Origin: Crossaster papposus | Lineage: Eukaryota; Echinodermata; Asteroidea; Velatida; Solasteridae | Direction of reading: 5' to 3' | Length of the DNA: 64,000 nt | Assembly (NCBI GenBank): GCA_037893245.1 | Contig: JBAIAA010000260.1 | Coordinates: 310,001 to 374,000, forward strand | Shown here: positions 1 to 64,000 of the stretch, piece after piece | How positions within the stretch are numbered: position 1 is the first letter of the stretch | Layout: each line of letters opens with the position of its first letter | Program-made: the position numbers and the translations under genes | Notes under the pieces: model-generated | Database searches by the model: none | What the model was told of the DNA's origin: nothing | Seen by the model: only the letters and a program-made list of their open reading frames with translations

Positions 1-394
1 CCCAACATGCTAAAGGCCAATTATCATAACTGGGCGTGTCTAGACCACACTGAATGGAAGACACTTAGGTTCTTAGAACCTTGCTTCCCCTGAAATTAAA
101 CTCATCCCACAATAAACTTACAATACAAAAATAGTCAATGAAAAATGAGCACAATTGAACCCATGAGAACTCGAACCCCAATCTTACGACCTATAACCTA
201 ACCCATTATCTACTTGGCTACTGGGAGAGGTCGACAGAAGCCGTTTTTCTAAGTGCTTTAATGTACCTCTGGCCTACGTGTAACTAGTTGACTGAGCAAT
301 AACAATATATTTTAGTATTATTGTTGAAACTACTGAATAATCATGACACGAGGGGTGTAGAAACGCCCATTTACCCTTTCCCATAGTGGGGAAA
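1..394. other. Unannotated left edge
   Basis: AT-rich sequence with no reading frame or repeat that I recognise. It ends where the GC-rich block begins. Confidence 0.4.
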
Positions 395-1340
395 ATAATT
401 TCGCGGACGGCTGGGCAGCGTATCCCAACGGTGCCAATGGGCCGTCCACCGCGGCCCTCTGCCGGGGGGCAGAGAGGGCCGCCAGTGAGGCCGAGATGGT
501 TTGGAACGCCGTAAGGAACTCGGTCCGGGAGACGTTGTCGCCATGGTGACGCTTTTCCCGGCGGCCCGAACGGAGCTGCTCGAGGAAGGCGAGCGGCGGG
601 AACGCCGGCCAGACTTCCCCTTCTTATGTTTCGAGCGGACCCGCCGGGAGGATTCCGAAAAATCGGATGACTCCTGGGGGACCACGACCCCCGAACACCG
701 GGTGAAACCCGATGCGGTGGTCGGCCCTTCAGAGTGGGGGTCGGCCAGCAGTCCGGGGGCCCCCCGGAAAGACTGGTCCACACCCCAAAACCCCTGCCCG
801 GGCGGCAGCGCCTCCAGCCCCACAGGGCGGAGGTCGGCTAGCAAGCCCGGGGGCCCGTAGGCCTGTCCACCCCGTGACTCTGTGGCGTACACTGCCAGTG
901 AGCTGGGGGGAGCGGGGGGTTATGGCCCACCGAGCTGCGTGGGCTCGTCACAACAGACGGCCCCGAGCTCGGAGACGGGGCGGGTAAAGCGTGCGGGTCC
1001 GTGACAATAGACCCTGGCTTTTTATTCCCGTGCCCCTTCCCGGGCTTGGGTTTGGTTCCGACAGCGGAGTCCGCCTTGCGGCTCTTGCCGGAACTACCCC
1101 ATACGTTTAGCCGTCCCACCGACGATGGCCGGGGGGGGAGGGAGAGACCGTAGCTGGTACTCCCCTGCCCGATCGGTGGGACTGGCAGCGCCCACAGCCG
1201 ATTGTGGCTGTGAGTGCTGGCTGGGGGAAGAATTAGGGAACGGCGCAGCGTTCCCCGCATCAACCCCCGACTGTCCCGAGGGAGTACAAATTCCCCCGGT
1301 TATGACAGACGGAGCTCTCGCCAAACGTCTCATACTGTAA
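395..1340. other. GC-rich block, unclassified, probably repeat-derived
   Basis: About 0.95 kb of markedly GC-rich sequence sits between AT-rich flanks with sharp edges. Reading frames are open on both strands, as expected from base composition, and none resembles a known family. A unit containing GGTCGGCCAGCAGTCCGGGG (about 731-760) recurs in diverged form at about 827-857. One frame (501-860, +) is acidic and Arg-rich but starts only with a non-ATG codon. It may be an inserted mobile-element fragment, a CpG-rich exon or a promoter island. I cannot decide. Confidence 0.35.
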
Positions 1341-2188
1341 CTTATCAAACAACACTCTACAATATCACCTTTTATTTTATTGAACTCTCTTGCGAAAAAC
1401 GCAGTAATTTAAGTGTAACTGGGAGACCCAGAAAAACACGTCTTACCGCGACCACCGCTAAGAGAAAAGAGGACGTTCACGGGGCACGCATGTGCGGGCT
1501 CTATGGGGTGGCCTCTGGAGGGCGCTGTTGGCAAACTCTTAGCGATTATACCTGCCGGTCTAGGAAATATGCAAATGTAGTAATTCGCTCTACAGGTAAT
1601 GTATGAGCGAAGTAGAGCCTATAACTTACGAACTGCAAAATTAACAGAAAGATGTGGCACTGCATAATTGGAATTTTAATATAATAATATTGAACGCAAT
1701 GGTTTTCTCAACAGTCTTTTACCAAAACAATCAACAAGTTAAACTTGAGCTTATTCTGGCATAGCTATATAGCTTACCACTGCCATAAGAACTCTATTTG
1801 CATATTAATTTTTACTCACTTATTTTTTGTTTGTGTATCCTACCTTTAAAATCATGTCACGAATGCAGTTCATTTGATTTGACAGTCAATGTAGTGAGAT
1901 GAGCTTAATTGTGGTGACTTATAAGTGGTGAATTTTGACTATTAATAGTTAATAACAACTGATGAATGAAGCATATTTATTACACAGATTAACTTTTAGT
2001 CATCAAAGGGAATGTGATTCAAAAATGTCTTCATAAAATAATGGCAGTAATATATTTAGCTCATATTTGAAGATTGTTGCCAAATGTATAAGAAAAATGT
2101 AATAATAATGTTTTCAATCTTTAAACAGTTAAACATGATAAATGCATCATTTAAAACAGATCATATACAATTAAAATGTACATTGCAA
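1341..2188. other. AT-rich spacer with a solo MITE-A end
   Basis: No gene seen. A single right end of family A (GTGTATCCTACCTTTAA) lies at about 1834-1850, without a visible partner. The stretch ends at the left terminus of the two-gene transposon. Confidence 0.4.
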
Positions 2189-2847
2189 CAATAAACCTTT
2201 ACGACATTCTCAAAGCATCATGGGAAATAATTGAAATGCCCGGATGTGGATGACAAACAAAACTTTGTCGTGTGCGTAATCGAACGGCGGATCACGTAAG
2301 TTGGCAAGTTTTTCACGTTTTTCTTTAATATTTTAAAGAGTTTAGTCGTGATGTTTTCAGAGTTTTTCACTCTTAATACAAGAAGTATAATGAGTGGCTG
2401 ATTTAGTATAAATATAGGTGAATCCAGAGAAATCATTGGGGATCCACTCGGCCAGTGCTGCCAACGAATAGTTGTCGTGTGTGTACAAAATATACATATT
2501 CGTACCATGACCGGTCGGTCCTATATACGCTGTTTGTATCCAAAGTAGTCCTTGCTCTGTTTTCTTATGCAAAACAACGGTGACATTTTCAAGTTTTTCT
2601 TTAATTGGGGGCCTACTGTACTAGTACTACACTTGGCCGTTATTTTTTTAGATACAGGTTTAAGAAAGAATGGGGATTTTGTAATAATATTATTTTTTTA
2701 AATGGAAGACTAGCTGTGCCTGTAGTACTGTACTTGTACTACTGCAACTAACGGCCATGGAGAAATTCTCCATGAACTAACTAAAACTAGGCCTAATGAT
2801 TTTTACAGTAAGCTATACTGTATACACCCCACAGGTCTACAGGATTG
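2189..2847 (+). repeat. Left terminal inverted repeat of the two-gene transposon
   Basis: Matches the reverse complement of 9150-9761 almost throughout. It differs by a few substitutions and about four short indels. The largest is an extra segment of about 29 bp near 2750-2780 that contains a perfect hairpin (CATGGAGAA / TTCTCCATG with one unpaired base). Confidence 0.9.
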
Positions 2848-2974
2848 CCTGACTAGTGTCTGCATGATATGTGATCCTTTAATTTCCTAATCCTCAAAAC
2901 CCAATGTTTTCTGATTTCTTACTTATTATTTTATTTGTTTGTTTTATTTTGCAGCTGTTTCATCTTCCATAATA

Positions 2975-4471
2975 ATGCCTTACAGATGTTGTGTTGGCGG
3001 TTGCAACAACGACTCTCGCTATCCAGGCAAGAAAGTTAGACGAGGCCATGTGGAGACTCTCAAATTTCACAGAATTCCCAAAAATGAACAAAAAAGAAAA
3101 TTATGGGAGAACAAAATCAGCAAAGGCCGGAAGTTTTTCAAAGCTTCAGATTTTATGAGGGTATGCTCTAACCATTTCAGAGATGGGAAACCAACAGTTG
3201 AGGAACCTAATCCATCACTTTATTTAGTTTCAAGTGAGAGCAGTGTGAAAAGCCCACGTAAACGGAAACGAAACCTGCAACAGAAGCAAAAACAAATGCA
3301 CCACACATCAAGCCAGCCTAAACCGCTCGATGCTGAGCCACCTAATCTCAAAGCTCAGCCACCTAATCTCAAAGCTCAGCCACCTAATCTCAAAGCTCTT
3401 GGTGTCGAACCAGTGGAACCGCCTATTGATCATGAACCACTAGCTCTTGGTGTCAAACCAGTAGAACCACCTATTGATCCTGAACCGGCCCGTGCCCATG
3501 TGCCACACTTAAGCTTTAGATTAAGTGCAACCTTTGAACAAATTACAAGAGACAGTGATGTCAGGTTGTTTACAGGGCTTAAAAACTCAAATGTTTTTCA
3601 TGAACTTTTTAAGTTTTTGCAAGATAAAGCAGTGCATATGCAGTACTGGTATGGAGACAGCCGATATGATGACACTTATGAACCCGAGTTTTCAAAGCAT
3701 GAGCATTTAGGGAAACCTGGGCCCAAAAGGAAGTTAACACTTGAGCAAGAGATGCTTATGACTTTGATGCGCCTCCGTCTTGGATTACTCACCGAGCATT
3801 TAGCATTTCAATTTGATGTGTCAGCCAGTCAAGTGACTTCTGTGTTCAATTCCTGGATAACTCTGATGGCAAAGGAACTTGCATGGCTCATACACTGGCC
3901 AGACAGAAGAACAGTTCAGAGGAATTTGCCAGATGCTTTTCGTACATTTGCTCCAAAATGCAGATGCATCATAGATTGCTCTGAAATTTTCATCGAGACG
4001 CCTCATTCCCTCAGGTCCCAGGCCCAGTGCTGGAGTAATTATAAGCATCACTGCACTGCAAAGTTTCTTATTGCTATAACACCAAATGGTTCCATCAGCT
4101 TTTTGTCCCAGTGCTTTGGTGGTCGTGCTACTGATCTTTATCTGACACAAAATTCAGGATTCTTAAACATGCTTCAGCCAGGGGATTCTGTTATGGCAGA
4201 TCGTGGTTTCAAAATTGAAGAACTTTTGGGCTTTTACCAATGTTCTTTGTTTATTCCTCCTTCGAGTCATTCTAATCTACAAATGACAAGGGTAGCTGTT
4301 AACAAGACATCTAGAATAGCAAATTTACGCATATTTGTTGAGAAAGCAATAGCACGGATTAAGAAATTTAGACTTATTAAGTTTGAAGTTCCTATCACAC
4401 TTATGCAGAGCATTGACGACATTTTGACAGTTGTAGCCATCCTCACAAATTTGGATGATCCATTTTTATAG
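2975..4471 (+). CDS. THAP-domain DDE transposase
   Basis: The 498-residue product is the probable transposase of the surrounding element. I chose the ATG at 2975 (MPYRCC) because the upstream extension lacks an ATG and the THAP domain starts exactly here. Seen: a THAP zinc finger at residues 1-70 (C5/C6, C10, C64, H67, with LKFHRIP and a Trp between them). Next comes a basic, low-complexity linker with three PPNLKA repeats (about 122-142) and two copies of ALGVxPVEPPID. A helix-turn-helix-like segment (LTLEQEMLMTLMRLRLGL) lies at about 254-300. The C-terminal DDE_Tnp_4-type nuclease carries D334 (IIDCSE), D409 (MADRGF) and E456 (FVEKAI). The THAP finger should recognise the element's ends and the DDE core should cut and join DNA in the nucleus. 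There is no internal stop or frameshift. A pyrimidine-rich stretch ending in CAG at 2938-2954 could be a splice acceptor, so a short upstream exon is possible. Confidence 0.9.
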   Translation: MPYRCCVGGCNNDSRYPGKKVRRGHVETLKFHRIPKNEQKRKLWENKISKGRKFFKASDFMRVCSNHFRDGKPTVEEPNPSLYLVSSESSVKSPRKRKRNLQQKQKQMHHTSSQPKPLDAEPPNLKAQPPNLKAQPPNLKALGVEPVEPPIDHEPLALGVKPVEPPIDPEPARAHVPHLSFRLSATFEQITRDSDVRLFTGLKNSNVFHELFKFLQDKAVHMQYWYGDSRYDDTYEPEFSKHEHLGKPGPKRKLTLEQEMLMTLMRLRLGLLTEHLAFQFDVSASQVTSVFNSWITLMAKELAWLIHWPDRRTVQRNLPDAFRTFAPKCRCIIDCSEIFIETPHSLRSQAQCWSNYKHHCTAKFLIAITPNGSISFLSQCFGGRATDLYLTQNSGFLNMLQPGDSVMADRGFKIEELLGFYQCSLFIPPSSHSNLQMTRVAVNKTSRIANLRIFVEKAIARIKKFRLIKFEVPITLMQSIDDILTVVAILTNLDDPFL

Positions 4472-5454
4472 TAGATATAAAAGGTTTCAAAATATTGTTT
4501 TTCCATTGTGCTACCAGGATGTTAACAACCACAATGGATTCCAAGAATACTCAGTATTTTTTATTTTACTACACACATGCATAACAAAGATAAGGCATTA
4601 CAGAGGTGTATGTTGTTTAAAGCAATCTTGTATTTATTCTTTCTTCATGGAAACGATTGTCAACGACTCACAAAAAGATAGGCCAACAATGAATGTGTGG
4701 CTCATGAAGATGGTCCTTTTTTTGGCCATCCTAAAATATAAATTAATAAATATATTATTATATAAATTTATATATATATATATTTAATACATTAATCAAC
4801 TGTCTTTGTATAAATAAATTAAAATATGACAAGTATGTACATGTGCACACAAAACACCACAATTTTGTTATATAAATTCTTCCAGACTGCAACAATTGCA
4901 TACAAAATGAGAAGGGGGTACATTGTTACAAGATGGCACTGTTTGTTTTTTAAACATATGCGAATTGGCTTAATGGCACTTTGAGAGCCTTAAATGTTGA
5001 AGTGGAAACCACTTTTCATATTTTTTTGCAGCAGGGACCTAGATTAATCTCCCATAGCTTATTACAAATTCTACGACTTTCGTTTATGTGTGCGAGGTAT
5101 TGCTGAACAGCCAGGCTAAACTATCTGTACTGTTGTGATAGAATGATTACATCTTCCGTAAACAATCTTACCCTTTATTTGACTTGACAGAACTGGTTAC
5201 CCTATTCTAAGGCCTAAAAAGAAAATAGCATTAAGTTGTTGCAATGATGTTGTTCAAAACTGTTGTTCATCAAATTTTCCGTAAACAATTTTGTAACGTT
5301 CAAAACAATCTTAATTTTAAAGTATCAGAAAACAAAAGAATTGCAGACCCTATTTATTTCAAATTAAAAGAAGGTCACGGTAGCTTTCCTTCACAGCATA
5401 AATTAATGCAGTATCTGATTGCATTATCGCAGTATCAGCAAAACAGTGTTTTAA
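4472..5454. other. Intergenic AT-rich part of the transposon
   Basis: This separates the two convergent genes. Several AATAAA-like sites after 4740 could serve as poly(A) signals for the transposase gene. No other gene is evident. Confidence 0.4.
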
Positions 5455-5744
5455 AGGTAGTATACACCATTTGCAGATATCGAAAATATTTACTACCGAA
5501 TTAGTAAGAAATATCATACTCGTCTGAAAGTAAATGTTGATTCTGGGCATCCAGCAAAATGATTGCGCTAGATATCCTGTAATTATTCCGAAAAATTGAA
5601 TTTTATAATGAAAAATTTGCGATCAAAATAAGAATAACTGCTCGACGCCGGTTGAAAAAACCCGCTGTTTTTCGTGCTTTTCTCGGCATCCATGATTCTA
5701 AAACTTTGGACAGCTCAGTTAAACGATATTTACTATAAATCCAC

Positions 5745-5775
<31 letters not shown>

Positions 5776-5825
5776 ATCTACTCATTCATTATAATTCAAG
5801 CAATGACCAATGGTGTATACTACCT
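5455..5825 (+). mobile_element. MITE family A copy, complete, nested in the two-gene transposon
   Basis: A 371 bp non-autonomous element flanked by TTAA on both sides (5451-5454 and 5826-5829). TIRs begin AGGTAGTATACACCA, and the interior matches the other A copies in this window. A run of about 23 C followed by A lies near its right end (about 5742-5777). TTAA targets are typical of Kolobok and piggyBac elements. Its position shows that it arrived after the host transposon. Confidence 0.85.
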
Positions 5826-6208
5826 TTAAGTGTGTTGACACATTTAAATTTTTACCCTGTTGGTTGACATATATGGTATATAATGTTAAAAAAAAAGAAT
5901 ATGCTAACAATATTGAGAAGTTCAAGTTGCCCCTTTGATCGAAAATGTATTAATATAATTGCATAAATAAAGTAAAATATGATGTTATTTATTTATCAGA
6001 TATAATTTCTTCCAGACTAGAAATTTTACAGCAATAATTGCATATGATAGGAGATCACATAATAATTATAACAAAGTTCAAGTTACCACTTTCTCTAAAA
6101 AAAAGTGGAGCTCATAACCCTTGCCCCCCCCCCCCCAATCCATGAAAATGTCTAGTTATGCCACACTGTGTACATCACTTTAACTGTTTCACTTAGTTAA
6201 AATTAAAA
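5826..6208. other. Intergenic stretch before the YqaJ gene 3' end
   Basis: AT-rich, with a C14 run at about 6123-6136. No gene seen. It should contain the 3' UTR of the minus-strand gene. Confidence 0.35.
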
Positions 6209-7951
6209 CTAGCTTTCCTTAAGACGTGGCTTGTCGCAGCTTGGATTGGTGTAGATTTGTGAAATACCAAGTAATAGAGGTGCAAAGTGCAGTCTATAGA
6301 ATAGTACCAAATTTCTCAGCACACGTTCCCAGTACTCCCTATTGAAGTGAACAGTGTCAACAAAAAGAGGCCCAACCTCACTCCACACAACAAAGTAAGC
6401 TTTTTTACAACCAAGAAGTGCCATCTGACCGATAACCTGTGTGTAATACTTGTGTTTTTGGTTGACCTGTAATTTACCCTCATTATTGACAAGGAAGTCA
6501 AGGAATTTGTGGCCCTCCTGTACTGACACCTTCCTTGTTTTCAACAGATAGGGGCATTTGTACTCTATTGCCACTTTACCACAGCACTCACAAGTGAGAA
6601 CATTATCTGGAGATGCACCCAGATATGGGTGCCCTTTTGAGACAACTACACCACTCATACAAAGTTTTCCATTAATATGTTTTGACACTTCTAAACTTGC
6701 AAATGCTTGTCTTGCATCAGATTCATGCTTTTTGCCATATTTAACAGCATCAATGTGGTCAAGGCTTGGCGGATTAAGCAGATTAGCTAGAAGAGGTGTG
6801 GTCTTGGGCCTGATTTGTCCTTTAGATGCATTCAGAGAATTAACTTTGGTATAAACGTCATGAAATCTTGATGAAGTGATTCTCCCTCGTCTTTGAGATT
6901 TCCACTGAAATGATTGTGACTGACTTCTGGTTGCCTTTTCAATTTCACCCAGTTGGTTGTCATTGAAAGAGACCGCATCAAGAAAACCGGAAAGCAATTC
7001 TTCATTGGTTGCATTAGGATTTGCTTCTTTGACATTTGATGCGATAATCTCAAGTGGAGGAGGTAAATCATCTTCTGGAAGTGGCCTGAAAGTTTGATGG
7101 ACACCAGCCCCAGGACAAACTTTTTTCAGCTGTTTTAACAGATTCTGTTTAGCTTCATCAGTGACAGTTCTTTTACTGACAGGTCTTGGATCATACAGAC
7201 CCCTCTTTAGTGATTTGCTTGGATTGGGATTCATTTTCGAATGTTTTTCAAAGCTAATTTCCTTTATTGTCATTGGAGCAATTTCTTTGTCTGATGGTTT
7301 GTTCCATTGACAAGGAAGACTTGTGCAAGAACTTTGTGTCATGCCATGAGACACAGCATGCTCAACTTTATACAGTACTGCTATTACATGGTTGCAACAC
7401 CTACACAAGCCTGCTGTGCAGCTGCAGTACGCACACACTATTTCACCTGATTTATTGATAAGCACCCACACCTTTCTATGAGGATCATTGACTCTTTGGG
7501 AAGGAAGCACTTTAGCTTTTATTAAGATTCTTTGCTTTTGTGTGTCATCAGAGTTAGCATCATGACATTCTACCTTTCCCACAAACCCACTTTTAAAATA
7601 AGAATAAGCCTTTTGTGCCTTGTACTGTCCAATGTACTTTGTGTCAAATGCTTTGTTATCCAAAATGTATTGGAAAATGTTCCCAGTGTTAACTGCAGGC
7701 CATTTCATGATGTCATCTTCCCAAGAGTCAATTTCATTGGGATCTTGTATTTTATATGTATTAAGCATTTCTTTGTAATCAGCTTGCAGCTGTTTTGCCA
7801 ATGTATTATTAGAAACACTGATTGGTATATTCTGTTCACAAGCAACCAGAGCTCGGGCTGACAGAGCCAACTTATTCCCTGATATAGGTTGCCCACGTTG
7901 TTGTAGGTAAAATTTTAGCTCACCAAGAGTCCAATGTAAAAACTCTTCCAT
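6209..7951 (-). CDS. SAP-like / SWIM zinc finger / YqaJ-type nuclease protein
   Basis: The 580-residue product is the second protein of the transposon. Seen in order: a SAP-like segment at about 8-36 (TLGELKFYLQQRGQPISGNK), a motif family that binds AT-rich DNA; a SWIM zinc finger CxC...CxH at 176-188 (C176, C178, C186, H188); a basic linker; and a YqaJ/lambda-exonuclease-like core at about 350-545. The core has RGRITSSRF, KKHESDARQAF (E410), GASPDN with D449, AIEYKC with E463 and K465, and HKYYTQVIGQMALLG. D449, E463 and K465 match the D-(D/E)xK metal-binding pattern of this nuclease fold. Known members digest or resect DNA ends in recombination; a role in processing transposon ends or repairing donor sites is my inference. 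The frame is open throughout, converges with the transposase gene and lies wholly inside the element. Confidence 0.88.
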   Translation of the reverse strand: MEEFLHWTLGELKFYLQQRGQPISGNKLALSARALVACEQNIPISVSNNTLAKQLQADYKEMLNTYKIQDPNEIDSWEDDIMKWPAVNTGNIFQYILDNKAFDTKYIGQYKAQKAYSYFKSGFVGKVECHDANSDDTQKQRILIKAKVLPSQRVNDPHRKVWVLINKSGEIVCAYCSCTAGLCRCCNHVIAVLYKVEHAVSHGMTQSSCTSLPCQWNKPSDKEIAPMTIKEISFEKHSKMNPNPSKSLKRGLYDPRPVSKRTVTDEAKQNLLKQLKKVCPGAGVHQTFRPLPEDDLPPPLEIIASNVKEANPNATNEELLSGFLDAVSFNDNQLGEIEKATRSQSQSFQWKSQRRGRITSSRFHDVYTKVNSLNASKGQIRPKTTPLLANLLNPPSLDHIDAVKYGKKHESDARQAFASLEVSKHINGKLCMSGVVVSKGHPYLGASPDNVLTCECCGKVAIEYKCPYLLKTRKVSVQEGHKFLDFLVNNEGKLQVNQKHKYYTQVIGQMALLGCKKAYFVVWSEVGPLFVDTVHFNREYWERVLRNLVLFYRLHFAPLLLGISQIYTNPSCDKPRLKES

Positions 7952-8616
7952 TTTTACCTGGATTTGCCTAATCAGTGTTTCTAATAATACATGGATTTAC
8001 CCGGACATCAGGTGGGGGTGAAGGAACAAGGAGCTTCTTGTTTCGAAAGTACATGTAGTAAGCCCAAGCTTTTGAAGTCTCTGTTCATAGGGCAAGTGTA
8101 ACTGTTGAAGAACATTACAAAAACAAATCCAACCTAAATTATTTAGTAACACATAACGTTTACAAAATCATTATAATCACTTTTCTAATTCTTGATCCCC
8201 ATCTTTTTCATTTAAACATGCATTCCATTTCTGTTTTTATCCATGTAAATTCTGACAACGGCTGATGTTTTTGGTGAGAAAAAAAAAGAGAAAAAAAAAC
8301 AACACTTTTAATTTCATTTTACAAAAAACATTAACCCTAACGCTCCTCAATTCTCCAAAATCCTCATTGCAGTTTTTGAGGATTTTCGAGGATTGAAAAC
8401 AGAAAGAGAAAACAAAGGTTTTGTTTTGCACCTAGCAAATAAACAGCTTTCTCCCACAGGGGTAGTTCTTACCTGTTGGCAAATGAAGAGAAACCTCGGC
8501 GTGCAGAGACAACTACATGTATTGTTTTTAAGCTCCTTACTCACTTGAAGCTCCTTTAGGAGGTTTGTGACCGTTGGAATTAACTTCTCCCTAAAAAATC
8601 AAACAACATTATCTTC
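7952..8616. other. Upstream region of the YqaJ gene
   Basis: No further gene seen. It should contain the promoter of the minus-strand gene. A short patch at about 8335-8400 (GAGGATTTTCGAGGATTG) resembles the degenerate GGATT repeats at 29.8-30.3 kb. Confidence 0.35.
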
Positions 8617-8790
8617 ATTTCAGTTTTAGATGTGGGAGGAAAACCCCAAACTGTGGGGAAAACCCATGGAATCAGGTACATGTAGGGACTGAAAAGTCAA
8701 GCAAGGTTCCAGTTTGAGGTGGGATTTGAACCAGGGTCCACAGCGGTTAAAGGCAGGAAAAGAAAACCAGTGCACTAATGATGTTAATAA
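8617..8790 (-). repeat. tRNA-derived SINE fragment inside the transposon
   Basis: Read on the minus strand, it has a B-box-like GGTTCAAATCCCA preceded by an A-box-like TTAGTGCACTGGTTT, then a tail with TTTTCCTCCCACATCTAAAAC. That arrangement is typical of tRNA-headed SINEs. It is not a functional tRNA. Confidence 0.5.
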
Positions 8791-9149
8791 AGACAAACAG
8801 TTTACCTCAAACTCTCCAGAGCTCTAAAAAACTGCAGGTAGCTAATGTCAAAGGTGTTCTTCAAATGAAGTAATGAACAACCTGGAAAGTAAAAAAAACA
8901 ACAACAACATCCAGTCACTATTTTTTCCTTGCACTTATTCATCTTCAAGATCAAAATAATAATAACTAATTTTTTCTATAGCGCTTTCACTACGCCTACG
9001 GGCATCTCAAAAGGCTTATTTTTTTCAAGACAGGTTTTTGAAGTTTATAAATGATGAGACGTACCGTAGCACCAATTATAACTTAAGGGTTTATAAGGTG
9101 CTGCGGCGCATTCAGCAGCCACTGCCAGAAACATCGGGACAAACCCCTT

Positions 9150-9761
9150 CAATCATGTAGACCTGTGGGGTGTATAGCTTACTGTAAAAATCATTAGGCC
9201 TAGTTTTAGTTAGTTGCAGTAGTACAGGTACAGTACTACAGCTAGTCTTCCATTTAAAAAAATAATATTATTACAAAATCCCCATTCTTTCTTAAACCTG
9301 TATCTAAAAAAATAACGGCCAAGTGTAGTACTAGTACAGTAGGCCCCCAATTAAAGAAAAACTTGAAAATGTCACCGTTGTTTTGCATAAGAAAACAGAG
9401 CAAGGACTACTTTGGATACAAACAGCGTATATAGGACCGACCGGTCATGGTACGAATATGTATGTACACACACGACAACTATTCGTTGGCAGCACTGGCC
9501 GAGTGGATCCCCAATGATTTCCCTGGATTCACCTATATTTATACCAAATCAGCCACTCATTATACTTCTTGTATTAAGAGTGAAAAACTCTGAAAACATC
9601 ACGACTAAACTCTTTAAAATATTAAAGAAAAACGTGAAAAACTTGCCAACTTACGTGATCCGCCGTTCGATTACGCACACGACAAAGTTTTGTTTGTCAT
9701 CCACATCCGGGCATTTCAATTATTTCCCATGATGCTTTGAGAATGTCGTAAAGGTTTATTG
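9150..9761 (-). repeat. Right terminal inverted repeat of the two-gene transposon
   Basis: Inverted partner of 2189-2847, about 612 bp. It lacks the palindromic segment of about 29 bp present in the left copy. The match stops just beyond GGTTTATTG at 9753-9761. Confidence 0.9.
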
Positions 9762-10498
9762 CTTGCTTTGAGTAAACAAGACTTTACTTTTAAAACGGGG
9801 CAATCAAAACTGTGTAAAAGGGTTCAAAGCATTCCTTGCCCTTTGCTGTATAGGGCTGTTCCGAATATGTATACAGAATAGCCAAATATTTGATCATATA
9901 GTGTACCAACCAAATATTAGAGAAAAAAAAACCACATGCACACGTTCGAGACTGTGATGAAATTATAATCCAAAAGTTTCATAAGTCGGATTTATGAGGC
10001 GTCGGATTTATGAGCCATTGGACTTTATTCGGCCTCATGTAGCTCTGACGTCACACAAGACGTCGGACAAATGAGGCGTTAGAACTATGGGATGTAGTAC
10101 TTATGGAAGGGGGGGGGGGGTTTGTAATACCCCGATGTGTACTCTAACACTTGATGGCAGTAACATTTTGACATTTTATGCGATGTTTGTACTCTACATA
10201 CTACTATTGTTGTAGTCATTGTTCTAACAATAGGCCACGTCACAGAACACACGCGTATTGAGAACAGGTGCACTCCCCGTGTACGCCGTTTTGTATACTT
10301 GCAAACTCCATGCGGGGATCAAACAGTTTTGAAAAGACATGTTATGCCTAGGTTATATTTAGATGTCTATGGTTTGTATGCATAAATAATGGCAGTTAGA
10401 CAAACAAGGCGTCGGAGGCGTCGGACTTATGAGGCATCGGGTCTATGAGGCGTCGGACTTTTGAACCGAAATAAAAGTAAAAGTTAGTTGTAGAACCT
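9762..10498. other. Spacer with ancestral degenerate units of the G-rich minisatellite
   Basis: Units of the form GTCGGACTTATGAGGC occur loosely at 9985-10080 and 10405-10465. They look like precursors of the array that starts at 10500. TTTATT at about 10024-10029 reads AATAAA on the minus strand and is a possible poly(A) signal for the JmjC gene. A G12 run lies near 10110. Confidence 0.5.
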
Positions 10499-10499
10499 A

Positions 10500-11063
10500 T
10501 GGGGCTAGGGGGCGTCGGACCTATGGGGCTATGGGGCTATGGGGCTATGGGGCTATGGGGCTATGGGGCTATGGGGCTATGGGGCTATGGGGCTATGGGG
10601 CTATGGGGCTATGGGGCTATGGGGCTATGGGGCTATGGGGCTATGGGGCGTCGGGCCTATGGGGCGTCGGGCCTATGGGGCGTCGGGGCTATGGGGCGTC
10701 GGGGCTATGGGGCGTCGGGCCTATGGGGCGTCGGGCCTATGGGGCGTCGGGCCTATGGGGCGTCGGGCCTATGGGGCGTCGGGCCTATGGGGCGTCGGGC
10801 CTATGGGGCGTCGGGCCTATGGGGCGTCGGGCCTATGGGGCGTCGGGCCTATGGGGCGTCGGGCCTATGGGGCGTCGGGCCTATGGGGCGTCGGGCCTAT
10901 GGGGCGTCGGGCCTATGGGGCGTCGGGCCTATGGGGCGTCGGGCCTATGGGGCGTCGGGCCTATGGGGCGTCGGGCCTATGGGGCGTCGGACCTATGGGG
11001 CGTCGGACCTATGGAGCGTCGGACCTATGGAGTGTCGGACCTATGGGGCGTCGGACCTACTTC
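10500..11063 (+). repeat. G-rich minisatellite, 8-bp then 16-bp units
   Basis: About 15 perfect copies of GGGGCTAT (about 10525-10645) are followed by about 26 copies of the 16-mer GGGCCTATGGGGCGTC with few changes, the last ones with GGACCTATGG. G4 runs spaced by four bases over more than 100 bp strongly favour G-quadruplexes. Three overlapping plus-strand frames of about 200 codons are open only because of the repeat. On the minus strand it lies immediately after the JmjC stop codon, so it probably forms part of that 3' UTR. Confidence 0.95.
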
Positions 11064-11071
11064 CTCCACAA

Positions 11072-11350
11072 CTACTTCCTCCACAATAGGCCTCGGATCT
11101 TAAGTGGCGGTGGATTCTTGCTGGTTCTTTCCTCATCTGTAGGCAGCTTGTCTACCCCGAGATAGTCCATGACGAGATAAACTAAGCTCTCGACTTGCTC
11201 ACGAGAGGCCCTCTCCTTCCACTCCTTGAAGAGGAACGTCGCCAGGGAGTTAGGCAGGTGGGCCAAGACTCGCTGAAGGGCATCGTGGTTGCGGTTTTGC
11301 TCGATTATGTTCAGCAGCCAATGGGAAAATGCAGGCCACTTGTTGAGTTC
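11072..11350 (-). CDS. JmjC gene exon 7 (C terminus and stop)
   Basis: 279 nt including TAG, acceptor TTTCAG. Encodes a helical tail from ELNKWPAFSHW to RGLLWRK. The last 15 bases including the stop (TTGTGGAGGAAGTAG) are repeated in tandem just downstream, at the edge of the minisatellite. Confidence 0.85.
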   Translation of the reverse strand, partial: ELNKWPAFSHWLLNIIEQNRNHDALQRVLAHLPNSLATFLFKEWKERASREQVESLVYLVMDYLGVDKLPTDEERTSKNPPPLKIRGLLWRK

Positions 11351-14300
11351 CTGAAATTACAAAACCATTACTTCAATATTACAGGCATGAAATTTTTTTC
11401 AAACTTTTATTTGAATGAAGACTTCTTTAATAATTGGAATGCTGAATTGCGAAGGGCGCGGCTACATGTGATCGTTAAAGTGCCTCTGGCAGCCGGCCAT
11501 ACGACCCATATCAGGCCCGTACGCAGGATTTTTAATGAGGGGGGGGGGGGGTGCGAATTTGTACTGATGGGACCAAAAATGGAACCAACATTTTTCGTGT
11601 GCCAGTATCAGTATTTCTACATCAAAATACCATTATTTACCCCGGAAAATGTGGACTTTTTGGTAATTTGGGGGCGAATTTGTACCGATGGGACCAAAAA
11701 TGGGACCAAAAATGGGACCACATTTTTGTGTGTGCCAGTAGCAGTTATTTCTACATCAATATACCATTATTTGCCCCGAAAAATGTGGACCTTTTAGTAA
11801 TTTGGGGGGGTGCGTACGCACCAGTCGCGTCGCACCATCCCCCCCCCCCCCCCCCCCCCTGCATACGGGCCTGCATATCTAATCACGGAGGACAGCCAAC
11901 GATCGCAAATGTTGATTTTTGCGGAAGGAAAACTGGGGGACCCAGAAAAAAACCTTGCGGAGAGACTTTTTTCTGAATTGAAAATCTCATCACCCGATAT
12001 TAAATTAATTGTGTAAGAAAAATGACCTAAGCAATAACCCCAGTAGTGCTTTCTCGATGTTAAAAATCAGCAAATAATTTATTGTATTTGAACCAACCTT
12101 TGTTTTCTACAAAAATTAGTATAAACCGTCTCTGAAGCAGTGTTATAGTCGAGTAAGTACCGTACTTTCCGAGTACTTTGTTTACAAAGTGAGACGAACA
12201 TTGACAGTACATGTAGATAACAAATTAAAGTCAGTGTTAGAAAAACAATTAACCTCAGACTTTAGATGCATAAAGATACTTTTTAATTAAAGCTTTGGGG
12301 CAGAAGTACTTTGAAAGTACTCGGAAAGTACTGGGTCAAGTATTTTTATCAAATGCTTTCGTCTTAAAAACTTAATTCATTCAAGATTCTGATTGTTCAC
12401 AATTTTTAATTTCTTTAGCTAAGAATTTACTGTCTTTATTAATATGCAGCTTTATCTATATCAAACTATCTTAATATCTGGTAGTTATAGCTGGTACTCG
12501 GAAAGTACTTGACTACAACTCTGCTTAGTAACATCACAAAATGCTATCCCCTATCTGATAATAACGGGACTTTCTTTTATAGAAATCATAACAGAATATT
12601 GGGCAATTCCACACGAAAGTGGACAATAGACATAGCTGAAAAAGTAAAATAAAACTTATCAAAAAATAAATAAATAACTGTCCCTTTCCATACCTATTCA
12701 TCATACGATCCTTACCATAGCTTTGGTGATGTAGTTGTTATCGCCAGAATCACCAAAGAAGAAATTGACAGAGACGGATGTTTCTACAGATGTCACTTGA
12801 TGCCACCAGAAAGATGGGATGTACAACCTTCAATCCAAACAAAGAAACTAATCACTTCCTATTCATCTATATAGACTACATTTGATCAATGGCCTACACT
12901 GATAAATATGCCTGCAACACTTGGAATATAGATACTGCATGTACTTGTATCTTCAACAGAGTTCTAAGGACTTAAGTCAAGGACTGATCAAGTCAATGAC
13001 TGATCAAGTATCAAGTCAATGACTGATCAAGTATCAAGTCAATGACTGATCAAGTATCAAGTCAATGACTGATCAAGTATCAAGTCAATGACTGATCAAG
13101 TATCAAGTCAATGACTGATCAAGTATCAAGTCAATGACTGATCAAGTATCAAGTCAATGACTGATCAAGTATCAAGTCAAGGACTGATCAAGTCAAGGAC
13201 TTAATTCAATGACTTGACTCGAATCGAGTCCCCATGGGTAAATGACAACTCAAATCACTGCAAGCAAATAACTCGACTCAAGTCCCTCATCAAAATGACT
13301 CGACTCCAGTGAAGACTTGAAGACTTTCAGACTTGAGTCCCAAAAATAAGAGCAAAACTTGACTTATGCCGGTTTATGGTCACGTCACGTTCGCAAATAA
13401 TTATGTTCATATAACAGCAGTCTGTTTTCCTTCTTCCATAAAACAACAAACATACGTGTTGTGGAGTCCAACCTTGTGTTTTTGTAGCAAGTGTTTATTT
13501 ATTGTATAGCTTTCAACTATTTGTGAATCAAATAATCTGTAAATGATTCATTATATGTAAATGATATGTAAATTAGAATATGACATCACTGTTTGGGAAG
13601 TCTAGGTTTACTTACATTTCTCCTGGGCCAACTTCGCCTTGGTGACATGTGGCTAATGCAAACAATGGATGCTGCTCCAAATCAGGATCGTCACAGTTGA
13701 CCTGGGCCTGAATTGTACGACCTTTTGAACCCAGTGGGTTTGGGTAGAGAGGCATAGGATTACAACCATATAAACGGATCTTCTTTCTCCCAGTCAAGAC
13801 AACTAACAGCCCATCATCCGGATCAAAGTGGCAATACTCTGTAAACATAAAAGAAGACATTAATGCTCTTAAAGTTGGTGGTTCGTGCTTTTTTTAAATG
13901 TCAATTTTCTTTTCTGAACATGTAATGTACTCTAACGGATACATTTGCTTGTTTGCATTGGCAGGCCTTTTTATAGTTTTAAAAGGTGTTTTTTGTCATT
14001 GCTCAAGTGCGCGCCAAGTTTTGAGCGAAAGGTCATGAATATTTGTATAGTGACATACCACTCTATGCTAATTTGGGTCATTGGCAAGTACGCACAGCGA
14101 TACACGATATCCACACGTACGCATGTACTACACTCAGCATTGTAAATATCTCCAATTGTGGACTCTCAATTGTGGACATGGATCTCAACAGTGAACATTT
14201 GTCAAGAGTGGACTATATTAACCTCAATTGTTCAACGTTATTTGAATGCGTAATAGGTTTGGATTGTGAAAAAAAGCATTGGGAGTACGTCTAAATCAGC

Positions 14301-17300
14301 CTTCACATTTCGACAAAAAAATGATAATCAAAATTATCATTATTTTTGTTGAAGGTGATTAAAATATTTGTCTCTCCTATGATATCTTTCATTGATTATT
14401 TATCAGTTAACATGTCAAGTTTTATGGGAATGATCAATTCAAACAGTGTTTTGAGGCCCGCCGTATACCCGCCGTATACCAACGTGATTTACACATGACA
14501 GCACAGCACAACGTTCAATCATGGCGGCACAACGTTCAATCATGGCGGCACAACGTTCAATCATGGCGGCACAACGTTCAATCATGGCGGCACAACGTTC
14601 AATCATGGCGGCACAACGTTCAATCATGGCGGCACAACGTTCAATCATGGCGGCACAACGTTCAATCATGGCGGCACAATGTTCAATCATGGCTGCACAA
14701 CGTTCAATCATGGCGGCACAACGTTCAATCATGGCGGCACAACGTTCAATCATGGCTGCACAACGTTCAATCATGGCGGCACAACGTTCAATCATGGCGG
14801 CACAACGTTCAATCATGGCGGCACAACGTTCAATCATGGCGGCACAACGTTCAATCATGGCGGCACAACGTTCAATCATGGCGGCACAACGTTCAATCAT
14901 GGCGGCACAACGTTCAATCATGGCGGCACAACGTTCAATCATGGCGGCACAACGTTCAATCATGGCGGCACAACGCTCAATCATGGCGGCACATCGTTCA
15001 ATCATGGCAGCACAACGTTCAATCATTTTCAACCGATTTCAAGAGTAAATAATAATACAATATATTCTTGTTTTTTTCCGGTATCTAATAAAATCGACAA
15101 ACACCTAACCATTGAATTACGAGACTAGCAAAATAAATTCAGGGTTTATTTAATAACATTTTTTTTGAAAGAAAAAAAAGAAACGGTACCTTAACACCTA
15201 ATATTTTGAGCTCCTAAACATTTTTCAAACAGATTTAAGGGGAAAATTTAATACGATTTATTTTCCGTTTTTCTTGTATTTGACCACAACGATCTATTTC
15301 GTGGCCCGTAAATTACAAGGCTACACATGTAGCTTTTAAAAAAAAATTTACCAAACCTATACGAGCCAAGAATAAATAAGCAAGAATAAAATCGAGGTGG
15401 TACCAAATCTCGATGGCGGACCCCAGGATACCAAAACTGAACCATGAATATTTGAAATACTTTAAATTAAGACCCCAAAACAAAGGCATGATTCTCAACG
15501 AAAATGGGTATGATTATTTGTTGTCCTGCATTGTCTGAGCTGAGGTTCTATCCCAGCAACTTACTTCCAGAAGCATGTACTTCAATCCTAAAGTGAATTT
15601 CTACACATCTTAAGAGGTTGTTATTCAAATTTAATAAATAATCTGCTGATTTATATTTAATAAAACCATGATATTTACTTTGTCCCTAAAAAGGATATGA
15701 TGGGTTTCTTTTTTATGGGATGGTTTATTTTTGATGTAATTCTTGGGAAATGGTGACTTGTTACGTTTTTGTTATAGTCCTAATGGCTCTAGCCTCTGGA
15801 CATACAGACTTGTCACAGAGTCACCATGGTATTTAGTGAATAAGTCATGACCAGTCTTTCCAAATGGTTCTAGAGTAAAAATGTATCTATTTTTTCCTCT
15901 GTGCCATGTTTAGTTATTGCACTTTAGTTTTTTATGTATAGTAGGGTATGACTGAAATAAAGACAAAGTAACTTTAAAGATATGTCAAAATTGTGCCTCT
16001 TTTCTTCCTATCGGTGTTCTTATTTTTGTTTACAGGTTTATGACCAATTAACCGTTACCCCATTTTACACGTAGTGTGAGTCAGTGTGCGCTGTTTTTAA
16101 ATCCAAACTTCCAATACCGGTATCCATAATATACTCCTCTGGTCAAAATTTATCATTCCAGCTAAAAATGGTAAATATTGGATTTAAAAAATAAATTGTA
16201 TAAAAATCAGGCTTCATATTGCCACAACATTAACCAAAAATAGGTAGAAATTGGCCTCAGATTGGCCTCAGATTGCACCAGAGAGCTACGCGCTCGTGAT
16301 GTGCGCTTCGCGCACATGCTCCGCACTTACATGTACTCAAATTGTTACACACCCAACTTTTTTTTTTACACACCCAATTCACAAAATCCTGCCTAAGACC
16401 TTGCTCAAAAGTCCAAAGGTGTATCCTACCTTTAAGCACACGAACTCTATGGAATGTCCCCATAATGTCATTTACTAAAAGAATGTGTATCTATGTGTGT
16501 ATCTCTGTATGTATCTATGTGTGTATCTCTGTATGTATCTCTGTATGTATCTCTGTATACATGTACGTGGAGGGAAATACTGTACGGTACCCTGTTGAGA
16601 CGTGAACACAATGGGGACATTGGGAATGAATGTCATCTCCACAGGACAATTTATACAAGTAGGTGTAAAGGTCAGGTCTCCATAAGGTTTTTCACAAAAT
16701 AGATATACGAGTTGACTCAGAATTACTCAAAAACTAGGGTTAGGGTTAGTGTGATTGTCAAGCATCGGCAAGCCAAAATTTGGGGAGAAACCTATGGCTA
16801 AGGATGGTAAAGGCATCCGTTCCCCTTTTTATGTGTTTATTATTTTATTATTTTATGGGTATAATTCTAATGATTAGATATATGCGATTCTTATAATGAG
16901 AGATTTAGATGTTAAACTCTGGTTCGAATTCTTCGATCACCAAGTGTCGGAAATACACGCCTTTCATGAACATGTGTGTGCTGCATATGGGTATTTCCAT
17001 AAATAAGGAACACAGTCTGTGACATGTGTATTTTGATCCTAAAATCAGTAAAACAACTTTATGTTGAACATTACTTTTTAAAAATTGCATATTGACTAAG
17101 TTCCATATAAATGGTGATAAAACAATTATTCTGAACTAAAATTACAGTGGATTAGCTCCAATAGGGTGGTTTACGCGGAAAAAATAGGGTTCCTCGCGTA
17201 AGTGGGACACCGAAATGAAAAATCTTACATTTGGGCATCCTAAAACATGTTTTTTGCTAATTTTATGTTCTTTTCATAACGATTGATCATGTTGCAAGTC

Positions 17301-20300
17301 AAAAATCCACTTAATTAATCACACTTGAACTAATCCCTAATTTTTGGCCAGGAAAGTGATTCCTGGCGGTTCCTCGTGTAAGTGGGACACCAAATCTTTA
17401 TTTTTATTATTTTTTTAAATTTGATGCAAAGATGTCAATTTTTATTCATGTATGTGAAGAAACCACAATTCAGAAACAAATCAAGTAGAATTAACAGCAA
17501 ATAACATGTGATAACATCTAAAAAATGAATCATCAATATGTCCCGACGTAATATTTGATGGGACACCAAGGTCATCTGGAAAAATTAAGAATGACCATCA
17601 TTTTCAGATTTGATATATTTTCACCACCTATTCTGTCTAAAACTTTAAAACCATGTAAATGCTACAAGAAATGACCAAAAAATAGAGCCACTGCTGCTTG
17701 ATATGGATTCCACACTCACAGTAAAGGTTCACTTAGTAAGCTATTTTTGGGGACACCAAACCTTACACGAGGAACCCATTTACAGAATTTCGCTCAAATT
17801 TTAAAAAAAAATTAAGTTTTAGGTTTCAGCTTATTGTTTTCAAAATTGGTTTGTTATCTATCATTTATGACCATCTGTAATCCATTTTACCATACGATAG
17901 AGCTGCAGATCTAACAAATTGACAGTGATGTAAAAATGTCACAGCATTTTGCCCAAAAAAGTGATATTGTCGGCATTTATTCCATCAAAATATACAAGTC
18001 CGTTTGTAAAATAAAAATATTGTTTATCTTATTATTGAAGATACACCCCTGCACAACAATATTTAAAAGTAAAAGTGAGCATGGGACTTGGACTTTCTTA
18101 GCTATGATCTGGTGAAGTCACTCATGTCACTGAAAATGATATTTTTCCAGTGAGACCTGAATTTATGGAAATACCCATATACATGTACCAGTGAATGTAC
18201 ATGAGCAATTAGGTTTTCGATCCATAGTTTATCGCACTTGTTTAATTGTCTCCTTATTCTTGATACCCTTTAGAACGGGCTTACCACTGGGCAACAGCAC
18301 TCCAAATGTACAATGATTTTTCAAATAATACCTAGTTCAACTTTAATTTTATATTCAGAGCTGCTGCAGACAATAAACTACCCTGTTATGCCTCACCCAT
18401 CCACCGGTCATATTACCGGTACCTCTCCCCCTTTCTTGCCATTCCACAACAGTTAGTGTTTGGGTTCGGGTATATTATAGGGTATGTATAGGGTATATTT
18501 GGTCAAAATTTCAACCTAATTAATTGTGGTTGAATTAGGAGCATTTTGTACACGAGAACAAAGTGATGTCTCCACAAGCATACAAAAATATGAATGTGTG
18601 TATCTCTGCGTTTGTTTATTGTGTAAATGGAGGACACATGCCTGGCGACACGAAGGTGAATTGGGGTTAGGGTTAGAATCGAGGACGTCCTCAATTGAGA
18701 TTCGTGTACAAAACCAATTAGAGCCGTTTGAAAAAGTTAAAACAAAGGAAATTATCGAGAGGAACAAAAGAAACTCCTCGATTTACACCATAAACAAACG
18801 TACATGTACATAGTCTGAAATACGGTACCCTCTGGAGACGTGAACACAATGGGGACAATGGGAGTGAAGAGGTCTCCAAAGAGTAATTTCTATAGATGAA
18901 TAGGTCTCCATTAGGAATTTTACGAATTAGATTTTTGGATTGTACTTAAATTACTCAAAAACTAGGGTTAGGATGTGGGTTAGGGTTAGTGTTTGGGTTA
19001 GGGTATAATATAGGGTATATTACATGTAGGTCGAAATTTCAACCCAGGAAAATAATTGTGGTTAAAATAGGAGCATTTTGAAAAACGTGCTCGACTTTCT
19101 AACCATTTTGTACACGAGAACAAAGCCATGTCTCCACAGTGATACAAAAACGTGAATATGTGTATACATACATGTATGTATCTCTGTATAGTATGTATCT
19201 CTGTATGTCTGCACTGGCAGATTCAGCGCGGGGTTAGAGTAGAGTTGACAAACAGTGAGATGACTGAATACCACGTGAACTCTGTGTGATATAGTGCTTA
19301 CCATAATGGCCCTTGGCAGCTATCCATAAGTAGGGTCCCATGTGGATCTTACCAACATAGTCTGGCATTGGAACGTCAGCCTAAGCAAACAAAAGTATTT
19401 CAAAAACTTCAACGCCATCTAATGACAGATTCTACTATAAAAAGACTCCAAAATGACAGTTTTGTCTCAGTTGCTGTTTCAGGCCTCCAAGGAGTTTGCT
19501 TGAGTCATGCAGTAAACATTTTAAACATTACAACTTTTTAAAATGCAAGCAGTGACAAAATATAAACTTTAAAAACATTTACGATTCTTGAATCTACATA
19601 CATGTATTTAGCATTCAGAGCCAACCGATTTATTGCTGTTTATGAATATTATCCAATCTGTTGAACATCACGTCATATTCCAAATCTTGGAACGACCCTC
19701 TCTCCCCCCCAACCCCCCCCCCACCCACATTTTAAATATGTGCATTGTTAAGCTGAATTTGGACCCTGTTTGTTGAAACGCAATTTGCGAATGCACGTCA
19801 AATTTTACGCAAACGCCTAAAGCTACCGTAGGATACATTATTGGTATATGCTTGAATTATTATGAATGGGTGGACATGGGGCACCGCCGTTTCTTAAGCG
19901 ACATACAGTTGTGCGCATGTGTCATTTTCAAATCCAGATCAAATGAAATGCATAATTCATAAGCAGTGACCCGCTTTTAAATTTTCATCAGTTTATTCAT
20001 AAGAATATTCGTGATTTAATAAACCCCCAAAACCAAACAAAATTGGTATGACAAGCGCAAAATTTAAATGAAATACAGACGCTCTGTTTCGTTAGGCATT
20101 AAGGGAAAGGATGGTTTTCAGGACAAATTTGACAGTGAAGATGACTTTTTCCAAACTCAAAAAATGGTTTGTATAAAAAAGCAGATTGTGATCTCTTTGA
20201 ATCATGTGTTTTTGTAAGAGCAAACCCAACAAGTGATACAAAAACTAGGTTTCCTTAATGACTAACGAAACGGAGCGTCTGTATTTAAGTTTAAATTTTG

Positions 20301-23300
20301 CGCTTGTCATTCCAATTTTGTTTGGTTTTGGGGGTTTATTAAATCACGGATATTCTTATGAATAAACTCATAAAAAAAAAAAAAAAACCTAATGTCAGTA
20401 TTCATCGGTAATTTCCGTTTTTTGATCGTCCCTCTGTCGCGGGTCACTGCTCATGAATCAGAAATTAGAGACAACTCCTGCGTAGCAATGATTGGCCGTA
20501 ACATGCTGATACTAGTTGAGCGTTTTGCACGTCATATCCTGGTTCTGCATATATATGTGTAAAGTTGTCCAAGGAGCATGGCTATAAACTTACAAATGGT
20601 GATAGGTTAATTGACCCAACAGGTAGTCTATGGAATATTCACTTAGTTTATTTGTTATGATATCTGTGCAAATAAGTAATTAATTATGCACGACAACTGC
20701 CTCTTGACCTCTAGATGTGGACCAATGTCCAATGAGCAGCAAAGGTTTGATGAATACGTAATGCAAAAGTGATTTCACTAGTGCCTTGGCAGCCCAGCTT
20801 AAATATGATTAACTCGGTGTGGCTAGCTTGTCCCGGCACATCCAGTGTCCAGGGGCGTAGCGACTGGGGGAGGGTATGGGGGGGGGGGGGGGGGGGGGGG
20901 GGTGGTGACACTAATTTTCCTCAGTCGGCATTTTGAGCCTCAGTCGGCAACTGGCCTGGACCACAAAAACTCAGTTGACAAAATGGGCCAACAAATTAAT
21001 AATTGTGTGTATGAGTGAATGACCCAGTTACATTGTGTATGGTGCTTTACTGTCGTATACCTCTAACTCAGGAAATGTGCTCTTGATGTTCTGCACAGCG
21101 AGGTAAGAATTTCTGGATCGGTTGTTATCTTCTTCCAAATCATTGATGTACTCTCCCAGTGTGCTCTCACGGATGGTGTAGGATTTACCAACCTGATAAA
21201 GTATCGCCAAAACAATTGCAGGATATAATAGTTTATTGCGATTGTGTGAAATAGTATGCAATTGTTGACTGCTGTGACGTGGGATATGATGTTTTGAGCA
21301 CCTAAGGGGCGCATAGCAAACAGGCAAAGCCGACAGTTCTAAGCGTCCCGGATGGTGTTCAAAACGTCATGACACACATCAGAGCAGTCAACAATTGTTT
21401 TGTAATATCTCTGTCTTGAAAATCAGCAGTCTTCAAACTGTTATACCGTACCCTGACCGTACAATTGGGCCAACAGGATATAATATAGGTCTTCGCAGAA
21501 TAATTTCTAAAGGTGAAAGGTCTCCACAAGGATTTCACAAAAACGATATGTGACCCGGCACATCAAAATCATGGGTCTAAGTCGAAAAATGACTTTTAGA
21601 GATATGTAAATAGTAAGATTGGAAATTCTATAAGCTTTCTAAAGATATCAACCACAAGCCTGTAGCTCAGGAGTTATTGTCTATGATGTCGGCTTGGGAT
21701 GGGTATCATCTTATGGAATTTCCAATCTTACTACGCACATTTCTCAAAAAGTAATTTTCCGACTTATTCCTGGTTTCGATGTACTGGGTCACAAATATGG
21801 ATTTTACTCAAAAGCTAGGGTTAGTGTTTGGTTTAGTGTTAGTGCTAGGGTATAATATAGGGTACAAAATGTATATTTGGCCCAAATTTCAACCCAGGAA
21901 AGTAATTCCATTTCAAGTAGGAACATTTTAAACAAACAGTCCACAAATTGTGTACACGGGAACAATGCCATGTCTCCACAGTGATACAAATTCATGATTG
22001 TGTGCTGCCAACACTAATGCTAGAGAAACAAAAAAATGAACGTCTTCATTTGTGTTATCGTTGAAATGAAATAGGAATTCTATCAAGTTCTTCAAAGCCA
22101 GAAGCATTGATTTGAAGCAGAAGTTTTTGCTACTGTCATCTTTATGATCCAACCAATGCTCTCCCAACCAAATATATCCAATTGTCTGTGCCTGCTCTGT
22201 GATTGTTCCAAGGAAGAAATCCGACGATAATTAATATTTCAAATTGAACAAAGAAATTAGCAAGGCAGGACTCGAATCTGCGACCTTCGAAAAACTGGAT
22301 CGGCGCTCTACCAACTGAGCCATCTTGCTCTATGTTGGCGGTCTCCCAAATTGTCAGTATCTTTGTTCGAGGGCGCTAGTTAGAAGTCATAAACACCAGA
22401 ATTCCGTGTGGCCAGGGATCACACCCAATTTTACAACACAACCTGGAAGTGATATTGTGGGGATCACTCAATGAGGATACGACTTTTTATCTTATAATAC
22501 AGAAATAAATTATGATTTCTGACTAGCGCCCTTGATCAAAGATACTCACAATTTGGGAGTCCGCCAACATAGGGCAAGATACAATGTAGCTCAGTTGGTA
22601 GAGCGCCGGACTGGTTTCCTGGAGGTCGCAGGTTCGAGTCCTCTTGTTCACTTTTATGCAAATTTACCTAAGTCAGTTTCCCTTGTGGTTTATTTGTGAT
22701 AATTAATGTAATAAATCAATATATTAAATGGTAAAACAAACCGCAAATGAAACTTACTTGGTATGATTACATTTGTATAGGTGACCAAAGAAAACTGGCA
22801 GGAATTCAATTTGATTTAACCTGCAACCTTCAGATTATGGAATACCATAACAGAGGTCACAGGTTCAAATCCCGCTCATGCCAGTTTTCTTTTTTCACTA
22901 CGAAAAAAAATGTAATCAATTCACCAAGTGAGTTTTACTTGCGGTTTGTTTGACGAATTATAAATTAACCAGTTTGCGTCGAAAATACTTTGCATGTACA
23001 ATGATGTATGTAAATACAGGGCATCAGACACGAACTGGTTAAAATAATCATATTCTTATTGAATAATCTCCATAATGTTACTTTTTAGGTTGTATCCTAT
23101 AAACTGGGCGTGATCCCAGGCTATAAGGCATTATGGATTTATGACTTCTACCTGTAGAGGTGACAGGTTCAAATCCCACTCCTGCCAGTTTTCTTTGTTC
23201 ACTTTAAAAAATATATTAAATGATTAGAATCAATGTACATTGTATGTCAGAAAGGTTTCCAATTCATTACCTTGTAGTCTTGTTTGCTTGTATTTTGTCT

Positions 23301-25744
23301 GATGAATGCTTTATTATGACCAGCTCTTTCTGCGAGTGATTCAAGGCTCCATTCAGTGGCTGGCCATTTACTTGCAACCTCAGTTATAATGACTGGAACA
23401 TCTATCAAAGGATAAAAAAAAAGAAACAGCAATCTAAACATACCAAAAATCAAGCGGTTACCCGGTTTTAGCGGTTTGTCAAACACAGAGTTACTGGATG
23501 TAGTGAAAAGTCGTGACATTATCCCGGAAAATCTGGAATAAGAAAATATTCTGTGTAGAGACTATTAGTATTAATCAGTCTAAGAATAAAAAGCCAGCCG
23601 AGTGCTGCATGCTGCACATTGTGTACAGTAATGTGGTTGTCCACGCAATACGCGTGCGTACACGCGATACATGGTCATGGGTCATATGTGACCCGCTCCA
23701 TCGTCATCAGGAATAAGTCGCTGAGGCCGTTTTACGCAAATTTTGGCCGTTGAAGTGAACGCATGGGTGAAAATCGTGACCAAGTCGATTTTCTGAACAT
23801 TGTATTTTTAGGAAGTATAGTTATCACATATTATTGTCATTAATGTATTGTATGTAAAAACGATAAATAAAGATGAAAATGAAGAGGATTTGTGTGCGCT
23901 CTCCGTATGATTTTGGTCAATTTTGTTTATTTCAAAGCTGTTTTTCTCGGAATGTGGATTCAGCAAATAAATATACAACTGTCATCTTCATCAGACCATA
24001 ACAGGGGGCGAGTCGGTCAGGGGGCGAGTCGGTCAGGGGGCGAGTCGGCCCGACACCCCTCTAGAACTCAGTAGCAGTAGGCCTACTGCATGATATGAAA
24101 ACGCTGCGCCAATAAATAAAATGCTGTGGCTATTCTTACGTGACCGTAACCCTACGTACTTTTTCTATTCTTACAGTACGTGATTTAACTGGTTCCCGAC
24201 ACAGACAAGGGAAACTCGATATGCGCGGAACGTATGAAGACCACCCAGGAAATTTGTTTTGGCAATAGTCGATGTTAAATTGTGGTATTTAGTCCAAAAT
24301 GCAATTATATGTAATTATTCAAACGATTCCGTGATTGAATTTAGATTTTTGTGCAAACATAGTGACAAATTTACATTAAATTTCATTCGTATTCAAAACT
24401 AGCTGTCACTTCGTCGTGGACAAAAAAGCGAACTATAAAACTAACAACGGCAATAGCTAAACTTTTCTCTGCACATGCTCCGACTGAGATGCAATGCTAA
24501 ACCAAATGGATCCTGAACTAGAGGGAGGGTCAGACTCGGACAGTGACACTCCCGGCCCATCTTCTAGCTCCAGTCTTCCCTAATCCCCAGCCCAGCCCAG
24601 AGAAAAAAATTAACATTCCGCGATCCCATCACCGACTTCTAAGGTCCGGGAATGATTGACAGTCCAATTTGCAGACCCCCCCCCTCGCCGCGGAAAGTGG
24701 CCCATGTTGCTTTGAGTGCCCGACATCGCCGACCAGGCGGAATTCACAAAGTAAACAAGGCATTATTGTCAGATAAGCCTCCAACTGATCAGTCATGGAC
24801 CAATAGGATTTGGCAGTTAGGTTTTGTTCAACCAGCGCCACAACATTTCTTACAAGGAGCGCCCAGTTCGTTGCCCCCGATGAAAATTGGCCAATCAGAT
24901 TAATCTATCTTTGTGCAATAAAACTGCAAGTGCCTCTCCGACTTGATCGGCGGCTGGATTTTAGTGTAAGGCGACAAAGCATTCTCACCATCGCGTCTAT
25001 TTTTAGCAACCACTCTGTTTAACAGTCTGTTATATAGTTTTCTTTTATAGACTTTTAAATCTTCCAAGAATCGCTACAGTTCACGCATGTCGTCTGACGG
25101 CGTTAATCGACAGCTCTTTTACGTTATTTTTAACCATGGTTCATTCAAATTTGAAAATTACGGCGATATATCGACATATCGGCGATATTTACCCGACGAT
25201 ATATCGCCAGTCAAAAATTACGATATCGTCCAGGCCTATAGATCGGGGCGGACATCCGGGAACTGTCATAAAAACGCGTCATAATACGTACACCGCGCCG
25301 GTAAAAACGATGATCGCGCGCGCAGTCTTGTATGCTACAGTGCAGTGTCAGCGCGTTTTGTTTTCATCGGCGCGCTGACCTGTGACGTATGTCCGCGGTG
25401 ATCAATACGCGGCCGCGGGTGTATTGTTCATCTTCGAAAAGCAGTCGTCAGGTCATGAAACGGACATGCGCAGTTGCAATAGTGAATCGGCGTATTAACT
25501 ATGGACTGCGCATGCGCAACCGGAACTCACGTAAGATTAAGAATAAAAAAAGTACGTAGGATTACGGTCACGTAAGGATAGCCACGGTCACTCATCATTC
25601 ATGCATGACGGTGTAAAAATAGCTAAATTCTATAATTCTAAACAATCATGCACCTTTCTTGAAGTACTCCGTATTGAATTCCACAGCTGTCAGGGAAGAA
25701 ACTCTAGCAATTTCAACAACGCGTTGCTTTCCATCCATTGGCAT
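11072..25744 (-). CDS. JmjC/cupin 2-oxoglutarate Fe(II) oxygenase, FIH/TYW5-like, seven exons
   Basis: Seven minus-strand exons join into 1047 nt (348 residues plus stop): 25744-25654, 23401-23271, 21192-21061, 19380-19302, 13838-13616, 12827-12716, 11350-11072. All introns are GT-AG and all phases agree. The product starts MPMDGKQRVVEIARV and ends RGLLWRK. JmjC features: PVIITEVASKWPA near residue 32; first iron ligands H148 and D150 (CHFDPDD); K163 for 2-oxoglutarate; distal H228 in LYIPSFWWHQ; and VGPGE before it. The 80-residue H-to-H spacing and the 15-residue H-to-K spacing equal those I remember for FIH (H199, K214, H279). The N terminus is shorter than in FIH and the C-terminal helical region (257-348) is longer, so it is probably not its direct orthologue. 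It should hydroxylate a protein or RNA substrate; the substrate is unknown. The introns hold most of the repeats between 11 and 26 kb. Confidence 0.85.
11512..11873. mobile_element. MITE with TIR CAGGCCCGTACGCAGG, internal duplication
   Basis: Inverted ends CAGGCCCGTACGCAGG and CTGCATACGGGCCTG enclose 362 bp. CATAT is present on both flanks and may be the target duplication. Inside, a unit of about 125-150 bp (GGGACCAAAAATGG to GTAATTTGGGG) is tandemly duplicated. A G13 run at the left and a C21-22 run at the right could pair. It lies in the last intron of the JmjC gene. Confidence 0.65.
12716..12827 (-). CDS. JmjC gene exon 6 (distal histidine)
   Basis: 112 nt, acceptor TTGAAG (weak pyrimidine tract), donor GTAAGG. 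Encodes LYIPSFWWHQVTS with H228, then SVSVNFFFGDSG. Confidence 0.85.
12965..13215. repeat. 23-bp minisatellite
   Basis: About eight near-perfect copies of AGTCAATGACTGATCAAGT plus ATCA, flanked by degenerate GACTTGA units to about 13330. Located in the JmjC intron between exons 5 and 6. Confidence 0.9.
13616..13838 (-). CDS. JmjC gene exon 5 (HxD iron-binding motif)
   Basis: 223 nt, acceptor TTTACAG, donor GTAAGT. Carries CHFDPDD (H148, D150), the 2-oxoglutarate lysine in LTGRKKIRLY, and DDPDLEQHPLF as in FIH-type proteins. Confidence 0.9.
13861..14512. other. Intronic sequence, nothing recognised
   Basis: JmjC intron between exons 4 and 5, AT-rich, without convincing frames or inverted ends. 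Confidence 0.4.
14513..15025. repeat. 21-bp minisatellite
   Basis: About 24 copies of CGTTCAATCATGGCGGCACA plus A, with very few substitutions. Because 21 is divisible by three, at least four frames are open for 150-200 codons (7-residue periods such as MAAQRSI or MIERCAA). These are not genes. Located in the JmjC intron between exons 4 and 5. Confidence 0.95.
15027..16405 (+). repeat. Long dispersed repeat, copy 1
   Basis: About 1.38 kb is collinear, in inverted orientation, with 41815-43275. It is non-coding and AT-rich, with subterminal short repeats and a GC-rich terminal module holding GTGCGCTTCGCGCACATG. The family is unknown to me. It sits in the JmjC intron between exons 4 and 5. Confidence 0.8.
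16480..16562 (+). repeat. TGTATCTC/TGTATGTATC microsatellite
   Basis: Imperfect tetranucleotide-based tandem array. A similar short array occurs at 19155-19213, next to another family E copy. Confidence 0.8.
16575..16765 (+). repeat. Family E fragment
   Basis: Matches the left half of the E copies at 18821 and 46527: GGTACCCTGTTGAGACGTGAACAC, then AAAAACTAGGGTTAGGGTTAG. Confidence 0.65.
16985..18180. mobile_element. 1.2 kb element with TIR TATGGGTATTTCCATAAAT
   Basis: Inverted ends of about 20 bp. Inside lies a second inverted pair, GGGTTCCTCGCGTAAG (about 17188) and CTTACACGAGGAACCC (about 17766-17780). GTAAGTGGGACACC is also repeated directly at about 17199 and 17380. This looks like one element nested in another, or one with paired subterminal motifs. 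No coding frame. Confidence 0.6.
18448..18580 (+). repeat. Family E fragment
   Basis: Shares GTGTTTGGGTTCGGGTATAT and the stretch around TTTTGTACACGAGAACAAAG with the longer E copies. Confidence 0.6.
18821..19145 (+). repeat. Family E copy with telomere-like motifs
   Basis: About 325 bp, near-identical to 46527-46845. Ends relate loosely as inverted repeats around TGGAGAC. The middle has several GGGTTAGGG-like units at about 18963-19005. Confidence 0.8.
19302..19380 (-). CDS. JmjC gene exon 4
   Basis: 79 nt, acceptor TTGCTTAG, donor GTAAGC. Encodes ADVPMPDYVGKIHMGPYLW through KGHY, just before the first iron ligand. Confidence 0.8.
19829..19880 (-). repeat. MITE family A fragment
   Basis: A solo end: GGATACATTATTGGTAT, then GCTTGAATTATTATGAATGG, matching the right end of A copies in reverse. 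Confidence 0.5.
19955..20458. mobile_element. 504 bp MITE with long inverted ends
   Basis: TIR begins ATTCATAAGCAGTGACCCGC. An inner inverted block of about 90 bp (AATAAACCCCCAAAACCAAA) pairs with 20275-20390. The right arm has an A15 run and about 50 bp of extra sequence before its outer end. No coding frame. Confidence 0.75.
20878..20902 (+). repeat. G25 homopolymer
   Basis: An uninterrupted G run following a CAGGGGCGTAGCGACTGGGG motif of the kind seen at ends of hAT-like elements. Confidence 0.9.
21061..21192 (-). CDS. JmjC gene exon 3
   Basis: 132 nt, phase 0 at both ends, acceptor TTATCAG, donor GTATAC. Encodes VGKSYTIRESTLGEYI through STFPELE. A later in-frame continuation is rejected because only the GTATAC donor keeps the phase with exon 4. 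Confidence 0.8.
21440..21995 (+). repeat. Family E copy split by a family D MITE
   Basis: The left part (21440-21545) and right part (21798-21995) align with the E copies at 18821 and 46527. They are interrupted by the D element at 21546-21797. Confidence 0.65.
21546..21797. mobile_element. MITE family D copy, inside a family E copy
   Basis: Inverted ends TATGTGACCCGG and CTGGGTCACAAATA. TA on both sides is the likely target duplication. Interior phrases (ATAAGCTTTCTAA, then GAGTTAT) match 39248-39664. Confidence 0.7.
22219..22700. repeat. Fold-back pair of tRNA-derived SINE heads (family F)
   Basis: Two tRNA-like units face each other, minus strand at about 22260-22328 and plus strand at about 22576-22650. 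Each has an A box (TAGCTCAGTTGGTAGAGC) and a B box (GGTCGCAGGTTCGAGTCC type). Between them, inverted arms meet around a unique centre: ATGTTGGCGGTCTCCCAAAT on one side, TTGGGAGTCCGCCAACAT on the other. The acceptor stems do not pair in canonical register, so these are not tRNA genes. A close relative lies at 53716-54137. Confidence 0.75.
22735..22960. repeat. Second, diverged fold-back SINE-like unit
   Basis: Inverted ends CAAACCGCAAATGAAAC and TTTTACTTGCGGTTTG enclose a B-box-like GGTCACAGGTTCAAATCCCG at about 22853. A further B-box fragment (GGTGACAGGTTCAAATCCCA) lies at about 23159. Confidence 0.5.
22969..23038. mobile_element. Miniature family B MITE
   Basis: Only 70 bp, TTAA on each side, ends CCAGTTTGCGTCG and CACGAACTGG. 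An internally deleted B copy. Confidence 0.65.
23271..23401 (-). CDS. JmjC gene exon 2
   Basis: 131 nt, acceptor TTGATAG, donor GTAATG. Encodes DVPVIITEVASKWPA through SKQDYK, the N-terminal strand-helix part of the cupin fold. Confidence 0.85.
23684..24001. mobile_element. MITE family D copy, truncated
   Basis: Starts TATGTGACCCGCTCCATCG and runs antiparallel to 39248-39664. It is cut at about 24001, where the GGGGGCGAGTCGG tandem repeat begins. Confidence 0.65.
24003..24052 (+). repeat. Short tandem repeat, 16-bp unit
   Basis: Three copies of AGGGGGCGAGTCGGTC, the last diverging to GGCC, at the broken end of a family D element. Confidence 0.8.
24123..25588. mobile_element. Mutator-like family H element with non-TE-like interior
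   Basis: 1466 bp with inverted ends that extend GCTGTGGCTATTCTTACGTG. The left 330 bp matches 26470-26810 closely. No matching target duplication was found. The interior (about 24490-25130) is GC-richer and has two CCAAT-type boxes (about 24798 and 24888). A short open start encoding MDPELEGGSDSDSDTPG is followed by a stop. This might be captured host promoter/exon sequence. A family I MITE is nested at 25237-25406. Lies in JmjC intron 1. Confidence 0.65.
25237..25406 (+). mobile_element. MITE family I copy, right end degraded
   Basis: Near-identical to 57047-57217: TATAGATCGGGGCGGACATC, then GATGATCGCGCGCGCAG. The right inverted end is altered (GTCCGCGGTGATCAATA). Confidence 0.7.
25654..25744 (-). 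CDS. JmjC gene exon 1 (coding part)
   Basis: Encodes MPMDGKQRVVEIARVSSL and on to EYFKK plus one base (30 codons + 1). The donor is GTGCAT. The ATG at 25744 is chosen because the conserved start of the domain (VEIARV) follows directly. A 5' UTR probably lies above 25744. Confidence 0.75.
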
Positions 25745-26402
25745 TGCGTTATTTATTGCTTGGGATTTTTCTAGTCGTACTTGTATTTTGTTCATTCATG
25801 GTATGCTAGGGAGGGCGCCCTCAACTGTTCAAGAGACGCAGCCTCTGCCGGCTTGTTTTTGTACGACAATATAAAGCTAGACTAGAGCTAGAGGGGGCGA
25901 CATGCATGCGCGCAGGCACAACATTATGCACCTGTCGATCGTATGCACCTTTCAGTTTCAAGTACAACACTTCACACACATGTACGTACGTACATGTACA
26001 TGTACCACCTCACTACAGTGGCATGGAGTAGTGCTGAGCCACAAAAGTTTTTAATCGACTTGTTGTATTAACTGGTTGTCGCTTTCTTGTGTTTTGGTCG
26101 CAAATGTTCAGCTCTTCACTTCAGGCATGTGAGGTAAGATGATGTGTGATTCATGTTGTCGTTTATGCTACACAAGTTATAATCTTGGAGACGATGGTGT
26201 ACAAACATGTGGCTAATTTACATTTACCGGAGTGTTTCCCAAAATTGGAGCTTGCAGTTGCACTGGCAGTGGCACGCAGGCTAGGCGCGTACGTACAAGT
26301 ACTGCAACAGAGAAGGGGAAACATAAATAAGATTAAAATTGCTGCAAACTGCCTAGCTGTACTGGCTGGTATGACCTGAAATATACAAATCAAATAAGTT
26401 AA
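25745..26402. other. Upstream region of the JmjC gene
   Basis: Expected to hold the 5' UTR and promoter of the minus-strand gene. ACATGTAC motifs cluster at 25980-26005. No clear TATA box or other gene seen. Confidence 0.35.
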
Positions 26403-27423
26403 AGGTAGGTTACACCATTGGTAATTGCTTGAATTATCATGAATTGGTGGATTTGGGGGGTTGTATTTTCGCTGTGGCTATTCTTACGTGACCGTAACCC
26501 TCCGTACCTTTTCTATTTTTATGTGATTTAACTGGTTCCCGACACAAACAAGGAAAACTCAATACACGCGGAACGTATGAAGACCACCCAAGAAATTTGT
26601 TTTGGCAATAGTCGATGTTAAATTGTGGTATTTAGTCCAAAATGCAGTCCAAACGATTCTGTGATTGAATTTAGATTTTTGTGCAAACAGTGAAAAATTC
26701 ACATTACATTTTATTTGTATTAAAATTTTGACATTTTTCATAAAAACAATAACTGTGACTTCGACGTGGACAAAAAAGCGAACTATAAAACTAACAACGG
26801 CAATAGCTAAGTTCGTAGTAAAAATGTTCAGTAGGTAATATTAGTAAGAATACTGAATAGTGTTTTTTGCGTAATTGCAAAGTGTAAGTTAATTCCATTG
26901 TTTTTTGGTATTATTTCATTACGTAACCTTTTTTTATTAACTAAAATTATTGGTTAATAATCTCATCTGGATAGGGTCTTCTAGAAAAAGGTTTAAAAGT
27001 CGTGTATACGAAAAACTAGGGACTGTATACGAACAACTAGGGACTGCGCATGCGCTACCGGAACTCACGTAAGAATAGAAAAAGTACGTAGGATTACGGT
27101 CACGTAAGAATAGCCACGGTGTTGTATTTTATAGTAAATATCGTTTAGCTGACTTGTTCGAAGTTTTACAATCATGGATGCTGAGGAAAGCAAGAAAAAA
27201 ATGCATCTGTTTTAAACCGGCAACAGGCTATTTTCACGATCGTTATCAAGCAATCGTAATTTTTATTTCATTTTTCTGAACGATTACAGAATATCTAGCT
27301 CAATCATTTTGCTGGATGCCTACAAGTACAATCAAAATTTAATTCACTTTCAAATAAGTAAAATATTTCCTAATAATTTGATAGTAAAATTTTTCGATAG
27401 ATCTGCAAATGGTGTATCCTACA
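26403..27423 (-). mobile_element. MITE family A copy interrupted by a Mutator-like element
   Basis: TTAA at 26399-26402, then AGGTAGGTTACACCATT in reverse orientation. The sequence is broken after GGTTGTATTTT and resumes at 27121. The far end (GTGTATCCTAC) is at about 27423. Confidence 0.75.
26470..27120. mobile_element. Mutator-like family H element, non-autonomous
   Basis: 651 bp; inverted ends read (C)GCTGTGGCTATTCTTACGTG and its complement. A perfect 10-bp target duplication, GTTGTATTTT, lies at 26460-26469 and 27121-27130. Duplications of 9-11 bp are characteristic of Mutator-like elements. Confidence 0.8.
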
Positions 27424-27446
27424 CATGTACATTTGTACCTTATTAA

Positions 27447-27680
27447 CCAGTTCGCGCCGGGATTATTTTAACATCGCCGAGCCGACGGGCGGGATTATTT
27501 TTAACGAAACTCGATCCGAAGCGTGTTCAGGCCTATAGTGCTGGGTAGCACACCCATGCATTTCCGGCCTTGCGCGCTGCTGACATATATTTCCGAACTT
27601 GAACTTGGCGTATATATTCGTCATCCGTTTTGAATTTGGGGAAATTTTTGCGTTTATATTCGTCATCCGGCGCGAACTGG
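27447..27680 (+). mobile_element. MITE family B copy, complete
   Basis: 234 bp with TTAA on both sides and ends CCAGTTCGCGCCGGG / CCGGCGCGAACTGG. Internal GGGATTATTTTTAACGAAAC is shared with the copies at 46 and 48 kb. Confidence 0.85.
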
Positions 27681-27684
27681 TTAA

Positions 27685-28306
27685 AGATTGGAGCCTAACT
27701 GACTGTACTACTTTTATCAGTATTTTAATTTGTTTTATTCCCTGTAGTTTTACCAATTTAACGGTATAATATTATTAACAGGTAACTATTTCATTTGTAA
27801 GGGTAAAAAATATTCTATTAAAAAAACCTACTACTCCGGCTACCTCTGACTTTGACCAATTGTCCTGTTTTTGTTTATGTTTTCTTGAATAAATTGAATA
27901 TTCAAAATTGCTTTGGCCTGTTAACTTTACGATCCAGCACGGCAAAATATACGTGTCCGCTTATTTTGTAACCATGGTAACTGGCCTGCCGTAAAGAGCA
28001 ACCTTTTGCTTTGCCCGGCACTTATTAAACATTATAAAAAAAGTCTTGGCTATATGTTCCCTTTTCTTGTAGGCCCTAAGGGAAGGATCTAAAGTATCTC
28101 AGATTAAAAAATAATTGGGATTTGAATTAACTAAATACTTTTATCCACGCGTATGACAGTTGCGGATCACCATGCACACTGCATGCACACGATGCAATAA
28201 TACAGTATGCAGTTTCACCGTGATTACAGGCGTAACACACTAGTGGGCGTGGTGAGCATGCCCTGTTCTGTGAACTGTATATTAATAGATGATGTGATAC
28301 CCGGTG
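27685..28306. other. Spacer
   Basis: AT-rich; no gene, inverted ends or tandem repeats recognised. Confidence 0.35.
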
Positions 28307-28310
28307 TTAA

Positions 28311-29720
28311 ATGTAGAATACACCATTTGCAGATATCGAATAAATTTACTAACGAATTATTAATTAAGAAATATCTTACTCATCTGAAAGTAAATAATGA
28401 TTCAAGGCATCCAGCAAAATGATTGCGCTAGATATCCTGTAATTATTCTGAAAAATAGATTTCTATATGAAAAAAAAATCGCGATCGCCATCTGGCGATT
28501 GCGAAAAGACACAAATAACATAAGAATAACTGCTCAACGCCGGTTGAAAACAAACGCTGTTTTTCGTGCTCTTCTCGGCAACCATGATTGTAAAACTTCT
28601 AAGGGTGTGCGTTTACGGGTAGTACAGGACCCGGGTACCCTATTCCCGTCACGGTCGGGTACCCGGGTACCCGTGACTATTATTAAAATCATTAAAAAAA
28701 AAAAAAAAAAAAAAAAAAGCACAAAAAAAAAAAAAAAAAAAAAGCACAAAAAAAAATAAATAAATAAATAAATAAATAAACAAACAAATGCACAGGCCTA
28801 CTTTGCAACTCAGGGTTCGACGCAAACAAATTCTAGTCACTCAAAACAGCGGCGGTCTAGTAAAAACTCTTTTCTAACTTAAGTAGTCCGGCGGTCCAGT
28901 GAAAAAAAATAATAATAAGTTAAGTGCGCGGTTTTCAGAGCCGGATTGTCAACAGCGATCCCGTATTGTGTGGAGTTTACTCTCAGCTTGTAATAAATGT
29001 TTGTAAATGAATTGACTTGCCGCTCCCCATAATTGCACGTCTACAGTGGCATGTCTTTTCCCAAAATAAATAAGGTTCAATGAACTAAATCCTTTGAGTG
29101 AGCCGACACGAAATGTAGCAAAAAAGCCGACCACAGTTTCTGGCTGGCCCCAGAGTTGATACAATAGAACCAAATACCTCTCCTGCAGTATCAGGTTTCA
29201 AAACCACATTCCAGGTACGGGTCCATGGGATGGTGAATTAATTCAGCACATTTTCCAAAAAGTAAACCTTGGGAAAAACTTACTCAAAGGACAACTGTAA
29301 CAAAACACTGATACAATGTCAGCCGCAAGTTATAACAGCAGTCAGAATTGTCCGTAAATAGACTTCAAAGGCATTTTTTTATCACAATGAAAGCACATTC
29401 ATCGTTAGGCTGCTATCTAGACATCGGAAATTGTCGGTAAAGACGTTTTACTCAGATGTTTTCTAACAATTTATCGGCACGCAATGAACATAAAAGAGGC
29501 TTGCCTTTCTGAAATAATGTGTCAACATTTACAAAGGCAGTTTCGGGTAATCAAATCGATAAATTGGAGCCGGGTACCCGCAATCAGCGGTCGGGTTACG
29601 GGTACCCGGGTACCCGGCACGGCCTTAAAAACTTCGGACAGGTCAGTCAAACGATATTTACTATAAAATACAACCCCTTTTTTTTCCATTATAATTCAAG
29701 CAATTACCAATGGTTTACCT
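28311..29720 (+). mobile_element. MITE family A copy interrupted by a hAT element
   Basis: TTAA at 28307-28310 and 29721-29724. The left part (to 28599) and right part (from 29636) together give an ordinary A element of about 0.37 kb. Confidence 0.8.
28600..29627. mobile_element. Non-autonomous hAT element
   Basis: 1028 bp with a perfect 8-bp target duplication AAAACTTC (28592-28599, 29628-29635) and imperfect ends TAAGGGTGTGC / TAAGGCCGTGC, typical of hAT. Both subterminal regions repeat the palindrome GGGTACCC. An A-rich tract with AAATAAATA lies at 28690-28780. No transposase frame. Confidence 0.85.
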
Positions 29721-29814
29721 TTAAAAGTGAACTGTCACTGTCTGTTGGGTTCATACTGTACGTAAGCTAGAATTTATTTCCCTTTAACCCCAACCATCCC
29801 AAATCTTTCAAAAT

Positions 29815-30310
29815 CCTTTTTGCAAATTCCAGGATTTTGCAGGATTAAAGTCACTTGGTGGTTGATGCAATGAAGGATTTTTCAGGATTAAGGGCCCTTG
29901 GTTTTTTTGACACTTGAGGATATTGCAGGATCAAGGCCAGAAGGCCTAAACTAGTATAATGCTGGATGATTTTGCAGGATTGAGGTTAAACTTTGGTTAT
30001 TTATGAGGATTTTGGAGGATTGAGGTTATTTGTTACTTTGTAGTTTTCACACTGCTCATGCTCAATGCACATTCTCAATAGAGCTTCAGTCAAGGTGTAA
30101 GGTATGCAAGTGTGTCAAGGATAGAAAACATTTGCATACATTCCTGTGTGCAGACCCTTGTAGTTGTAGGGCACATTTACATACATTGTAGCAGCTGTTT
30201 GTTCCATATTTGGCTGCTTTATGTAGCTCAATGATAAACCCACTGCGGGATATTGCAGGATTCAGGCAGTGGTCACCAGTAAAATTTGAGGATTTTGAAG
30301 GAATAAGGTA
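29815..30310 (+). repeat. Degenerate GGATT repeat region
   Basis: Irregular recurrences of TTGCAGGATTAAGG and AGGATTTTGCAGGATT at roughly 40-70 bp spacing. They look like an old, eroded minisatellite. Confidence 0.6.
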
Positions 30311-30324
30311 ATGGAGTTTTAACA

Positions 30325-30964
30325 CTTTGGAATCGGGTTAAATGACAAAATCTTTAAATAACAATTATTTGCCCACTAAATATTGAGTGCACTATAATAT
30401 TATTGCACTACCCAGACCCCATACTAAGAAAATAATGAAGGTCAGATTTGAATTGCTATCCTGTAGGCCTATGCTTTTATGGGGAAATCATCGTTTTTTT
30501 GCGACTGAAATTATATTTAAAAAGCCTTATAAGTTATAGCGATATTCTGACGGCACATCCCGGGTATCTAACATTAATTTCATATAAATAAAAGTTATTT
30601 TTCTAAAAATTTTAGCATACAAATAAATTAAATATCATTAGATTAATGAAAAATACCAAAAGAAACAAGTTTTGTGTTTTTACCTACGATTGGTAGCATA
30701 AACATACATGTAGTGTCAACTTCAGAGTGCTGTTAGGTACAAAATACTTGGTTTAAAACAATTTTTTTTTTCATTTCTAGAAACTTCAGAGTATACCCTA
30801 TTAATTTTGCAAAGGATATTTAAGAATAAAAAACAATTTCCCCTCGTGTCGCACTTGCGTGGAATTGCCCAATGGCGTATCCTACCTTTTAAGCACGACA
30901 ATGACAGTTACAAAAAGTAATGGCAAAATTCATCTGCAGTGGATATATATTGTGCACCTGTGTG
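30325..30964. other. Spacer with a solo family A end
   Basis: AT-rich. A solo A end (GGCGTATCCTACCTTTTAAG) lies at about 30873-30893. Nothing else recognised. Confidence 0.35.
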
Positions 30965-31433
30965 TAGTGCTGGGATTAAAACCAACTTTTTTAATATTCG
31001 ATTTTAATTCCACTATTCGGTTTCGATTTAGAAAACCAAATATTCAAAACCAACCCAAAACAGTTTAAATAGTCTTCCATTTTTGTGTGACACAGGCTGA
31101 AGACAATTGTAACATCTTCCAATTTGCTCTATGGTCTCCGATTGTACTAGTGGTTTCATTATTAGCCTGCCCATTTGACTTATTTGTGAGTTCCCATTCA
31201 TTTTTCCCAAAATCACAGCTCTGGGGTGTTTTTGTAAAGACCCAGTGGTCACTGAATCCTCCCCACTATAACCAGTCATTGAAAGGGTATTTCTTGTGGC
31301 ACCTCACTCATTACTTTTTGCTGGTAGGATTGTGAGCTGGATGAGAACTTCCGGTGAAATCAAATAATCGATATTCGGTTCTGAAAAAATTAGGATAACC
31401 GGATTTCAAAATCTCCGATTTCTCCCATCACTA
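30965..31433. mobile_element. hAT-like MITE
   Basis: 469 bp, ends TAGTGCTGGGATTAAA and TAGTGATGGGAGAAAT. The flanking 8-bp sequences CCTGTGTG and CCTTTGTG differ by one base. ATTCGGTT-type motifs recur near both ends. Confidence 0.7.
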
Positions 31434-31989
31434 CCTTTGTGCGCTGTTTGCGCAGAGACAAAAATGAAACGCTCATTTACTGATAGGACATTTCTGTTTG
31501 GGCGTATCGGCTTCGGTAACTAGATCTGTATAAAATACAAACACAGTAGCCGTACAAAATTTGGAGTTTTCCAAAGGTTTGTGCACAAACATCTACATGT
31601 ATGCGCCCAGCAGGCATCACTTGGTGCTGGTTGTAGCATGAATAGCGTACAGTCAATGAGAAATTTAATAAAAAGTTCAGTGTGGTGTCAAGGTGTTTAT
31701 CCTTCAGAATTTGTGAAAGAAGTGGAATTGTTATAAATTTAGCTTGAATACATGTACATGCACAATGTACACGTAGTTGTCGACCTTGTGGTAAAAAAAG
31801 TACATGTTTTAAGTTCTGTTCTAAACCAGCCTTGCAATACAAATTCTAATAATAATTCATTATGTACAGTACTGATCCTGCAGTTACTTTCATTGGATGG
31901 GGTGAATGTACTGGTACCCAGTACATGTACAGTACTTGTCTGAATTTTGAAGCAATTTTTTAAAAAATTTGTAGAACTTTTAAACTTCC
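31434..31989. other. Spacer
   Basis: No gene or clear repeat, apart from ACATGTAC-type motifs at about 31746-31930. Confidence 0.35.
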
Positions 31990-32243
31990 CTATAGAAAAA
32001 ACAACCGGGATTCCAGGCAGGATCCTGGCGGGATCCTGCCGGGAAAAACTTGCGGGATCCCGCCGGGAATAACTCGCAGGATTTTTGGGCGGGATTATCC
32101 GGGATCCCGGTTGAACCTGGTTTTTTTTGACCGGGATCCAGGGAAAATTTTAGCGGTTGAATCCAACCGGGAACCCGGTTGAATCCAACTGGGATCTTCA
32201 ACCGAGATCCTGGTTAATTGCAGTTAATTTATCCCAGCACCGC
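31990..32243 (-). repeat. hAT-like terminal segment with GGGATCCC arrays
   Basis: On the minus strand it opens CGGTGCTGGGATAAATTAAC, a hAT-like terminus, then repeats CCGGGATCCCGG-type palindromes many times. The partner end was not located. Confidence 0.55.
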
Positions 32244-32317
32244 CGAAATATTCAATTCAATTTAATTCAATAAAATAATGGTTATTTAAAATATCAACTT
32301 TTACTTTAAAAACTTAA

Positions 32318-32667
32318 AGGTAGTATACACCATTTGCAGATATCGAAAAAAATTACTACCGAATTATTAAGAAAAATCTTATTATTTAAAAGTAATTAAT
32401 GATTCTAGGCATCCAGCAAAACGATTGCCCTAGATATCTTGTAATTGTTCCAAAAAATTGAATTGTATTTAAACCAAAATTCATTATCGCCGGACGGTGA
32501 TCGCGAAAAAACAAAAACTGCCCGATTCCGGTTTTTCGTGCTTTTCTCAGCAACCATTATTGTAAAACTTCGGACAGGTCAGTTAAACGATATTTACTAT
32601 GAAATATAACCCTCTAAATCCACCCATTCATGATAATTCAAGCAGTTACCAATGGTGTATACTACCT
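32318..32667 (+). mobile_element. MITE family A copy, complete
   Basis: 350 bp with TTAA on both sides and perfect AGGTAGTATACACCATT ends. The cleanest A copy in the window. Confidence 0.85.
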
Positions 32668-32723
32668 TTAAGTGTGAATTGCGGTTGGAATTACAATAAC
32701 ATCTAAACATTACCCAGTTAATG

Positions 32724-32885
32724 CAGGCCCGCTGGAACACATTTTTTCCAGGGGGTGCGGACTTTATTTGACAAAATTGTGTGGGAGCGCGAAGCGCGAA
32801 GCCATTACGGCATGGGGTCCGGGGCCCGCTTAAGGGCCCCGGGAGCTTTGAGTTTATAGATGCTCTGTGGTGCAATCTCGGCGTT
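32724..32885 (+). repeat. CAGGCCCG end with GCGCGAAGCGCGAAGCC module
   Basis: Starts CAGGCCCGCTGG, like the element at 11512. It continues with CGGGGCCCGCTTAAGGGCCC and a GGTGCAATCT tail. The module recurs at 41880-42010 and in reverse at about 59025-59110. Confidence 0.6.
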
Positions 32886-33920
32886 TCAATTGACACTTTT
32901 ACTGCATTTGTAAAGTGTAAAAGATATTTTAAAATTTCTTTTTCGGGACACTTTTGAACAATTTTGTAATAATTTTGTATGCTGAAACTTCTTAAAAAGA
33001 TGACGGATTCCAAAATATTGCTGAATACCTATAATCCACGACTCAACCCAACTGTTAAGTAATGAGTATTTTATGTATTTTATGGTGCCCTTTATGGTGT
33101 GTACAAGTGTTATTCCCATCAAACGGGCTGCATTTTGATGTATTTAAGTTCAAAACATTCATAAGACCCCAGAGCTATTTTGTCATAAATTATGAAAGGT
33201 CTCAATAAAGCACTCTTCAGCTAAAATGTACTCTGTAGTGATCTCACAATTGTGTTGAGTTTAACTGTACCCTGGATTTGGGTGAGACCCCGAGATCCCC
33301 CCCCCCCCCCCCCCCGCCCCTCAAAAAAAAATTTAAAAAAAGAAACCGGAACTTGGCAAAAATATATACGTTCGGTCTTTGGCGAATTTGTAAATACTGG
33401 AGACTCTTAAAGTTAGTTTTATTTGATAGTCATTTGATGCAAGAGTTTATAACTGTAGAGTATGGGGACAATATTTGAAATCACACGTTGTGAGTGACGT
33501 ACCGCCCCGATTTCTTTTTTGTAAATTCGCTGCTCCCGTGATTTTTTTACAAGCCGTCCTAATGACAGTCACTCACAGTGCGAGTCTAAAATCTGGCTAA
33601 AAATTGTTTTCTTAAAACAAATTCTGAACGATATTTGCACACCAATTAAGAAGCTTACATTTAAATTTTAAAAACGCACCTCGTTAGAAAAATGCTTAGA
33701 CCAATTCAAACAAAAAAGGTAGGTTTTTATCTTCAGCTAGTTTTTCATTTTTATGGATCTTTATTTTTGATCACGTAAGTATTCAAGTACTTATGATAAG
33801 TATACTATTACTAGGTCTCAAAAGTAGGGGGTGCTTTAGTACATTGCAGCACCCCCACCCCAAAATCCTAGGGGGGCGGCAGCACCCCCTGCACCCCCCG
33901 TTCCCGCGTGCCTGAGTTAA
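32886..33920. other. Spacer with homopolymers and an inverted GGGGTGCT pair
   Basis: A C18 run lies at about 33298. GGGGGTGCTTTAGTACATTG and GCAGCACCCCC form a small inverted pair at about 33826-33890. No gene seen. Confidence 0.4.
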
Positions 33921-34093
33921 TGTCGGGAGTATTTTTATAGCGGGCTCAGAGTGCCTCAGACATGGGATTATTTATCACGCGACATCAATGCCAGGCTCAG
34001 GTTTTTTTTCTGGCTTCGGTCCTGACTTCTTGACTGGCTTGCTGACATATTTTTTTCTATAAAATCGCAACACACGTTCTACGACGCAAACTG
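33921..34093 (+). mobile_element. MITE family B copy, diverged
   Basis: TTAA-flanked, right end GACGCAAACTGG; the interior is related to but diverged from 27447-27680. Confidence 0.5.
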
Positions 34094-34097
34094 GTTA

Positions 34098-34894
34098 AAA
34101 GGCAATAAGACAAACTATTATGATTACAGTATTACATGTACTTGTAATAAAATTGTTAAAACTAATTTTTAAGCCGAGACAGCTTGACCGTCGAGACAAT
34201 TTAACTTTTCCCACCAAAATATTGGTGGGACCGAGCGAACGGCGCACCGTACGCTCTACACGCGCTGCATGTACACATCGACTTCGGGTTGTCTGGATGG
34301 TCGAGTTGGCTCGACTTTGGGCTAAGTTGATTTGGGGCCGAGTTGACTGGGAATGAGTTTCCTCTCGCTCGGAAAACAACCGCCGCACAGAATTTGGTGA
34401 TTTTTTTCCTCATCTCTGTAACTTCGTTAATAATGCTTGTAATGGATTGAAACTTTCACACATGAGAGATAATATAAAAAGAGTCGCCTGAACAAATGTG
34501 TGATGACACTGAACTAGGCATACATTTTCAATGATTTCTCAAAGGATAACATTGTGTACTGCATGCTGCGCGGCCCAGATTACGGACGCGAATTGCCTTT
34601 CCTGATTTTTCTCTCCATATAGCCACTTTTATCTCCGACGATATGGTTTTGAAAGGATTTTTATAACAGAACAGTCATGAACCCCAACAAATGATTTCCT
34701 GTTATCTATCTTCCTAATCGTAGGAAAATTACAAATTTGCAATGCCTGCTAACCAGGTCATGCAGGTAGGCGCGGACATCATCCTCGATGCAAAATGTTC
34801 TAAATGTTCTAAAAGTGCTTTCATAATTATAGCTTCAATTAACATCTTTGAAAAAATTATAAAAATGTTAGGCCTATCATAACAATTAAGTACT
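34098..34894. other. Spacer
   Basis: Moderate GC around 34180-34380 with no recognisable exon. No repeat structure identified. Confidence 0.35.
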
Positions 34895-35175
34895 AAATTC
34901 CCGGTGAAAAAAAACAATTGCGGTTGTAATATTCATAACCGGAATCGCGGTTTCAACTAAAACCGGGATCACGGTTGTTGAAATTATCCCGCCGGGATCC
35001 CGTTTCCAACTAAAACCGGATCCCGATAAAGAGCCAGGATCCCGCCAGGATTCCGCCGGGATTACGCCGGGATTCTGCCGGGATTCCGCCGGGATTCCGC
35101 CGGGTTCCCGGTTGAGGTTGGATCCCAGTTGAGGTAAAAAGGTGGAATCCCAGTTGAGATTAAAATCCCACTTAA
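34895..35175. repeat. GGGATCCC/GCCGGGATTCC array
   Basis: About ten copies of CCGCCGGGATTC-like units and GGGATCCC palindromes, related to 31990-32243. Probably an end of the same hAT-like family. Confidence 0.55.
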
Positions 35176-35551
35176 GTTTATTAGCACATCTTACTGCACT
35201 TTGTTCATTGGTTTTTTTTAAGACTAAAATAGTGAAATTAGAATTCTTGTAATAGTCAGTTTCCAGACGTATTAATTTAAGTTTAGTGAAAGAGCCTACA
35301 AACCAGTATCCATGCAACAGCGCATAAAGTAATATCTTTATTCTCTTGGTTGGCATGACGTCACAAAGGGGAGAGCCGTCCATAGCAACATGTGTTAAAG
35401 CTAAAAGCTAAAATCTGAGAGTTGTGCCACTGTGAAAATGGTAAGAAGCAAAGCTATGCTTATAGCTTGTTGGTGGCCTACAATGTACATGTAGTTTCAA
35501 ACTGTAGTTGTGAACGTCCGTTTGGGTCAAGGGTCAGGAATTTTAAAATGA

Positions 35552-35962
35552 CATTTGCGACCTGCTCCCACGAAATCAGAGTAAAGTTGACCTTTTGATA
35601 TTTTGGGATATTGGTATTTCCAGATTTCCTAAATTCTTAGCTTTAAAATGATATATAATTTATTGGGTAGGGTACGTATTAATGCCGTGGTTTTGGTGTG
35701 AAAATACAATAATTTTATCATGATTTTTGCATATTTTTATTAATTTTGCTGCATTATACTTCTTGGGTTTGCTCAGTAAAATCAAATTTCGACTAAATTA
35801 ATCTTTTGCAAAAATACTTGGTAGTTCGAAAAAAAACATGTGGGAATTGTATCATGTCAAAACCAAAAACATCGATTCCTCACTGGTCTAATCGGCTATT
35901 TTCAATCATAAAGTATAGCATAGTGCAACTTTACGCCGTTTCCGTGGGAGCAGGTCACATTT
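35552..35962 (+). mobile_element. MITE family C copy
   Basis: About 0.41 kb with ends GCGACCTGCTCCCACGAAA and CCGTGGGAGCAGGTCAC. Interior shared with 39755-40413 in inverted order. Confidence 0.75.
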
Positions 35963-36347
35963 ACACACAATAAAAAAATATACATAGGCCAAACACTCAA
36001 GGGATGGGCGTTTCTTATCCTAAACATCTTTGACAAGTCCATGGCTGGTTAAAAGATGGGTAGCTTGGACACAAGCATGCGACAAATTAAAATATTAAAG
36101 ATGTACCTTATCATTACAATCAATTCTTTTAGAAATTATTAATCATGTAAAAAATATTTTTAAATTAAAGCCAACACAGATCTTTAGTGGCAATTTATTC
36201 TTGTAGGTTACTCAACATCCTCACATTTTAAAGGAAAAAGTACATGTACCGGGTAGTTCAATACAAATAGCAAAATAGCTATGAGAAAAGACGATAACAA
36301 CTATCAAACTTCATACAAAATAAGTAAAACTGTTCAAGTTCTTAGTA

Positions 36348-36790
36348 GTTGAGCCACCCACCGGAGGAGAGTTGAGCCATGGATCAAATCTCCTTATAAT
36401 CAGTGGCTCAACTCTCCTTAGGACGGCCATTTTGACATGTGACTTGATTCCATTAAATAGCAGCTGAATCAAATTAAAACAAAATCACCACAATAAAACA
36501 ACAATGTATAAAGGCTACATATTGTAAGCATTATTATAAAAGTAACTGCTAACATGCGAGTAATAGAAAGGGTCTTGCCTAAAACTCAAAAATCCACTGT
36601 AGTGCAATTTAGCTTTTTTTGTTCACCTTTTCTCAACGGAGCTGCTATTCATCTGCCTGCTTTAACCAAAAGGAAAGTTACATGTATGTTACACACTATA
36701 CCAACGGAGGACGTTTAGGCTTTGTCACTCAAGGGAGAGTGAGAGATTTGGGGGGTGGCTCAACTCTCCTTGTGGCTCAACTCTCCTGGA
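36348..36790. mobile_element. Putative element with repeated GGAGAGTTGAGCCAC motif
   Basis: Two tandem motif copies on the left (GTTGAGCCACCCACC, then GAGAGTTGAGCCA), one inverted copy at about 36401-36420, and two more inverted copies on the right (GGTGGCTCAACTCTCC, then TGTGGCTCAACTCTCC). No coding frame. Confidence 0.5.
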
Positions 36791-37074
36791 TCTCCCCTAC
36801 GGCTCGATGTTGTAACGCAAGCTGCCGGTACAGCATGAATTAAAGACTAGAAATACAGACTGGTTTGTAGATTGTGCAAGCCTTGTGAGGTTTCAACATA
36901 TAAAACGGTAAAGCACGCCAGGATTTCAAAGTTCAATGTGACACTTTGTGTTTAAAACCAGTCTCTTTATCATCCGTTTAAAGGAATGGGTAAACTGTCT
37001 TTGGTATTTATGAATAAATGTACGATAAAACTACGGTTACACCTGAGTAAAGAAACTACGCAATCACTGTAGAG

Positions 37075-37545
37075 TCGTTCGCAGATCCCGACGCATGTTT
37101 TTTCTAGGTACCGGTACGTGTCACAAACCAACTGCTAGTGGACGATTGATTCTTGACAGAACTTGCTCCGTGGTGCATTATGATGATTGGAGCTGTGTTT
37201 TATGGTCCGACGAGTCGCGGTTTCAGCTCTTCCTGTCAGATGGCCGAGTTTAAGTTTAACATTGAGCGGTGGGGGAGAAGTTTAACGAGAAGTGTGTTGT
37301 TCCCAGCATTAAACATAATGGTGTGGGGGTGCATGATTTCTACTGGGGTCGGGGGCATGGCTCGCATCAATGAGAGCATCAGCACGGTGGCCAATCAAAC
37401 TCTAATTTATTTGAGAAATGGTGGGTGGGGGGGGGGGGGGGGGGGGGGGGGGCAGTTGGCACTTTGTTGTGATGACTTGGCTGGCCCAGAGTACCTGAAT
37501 GCAATTTTAAAAATCTGTTGAACGAAATCGACCATGGTCTTCAGT
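37075..37545 (+). pseudogene. Degraded Tc1/mariner-type transposase
   Basis: Separate frames give fragments typical of a Tc1-family catalytic core: DDWSCVLWSDESRFQLF with the first catalytic Asp, EKFNEKCVVPSIKHNG, and MVWGCMISTGVGGMARINES. After a G-run of about 27 bases come remnants around TWLAQS and NEIDHG, where the second and third acidic residues should lie. Two stops follow the first fragment (near 37250), there is at least one frameshift before MVWGC, and the poly-G run interrupts the rest. No inverted ends were found. Only part of the usual length of about 340 residues remains. Confidence 0.7.
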
Positions 37546-37864
37546 GAGAAAATCGAGAACAAAAAGTGCGAAAAGACTTATACATGGTGATCGATCATTC
37601 ACAATATATGCCCCCCTCCCTCCCCCCCCCCCCCCCTAGAATAGGCTACCAGCAGCAATCCGATCTGTTGAACATTTTGACATTTTTCAGTCAAATTAAA
37701 AACTCATCTTTTTAACCATTACTTTTTATCATGTAATTGATTCTTTTTAAATTACTCATTTTTGTTTTACGAGTGTGTTTATCTTTTTGTATAGCGCTTT
37801 GGGATGTCTTTATGGAAATGATTGTTACCATTATTATTATTATTAGAAGTAAATATACATGTAG

Positions 37865-38126
37865 TTTTAACTGACCCGTACGAAGTTTTACAATCATGAA
37901 TGCCAAGGAAAAAACCAAGAGAAACAGTGTTTGTTTTCAACCATGGGTCAGTTGTTCTTTGTGCAAACGCGATTTTTGTATTCAATTTTAGTTATACTAA
38001 CAATGACAGGATACCTTGCTGGATACCTTGCTGGATGGCTATAAACATTATTTACTTTCAAAAAAGTAAGACATATATTAATAATTTGGTAGTAAAATTG
38101 TTTCAATGTTTACAAATGGTGTATGC
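37865..38126 (-). mobile_element. MITE family A copy, truncated
   Basis: Reverse orientation, AACTGACCCGTACGAAG through TACAAATGGTGTATGCAG. The end that would carry ATTCAAGCAATTACC is missing. Confidence 0.7.
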
Positions 38127-38670
38127 AGTAACAGGAGCACCAACAGAACCTTTGTGGTACATGTACTCACAATACACAGGTCTCCGCTAAGGTTTTGCTA
38201 CAGCTAGCTATAGTCCACTGTACACGCCCAATTTCAATATTGACTTACATGCTTATTGTCATCTGTGGCTTGTGTGCTGGATGTACATGTATGCCTGCTA
38301 TTAACCCACGTGGTCATTGTCATTCAGGCGTTTATAACAATCTAGATACATGTATAATATATGCTGGTACAAAGTATGCTAGTTTACCCATAGGGCATCA
38401 TTTACATTTAGATGACAATAGTGTTGTATACTGGGAGTGGCTTTAGTGTGGTGAAGGGCGTAGTGCATACCACATGTGTTCTGATCAGTCTTCCGAAGAT
38501 AGAAAGTTTCATCACCATGACGTCTAGGATTCTTAGCGAGGAACAGAAAAGTGAGCTTACATTTTGTACAATGGTGTGTACCGAGATATGATTGTACCAC
38601 AAAAAAATGAAATTGTTTGCTAATATGATAAATGCAATATTCAAGTACAGAACATAATGTTAAATCTATA

Positions 38671-38800
38671 GTTCATACTCCGTGCGGAAGCGGATGCAAA
38701 TTTGTGATATCACAGGAGGTTTTGGTGAAACACATTTCAACTCAGCGCATGCTTACAATTGTGACATAAAATTTGTGTCGCATTAGCATAAGATATGAAC
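38671..38800. mobile_element. Short inverted-repeat element
   Basis: 130 bp with ends GTTCATACTC and its approximate complement, plus pairing GCAAATTTGTGATATCAC / GTGACATAAAATTTGTG. Weakly supported. Confidence 0.4.
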
Positions 38801-39247
38801 CAGCCATTAGTCTGCTTAGTCAGGAATATTGTTGTTGTGGGTGCATGCATCATGTTTGTCTTAGTAATTTTGTTAGAATGTCTCACAAAATATCGAATAC
38901 TCAAACATCAATCGAACATGCCCTATAATTTTTGTCCTGGCATTATACGTGTACAGAAGGATGGGTTTGGCATGTTTTCAAAAAAAGCCAATTACTTTGG
39001 CTTGATTTTTCCAGTGTTTCATTAGCTATTTATGTAACACAATCCCTCAATGGTCTATCCAGTGCAATCATCATTTTGATGAACTCGGCATCTTAAAGAA
39101 ATGTGCAGAGAAATCGCAAGTTCATGCAATGTACATGTATGCAGCTCAGGGAAAGTTGTCACTGTTTTTGCTTCTTGACTTCACACAAAACATGACACAA
39201 TTCACCCAATGGGTTACCCTCCACCCCCTATAAATTAGTTCATATTG

Positions 39248-39664
39248 TATGTGACACGCTACATCGAAATCGGGAATAAATCTCAAAATGACTTTTTGAG
39301 ATATGCACATGTTGAGAAAGGGAATTTCATAAGCTTTCTAATGATACCCATCACAAGTGTGTATCTGTTTAGGTTAACGAGTTATGGTCTGATGAAGATG
39401 ACATGCGTATATTTATTTGCCAAATCCACATTTCGAGAAAAACAGCTTTGAAATAAACAAAATTGACCAAAACCATACGGACAGCGCACACAAATCCTCT
39501 TAATTTTCATCTTCATTGATCGTTTTTACATACAAGACATTAATGACAATAATCTGTGATAACTACACTTCCTAAAAATACAATGTTCAGAAAATCGACT
39601 TGGTCACGATTTTCACCCATGCGTTCACTTCAACGGCCGATTACGATGGAGCGGGTCACATATT
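39248..39664. mobile_element. MITE family D copy, complete
   Basis: Ends TATGTGACACGCTACATCG and GATGGAGCGGGTCACATA, 417 bp, TA-rich flanks. Related to 23684-24001 and to the shorter 21546-21797. Confidence 0.75.
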
Positions 39665-39754
39665 TGTTTTATATTGTTATTTTGGGTACAAAAGCCAAAA
39701 TGTTTAGTTTAAGCGATATCGAACCATATTGTATTCTATTGTACACATGTACAA

Positions 39755-40413
39755 TATGTGACCTGCTCCTACATGTACGAAAATGGCGTAAAGTCGCGCT
39801 ATGGTATTTTGAGTTATGATTGAAAATAGCCGATTTGACAGTGGGGAATCGTTTTGGGGGTTTTGGCATGATACAATTCCCACATATTACATGTATGTTT
39901 TCTTTCGAACTACCGGTACCAAGTAATTTTTGCAAAAGATAAGCAGAAAATATCTACTTTTGATTTTACTGAGCGTACCCAAGTAGTAAAATGTAGTGAA
40001 GAAGTAAAACGTACATGTATACACACGCAAAGTTTTCTCCGGATTCAAAACAAACGACGCATAAACATGTCACGAACAAGGCCGGAAATGTCTGTCAGCA
40101 GCAAGCAAGGCCGGAAATGCATGGGTGTGCTTCCCAGTACCATCGGCCTGAACCCACCTTTTTTTGTTAAAAAATAATCCCACGTCTTGGCTCGGTGATG
40201 TTAAAATAATCCCGGCGTGAACTGGCTAACTATTCTTAATTTGATGTGTTAAATGACCGCTGGTTTCGCTCAGTATTAGATATTATTTAAAAAAACCTTC
40301 CCAATAAATTATATATCATTTTAAAGCTAAGAATTCAAGGAATCTGGAAATGCCAATTAATATCTTAAAATATCAAAATGTCAACTTTTATTTCATGGAA
40401 GCAGGTCACATAT
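39755..40413 (-). mobile_element. MITE family C copy interrupted by family B
   Basis: Ends TGTGACCTGCTCCTACA and GAAGCAGGTCACA. The interior matches 35552-35962 in reverse and is split by a B element at about 40013-40230. Confidence 0.7.
40013..40230 (-). mobile_element. MITE family B copy nested in family C
   Basis: Reverse orientation: GCAAGGCCGGAAATGCATGG, then CCCGGCGTGAACTGG. The TTAA at the right edge has changed to CTAA. Confidence 0.65.
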
Positions 40414-40781
40414 GAACATCACATTTTGCCAACTTTGACAGGAGCTAGGAAGCAACAAAAAATATTATACCGGTACACTGTACCTCCAATTTTATTTTAT
40501 TTTTAAACATGTTGTAGTAAAATTTAAACCCAGTCAGCTCAAGGTCGCATCAAATTAAAGGTCAAATTAGCGGCACATACAACAAATAGTGCCAACAATG
40601 GATTATTTATGATACCTTTTTGAACATGTCCCAAATGAATCAAAATCAGTAAATTTGGCAAACAGGTAAGGAAGTTACATGTACAAGTATGGTCCTTTGA
40701 ATATTGGTGTCCACGCTTATTTTTTTCGAAATCGCCCCCAAAAATCAGGTGGTAGGCGGCTGGTGGGGGCCGCTGAAACTT

Positions 40782-41472
40782 TAAGGCCTTGCGCTAACTT
40801 TTTTTCTTGGATAGCCCACCGGGCTAGCAAACTGCAGATTTTACTAGCCCGTTTACATTTTCGCTAGCCCGTATGTACAATGCACAAAACTATTTGTTCG
40901 GCGCGGGCACGTGCACGTACCGGCGCGGTACGTACAATAATGTACATGTACATCCGTAGTAATGTACACAGAGGGCGATGTTCTGAACAGACTCTTTATC
41001 AGGCGCTACTACTAGTGACACGGCAGCACGCTCATGTACTATACAGCAACGTAGTGGGCCGTTATGGTAAGAAAGGCTGAACGATGTGAAAGAGAATAAT
41101 GCACATATGTGCGGTACCCTGCGCCTTAGTTTATACTATATTAATCTCACTGAAGCCCACCAGTCTACTCTATTCGTGAGATCGCAATGCACTGCATGCA
41201 CGCGTGGATCGAGCGCTCCCAGGCTATCGATAATCATGCCGAAAAACACAAACAAAAGACAGTTTATACTCGGTTTATTTTGATCCGATATTTATTTAAT
41301 ACACAAAAAAACAATACAATTTTAACATTTTTTTTATTTTGATCTAAACATTTACAGGTAGGTTACTGAATTTTTCACTAGCCCACCGGGCAACCAAGGA
41401 AGTGGGTCTGGGTAGCCCGGAGCAGTTTTCGCTAGACTTTGTACGCCGGGCTAGTACTAATTCGAGGCCTGA
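40782..41472. mobile_element. hAT-like element with GGGCTAGC motifs
   Basis: Imperfect ends TAAGGCCTTGCGCTAAC and TCAGGCCTCGAATTAG. Several GGGCTAGC/GCTAGCCC units lie near both ends (40817-40872 and 41375-41455). No 8-bp duplication is recognisable. Confidence 0.5.
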
Positions 41473-41814
41473 TGGTCTTGGAATTTTGTTTTTTTTCACC
41501 AAAACTACTACATGTATCCCTAAAATAAATCGAAAACGTATTTTAAGGGTGTAAATTATCATTATTATATTGTTTTACATGGACTGATCCCATTGCCAAT
41601 GTCTGCCCTTTTGACCTTTACATGGTAGCCTATCATTAGAATGGAAACATCTCAAAATTACTTTTGGGGGTAATAAATCAGACAGAAGCATAAATAATCA
41701 ACTTTGACATTTACATGCAGCCTGTACAAACTTAGCATAACAAAAAAATGATTCACGAAGCTTTCATTCAAAACCACTTTCGTGCAAAAGAAAAAATGAT
41801 TTCCATGTGCAAGG

Positions 41815-43275
41815 TCTTAGGCACGGATTTTTGAATTGGGTGTGTAAAAAAAAATGTTGGTGTGTAACAATTTTAGTATGTAACTGCGGAGCATGTGCGC
41901 GAAGCGCACATCACGAGCGCGTATCGCGAAGTCCCTGCGGCCGGGGTTCAGGACCCGCTTAAGGGCCCTTAAATTTTTTGGTTTCTTAGGTGCTCTCTGG
42001 TGCAATCTTTGGCCAATTTCTACCTATTTTTTTGTAATGTTGTGGCAATATGAAGCTTGATTTTTATACAATCCTTTTGAAATAAATTTTGACCAGAGGA
42101 GTATATTATGGATACCGGTATTGAAAGTTTGGATTAAAAACAGCGCACACTGACTTGCACTACGTGTGAAATGAGGTAACGGTTAATTGGCCATAAACCT
42201 GTAAAAAAATAAGAACACCGATAGAAAGAAAGGAAGCACAATTTTGACATTTCTTATAAGTTACATGTACTTTGTCTTTATTTCAGTCATACCCTACTAT
42301 ACATAAATAACTAAAAAAGTGCAATAACTAAACATGGCACAGAGGAAAAAATAGGTACATTTTTACTCTAGAACCATTTGGAAAGACTGGTCATGACTTA
42401 TTCACTAAATACCATGGTGACTCTGTGACAAGTCTGTATGGCCAGCGGCTAGAGCCATTTATAGGACTATAACAAAAACGTAACAAGTCACCATTTCCCA
42501 AGAATTATTGGTGGATAATTACCCACATCAAAAATAAACCATCCCATAAAAAAGAAACCAATCAGGTCCTTCTAACAACTTATTTAAGGGACAAAGTAAA
42601 TAATTATGGTTTTATTAAATATAACCCAGCAGATTATTTATTAAATTTGAATAACAACTTCTTAAGATGGTAGAAATTCACTTTAGGATTGAAGTACATG
42701 CTTCTGGGAGTAAGTTGCTGGGATAAAACCTCAGCTCGTGCATTTTAGGGACAATGCAGGACAACAAATAATCATACCCATTTATGAAGAGAATCATGCC
42801 TTGGTTTTGGGGTCTTAATTTAAAGTATTTTTGAAATATTAATGGTTCAGTTTTGGTATCCTGGGGTCCGCCATCGGGATTTGGTACCACCTCGATTTTA
42901 TTCTTGCTTATTTATTCTTGGCTCGTATAGGTTTGGTAAAAAAAATTAAAAGCTAGCCTTGTAATTTACGGGCCACGAAATAGAACGTTTTTTGTTATAC
43001 AAGAAAAACGGAAAATAAATCGTATTAAATTTCCCCCTCAAATCTGTTGGAAAAATGTTTAGGAGCTCAAAATATTAGGTGTTAAGGTCCCGTTTCTTTT
43101 CTTTTTTCTTCTCCTTTTTAAACAATGAAACTAGAAATAAATTGTATTAAATAAACCTGGAATTTATTTTGCTAGTCTCCTAATTCAATGGTCAGGTGTT
43201 TGTCGATTTTATTAGATACCAAGAATATATTGTATTATTATTTACTCCTGAAATCGGTTGGAAATTGTTCAGAAG
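41815..43275 (-). repeat. Long dispersed repeat, copy 2
   Basis: Inverted relative to 15027-16405 and collinear with it, from CAAGGTCTTAGGCACG to CTCCTGAAATCGGTTGG. It keeps a fuller GC-rich terminal module (41885-41970: GCGCGAAGCGCACATCACG, then CAGGACCCGCTTAAGGGCCC). Confidence 0.8.
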
Positions 43276-43289
43276 TTCAGACAAGTCTT

Positions 43290-44973
43290 TAAGTACCCTT
43301 TCTTCTTCTTTTTTTAATAAAAACTTTCACAATTTTATAATTAATATATATTAATTTTGTTATGACTAGGGTTTCGTAAATAAACAGGCTCAGGTTTTTT
43401 TAACACCTTTTTATTTGTACATCGAGGCCAGTAGATAAGAAAATCTTAATCCTAAATATGCTTGCGCGGTGAAAAGTAGCTTAACTTATTCCACCGAGGT
43501 TACGCAACTGCATTATTGTACTGTACATGCCTGTACGACTAAACGAAAGCGCTGAAAAGTTTCCCTAACGCGTCACAGCAAGGCACGGCCCAACTGCTTG
43601 TCGTAATCGCTGATCTTGCGGGAAGATTTAATTTGCATCCGTCACGAAAGCTATCAAAACCGCCCCTCACCGGTGACAACAAAACTGCCCGAGTTATTTT
43701 AAAAGCATGATAAAGGTTTAAGGTTGATAACCTTTTTTTTAAAATGGAGATTGTAGTAGGCCTATTCACACGAAGGACGCCGATAATCCGATATACCTCC
43801 ATGATCTGACCACTGCGTGTGCAACAATTGAACGGACCGCAGGAAACATGCCGTGGTACGGTGAATTTAGAAACATTTTGCAAAAAAACACGCGGCGCTG
43901 TATCGCTCAAGGACGAGCGTTACTACTTCGAAATAAATACATTAAAACAGAAAATACGAACACATAAAAGGGTGAACATGATCTAAGAATTAACCTGCAG
44001 GAAATGACTTTCTTCATCGACGTTTGTTTGCCGGGAATTTTTACATCTTACGATGTCAAATTCGACCAGTTCGTGTGTGTATGATCTTGTTCGTGCAACG
44101 GAAAAATACATGCGTGTCGGCCATGGACTGATTCCAGTCCTTAACTTTGTATATTAAAGCGTGCGGCGGGAACCATTCCAACAATGCTGCGTGTATTAAT
44201 ATTAGTATTATGCATGGCTTGCATATGGGGCGGGCGAGCGAGCACATGGTTTTCTGCCACTATACATATCACCGTACCAGCACGCAAAGCCTTGTTGATT
44301 TATCGGGGCATATTATTGGGGCAAAAACAGCGGAGTTTGACTTTCGAAAATAGCAATTGTAAGTAAATAAACAAAATACACCGACAGCAGAAATATAACA
44401 AGCGTTTTAACATAACAAAAAGTGCACGGCCGGCGTATTGAATCTTGGGCCGTGGTAATTGAAAATCGGCCGCGTTATTTCGAAAGTGGCCGTGTAAAAC
44501 ACGGCCAACATGGCTGGCTGGCTAATACCTTGTCCATGTGTAAATCGTTTGGCGCTAATTAGATTCTATAAGAAGTGGCACACACTCGATTTTGAGCGCT
44601 GGTGGTTAATCAAACATATTTTTGAATTGACAAAAGCAAATAGGGTAAAAGAAACGACATTTGAAAGCTAATTTAGTTATCTTGAAGCTTATACAAACAT
44701 CAATAGCAAATGCTGAATATTTAATGATAAAAATGAACACGTGACCATTTTTTGTGACACCCTGTATGTGTGCATTATGAATTGTCAGCTGTTGATGTTT
44801 TTTTTTTTTTTTTTGTGTCCCCCTCCACAGATCTGTGATGTTGACACCGCACCCATGTCGGTGACCCACATACTCAAATTACCAATATACATGTAGTTAT
44901 CATTGGTTGAAGTAGCCTATCCTGCCTTCCCACCCTCCCCTCCCCTGCCTCCCCCTCCCCTTTCTCTTCACTC
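43290..44973. other. Region upstream of the Rab-effector exon
   Basis: GC rises at 43540-43930, where a minus-strand frame of 123 codons is open, but it matches no family I know. A T16 run lies near 44800. A strong pyrimidine tract (44922-44984) ends in CTTCCAG just inside the exon. A promoter or 5' exon may lie here. Confidence 0.35.
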
Positions 44974-45155
44974 ATGTCTTCCAGTGAGAAACTCTCACAC
45001 CAAGTATCATCAGGTAGCCTTGGACAGATGGTGTCGCAGCGCCTGTCGCCATCGTTGATTGACCTACAGCATCTGTCGGAGGATGAGCGCAACATCATCC
45101 TGTCGGTGCTGGACCGTGATGAGCAGCTAAGACAGCATGACCAAACACGAGTCAA
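44974..45155 (+). CDS. Exon encoding a Rab-binding (SHD1/RabBD) helix, synaptotagmin-like or RIM-type
   Basis: Open from ATG (44974) to a consensus donor (AA|GTGAGT). It encodes MSSSEKLSHQVSSGSLGQMV and on to DLQHLSEDERNIILSVLDRD followed by EQLRQHDQTRVK. LSxxExxIILSVLxRDEExR is the hallmark of the N-terminal Rab27/Rab3-binding helix of synaptotagmin-like proteins, and RIM and rabphilin are close relatives. Such proteins tether secretory vesicles. Either this is the first coding exon, or splicing enters at the CTTCCAG acceptor (44985) behind a long pyrimidine tract; both keep the same frame. The zinc-finger and C2 exons expected downstream were not found, so the gene is partial here. Confidence 0.6.
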
Positions 45156-46022
45156 GTGAGTCCGATACACACTGATAATGTTCCTAATCATCTAAACAGG
45201 TTTCTTTTTTTAGTTCTTTGGTAATCCGTCCGTATTTCATTTTTGTGTCGCCAAAACAAACAAAAAATCCTGTGATTGCTTAAAAAAAACTCTACCATTA
45301 ACAAAAGTTGTAAAACATAAATCATTTCTGTGACAAGAAAACTGTCGTCTGCTTTAGCTCTTTGCCATCTTTGAAATACGTCCCTAGCAGACAGCAAACA
45401 GCTCAGGATGTTAATTGCCATTTTCGCTAACGTTTGCTAACATTGGCGCACATTGCGTTGCACTCACGCTAACAACGCTAAATGTTGGGCAACGTTCACG
45501 TGAGTAGAACACACCCCTGTCCTTGTATGACCGCAGCCCTGTATGTAACTTTTAGGTTAAGTTTTTGAGAAAAAAAATGTAAAACATGGTTTTATGGATT
45601 TTTGATGAAACTTTGATGCAGTTACCCATGGTCACTTCATCGGAATGCTGAGGTTAAAGGTCTTTTAGGGGTCATTAGATAGAGGTCATTGTTCAAATAT
45701 GTTTTTTCATCTACATAATTTAATGGGTTTTAATGTAACTTGGCTGGGTGGAGTGATCCTTGGGTGTGGTTCGTCAAAACTCTTTTGAAACAGGTCATTC
45801 AGGGGTCATTTGAGGTCGACGTTTAAAAATATGTAAAATTTTACTTTGTTTTGTAAGAACACAAACATAACCGGTACATATCGATCGCGGGAAAAGGTGA
45901 AACACGCGATTCTGCAGTTTCTATACATGAACAAAGTTTGAACCCCTTGCGTATGGGTGCAAAGTACTGGTGGCACTGTGAGATAAGAAATTGAGACTCC
46001 TGTGAACATTTGACACCTTTTC
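45156..46022. other. Probable intron of the Rab-effector gene
   Basis: No repeat ends or exon recognised. Short recurrences of GGTCATT with TTTGATG-like phrases at 45600-45830 suggest an old duplication. Confidence 0.35.
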
Positions 46023-46238
46023 CCTATTATTTTAACATCACCGAGCCGAGGCGCGGGATTATTTTTAACGAAACTCGATCTGAGGCGGGTTCAGGTCGTT
46101 GGTACCGGGAAGCACACCCACACATTTCCGGCCTTGCTCGCTGCTGTTTGACATTTCCGGTCGTCACGTGTTTATGCGTCATCCGTTTTGAATCTTGGGA
46201 AAGCTTTGCGTAAATGAACTTCCCTCGGCGAGAACTGG
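46023..46238 (+). mobile_element. MITE family B copy
   Basis: Right end CGGCGAGAACTGG followed by TTAA (46239-46242). Internal GGGATTATTTTTAACGAAAC is conserved. The left TTAA end is eroded. Confidence 0.7.
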
Positions 46239-46526
46239 TTAAACCCTCTCACGTGACCGGTCACGTACTCTCCTAATTATCATGATCATCACTTTATTTA
46301 AGCATGCACAGTACTACGAATGAGTCCATATTTCATAGTCTGAAATTCATGCTACAGTGGCATTAGAATTACTGTTTAGTCAAGCGTAGAGCTGTGAACA
46401 AGTAAAGTTATGGTGTTTCCTGTGGCTGTAGCTGTCAGTTGGCTGCAAGGGGTTATCAGCTGTGCACAGTTTACACTAAACAAAATTATAATCTCAATTG
46501 AAGTGTGTACATCAGTGGTGCGAAAT

Positions 46527-46845
46527 ACCGTACCCTCTGGAGACATGAACACAATGTGTACAATGGAGACAAAACGTCTCCGGAGGGTAAATTTCTATAG
46601 ATGAATAGGTCTCCATTGGGAATTTCACGAATTAGATTTTTTGATTTTACTTAAATTACTCAAAAACTAGGATTAGGATGTGGGTTAGGGTTAGTGTTTG
46701 GGTTAGGGTATAATATAGGGTATATTGGGTCGAAATTTCAACCCAGGAAAAAAATTATGGTTAAAATGGGAGCATTTTGAAAAACGTGCTCGACTTTCTA
46801 ACCATTTTGTACACGAGAACAAAGCCATGTCTCCACAGTGATACA
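46527..46845 (+). repeat. Family E copy with telomere-like motifs
   Basis: Near-identical to 18821-19145, including TGGGTTAGGGTTAGTG at about 46680, which points to recent spread. Confidence 0.8.
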
Positions 46846-47394
46846 AAAATGCGAATTCGTGGCCTTCAAGCTTGGTGTGAGCTGGCATCTACCATAGATT
46901 AACCTAATTTGTCACCATAGTTGGGTAGTAGAAAGCAATTTAAAGCATGGTGAGTTGGGTAGAAGACAAAAACATCACAAGTATTAACAAGCCATTTGTG
47001 TCAGCTGTTACAAGGTCTTACTGTACATAGTTTGGCAGAGCTAAGCACTCATTCCATGCTACACAGATGTTTGGTATACATGCCATTGGATGGGTGGTTA
47101 TTTGTTGTCTGAAATATACCGGTACATTGCATTTAAAAGTTAACACTGTGAATAGGAATTGTTTTCAGTATTGTTTGGTCTTTAACCCTAACCCCCTAGA
47201 GGCTCTTGCACTAGGAAGCATACCGTACATACTAATTCCTAACAAACTTACAGCTCACACAGGTTCAGTAATTCTTGGTACAATGTACACATGTATATAA
47301 TGAACCTAAACCTGCCGAACTCCAACAGTTGAAGTTTGATTGACTTGGTATTTGACGGGTACCAGGCTACCCGTATTTTCTTAATAGGGTACCC

Positions 47395-48110
47395 CTATCA
47401 CTTTCCCATTCCTTTTCCCATATTATTTTTTCCAATTCCCTTTTCCCCATTCCATTTTTCCTTGTTCCCCATTCCCTTTTCCCATGTTCCCCATTCCCTT
47501 TTCCCATGTTCCCCATTCCTTTTTCCCATGTTCCCCATTCCTTTTTCCCATGTTCCCCATTCCCTTTTTCCCTTTCCCCGTTCCCTTTCCCTGTTCCCTT
47601 TCCCCGTTCCCTTTCCCCTTTCCCCATTCCCTTTCCCCATTCCCTTTCCCCATTCCCTTTCCCCTTTCCCCTTTTCTATTCCCTTTTCCATTCCCCTTTT
47701 CCATTCCCCTTTTCCTTTTCCTTTTTCCTTTCCCTTTTTTCTTTCCCTTTTTTCTTTCCCTTTATTCTTTCCCTTTTTTCTTTCCCTTTTTTTTCCCCCT
47801 TTTTTCTTTCCCTTTTTTCTTTCCCTTTTTTCTTTCCCTTTTTTCTTTCCCTTTTTTCTTTCCCTTTTTTCTTTCCCTTTTTTCTTTCCCTTTTTCCTTT
47901 CCCTTTTTCCTTTCCCTTTTTCCATTTCCTTTTTCTTTCTCTTTTTTCTCGTTCTCTTTTTCCAGTTCTCTTTTTCCAGTCCTCTTTTTCCCATTTCCTT
48001 TTCCCTTTTTTCCCCCATTCCCTTTTCCCTGTTCCCTTTTCCTTTTTCCTTTTTCCTTTTTCCTTTTGTCTTTTCCCTTTTCCCATTCCCTTTTCCAATT
48101 TTGCAAGCAA
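47395..48110 (+). repeat. Pyrimidine-only minisatellite, about 0.7 kb
   Basis: Nearly pure C/T on this strand: units such as TTCCCCATTCCCTTTTCCCA, then TTTCCCTTTTTTC repeated about 15 times. Long frames on both strands are composition artefacts. Mirror-symmetric pyrimidine tracts can form triplex (H-DNA). Confidence 0.95.
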
Positions 48111-48770
48111 ATCTTCCCACCTGTGTGAAAAGGTGTGAAAATATTTCCCACTTTTGTGAAAAGGCGTGAAATTGTTTTCACATTTTTATTGAAAAGTGTG
48201 AAATTGTTCACATTTTGTGAACGTTTGAATCCCACTATTAAGAAATGAATTCCCTTGGGAAGATAAAAAGTGTGAATTTAGGATTTTCCAATTTTTTATT
48301 ATAAATTGCATCAAACTGTACCATGGGTACATGTCCATCTCATTTGAGATATGTTGGTTTCCATGGAGTGTATTTGATTGCGATGCTGATTGAACTGCGA
48401 TAAAAACACACAGCAGTAAATAACGTTGCCACTTAGGCTGTTGGCTGTTGTACGCCTCATCTAGCTTAGTTTAAATGAAGGGTGAAATACATTACGAGTG
48501 TTGTACGGTCAAATAAACTCTTTGTTCAGTTATCAGCAGATAATGGATGATTTTAATGAGTAGTCATGCTCGTTACATTTGTCAGCCAGGGAAGTATTGA
48601 AGTGTACATGTAGTTTCTTCTGTCTTGTCCTGTTAGGCCATCAGCCTGGAGGGTTGGTCGGTATCAAATGAGGGGAATAATGCTCATTGTGGCAAAGTAT
48701 ATGCACCCCTGTAGTTGGAAAATATGTGATAGCATTGCAGCGGTAGCAATTACGGGTGTTATTACATCTT
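48111..48770. other. Spacer with TGTGAAAA repeats
   Basis: GTGTGAAAATATTTCCCAC-like units recur at 48122-48225; a related patch lies at 57300-57460. No gene seen. Confidence 0.4.
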
Positions 48771-48774
48771 TTAA

Positions 48775-48969
48775 CCAGGTCCCGCCGGGATTATTTTAAC
48801 ATCACTGAGTCGACACGCTGGATTATTTTTAACGAAACTCGATCCGAAGCAGGTTCAGGCTGCCAGTACGGGGAAGCACGCCCATGCATTTCCGGCCTTG
48901 CTCACTGCGTCATCCGTTTTGAATCTGGGGAAAACTTTGCGTTTATATTTGTCATCCGGCGCGAACTGG
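48775..48969 (+). mobile_element. MITE family B copy
   Basis: TTAA on both sides (48771-48774, 48970-48973). Ends CCAGGTCCCGCCGGG and CCGGCGCGAACTGG, 195 bp. Confidence 0.8.
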
Positions 48970-49273
48970 TTAAACAAAAAATGGCCGCCAAAATGCTTAA
49001 CATTAATTACATGTAGGTAATGAGCATATATTGGGGGCCATTTTTAAAGACAAAAATGAAGAAAGTGATAACGCCTAAAAGCTGCCACCGATCAGGCTAT
49101 GGTATCATACATTTTCCAACTCGATCTATGTAGGTGTACATAAAGTACATGTACTTGCCAAAAATCACAAGTGTGTACATACGCCTCCAATCAGGGACCC
49201 CTATTGTCCCTCTTTTGTTTGCACACAAATCGGAATTTGGGACCTTTTATAAATAAGGGACCCTATTGTTCTG

Positions 49274-49915
49274 CAGGGTGTCCACATAAAAAGTGTGTAC
49301 CATTTTTAAATTTATATTATTGCCAAACTACTGAATGTTTCTAAAAAATACAAATGTCTGTTGAAAGGGTAGAATGCCCTCTGTCCAATGGTAAGGTTCA
49401 TTATGTCATTGCCATGAATAACTGAACAAACAAGACAGTTATGAAGAAACTGAAATCAGCACTGTGACATTGGGATGATAAGGCGGCCAGTAAGAGACAT
49501 AAGATGAAGATGTCAGCTATGCATTAACAGGAATAGTGGCCATGTGGAGGGTACATCACCTTAAATTTGTCAGGTAAGTGTACAAAAAAGTACCACAAAA
49601 AGAAAGGGATCAGAACAAATGATTCATCAACCCAGTCATTGCTTTTTCAATGTGTTAAAATAATTTGTCCTTACAAACACCTACCTGAGCTTTGTCACAC
49701 AAGTAAAAACAACTTGTCACCGTGCTGATTTCAGTACCTTTCATAAATGTCTTGTTTGTCTTGCATTCATTCATGGCAATGACATAATGAACCTTATACC
49801 ATTGGACAGAGGGCATTCTACCCTTTCAACAGACATTTGTATTTTTCAGAAACATTCAGTAGTTTTGCAATAATATGAATTTGAAAATGGGTATACTTTT
49901 TATGTGGACACCCTG
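49274..49915. mobile_element. 642 bp MITE with about 200 bp inverted repeats
   Basis: Ends CAGGGTGTCCACATAAAAAG; arms 49274-49468 and 49715-49915 are highly similar. The ends resemble those of Tc1/mariner-type MITEs. No coding frame in the 246 bp centre. Confidence 0.8.
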
Positions 49916-50332
49916 TTATGTATGTTGTTCTATGTCTCCTATTTCAATAAAAAACGAACTCATTACTCCACTCAATCATTTTGATACCAGTGATGGCCTC
50001 CAAAGATAATTAGACAAGCACATGTCATAATATGCGCACTGGGAATTTTACAAGCATACAACAACCCCTTATGTTTCCATGGTGATATTCTGTTAATTAT
50101 CCAAGGATACACTGTATGAGGTTGTCTACATAAACGTGTGCATCAGGTGGAAAATTTCTCCATTGAAAATAGAAAAAAATGATCACAAACTGGCATCGTT
50201 GCCAGTGATACCATATCGATATGATACACTCTTGGGGATAATATAAATGAGTCTCTCGGTATGCAAGCATGTCCGTGCACGTGTTCTTTAGTATTGTATG
50301 TATCATTCGGAGGTCATTATTACAAACATTAA

Positions 50333-50696
50333 AAGTAGGACACACCATTTGCAGATATCAAAACAATTTACTACCGATTTATTATGAAATATCCTTATAT
50401 AAATATACTTTTTGAAAAGTAAATACTAATCCTAGGCATCCAGCAAAATGATTGCGCTAAATATTGTATAATTGTTCCGAAAAATTAAATTTTATATACA
50501 AAATTTACAAAACAAAACAAGAACATAAGAACACACTGCCCAACGCTGGTTGAAAACTAACGCCGTTTTTCTTGCTTTCCTCTGCATCCATGATTATAAA
50601 ACTTCGAACAGGTCAGTTAAACGATATTTACTATGAAATACAACCCCCAAAAATCCACCCATTCATGATAATTCAATGATGTATCCTACCGTACCT
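50333..50696 (+). mobile_element. MITE family A copy
   Basis: TTAA at 50329-50332 and 50697-50700. Ends AAGTAGGACACACCATTTGC and GTATCCTACCGTACCT. Confidence 0.8.
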
Positions 50697-51069
50697 TTAA
50701 ACTGTTACATGTACATTGCAAACCCATAAGACTTCTAAAGACTTTAGAAATGTATACTTTTAGACAAAGTGTGACAAATGTGTTGCAAAAGTGATTTTAC
50801 TAGTTCCTGGACGGCCCAGCTTGAAACACGATCAACTTAACGCAACTAGTTCGTCAGGGCATAACCAGTATTACCTTGTGTGACTCCGATTGTGCTCAGA
50901 TACAAATCAGTGGATGAATCTAAAGAAACAGGGTCAGCTGACACCTACTGGTATACGGTATCAACCAGTCAGCAGCTTTTTCCACATTTCTTTTCTAAAA
51001 ATGACATCGCCACTACTGCTGGTAAAACCGGTATGTTCACGTTGGTTTGGAGATGTCTCTGTTAACAAC

Positions 51070-51172
51070 GTACATGTATACCTACTCCCCCTCCCCATCT
51101 CACCCTCCCCACCCTCCCCTCCCCTTTTCCCTCCCCTCACCCCTCTCCCCTCGGCCTCTCCATTGCCCACAA
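51070..51172 (+). repeat. C/T-rich tract
   Basis: About 100 bp of CCCTCCCC-type pyrimidine sequence. It could be a splice polypyrimidine tract, but no exon follows that I can support. Confidence 0.6.
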
Positions 51173-51422
51173 ATTGAAATAAATGCATGCAGTAAAACAG
51201 CTTCCAGCATTTTCAGTAACAAAATGTATACAATGTAGTACATTCTGTCCTCGCACTAAATTGCAAGGGGAAATTTTATGAAGCTGATCGAAGCACACAC
51301 AAATTGTGATTATATTTTAGCTGTTGTTATAGCTACAGCATACAATGCCACCAACACATGGAATTTTTATTTACCAAGCAAAAATTGTTGTGCTTTTAAA
51401 AGCAATTAATGTTTGTGCTTGT

Positions 51423-51792
51423 AAAGGTATGTACATACCAAGTAGAATACACCATTTGTAATTGTTTGAATTATTATTATTGGGGGGTTGTATTTTATAG
51501 TAAATATCGTTTAACTGACCTGTCCGAAGTTTTACAATCATGGATTCTGAGAAAAGTGAGACAAAATGGCGTTCGTTTTCAACAGGCATTGGGCACTGTT
51601 TGCACATCTAATTAGATTTTTCGGAACAATTACTGGATATCTACCGGGGTAGCACAATTATTTTGCTGGATACCTAGAATTATTATTTACTTTCAAATAC
51701 TTTCAAAGATATTTCTTATTAATTCATTAGTAATTGTTTTTGATACATTTGTATCTGCCAATGGTGTTTTCCTAACGTACACTGTACCTTTT
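51423..51792 (-). mobile_element. MITE family A copy, reverse
   Basis: AGTAGAATACACCATTTG, GGGGGGTTGTATTTTATAG, and far end CCAATGGTGTTTTCC. Ends are duplicated or eroded, with no clean TTAA. Confidence 0.65.
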
Positions 51793-52507
51793 TAAAAGCA
51801 GCTCTATGAAATCATCACAATTCTCTATCTTGTGTGTATGATACACAATGTTGCATTTAATCATGCATTAATTTTACAAATATTTTATAAGGAATAAATG
51901 TCAACTATTAACTTCATTATTAATTCACTATGATATCAACTTCATTTATTGGTTCACTATGATGTACTTTCTTTTAACATTGTATTTTTGTCCCCATTTT
52001 CTTCCCATTTTCATTCATTTCTTCCACCTGGCAATGATAACCACACAGCGAGTAAGCATGTTTGATTGCATCTGGTGTCAGGAATTATGCATGTCATTTG
52101 ATTTCCCCAATAACTGCCTGGCCGATTTCATATTTCTTTGGCTGGTGATATTTAGCCTGCACGCAATATGTGCAGCGAGTGTTTTTGGGGACATTATTTC
52201 CCTAAAAATAAATAAAAAATCCAGAGCGATGAATCATAAAACAGGTTATTCTGAAATTAATTTAGGATCTGATTTAAAACAGAAAACAAAATCCTTTTTT
52301 TTTTTTTTTTTTTTTGGAAAGGGAGAAAAAAAAAAAAATTCTGTCAAAATTGACGTCAAACGTGGAGCGTGCTACTTACATGCTAGTAACGTTAACCACT
52401 GGGCCATAAGCAGGATCTGCAGGTCAGTACTTGCGTGATATTGCGTAAGAAGTTCACCGGCTTCAATAAAGTTTAGGCCAGAGCCGGCTAAATAGCCACA
52501 ATCTATT
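51793..52507. other. Spacer
   Basis: A T21 run lies at about 52296. A plus-strand frame of 159 codons (51959-52438) reads through the T and A runs and matches nothing I know. No supported gene. Confidence 0.35.
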
Positions 52508-52999
52508 TGGGTCATTCCATCAGGTTGAGATACAGGTACGGTGTGTGACATTTATCCATATCTTTAAATTTATCATTACATTTGAATCAGTTATTTTTAG
52601 TGACATATATTTGGGTGTGAAATATTTTGGAAAGTTTTAAATATGATAAAAAACGTATTTTGACGTAACATGGACACTTTAATATATGGAGAACTCACTG
52701 TATGTATTTTGCACTATGCAACACAACAAAGTTTTTGTTTTGGTAGTCGGTATTCAAATATAGTAAAAAAGTTAATATGAACATAACATTGGCACGGTGT
52801 ACATGTTACGTCAGAATTATACATTTTGTGGTCATATTTTTGTTACAAAATAATTTACATGATTTAAAACCTTCCAAAATATTCCACTGCACCTAAACAT
52901 ACATACATGTATAAAATAATTAAATCAAATGTTTGATTATTTCAAAGATAAATGTGGATAAATATAACGCACTGTATCCCAACCTGATAGAATGACCCA
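52508..52999. mobile_element. 492 bp MITE with TIR TGGGTCATTCCATCAGG
   Basis: Inverted ends of about 60 bp: GGGTCATTCCATCAGGTTG on the left, CAACCTGATAGAATGACCC on the right. AT-rich non-coding centre with a second, looser inverted block (AAATATTTTGGAAAGTTTTA / AAACCTTCCAAAATATT). Confidence 0.75.
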
Positions 53000-53504
53000 T
53001 TTATCTCCTTTGTTTTTGTTTGGGTCTTTGGTACTATTGGAACGTGGCCATTAACTTTGTATATTGCATACATGACAACACAATAGACTCTATGCTAATG
53101 GGTTTTCATGCCATTTTCCTCAACCTTGACTCTCTTTTTTAGAAATGTGGACTTGAACTCAGGTTGATCGAATTAGCTTTGGTTATTAATTTGCACTCGG
53201 CAGTGATTCAATCTGCACTGCTGGTTACAATGCCAGTTCAGGGCTGACAATTTTGAGTGGGAAAATCAGTTTTACCTTGCATTCATGAACAGAATGAAAG
53301 ACATTACTGAAGTACCATACAGTTTGTCAGGGAGTGAGAGCAATTGTATCCATACATGTACTTCAACATGCCCAAGGGCTGTACATTAGGCTTACACTGT
53401 CTGACTTGATAGGGATAAGACTGTAATTCCATGTAAGCCTGTTCCTCAGAAAAGGTCTCAAAGTCAGTTGCAATAACTCGCATCCTACCCGTCATAGCTT
53501 ATAC
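53000..53504. other. Spacer
   Basis: No supported gene or repeat. Confidence 0.3.
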
Positions 53505-53710
53505 ATAAATAAACCACAAGGGAAACTTGCATAAATTTCAAAGTGAACAAAGGAAATCGGCAAGGCGGGACCTGAACCTGTGACCTCCGCCACACCGGAC
53601 CGGCGCTTTACCAACTGAGCTATCTTGCCCTACTTGTATGTTGGCGGTCTCTCAAATTGTCAGTACATGTATCCTTGTTTGAGGGCACTAGTCAGAAGTC
53701 ATAAACACCA
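53505..53710 (-). repeat. tRNA-derived SINE, single arm
   Basis: Minus-strand A box (TAGCTCAGTTGGTAAAGC) and B box (GGTCACAGGTTCAGGTCC), preceded by the same ATGTTGGCGGTCTC arm as family F. The tail has GGGAAACTTGCATAAATTTC. Confidence 0.7.
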
Positions 53711-53715
53711 AAAAA

Positions 53716-54137
53716 ATCCGACGATAATTAATATTTCAAATTGAACAAAGAAATTGGCAAGGCAGGACTCGAACCTGCGACCTTCGAAAAACTGGATCGG
53801 CGCTCTACCAACTGAGCCATCTTGCTGTATGTTGGCGGTCTCCCAAATTGTCAGTATCTTTGTTCGAGGGCACTAGTTAGAAGTCATAAACACCAGAATT
53901 CCGTGTGTCCAATTTTGCGACACAACCTGGGAAGCGATATTGTGGGGATCACTCAATGAGGATACGACTTTTTATCTTATAATACAGAAATAAATTATGA
54001 TTTCTGACTAGCGCCCTCGAACAAAGATACTCACAATTTGGGAGACCGCCAACATAGGGCAAGATAGCTCAGTTGGTAGAGCTCCGGTCCCGTGTTGTGA
54101 AGGTGGCAGGTTCAAGTCCTACCTTGCCAATAACTTA
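53716..54137. repeat. Fold-back pair of tRNA-derived SINE heads (family F), second copy
   Basis: Same architecture as 22219-22700, with tRNA-like heads at about 53762-53827 (-) and 54058-54131 (+). The inverted arms are better preserved here: TTGTTCGAGGGCACTAGT / GACTAGCGCCCTCGAACAA. Confidence 0.75.
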
Positions 54138-54139
54138 TA

Positions 54140-56085
54140 AATAACGAGGCACTAAATGTGTTCATCGTCCTTCAACCAGCCAGTAAAAGTACTCTTAGAG
54201 ATATACTGGTAATACTTTACGCCCACTTGCAATTTCTGTCCTGTATCATCATAAATGTGTATTTATTTCAACTTACCATAACGCTAACCCTGCCAGACAC
54301 AGTGCATCAGGTAAAAAGGTCTGGTGCACTTTTGATGCATTCAGCTGTCAACCACAGTGTATAAACAACCACAGTCTAAGACTATAAGCGCTAATCCCCA
54401 TTGAACGATAACAGAGATGGATCCTGCTGCATTCTGTGACCACAGACTCTGAAGCAGTTTAACCTTGAGATTTCTGACCTGTTGGATCTCGTTGCACTCT
54501 AAAGCCAAGTCACTTGGACGAACAATGCATTCTGATGCGTTCAGCTAGTGTTTCTAACCAAAATACCCAGGAGGATCAGAGTTATTGAGTTCGACAATGG
54601 CAATAAGAACATTCAACCATCTACTAATGGTTCACTAGTGGTTGATAACTTGGTTTGTGACGTCACTAGCGCATGCGCCATGAAGTTGCAGTGCGAACGA
54701 CTCTAGTCAAACATTGGTCAAACTTTGGTGGCACCGAAAACCGGCAAAACAATATTTCAATATGATAGTTCGTTTATTTACACTATTGCGCAGTTTAGGA
54801 TAACTTACATAACGGCCATTGTTGCCTGCCATTTTTTGCCAATAGCACTATGCCATGGATATGTTGCTATTGATAACCAGCGCGACCAACCACAGTAGGT
54901 TAGTCGCGAATAGTCGATTAGACTAGTCCAATCATCGTCTTGAAAGCCAGGTTATTACTACCTGATAATCCCCTCCACGTGATCGAGTCTCGACTAATCA
55001 GAAGCCATCAACTCTCCTAGGTATTTATTAATGTAGGTTAAACATTTTTATTAATGTTTACCCATGCCGCAGACGCCACTCTTTTAGCGGTTGATCACCC
55101 CGGGAATAATGTATTTTGCTCGTACTTGGCGGGATATTAAAACACGGGATAGGAACGGGAAGGACAGGGTTAGATCGGTATACTTTTCTATAATAGAACT
55201 GTATTGGCACGGCCTAAGATAAACAGGAAAGAGATTTTGTTAGACGGGCAATAATGATTCACGGGTGGATTTATACCTTCTAGATCCCGTCTTGATCAAT
55301 TTCTCATTATTTATTGGTCATGATAGGGGCGGGCACATAGATTGGCTCTGTGTGACTTGGCGACCGTATTTATATTTAATTTAAGCAAGATAAATGCCCA
55401 AACCTTGCGATCAATTTCGCCTCATCCACATGCATACTTTGAAAACATCTATAGTGTGAAACACCTACAGCAAAACAAACAATTGTCTACAATTCATAAA
55501 TAGTTAATCACACACCACAAGAACAGCATCGTCAGCACCGAATCACTGAATCATAAATTGCGCGCTTCTTAAATGTGTTGTTTGTCGCAGCTTTGGTGTC
55601 GATCCGATCGCACACATGTAGCTAATGCGGACGTAAATTTTACAGCCACGAGGTACGAGTTTTATAATTGCACGCCACATGTACTTCGTAGACAATGCTG
55701 ACCATGGTACGAAGTTTGGCACATTTGTGATGCGATCTGTGAAAACCCGTCAGATGTCGCAAACATGAAAGTCTCATCAAAGCAAAACAATTTAATAATA
55801 ATTTCTAAAAAAAAAAAAATTATATATATTTTATTTAATTGATTTTTCATTGCTATTCTGGTACCCTATCGTTAAACTCTGTTTTCTCAGAACTTCTCAT
55901 TGCCAATAATCGACATTCATTTTAACGTAACTTTTAATGTAGAGGCCCTAGAGATCTGATTGAAAAAGCATTAGAAAGAGTATGATCTCGGCTTTAAGAT
56001 GATGTAAAGATCGCATCACATTTGTGTACATTTTACAAATGTTTGCAAGTAGGGCTCCAACAAGTTTTTGCTTCTGCACGAATTA
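54140..56085. other. About 1.9 kb with nothing recognised
   Basis: Mixed composition; no exon, inverted ends or tandem repeats that I can support. An A13 run at about 55808 is followed by a TATATATA patch. Confidence 0.35.
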
Positions 56086-56350
56086 TAGCATTATTACCCC
56101 GGTCATTTGGGCCCACGAAACATTCCAAATACCATCTCAGCTCCCTGGGGAGTATACAGCTCTATGCTGCCATTTCAGCTCAAAGCAGCTACAGTAATAG
56201 CGACCATCTCTGCCCTCACAGGTACCTATTTACTCCTAGGTGGAGAGAAGCAATGAGTGACAAAGTGCCTTGCCCAAGGGCACATACATAGTCCCAGGCC
56301 GGACTCGAACCCGCAACCTGCAGCTTTTACCTACGGCACTCCACAGAGGG
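56086..56350 (-). repeat. tRNA-derived SINE with GCCCTTGGGCAAGGCAC core
   Basis: On the minus strand: a B box (GCAGGTTGCGGGTTCGAGTC), then GTGCCCTTGGGCAAGGCACT and CATTGCTTCTCTCCACC. This head and core combination is known from several deuterostome and fish SINEs. Confidence 0.7.
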
Positions 56351-56884
56351 GTGGCTAACTCGCAAATGGTGATGGGTCAATTACTAAACATAATTCTTGC
56401 CTAGCCTTGACTGAGGTGAATCTACTTTGTATCTGTGAATATTGTGAATTCATATTCTCAATGATGCATAATGTGGAAACCAATTGCAAACTCAGGGCTT
56501 CACATGCCATCAAATTAACCTGTCAATCATCCAGTGGTCCATTTTGCCTGCCTTTATTCATGTTATTAGGCCCAGAAACACCAAGGATAAAGCTGCCAGC
56601 ATTCAAGATCAGTTATGCTTCACAGTCGTCGTGTATTCTCACCCCAGAGTAATACCAAACATCAAATATTAACATGTTTGCATGATATCCTCTTAATTTC
56701 ACTCGAGGAAGAAACTGAAAAATCATATGATCCATCTAGACAAGTGAAATTAAGGTGAAGACTGAAGAGTAAATATACTTGAATCGTCTGATATTAAAAA
56801 TATTTAAAAGCATACGAATTAAAAATGGCTGCTACATGTATGTGCTTAACACATGTACAATTAAATAATAGCCCTTTAAATTTG
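56351..56884. other. Spacer
   Basis: No supported gene or repeat. Confidence 0.3.
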
Positions 56885-57290
56885 GGGCCAATTTTGTAAA
56901 GCTGCTTAAGCACAAAAATGTGCTTTAGCACACACAAAATTGCTTGCTAAATTAGGTTAGGAGCCAAACAATCCATGTGATTGTTATGCTAAGCTAACAA
57001 CAGCTAAATACTAATTACAAACAATATCACATGGAGCTGTGGCTGGTATAGATCGGGGCGGACATCCGAGAACTGTCATAAAAACGCGTCATAATACGTA
57101 CACCGCGCCGATAAAAACGATGATCGCGCGCGCAGTCTTGTATGCTACAGTGCAGTGTCAGCGCGTATTGTTTTCATCTGCGCGCTGACCTGTGACGTGT
57201 GTCCGCCCCGATCTATAAGGCTGGATTTACTTAGCAAGTTGTTTTTGTGCTTTTGTTGTGTTTTAGCACAAATTTTTCCAATACATGTAT
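56885..57290. repeat. Dispersed repeat with GAGCTGCTTAAGCAC-like ends, split by family I
   Basis: Left part GGGGCCAATTTTGTAAAGCT with alternating GCTTAAGCAC / GTGCTTTAGCAC. Right part ATTTACTTAGCAAGTTG, then GTGTTTTAGCAC. Interrupted by a family I MITE. Confidence 0.55.
57047..57217. mobile_element. MITE family I copy, complete
   Basis: 171 bp with perfect inverted ends TATAGATCGGGGCGGACA. Near-identical to 25237-25406. Confidence 0.85.
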
Positions 57291-57602
57291 GGGAAAAACT
57301 GTGAAAATATTTTTTCACAGTTTCCTCCTATTGTGAAAATGTTAAGACCTGTGTACGAAATGGTCTCACACTTTTGTGGAAGGGCACGAAAATGTTTTTC
57401 CACTTGTGTGCAAAGCTGTGAACAATCTTTTCCCAATGTCTGAAAAGTTATTCACATTTTGTAAAATGAAAATTAATTCTCTGGGAGGAAAAGAAAAGGA
57501 TGCCAATTCTCAGCTTAAAGGTAGTCTAGGGCCTTAACTTTGTACTTTTAACAATGTACTATGTACATGTACTGTTTCATCTGGAGGACATAAGTTATTT
57601 AA

Positions 57603-58575
57603 AGGTAGGATACACCACTTGCATATCACAAAATTTTACTAATGAATTATTAGGAAATATCTTACTTGAAAGTAAATATTTATTGTAGGCATCTAGCTAT
57701 TAAGGATTGCGCTAGATATCCTGTATATGTTAAAAAAATTGAATTTTATACAAAAAATCATGATCGCGAACAACACAAATAACTGCCTGTTGAAAACAAA
57801 CGCTGTTTTTCTTGCTTTGTTCTCGGCATTTATGATTGTACCTGATTGACCTAAACTTTGGACAAGTCAGGTAAACGATTTTTATTATAAAATACATGTA
57901 CAACCCCCCAAAATCCACCCTTCCTGCATCCTGAGCCACGTACGCAGCGCTTTTACGCGCTTTCTACTAATAGCGCTCAAAGCCCTGCGGACATACGTCA
58001 ATACGTCAAGATCTGTGGTTATTAGCGCAAAAAATCATGCGCCCAATCAGAGCCTCCGTTACAAACAGACTAAGGCCATTTCCTAGACCCTGGTCTTCGG
58101 CTACAGCCTATTGCTAAACTGTATGAATGAAGCCTGAGACGAAGACAAAGCTGGGGTTCGAAAAACAGCCAAAGGCATGCGAACCAACGCGCATTTCTAT
58201 TGGTCCATTCGCTTGGACATCTGAGGTGTTCTCACAAATGTTCATCCTCCCACGAAAACAATTTAATTAATCAGAAAAATTGTAAAAATTAACGTACCGG
58301 TACATAACGTGAAATAAATCTTTGCTATTATATATTATACGGAATAAGAAACATAAAATACTGAAAAGCTATGTAAACGCCCCCAAAAATAAGTATAGTG
58401 GTAGAAATTATCTTTTTATCAGGGGTGGACGTTCATATCATGTATTGGCCAACTTGTTTAATGATTGTTGTGAATATTCGCAGGGGTTGGAGCACATTAT
58501 TAGTAGAAAGCGCGTAAAAGCGCTGCGTGGCTCAGGATGCCCTTCCTGATAATTCAAGCCATTACTAATGGTGTC
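57603..58575 (+). mobile_element. MITE family A copy interrupted by a Mutator-like element
   Basis: TTAA at 57599-57602, then AGGTAGGATACACCACTTGC. Broken at 57926 within AATCCACCCTTCCTG and resumed at 58540. Its right end merges into a tandem array. Confidence 0.75.
57927..58539. mobile_element. Mutator-like element with 9-bp target duplication
   Basis: 613 bp. Perfect duplication CCCTTCCTG at 57918-57926 and 58540-58548. Inverted ends of about 45 bp start CATCCTGAGCCACG and contain GCAGCGCTTTTACGCGC. A 75-codon plus-strand frame at 58322-58549 is unlikely to be real. Non-autonomous. Confidence 0.8.
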
Positions 58576-58795
58576 CTACCTTTACATCCACCCATTCATG
58601 ATAATTCAAGCCATTACTAATGGTGTATCCTACCTTTACATCCACCCATTCCTGATAAGTCAAGCAATTACCAATGGTGTATCCTACCTTTACATCCACC
58701 TATTCCTGATAATTTAAGCAATTACCAAGGGTGTACCTGTATCTCACCTTTACATCCACCCATTCCTGATAATTCAAGCAATTAAAAAAAAAAAA
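58540..58795 (+). repeat. Tandem array of a MITE-A end
   Basis: About five units of roughly 58 bp (GATAATTCAAGCAATTACCA, TGGTGTATCCTACC, TTTACATCCACCCATTCC), derived from the right end of family A plus flank. Confidence 0.85.
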
Positions 58796-58799
58796 ACTA

Positions 58800-59299
58800 A
58801 ACATTTTCACATCGGAAAGCAACATTCTATAGGCTTTTTTTTCTCCAAAATAGGGAGACAAAATATACATCACTAATATAAGCTGAAAATATCGTGGTTG
58901 TCAATGTGGGTGAAAATAAGACAATTTTCCAGACAAAGATGTATGAATGATCTCAATTTTGCTTACAAACTGAAAACTTTTGCTCAAAAATGTCCAGGGG
59001 AAGTGAACATGAATCACTGCAGATTGCACCAGAGAAAAATCTATAGAATCTGAAATAATTCGGGGCTGCATTCAGACCCCATGCCGTAAGGGCTTCGCTT
59101 TCTGTGCTCGCCAATTGTCTTTTAAAAAAACCAAGTACCTCCTGGCAAAAATGTGTTCAGTCCAGTGGGATTGACTAGAAGACTGAATATTCAAAGCTAA
59201 ATTCCCATGAACCCCAGTTGAATAATTAATATATGTGTTGGAATGCAGATGTCAACTGGCCACAAGGGGTTAATATTGCCTGTTATTCAAAGCCATCCT
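58800..59299. other. Spacer with reverse copy of the GCGAAGC module
   Basis: AGATTGCACCAGAGAAAAAT, then GACCCCATGCCGTAAGGGCT at 59025-59110 match the module at 32770-32880 in reverse. Otherwise nothing seen. Confidence 0.5.
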
Positions 59300-59525
59300 G
59301 TAAATGTTAACACCACACACCAGCCAAATTGTATCCCAGTGGAGACATATCTTTGTTCTCGTGTACACAATTTATTGACTGTCCAAAATTCTCTTTAAAA
59401 CCATGGTTAATTTCCTGGGTTGAATTTGGGACCAAATGTACCCTACGTTGTATATTATACCCTAAACCTACATGTACGTAACCCTAACCCAAACACTATA
59501 ACCCTAGTTTTTAAGTAAAATCCAT
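59300..59525 (-). repeat. Family E copy, reverse, partial
   Basis: Matches the right part of E copies: CAGTGGAGACATATCTTTGT, AACCCAAACACTATAACCC, TTTTAAGTAAAATCC. Confidence 0.65.
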
Positions 59526-59538
59526 GAATGTATTTTAA

Positions 59539-59858
59539 AGGTAGTATACATCATTTGCAGATATCGAAAAGTTTTACTACCGAATTATTAAGAAATATCT
59601 TACTCATAGTAAATACTGATTCTAGGCATCCAGCAAAATGATTGCGCTAGATATCCTGTAATTATTCTGAAAAATAGATTTTTATAAAGAAAAACGGCGG
59701 TCGCGAAAAAACAAAAATAACATAAGAATAACTGCTTGACGCCAGTTGAAAACAAACGCTGTTTTTCGTGCTTTTCTTGACATTCATGATTGTAAAACTT
59801 CGGACAGGTCAGTTAAACGATATTTACTATAAAATACAACCCCCCAATAATAATAATT
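59539..59858 (+). mobile_element. MITE family A copy, right end missing
   Basis: TTAA at 59535-59538, then AGGTAGTATACATCATTTGC to AAAATACAACCCCCCAAT. Truncated just after the C-run. Confidence 0.75.
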
Positions 59859-59859
59859 C

Positions 59860-60420
59860 AAACATAATTCTTAAGATTACTCTCTTAAGATCACTCTCTT
59901 AAGATCAACGTCTCAAGCCGCTCTTATTCATATCGCTGAGTTCTGTCAGAGCGGAAACTGCAGTTCACATTTCATTGATAGACTACTGAGTGCAAAATGG
60001 CTATTAATAAGTACAAACAGCTTTGGCCAGCCGCACTAAAATCTGGAATAAAAATCACCCCAGTACCTTACTTTAGAAATATAAACAGGTTAAACAAATC
60101 CTTAAGAATATTCTTATTTCCTGTGAAATATAATTTATTTATCCCGTAGCACGTACGGTAGTACATGTACATGTACATGTACATATTTCGTGTCTAATAT
60201 ATTTGTACGTATTGCATTGAGTTTCAAACATTCTTGTTTTAATTATGGAATTCATGCCCAGCTGTACTTTCAGCCAGTTATTTTTTTCATATTTCTTTTT
60301 CTTCTTGTAACAATAGTTGTACATGTATGTACAACTACATGTATTGTGCACGTATTGTAACTATTGTAAACGTATGTATACGTGTATATTAATGCGTTGA
60401 ATATGGAACCAGGGGCCGAT
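59860..60420. other. Spacer with ACATGT microsatellite
   Basis: GTACATGTACATGTACATGT tandem palindromes lie at about 60160-60185. CTCTTAAGATCA is duplicated at about 59879-59908. No gene. Confidence 0.5.
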
Positions 60421-60565
60421 TTCACAAAGCGTTAGGACGCGTCTTATCTTGAGTTAAGAAAAGTAACTCGTCTTACTTTTATAGGATGCGTCCTAAGAAC
60501 GATTTCACAAAAATTAAGAAGGGTTAAACGTGTCCTAACTTCCATGACAACGGTGTCAAACCCAT
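60421..60565 (+). repeat. Dispersed repeat with GGGGCCGATTTCACAAAGCG start
   Basis: Internal inverted phrases GGACGCGTCTTATCTTGAG, TTAAGATGAG and GGATGCGTCCTAAG. The opening phrase is common at DNA-element ends in marine invertebrates (recollection, not checked). Confidence 0.45.
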
Positions 60566-60869
60566 TTTAACTTAAGATGAGTGTATGGGTCATCTTAGCT
60601 ATCGAATTTTACGCTCATATTTGTCGTCCACGCTCTCAAATAATAATGGCGCTTATACCCGTATACCCGGAACAGGCCTATTGTTTATACCCTAACCCAA
60701 TTGTCCCTAGTCCATGATTGTCGGTGTTTACATACTCACAAGAGTGTGTATTTGCTATCAATCGGGGACCCTAACCTGAAACACTATTGTCTTCTTTTGT
60801 TTCTGTTTGGAAGACCTCCCATATGATTTGTACACGAATGTCAATCGGGGATATGTTTGTCAACCATAT

Positions 60870-61278
60870 TAAGGCTGCAAGTTTGCGGTTATTAAATTAT
60901 ATAACCGTTGTTTTGCGATTAACGGTTAACCGTAACTAACATTTAAAAAAATAATAATAATAAAAAATGCGTGGGCCTGCATTGCATATCTAATTAGCGC
61001 TGCTTCATCAAGGAATTTAGTGTGTGCGCATAGTACGTGTTGATAATCGCAGTTCTGCAATTGCTAAGTGTCAAATGTTATAGGCCGGCTGGCTATATGT
61101 TAAAGATAAGCTATCAGAAATGTCCATACAAAATTTATTCAATTGTACTATTTGTGACCTGCTCCAACAAAACCCTTGCAAAGTTGAAAAAACAATTAAA
61201 AAAAAAATTATAATTAACTGAACAGGAAAAATGTAACCGTTTGAACGGTCGGTTAACCGTGTAACTGTTGCAGGCCTA
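60870..61278. mobile_element. hAT-like element with CGGTTAACCG motifs
   Basis: Ends TAAGGCTGCAAGTTTGCGG and TAGGCCTGCAACAGTTAC. ACGGTTAACCGT palindromes near both ends. The flanking 8-mers agree at only 5 of 8 positions. A fragment resembling a family C end (TTTGTGACCTGCTCC) is included at about 61149. Confidence 0.55.
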
Positions 61279-63008
61279 GATCATGTAGCTCTCCAAACAA
61301 ACCAGACAAGCATGTACCGGTACCTCAACAGACAAGCATACTTCCCTTACCCTAAGGCCCAAACTACCAATAACAATGGATGGAGAATCTATCTAGAAGA
61401 AACATTATACTAAGATATTTGGATTTATATCAGAGAAAAATAATTTGAGAAATATTAATAAACCATGTCATGTTAGATATTTGCGAGCGCCGTTTAGTCA
61501 TTTTTCGGTGTGTAAAAGGACCTCTAACTGTGCTTCACAAAATAGGGTCTGGAGCTACATGTAAGGTACTCGCCCAAATCAAGATATCTTGGTATCATTT
61601 TTCTTGGTATCAATTTTCTTGGTATCAATTTTCTTCTAGAAAGATTTTCCATCCATTGGTATAGCTAGTTTTGGCCCCAGGGTAGTGGAAGTGTGCATGG
61701 ATTACTTGTCAGACCAAAGTAGGAAAATTTCGTGTGATATTCACATGCATATTGTTAAAGTTCTGAGATATATAGCCTAAGGACTGTCAATTACCAACCT
61801 CCAATGTCGGAAATCTAATTTTGCCTGGGGGAAGATGGCAAACATTTCAAGACTAGGCATATTCATTGACTTTATCTGCACAGGTATTCTCACGTGTGCT
61901 CTAATGCAATTTGCAAAAGTACATGTGGACAAGAATAACAGAAATTATGAACGATTGTGATTCATGTATTCCACGCAATCATGAAATGCCTAAGAATTAT
62001 TGACATGTGTACTGCCAGCCTTAAATTTTTGTTTCAAATTCTTGCATGGTGGAAACATACATGTACATGGTAATAAACGTGCAATCAAAAGCAGAACAAC
62101 CTTTTGCAGCCATCTCAAATCTAACCAACCAAAATACAGGTACTATTAAAAAGTTTACTGGTTGTAAAGATATTAATGACATTTACATGTAACTCCCTGT
62201 GAAAATATTCTTTCTGGCATGCTGTCATTTAGAAATAAGGAAAATAACAAAAGAATGGCATTTCTAAAGATCTGTGTCTTTGAGACGCATGTTTTGAAAT
62301 TTCCATTAGTAGTTGGTTTGTTAATATCTGCAAATGTTTTGCTCAAATGTTCGAATGATTTTTGAAATATATTTTATACATCTTAATGATTGATCCAAGG
62401 CGTTCATACATGTATATCTTCAGTTAATTTGCATATAATAGTGGCCGCGTGAGATCGTTGTTTGAGCTCCGATTACCGCTGCGCTGTACACGTACGGACG
62501 GGTAACGATAAACGCCTTGACCAAGGCTATTCCTAGTCTTGGTTCTAAGACCTTCGTGTTGTTTAATCCGCGATCGCTGACACAAACCACCGATGTTATA
62601 GAGGGCGCTATCTATAGACGAACCGCTATCACTCGATTCTGGACCCACTCGAAGGTCTTGGATAAGTTGGCATATTGGGGGCGTGGTCAGACTATTGTAA
62701 TATATATGCAGTATTCATATCACGTGATAATGATGGACGGTTAGGCAAATACGTGTGGGGGTTATTGTGTTTACGCAAAACATGTCTAGACACGCCGCGA
62801 TATGATGACCCGTATACATATGTACACATGTAGTATGTACAATGTACATTAATTACATGTACATGTGTACTGTACATTGACACAGCAAATCATGGCTGCC
62901 CCGGCGTTTATTTGTGACTGCGGGTGCAAAGGTATTTCTCTGTGGTGGTGAAATTTGTTATGAGTGAAACCACCTTGCTCTATGGTAAAAACCTTCTAAA
63001 CGACTGAT
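61279..63008. other. Spacer, about 1.7 kb
   Basis: TTCTTGGTATCAATT is repeated three to four times at 61585-61632. ACATGTAC-type repeats lie at 62815-62882. No exon could be supported. Confidence 0.4.
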
Positions 63009-63390
63009 AATTTATATGGTGGCCCTGGAGGGACATAAAAAGTCGTGAACATTTTCGCGACTAGTGAAAAAATTCGCGACTGGTCGTGAATATTTTTGCG
63101 ACTGGTCGCAAATTTATTTCCGACTGGTCGTGAATATATTACGTGAATAGTTCACGACTAGTCGTCAATATTTTCACGACTAGTCGCGAAACAAATTTAC
63201 TACTAGTCGTCAATATAGTCGTAACTTTATTTCGACTGGTCGTGAATTTTTTTAAGACTAGTTTTTTGCGACTAGTTGCAAAATTATTCATGACCAGTCG
63301 CGAATAAATTCACGACTAGTCGCGAATAGTTTCAAGACTAGTCGCGAAAAAATTCAGAAATTTTATGTTCCTCCAGGGCCACAATAAATT
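63009..63390. mobile_element. Fold-back MITE packed with GACTAGTC palindromes
   Basis: 382 bp; ends AATTTATATGGTGGCCCTGG and CCAGGGCCACAATAAATT. The interior from 63040 to 63355 is almost entirely repeated TCGCGACTAGTCGTGAAT-type units in both orientations, about twelve or more. Confidence 0.8.
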
Positions 63391-63644
63391 TCCCCTTTTA
63401 TTTCAGGGAAAGGTAGTTTTTGCAGGTAATTAACTTTATGCCGAAATGACACACGATAACATAACGATGCTGCAGCGGGACTAGACTAGACCGGAACGTG
63501 CGGTCGCGCCGGTTGGCTGTAGCTAGCTTGCACTGCCATGCCCCGGAAGATCGGTCACACCATGCTATCAAAAGTCTGCACATTTCACCAATGCATACGT
63601 GCATACAGTCACCATCACATACATGTATGTACACGTAGTCGTGA

Positions 63645-63826
63645 ACCACATAACGATTGAGGATCCCCTATTGTGTTTTCCTTTATTCCTATGTTATACC
63701 CTAACCCCATTACCTTAGCGCTTGCCCCGACGATCGAGGACCGAATTCGGACATTCATACCGTCGATCGAGGATCCTTTGTTCCCTTTGTTCTCTTTTGT
63801 GCTTCGACCCTCGATCGTTATGTGGT
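63645..63826. mobile_element. 182 bp inverted-repeat MITE
   Basis: Ends ACCACATAACGATTGAGG and CCTCGATCGTTATGTGGT, with further internal CGATCGAGGA units in both directions. Confidence 0.75.
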
Positions 63827-64000
63827 ACCAGAGCACTGTCTTGTGTATACACACAGTCATATCCTTGTATATATTTGTGTATAATGAATAATTCATGATG
63901 AGGCTCAAACTCGGTCGCTGATTAGATCCCTTGGAAAAGCGAGGGAGAATCGTCGAAAACTAAGGTTAAAGCTTTTAATTACTTGCCAACTAATGCAAGA
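63827..64000. other. Right edge of window
   Basis: AT-rich; nothing recognised. Confidence 0.3.

Follow-up and report, generated by a model that had tools for sequence, protein, structure and literature searches.

A probable full-length, recently mobile ISL2EU-type transposon with long inverted ends and a YqaJ nuclease gene in Crossaster papposus

Organization of the element

The window, that is, the whole 64,000-nt stretch analysed (Crossaster papposus, assembly GCA_037893245.1, contig JBAIAA010000260.1, positions 310,001 to 374,000, forward strand), carries a complete DNA transposon of 7,565 bp at positions 2193–9757. A transposase gene and a nuclease gene, both open, converge between inverted ends of about 0.6 kb (Table 1). 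The first-pass annotation, made from the sequence alone, had placed a two-gene transposon with a THAP-DDE transposase and a YqaJ nuclease at 2189–9761. The two-gene element was confirmed by the open frames, the Pfam domains and the catalytic residues, but the outermost C-AAT and ATT-G of that interval are target DNA.

Table 1. Features of the transposon (positions in the window).
Feature	Position	Strand	Evidence
AT target site duplication, left copy (preceded by A, 2190)	2191–2192	.	four copies; unoccupied paralogues
Left terminal inverted repeat, about 655 bp	2193–2847	+	repeat search, blastn, eight matching arms across four copies
TATA-like box (TATAAAT), inward, candidate promoter of the transposase gene	2407–2413	+	sequence pattern in left end
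Transposase gene, 498 aa	2975–4471	+	ORF call; Pfam; open in 4/4 copies
THAP domain of transposase	about 2987–3229	+	Pfam, 7.9e-11
HTH_Tnp_4 domain of transposase	about 3728–3880	+	Pfam, 4.9e-17
DDE_Tnp_4 domain of transposase	about 3971–4450	+	Pfam, 3.7e-42
Nested short repeat (MITE-like) between genes	5446–5834	.	present in all four copies, aligned through
Nuclease gene, 580 aa: SAP-like N-terminus, SWIM motif, YqaJ (lambda-exonuclease-like) domain	6209–7951	-	open in 4/4 copies
YqaJ domain, catalytic D449, E463, K465	6407–6907	-	Pfam, 1.1e-13
SWIM-type motif CSCTAGLCRCCNH (aa 176–188)	7388–7426	-	motif
SAP-like stretch, weak (about aa 8–38)	7838–7930	-	motif in the element's family and L056
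Right terminal inverted repeat, about 608 bp	9150–9757	-	repeat search, blastn, comparison of copy arms
TATA-like box, inward, right end	9537–9543	-	sequence pattern
AT target site duplication, right copy (followed by T, 9760)	9758–9759	.	four copies; unoccupied paralogues

The long inverted repeats of about 0.6 kb proposed earlier were recovered by both the repeat search and blastn. They consist of matching blocks of 299 nt (99% identity) and 226 nt (100%), then of 44 and 33 nt, and 2189–2847 aligns with 9150–9761 at 92% when gaps are included. TATA-like patterns are also present in both ends of L056, the nearest relative of the element. An acceptor-like splice site lies ahead of 2975, and transcripts that start in the left end may be spliced to it.

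All Pfam matches of the transposase lie above the curated cut-offs, and the catalytic residues D334, D409 and E456 (Met1 at 2975) are in place as annotated. The same holds for D449, E463 and K465 of the nuclease, whose YqaJ match has 52.1 bits (cut-off 22). Profile search, recommended as a check in the first-pass annotation, thus identified both DDE_Tnp_4 and YqaJ. The additional SWIM and SAP parts stand less firmly. The SWIM motif is present in the window protein, but Pfam recognized SWIM just in two relatives, with E values of 0.0092 and 0.00075, below the curated cut-off. The SAP motif is weak, and Pfam gave it E values of 0.033 and 0.024 in two relatives, with none listed for the window protein. 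Across 43 nuclease loci of the same genome, some of which overlap at one place, the SWIM motif is whole in 23 and represented by its second half in 10 more, so that the SWIM part is not confined to this family. The SAP-like motif was seen only in the family of the element and in L056. PHD or Ulp1 parts occur on nucleases of this kind; no PHD finger was seen by eye in three frames downstream of the window nuclease. A single-sequence fold prediction of the nuclease reached a mean pLDDT of 34.4 and was not used.

Full-length copies and target site

Further copies, for which the first-pass annotation had proposed a search, do exist: the genome (1.02 Gb) has four full-length copies on four contigs and with different flanks. 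Pairwise they differ by 0.19–0.59% of aligned bases (14–44 substitutions per about 7.5 kb). Both genes are open in all four, coding for transposases of 498, 498, 491, and 491 aa and for a nuclease of 580 aa in each. With 1 variable site in 1476, the transposase is less variable than the remaining sequence outside the ends, which has 25 in 3037 (p 0.0006). Variation of the nuclease (7 of 1743 sites) is not clearly lower than that of the same sequence (p 0.10), and the ends, with 18 of 1237 variable sites, vary rather more (p 0.06). One nuclease difference is silent and six are replacing, so there is no sign of recent constraint on this gene.

All four copies are flanked by AAT on the left and ATT on the right, as are L056 and a 0.7-kb derivative (L024); a second short tip, on C5, reads GGTTT/ATG and not ATT. 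The left junction is AAT/AAACC in each full-length copy, and the element starts with AAACC. These flanks alone fit a duplication of either AT or TA. The C648 copy, whose site is the one with unoccupied paralogues, decides between them. Its joined flanks match 40 scored LINE places, 20 of them without gaps across all 134 bases at 93–99% identity, while 18 span 137 bases and two cover bases 1–116 only. The six sequences inspected, all drawn from the 20 ungapped matches, read AATT (AATTG). A TA duplication would require AATATT at the empty site and was rejected for C648 because the unoccupied sites are AATT. The C648 insertion is thus clean, with a 2-bp duplication, and insertion is at A/AT/T with duplication of AT, which is the published ISL2EU signature. 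At the C9 insertion, tandem-repeat neighbours agree with a 2-bp duplication in length; this site was not counted as proof, as the neighbouring units read GAAT where AATT is expected. The genome search for an empty allele of the window's own insertion site matched just the two flanks themselves.

Related loci in the genome

Dozens of related loci across the genome have the same convergent two-gene layout. A YqaJ match lies within 3 kb of 54 and within 10 kb of 59 of the 86 transposase places scored (chance about 0.3% each), and all 59 pairs within 10 kb are convergent; for the remaining 27, no YqaJ match lies that close. The list of transposase places is a minimum, since 86 of 852 candidates were scored. 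Of the 150 YqaJ matches, 59 or more adjoin a related transposase, whereas YqaJ domains are named endogenous viral elements in at least one genome paper (PMC7826175).

That naming agrees with an alternative in which the nuclease gene belongs to the host or is left over from a virus, and lies beside or inside the transposon by accident, as do the 91 of 150 YqaJ places where this lower-bound list has no transposase within 10 kb. The alternative was rejected as extremely improbable: the nuclease gene lies between the ends in all four copies and in L056, and the convergent layout is common to every paired locus. Viral contigs scanned with the window proteins gave no relative, and scanning with the nuclease alignment gave two distant YqaJ matches.

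L056 itself is broken, with a stop in the transposase frame and its nuclease in two pieces. It is the only one with long ends among five relatives examined over 8–9 kb; therefore, many elements with YqaJ may lack long ends.

Classification

With a probability of about 0.88, a figure that covers both its identity and its recent mobility, the element is a full-length, recently mobile DNA transposon of the ISL2EU type. The published description of ISL2EU, of the PHIS superfamily, combines a THAP-DDE transposase with a YqaJ second gene and an A/AT/T target (PMC4482050), in agreement with the first-pass annotation, which had named ISL2EU-type elements for this pairing. Because the pairing is already published, the family is a young and possibly new member of ISL2EU and not a separate kind of transposon. 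The transposase gene with THAP, HTH and DDE domains, the YqaJ second gene, the AT duplication at A/AT/T and the animal host all agree with that description (PMC4482050). The host is probably an echinoderm by its mitochondrial code as well: the COX1 on contig C1841 has mammalian sequences as best matches, and when aligned with the mammalian chain it has AAA at Asn in 6 of 7 sites and ATA at Ile or Val in 17 of 21, as in code 9 of echinoderms and flatworms. A 2-bp duplication does not by itself single out ISL2EU, as PHISTA, a fungal PHIS lineage, makes 2-bp TA duplications (PMC12730594).

In other respects the element departs from the 25 families surveyed, which have ends of 6–259 bp, usually a GG start, and a mean length of 4.84 kb (PMC4482050). 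Here and in L056 the ends are about 0.6–0.8 kb long (about 608–655 bp in the window), they start with AAA (AAACC) here and with AAG in L056, and the element has 7.6 kb. No mention of SWIM or SAP-like parts was found in the accessible text of the survey (PMC4482050). It is still classed as ISL2EU, because 6–259 bp and GG are a described range and tendency and not a defining rule. What is accessible of the published survey (PMC4482050) covers neither ends of this length nor such nucleases with SWIM, SAP-like, PHD or Ulp1 parts; literature searched by title and abstract had nothing on point for SWIM, SAP, PHD or Ulp1 with YqaJ or ISL2EU, or for alkaline exonuclease with THAP.

That the element is instead Spy-like or Harbinger-like is very unlikely. 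The DDE fold and AT-rich targets are common to all three groups, and PIF/Harbinger also has a related DDE and HTH transposase, two genes and inverted ends recorded up to 1,042 bp (PMC4482050). But Spy elements insert at AAATTT without duplication and have one gene, and PIF/Harbinger has a TWA duplication and a Myb/SANT second gene, with THAP and YqaJ not listed for it in the available part of that source (PMC4482050). The element has a 2-bp AT duplication, two genes and YqaJ as the second.

Concerted ends and possible role of the nuclease

The two ends of one copy change together, which is the most suggestive new fact. The C429 copy has private states common to both its ends, and when the C553 relic serves as outgroup, derived states are likewise shared by the three remaining copies in both ends. 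The events are few, namely an isolated site and a cluster of sites within an indel-containing stretch. For the L056 family, ten sites group only L056-left with L056-right, seven group only L056-right with L044-right, and none the third way; this test, which used one arm of the second copy, agrees with concerted ends, and decay of the second copy could contribute.

A lambda-exonuclease-like enzyme could cause concerted ends, and host gene conversion explains them too. Host pathways are established to convert between long inverted repeats, and such conversion, or replication template switching between these repeats, would keep the ends alike with the nuclease uninvolved. The odds of this explanation are about even; the small number of events and the presence of long ends in just one of the five relatives favour it.

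By analogy with established families, the THAP domain would bind the ends of the element, the DDE domain would excise it and insert it at AATT, and both genes would be transcribed from promoters that point inward from the long ends. A tentative reading, somewhat less probable than host conversion, gives the nuclease a part. Its SWIM and SAP-like regions would guide an active YqaJ exonuclease to the DNA termini that excision leaves behind. Resection there would steer repair toward homologous copying, so that the donor site would regain the element, and the 0.6-kb inverted ends, used as templates, would keep both ends identical. The first-pass annotation had likewise suggested a mechanism beyond simple cut-and-paste; the concerted ends are compatible with it without singling it out, but the C648 insertion is clean, with a 2-bp duplication. 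If the nuclease does couple excision to repair, it would represent a new route by which DNA transposons multiply.

The wider proposal is improbable that ISL2EU as a whole is not plain cut-and-paste, so that a SWIM/SAP-targeted exonuclease would make each excision a copying repair, the donor copy would be regained and the long ends rewritten from each other. ISL2EU elements would then carry their own recombination module, and KolobokE, with its exonuclease, would be a case of convergence. KolobokE is also a DDE transposon with a lambda-exonuclease-like PD-D/ExK nuclease, but belongs to another superfamily and has this nuclease encoded downstream of the transposase domain (PMC9587614). Phage lambda exonuclease and YqaJ recombinases share the profile family and the D, E, K triad with the nuclease of the element, which differs from them in its SWIM and SAP-like parts; its phmmer match to lambda exonuclease structures is marginal (E about 1). 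No third gene that might code for a partner annealing protein was seen between the element ends.

The second protein may instead be mainly a DNA-binding or recruitment partner of the transposase, like the Myb-like protein of Harbinger, with nuclease activity minor or directed at another target. The second proteins of the group are termed DNA-binding and the function of the ISL2EU YqaJ gene is stated as unknown (PMC4482050), and the Myb-like protein is said to bind ends and to aid transposase import (PMC9179366). SWIM, SAP-like and PHD parts are binding modules, and the six replacing changes to one silent in the four copies also agree with such a role. Still, it is rather unlikely, as a mere binder is expected to lose its active-site residues: comparison of 11 distinct nucleases from the genome shows E410, D449, K465, Q505, and Q509 conserved in every one and E463 in all but one, the other ten being 22–34% identical to the window nuclease. 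Values of dN/dS, computed only for nuclease pairs more than 50% identical and with at least 15 differences, were mixed, with 0.20–0.29 in the L003 group, 0.24–0.28 in the L045 group, 0.54 for L044 against L030/L031, and 0.70–1.51 for eight pairs with L048. The four near-identical copies with both genes open are a direct start for a two-component transposition assay on the role of the YqaJ gene.

Nested short repeat

The first-pass annotation called the element apparently intact, which is right for both genes and both ends, but the short repeat of Table 1 sits between the genes. Eight other places in the window match it at 70–84% over 266–403 aligned columns, along with shorter pieces. The C648 copy has 79 bp extra at 5825, inside the region of this repeat.

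Structure and coding content of the element

Two open genes, convergent and enclosed by long inverted ends, were found in the window sequence, which bears out the two-gene transposon proposed in the first-pass annotation. The transposase exceeds the Pfam cut-offs for THAP, HTH_Tnp_4 and DDE_Tnp_4, and a YqaJ domain was found by Pfam in the nuclease, in agreement with the folds named there. The catalytic residues listed for both proteins, D334, D409 and E456 in the transposase and D449, E463 and K465 in the nuclease, were confirmed at these positions. The interval first given, 2189-9761, does hold the element, but its outer four bases on each side are target DNA, as four copies have four different flanks. 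When compared with solved structures in phmmer, the transposase matched THAP domains (best E 0.00047), and the nuclease matched lambda exonuclease marginally (E about 1), ranked under a synaptonemal protein (E 0.44). The nuclease also matches exonuclease families of PHROGs, with 6.1e-14 and 2.5e-8.

An abundant short repeat is nested inside the transposon and has nine long places in the 64 kb, and a piece of it is tandemly repeated elsewhere in the window. Two further tandem arrays contain no stops in several reading frames and yield phantom ORFs of repetitive sequence.

Coordinates of features in the window
Feature	Position	Strand	Description
Element	2193-9757		7,565 bp
Transposase gene	2975-4471	+	498 aa; THAP, HTH_Tnp_4, DDE_Tnp_4
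Nuclease gene	6209-7951	-	580 aa; YqaJ
Palindrome in left end	2756-2774		19 bases, CATGGAGAAATTCTCCATG
Nested short repeat	5446-5834		
Long matches of nested repeat (starts or ends)	59530, 32314, 28304, 50329, 57598, 27128, 51482, 37866		
Tandem piece of nested repeat	58543-58784		
Tandem array	10497-11165		16/24 bases
Tandem array	14439-15052		21 bases

Copies and recent mobility

A search of the 1.02-Gb genome with the outermost 300 left-end bases matched 11 places. Eight of these correspond to both ends of four complete elements, located in the window (contig C260) and on contigs C9, C429 and C648, so the further copies expected in the first-pass annotation exist as three full-length elements. 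A match of 85% on contig C553 opens a longer relic, in which 801 left-end bases are 88% identical. The remaining two matches are short tips, 33 and 36 bases long. One, on contig C350, is part of a derivative about 0.7 kb in length, which has inverted tips and is flanked by AAT and ATT; the other, on contig C5, reads GGTTT|ATG, and no partner tip was found for it.

The complete elements are 7,548-7,632 bp long. The family has been mobile in the recent past, because the four copies differ pairwise by only 14-44 substitutions in about 7.5 kb (0.19-0.59%) and the nuclease has 580 aa in all of them. The transposase is 498, 498, 491 and 491 aa long, with a difference in a 21-base tandem unit.

Target site

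In all four copies AAT precedes AAACC, and ATT, then G, follows GGTTT. The C648 copy is inserted in a multi-copy LINE, and its two flanks, joined with one AT retained, served as the empty-site query. Among 40 scored places matched, 20 are ungapped over all 134 bases at 93-99%, 18 span 137 bases and two match bases 1-116 only. AATTG stands at the equivalent site in all six unoccupied places inspected, all among the 20 ungapped ones. Insertion at AATT of the C648 site thus duplicated the 2 bp AT. Duplication of TA would demand AATATT at the empty site, but the unoccupied sites read AATTG. The C9 copy lies inside a tandem repeat, the other units of which fit in length but read GAAT. For the insertion site in the window, the genome search found no second copy or empty allele.

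Concerted evolution of the ends

The eight ends of the four copies were aligned. Within one copy, the two ends are separated by 1-4 substitutions in about 590. Between C429 and the other copies, the left arms show 10-13 substitutions and the right arms 5-7. At columns 302, 303, 311, 354 and 522, both C429 ends share a state absent from all others. When the C553 relic is taken as outgroup, C429 retains the ancestral state at 302-303 and near 354, and therefore an identical new state arose in both ends of the ancestor of the other three copies; indels make this stretch harder to align. At column 522 it is C429 that acquired a change, in both of its ends. These patterns are read as at least two homogenising events between the ends. 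Several indels and substitutions are confined to one arm of one copy, so homogenisation was not continuous. The 42 columns with a fixed left-right difference are all within 545-651, hence the outer 0.54 kb is the part kept alike. In the family of L056, a related locus on contig C431, the sole testable end comparison agrees with concerted ends.

The palindrome in the left end lies inside a 29-base insert. In the four copies this insert occurs in the left ends and is absent from the right ends; the C553 relic has it too.

Nuclease domains and conservation

A usable frame was obtained in 36 of 38 nuclease loci, and removal of near-duplicates (>90%) left 11 distinct nucleases. E410, D449, K465, Q505 and Q509 are kept in all 11, and E463 in 10. 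This conservation of the active site over distant lineages argues for catalysis. Among the four copies, replacing and silent changes in the nuclease stand 6 to 1, a ratio that lends catalysis no support.

Motifs were scanned in 43 nuclease loci, some overlapping one place. The SWIM motif is complete in 23, represented by its second half in 10 and seen in neither form in 10; a SAP-like motif was found in seven, four of the window family and three of the L056 place. A C-terminal PHD finger was recognized in loci L060 (2e-9), L045 (7.8e-8) and L051 (2.5e-5), and under the cut-off in L059 (7e-5) and L030 (0.00099); it was sought on the window nuclease and is absent there. Among the transposon-type nucleases with this finger is the window family's nearest relative, where it is below the cut-off.

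Locus L037 (349-2517, contig C3) encodes the YqaJ nuclease of a related transposon, fused to a Ulp1/C48-type protease (Pfam 4.2e-6, above the cut-off). YqaJ scores equal or similar to that of L037 occur on C251, C479, C854, C31 and C59, which possibly carry the same fusion. On C3, C479, C854, C31 and C59, one of the listed transposases is found no more than about 3 kb from the YqaJ match.

Comparison with known elements and proposed mechanism

The category of this transposon is already known. ISL2EU elements, as described in PMC4482050, have a THAP-HTH-DDE gene and a YqaJ gene, duplicate AT at A|AT|T, and have mostly GG-initial ends of 6-259 bp and a mean length of 4,840 bp. That survey counts 25 families from 14 species of animals and calls the functions of the second genes unknown. 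The coding set given in PMC9179366 agrees, with HTH or THAP. KolobokE carries a lambda-exonuclease-like nuclease (PMC9587614), and PHIS relatives with 0-, 2- and 3-bp duplications are on record (PMC12730594). A literature search mostly at title and abstract level, with thin coverage of subscription journals, gave no description of SWIM, SAP, PHD or Ulp1 parts for ISL2EU; alkaline exonuclease combined with THAP, under the same coverage, gave nothing on ISL2EU parts. The value of the window transposon lies in the exonuclease question and the concerted ends.

Beside the observed structure, recent mobility, target and concerted ends, a mechanism can be proposed by analogy with known families. The THAP domain would bind the element ends, and the DDE domain would cut and insert at A|AT|T. 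Less certainly, the nuclease may be active and act on DNA ends left by excision. Both ends contain an inward TATA-like box, and an acceptor-like TTTTGCAG lies a little upstream of the transposase ATG, which suggests a possible promoter in each end.

Relatives in the genome

The best 150 of 200 YqaJ candidates in the genome were scored. The window nuclease has at least 81 matches (75 of 413 candidates scored) and the transposase at least 92 (86 of 852), taken as 86 places with six short N-terminal matches left out. For the proximity test from the transposase side, six nuclease matches were added to the 150. Among matches listed, YqaJ lies within 3 kb of the transposase in 54 of the 86 places, within 10 kb in 59, and not within 10 kb in 27. 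All 59 pairs are convergent, as in the window. Counted from the YqaJ side, a listed transposase is within 10 kb at no fewer than 59 of the 150 places.

The nearest relative among matches listed is L056, with the same layout, AAT/ATT flanks and ends of about 0.79 kb that are 97% identical. Its transposase is 44% and its nuclease 34-42% identical to those of the window; the transposase frame has a stop, and the nuclease is split in two pieces, through intron or decay. Among five relatives examined over 8-9 kb (L056-L060), long ends were seen in L056 only, and those of the other four may be cut off.

On contig C195, three YqaJ matches with equal scores (394484, 442250 and 489308) follow one another at intervals of about 47-48 kb. 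A transposase match stands about 1.3 kb from each, and the arrangement resembles a large tandem duplication that includes a related transposon. COX1 on the 16,330-bp contig C1841 gives a sensible protein under genetic code 9, with AAA standing at Asn in 6 of 7 sites, and the solved structures that match it best are mammalian; this makes the host an animal, probably an echinoderm. Flatworms use code 9 as well. Contig C8 (5.30 Mb) encodes at locus L068 an oxidase subunit I free of stops and 80% identical to that of Cupriavidus laharis, the best among matches listed; it looks bacterial, a contaminant or symbiont in the animal assembly.
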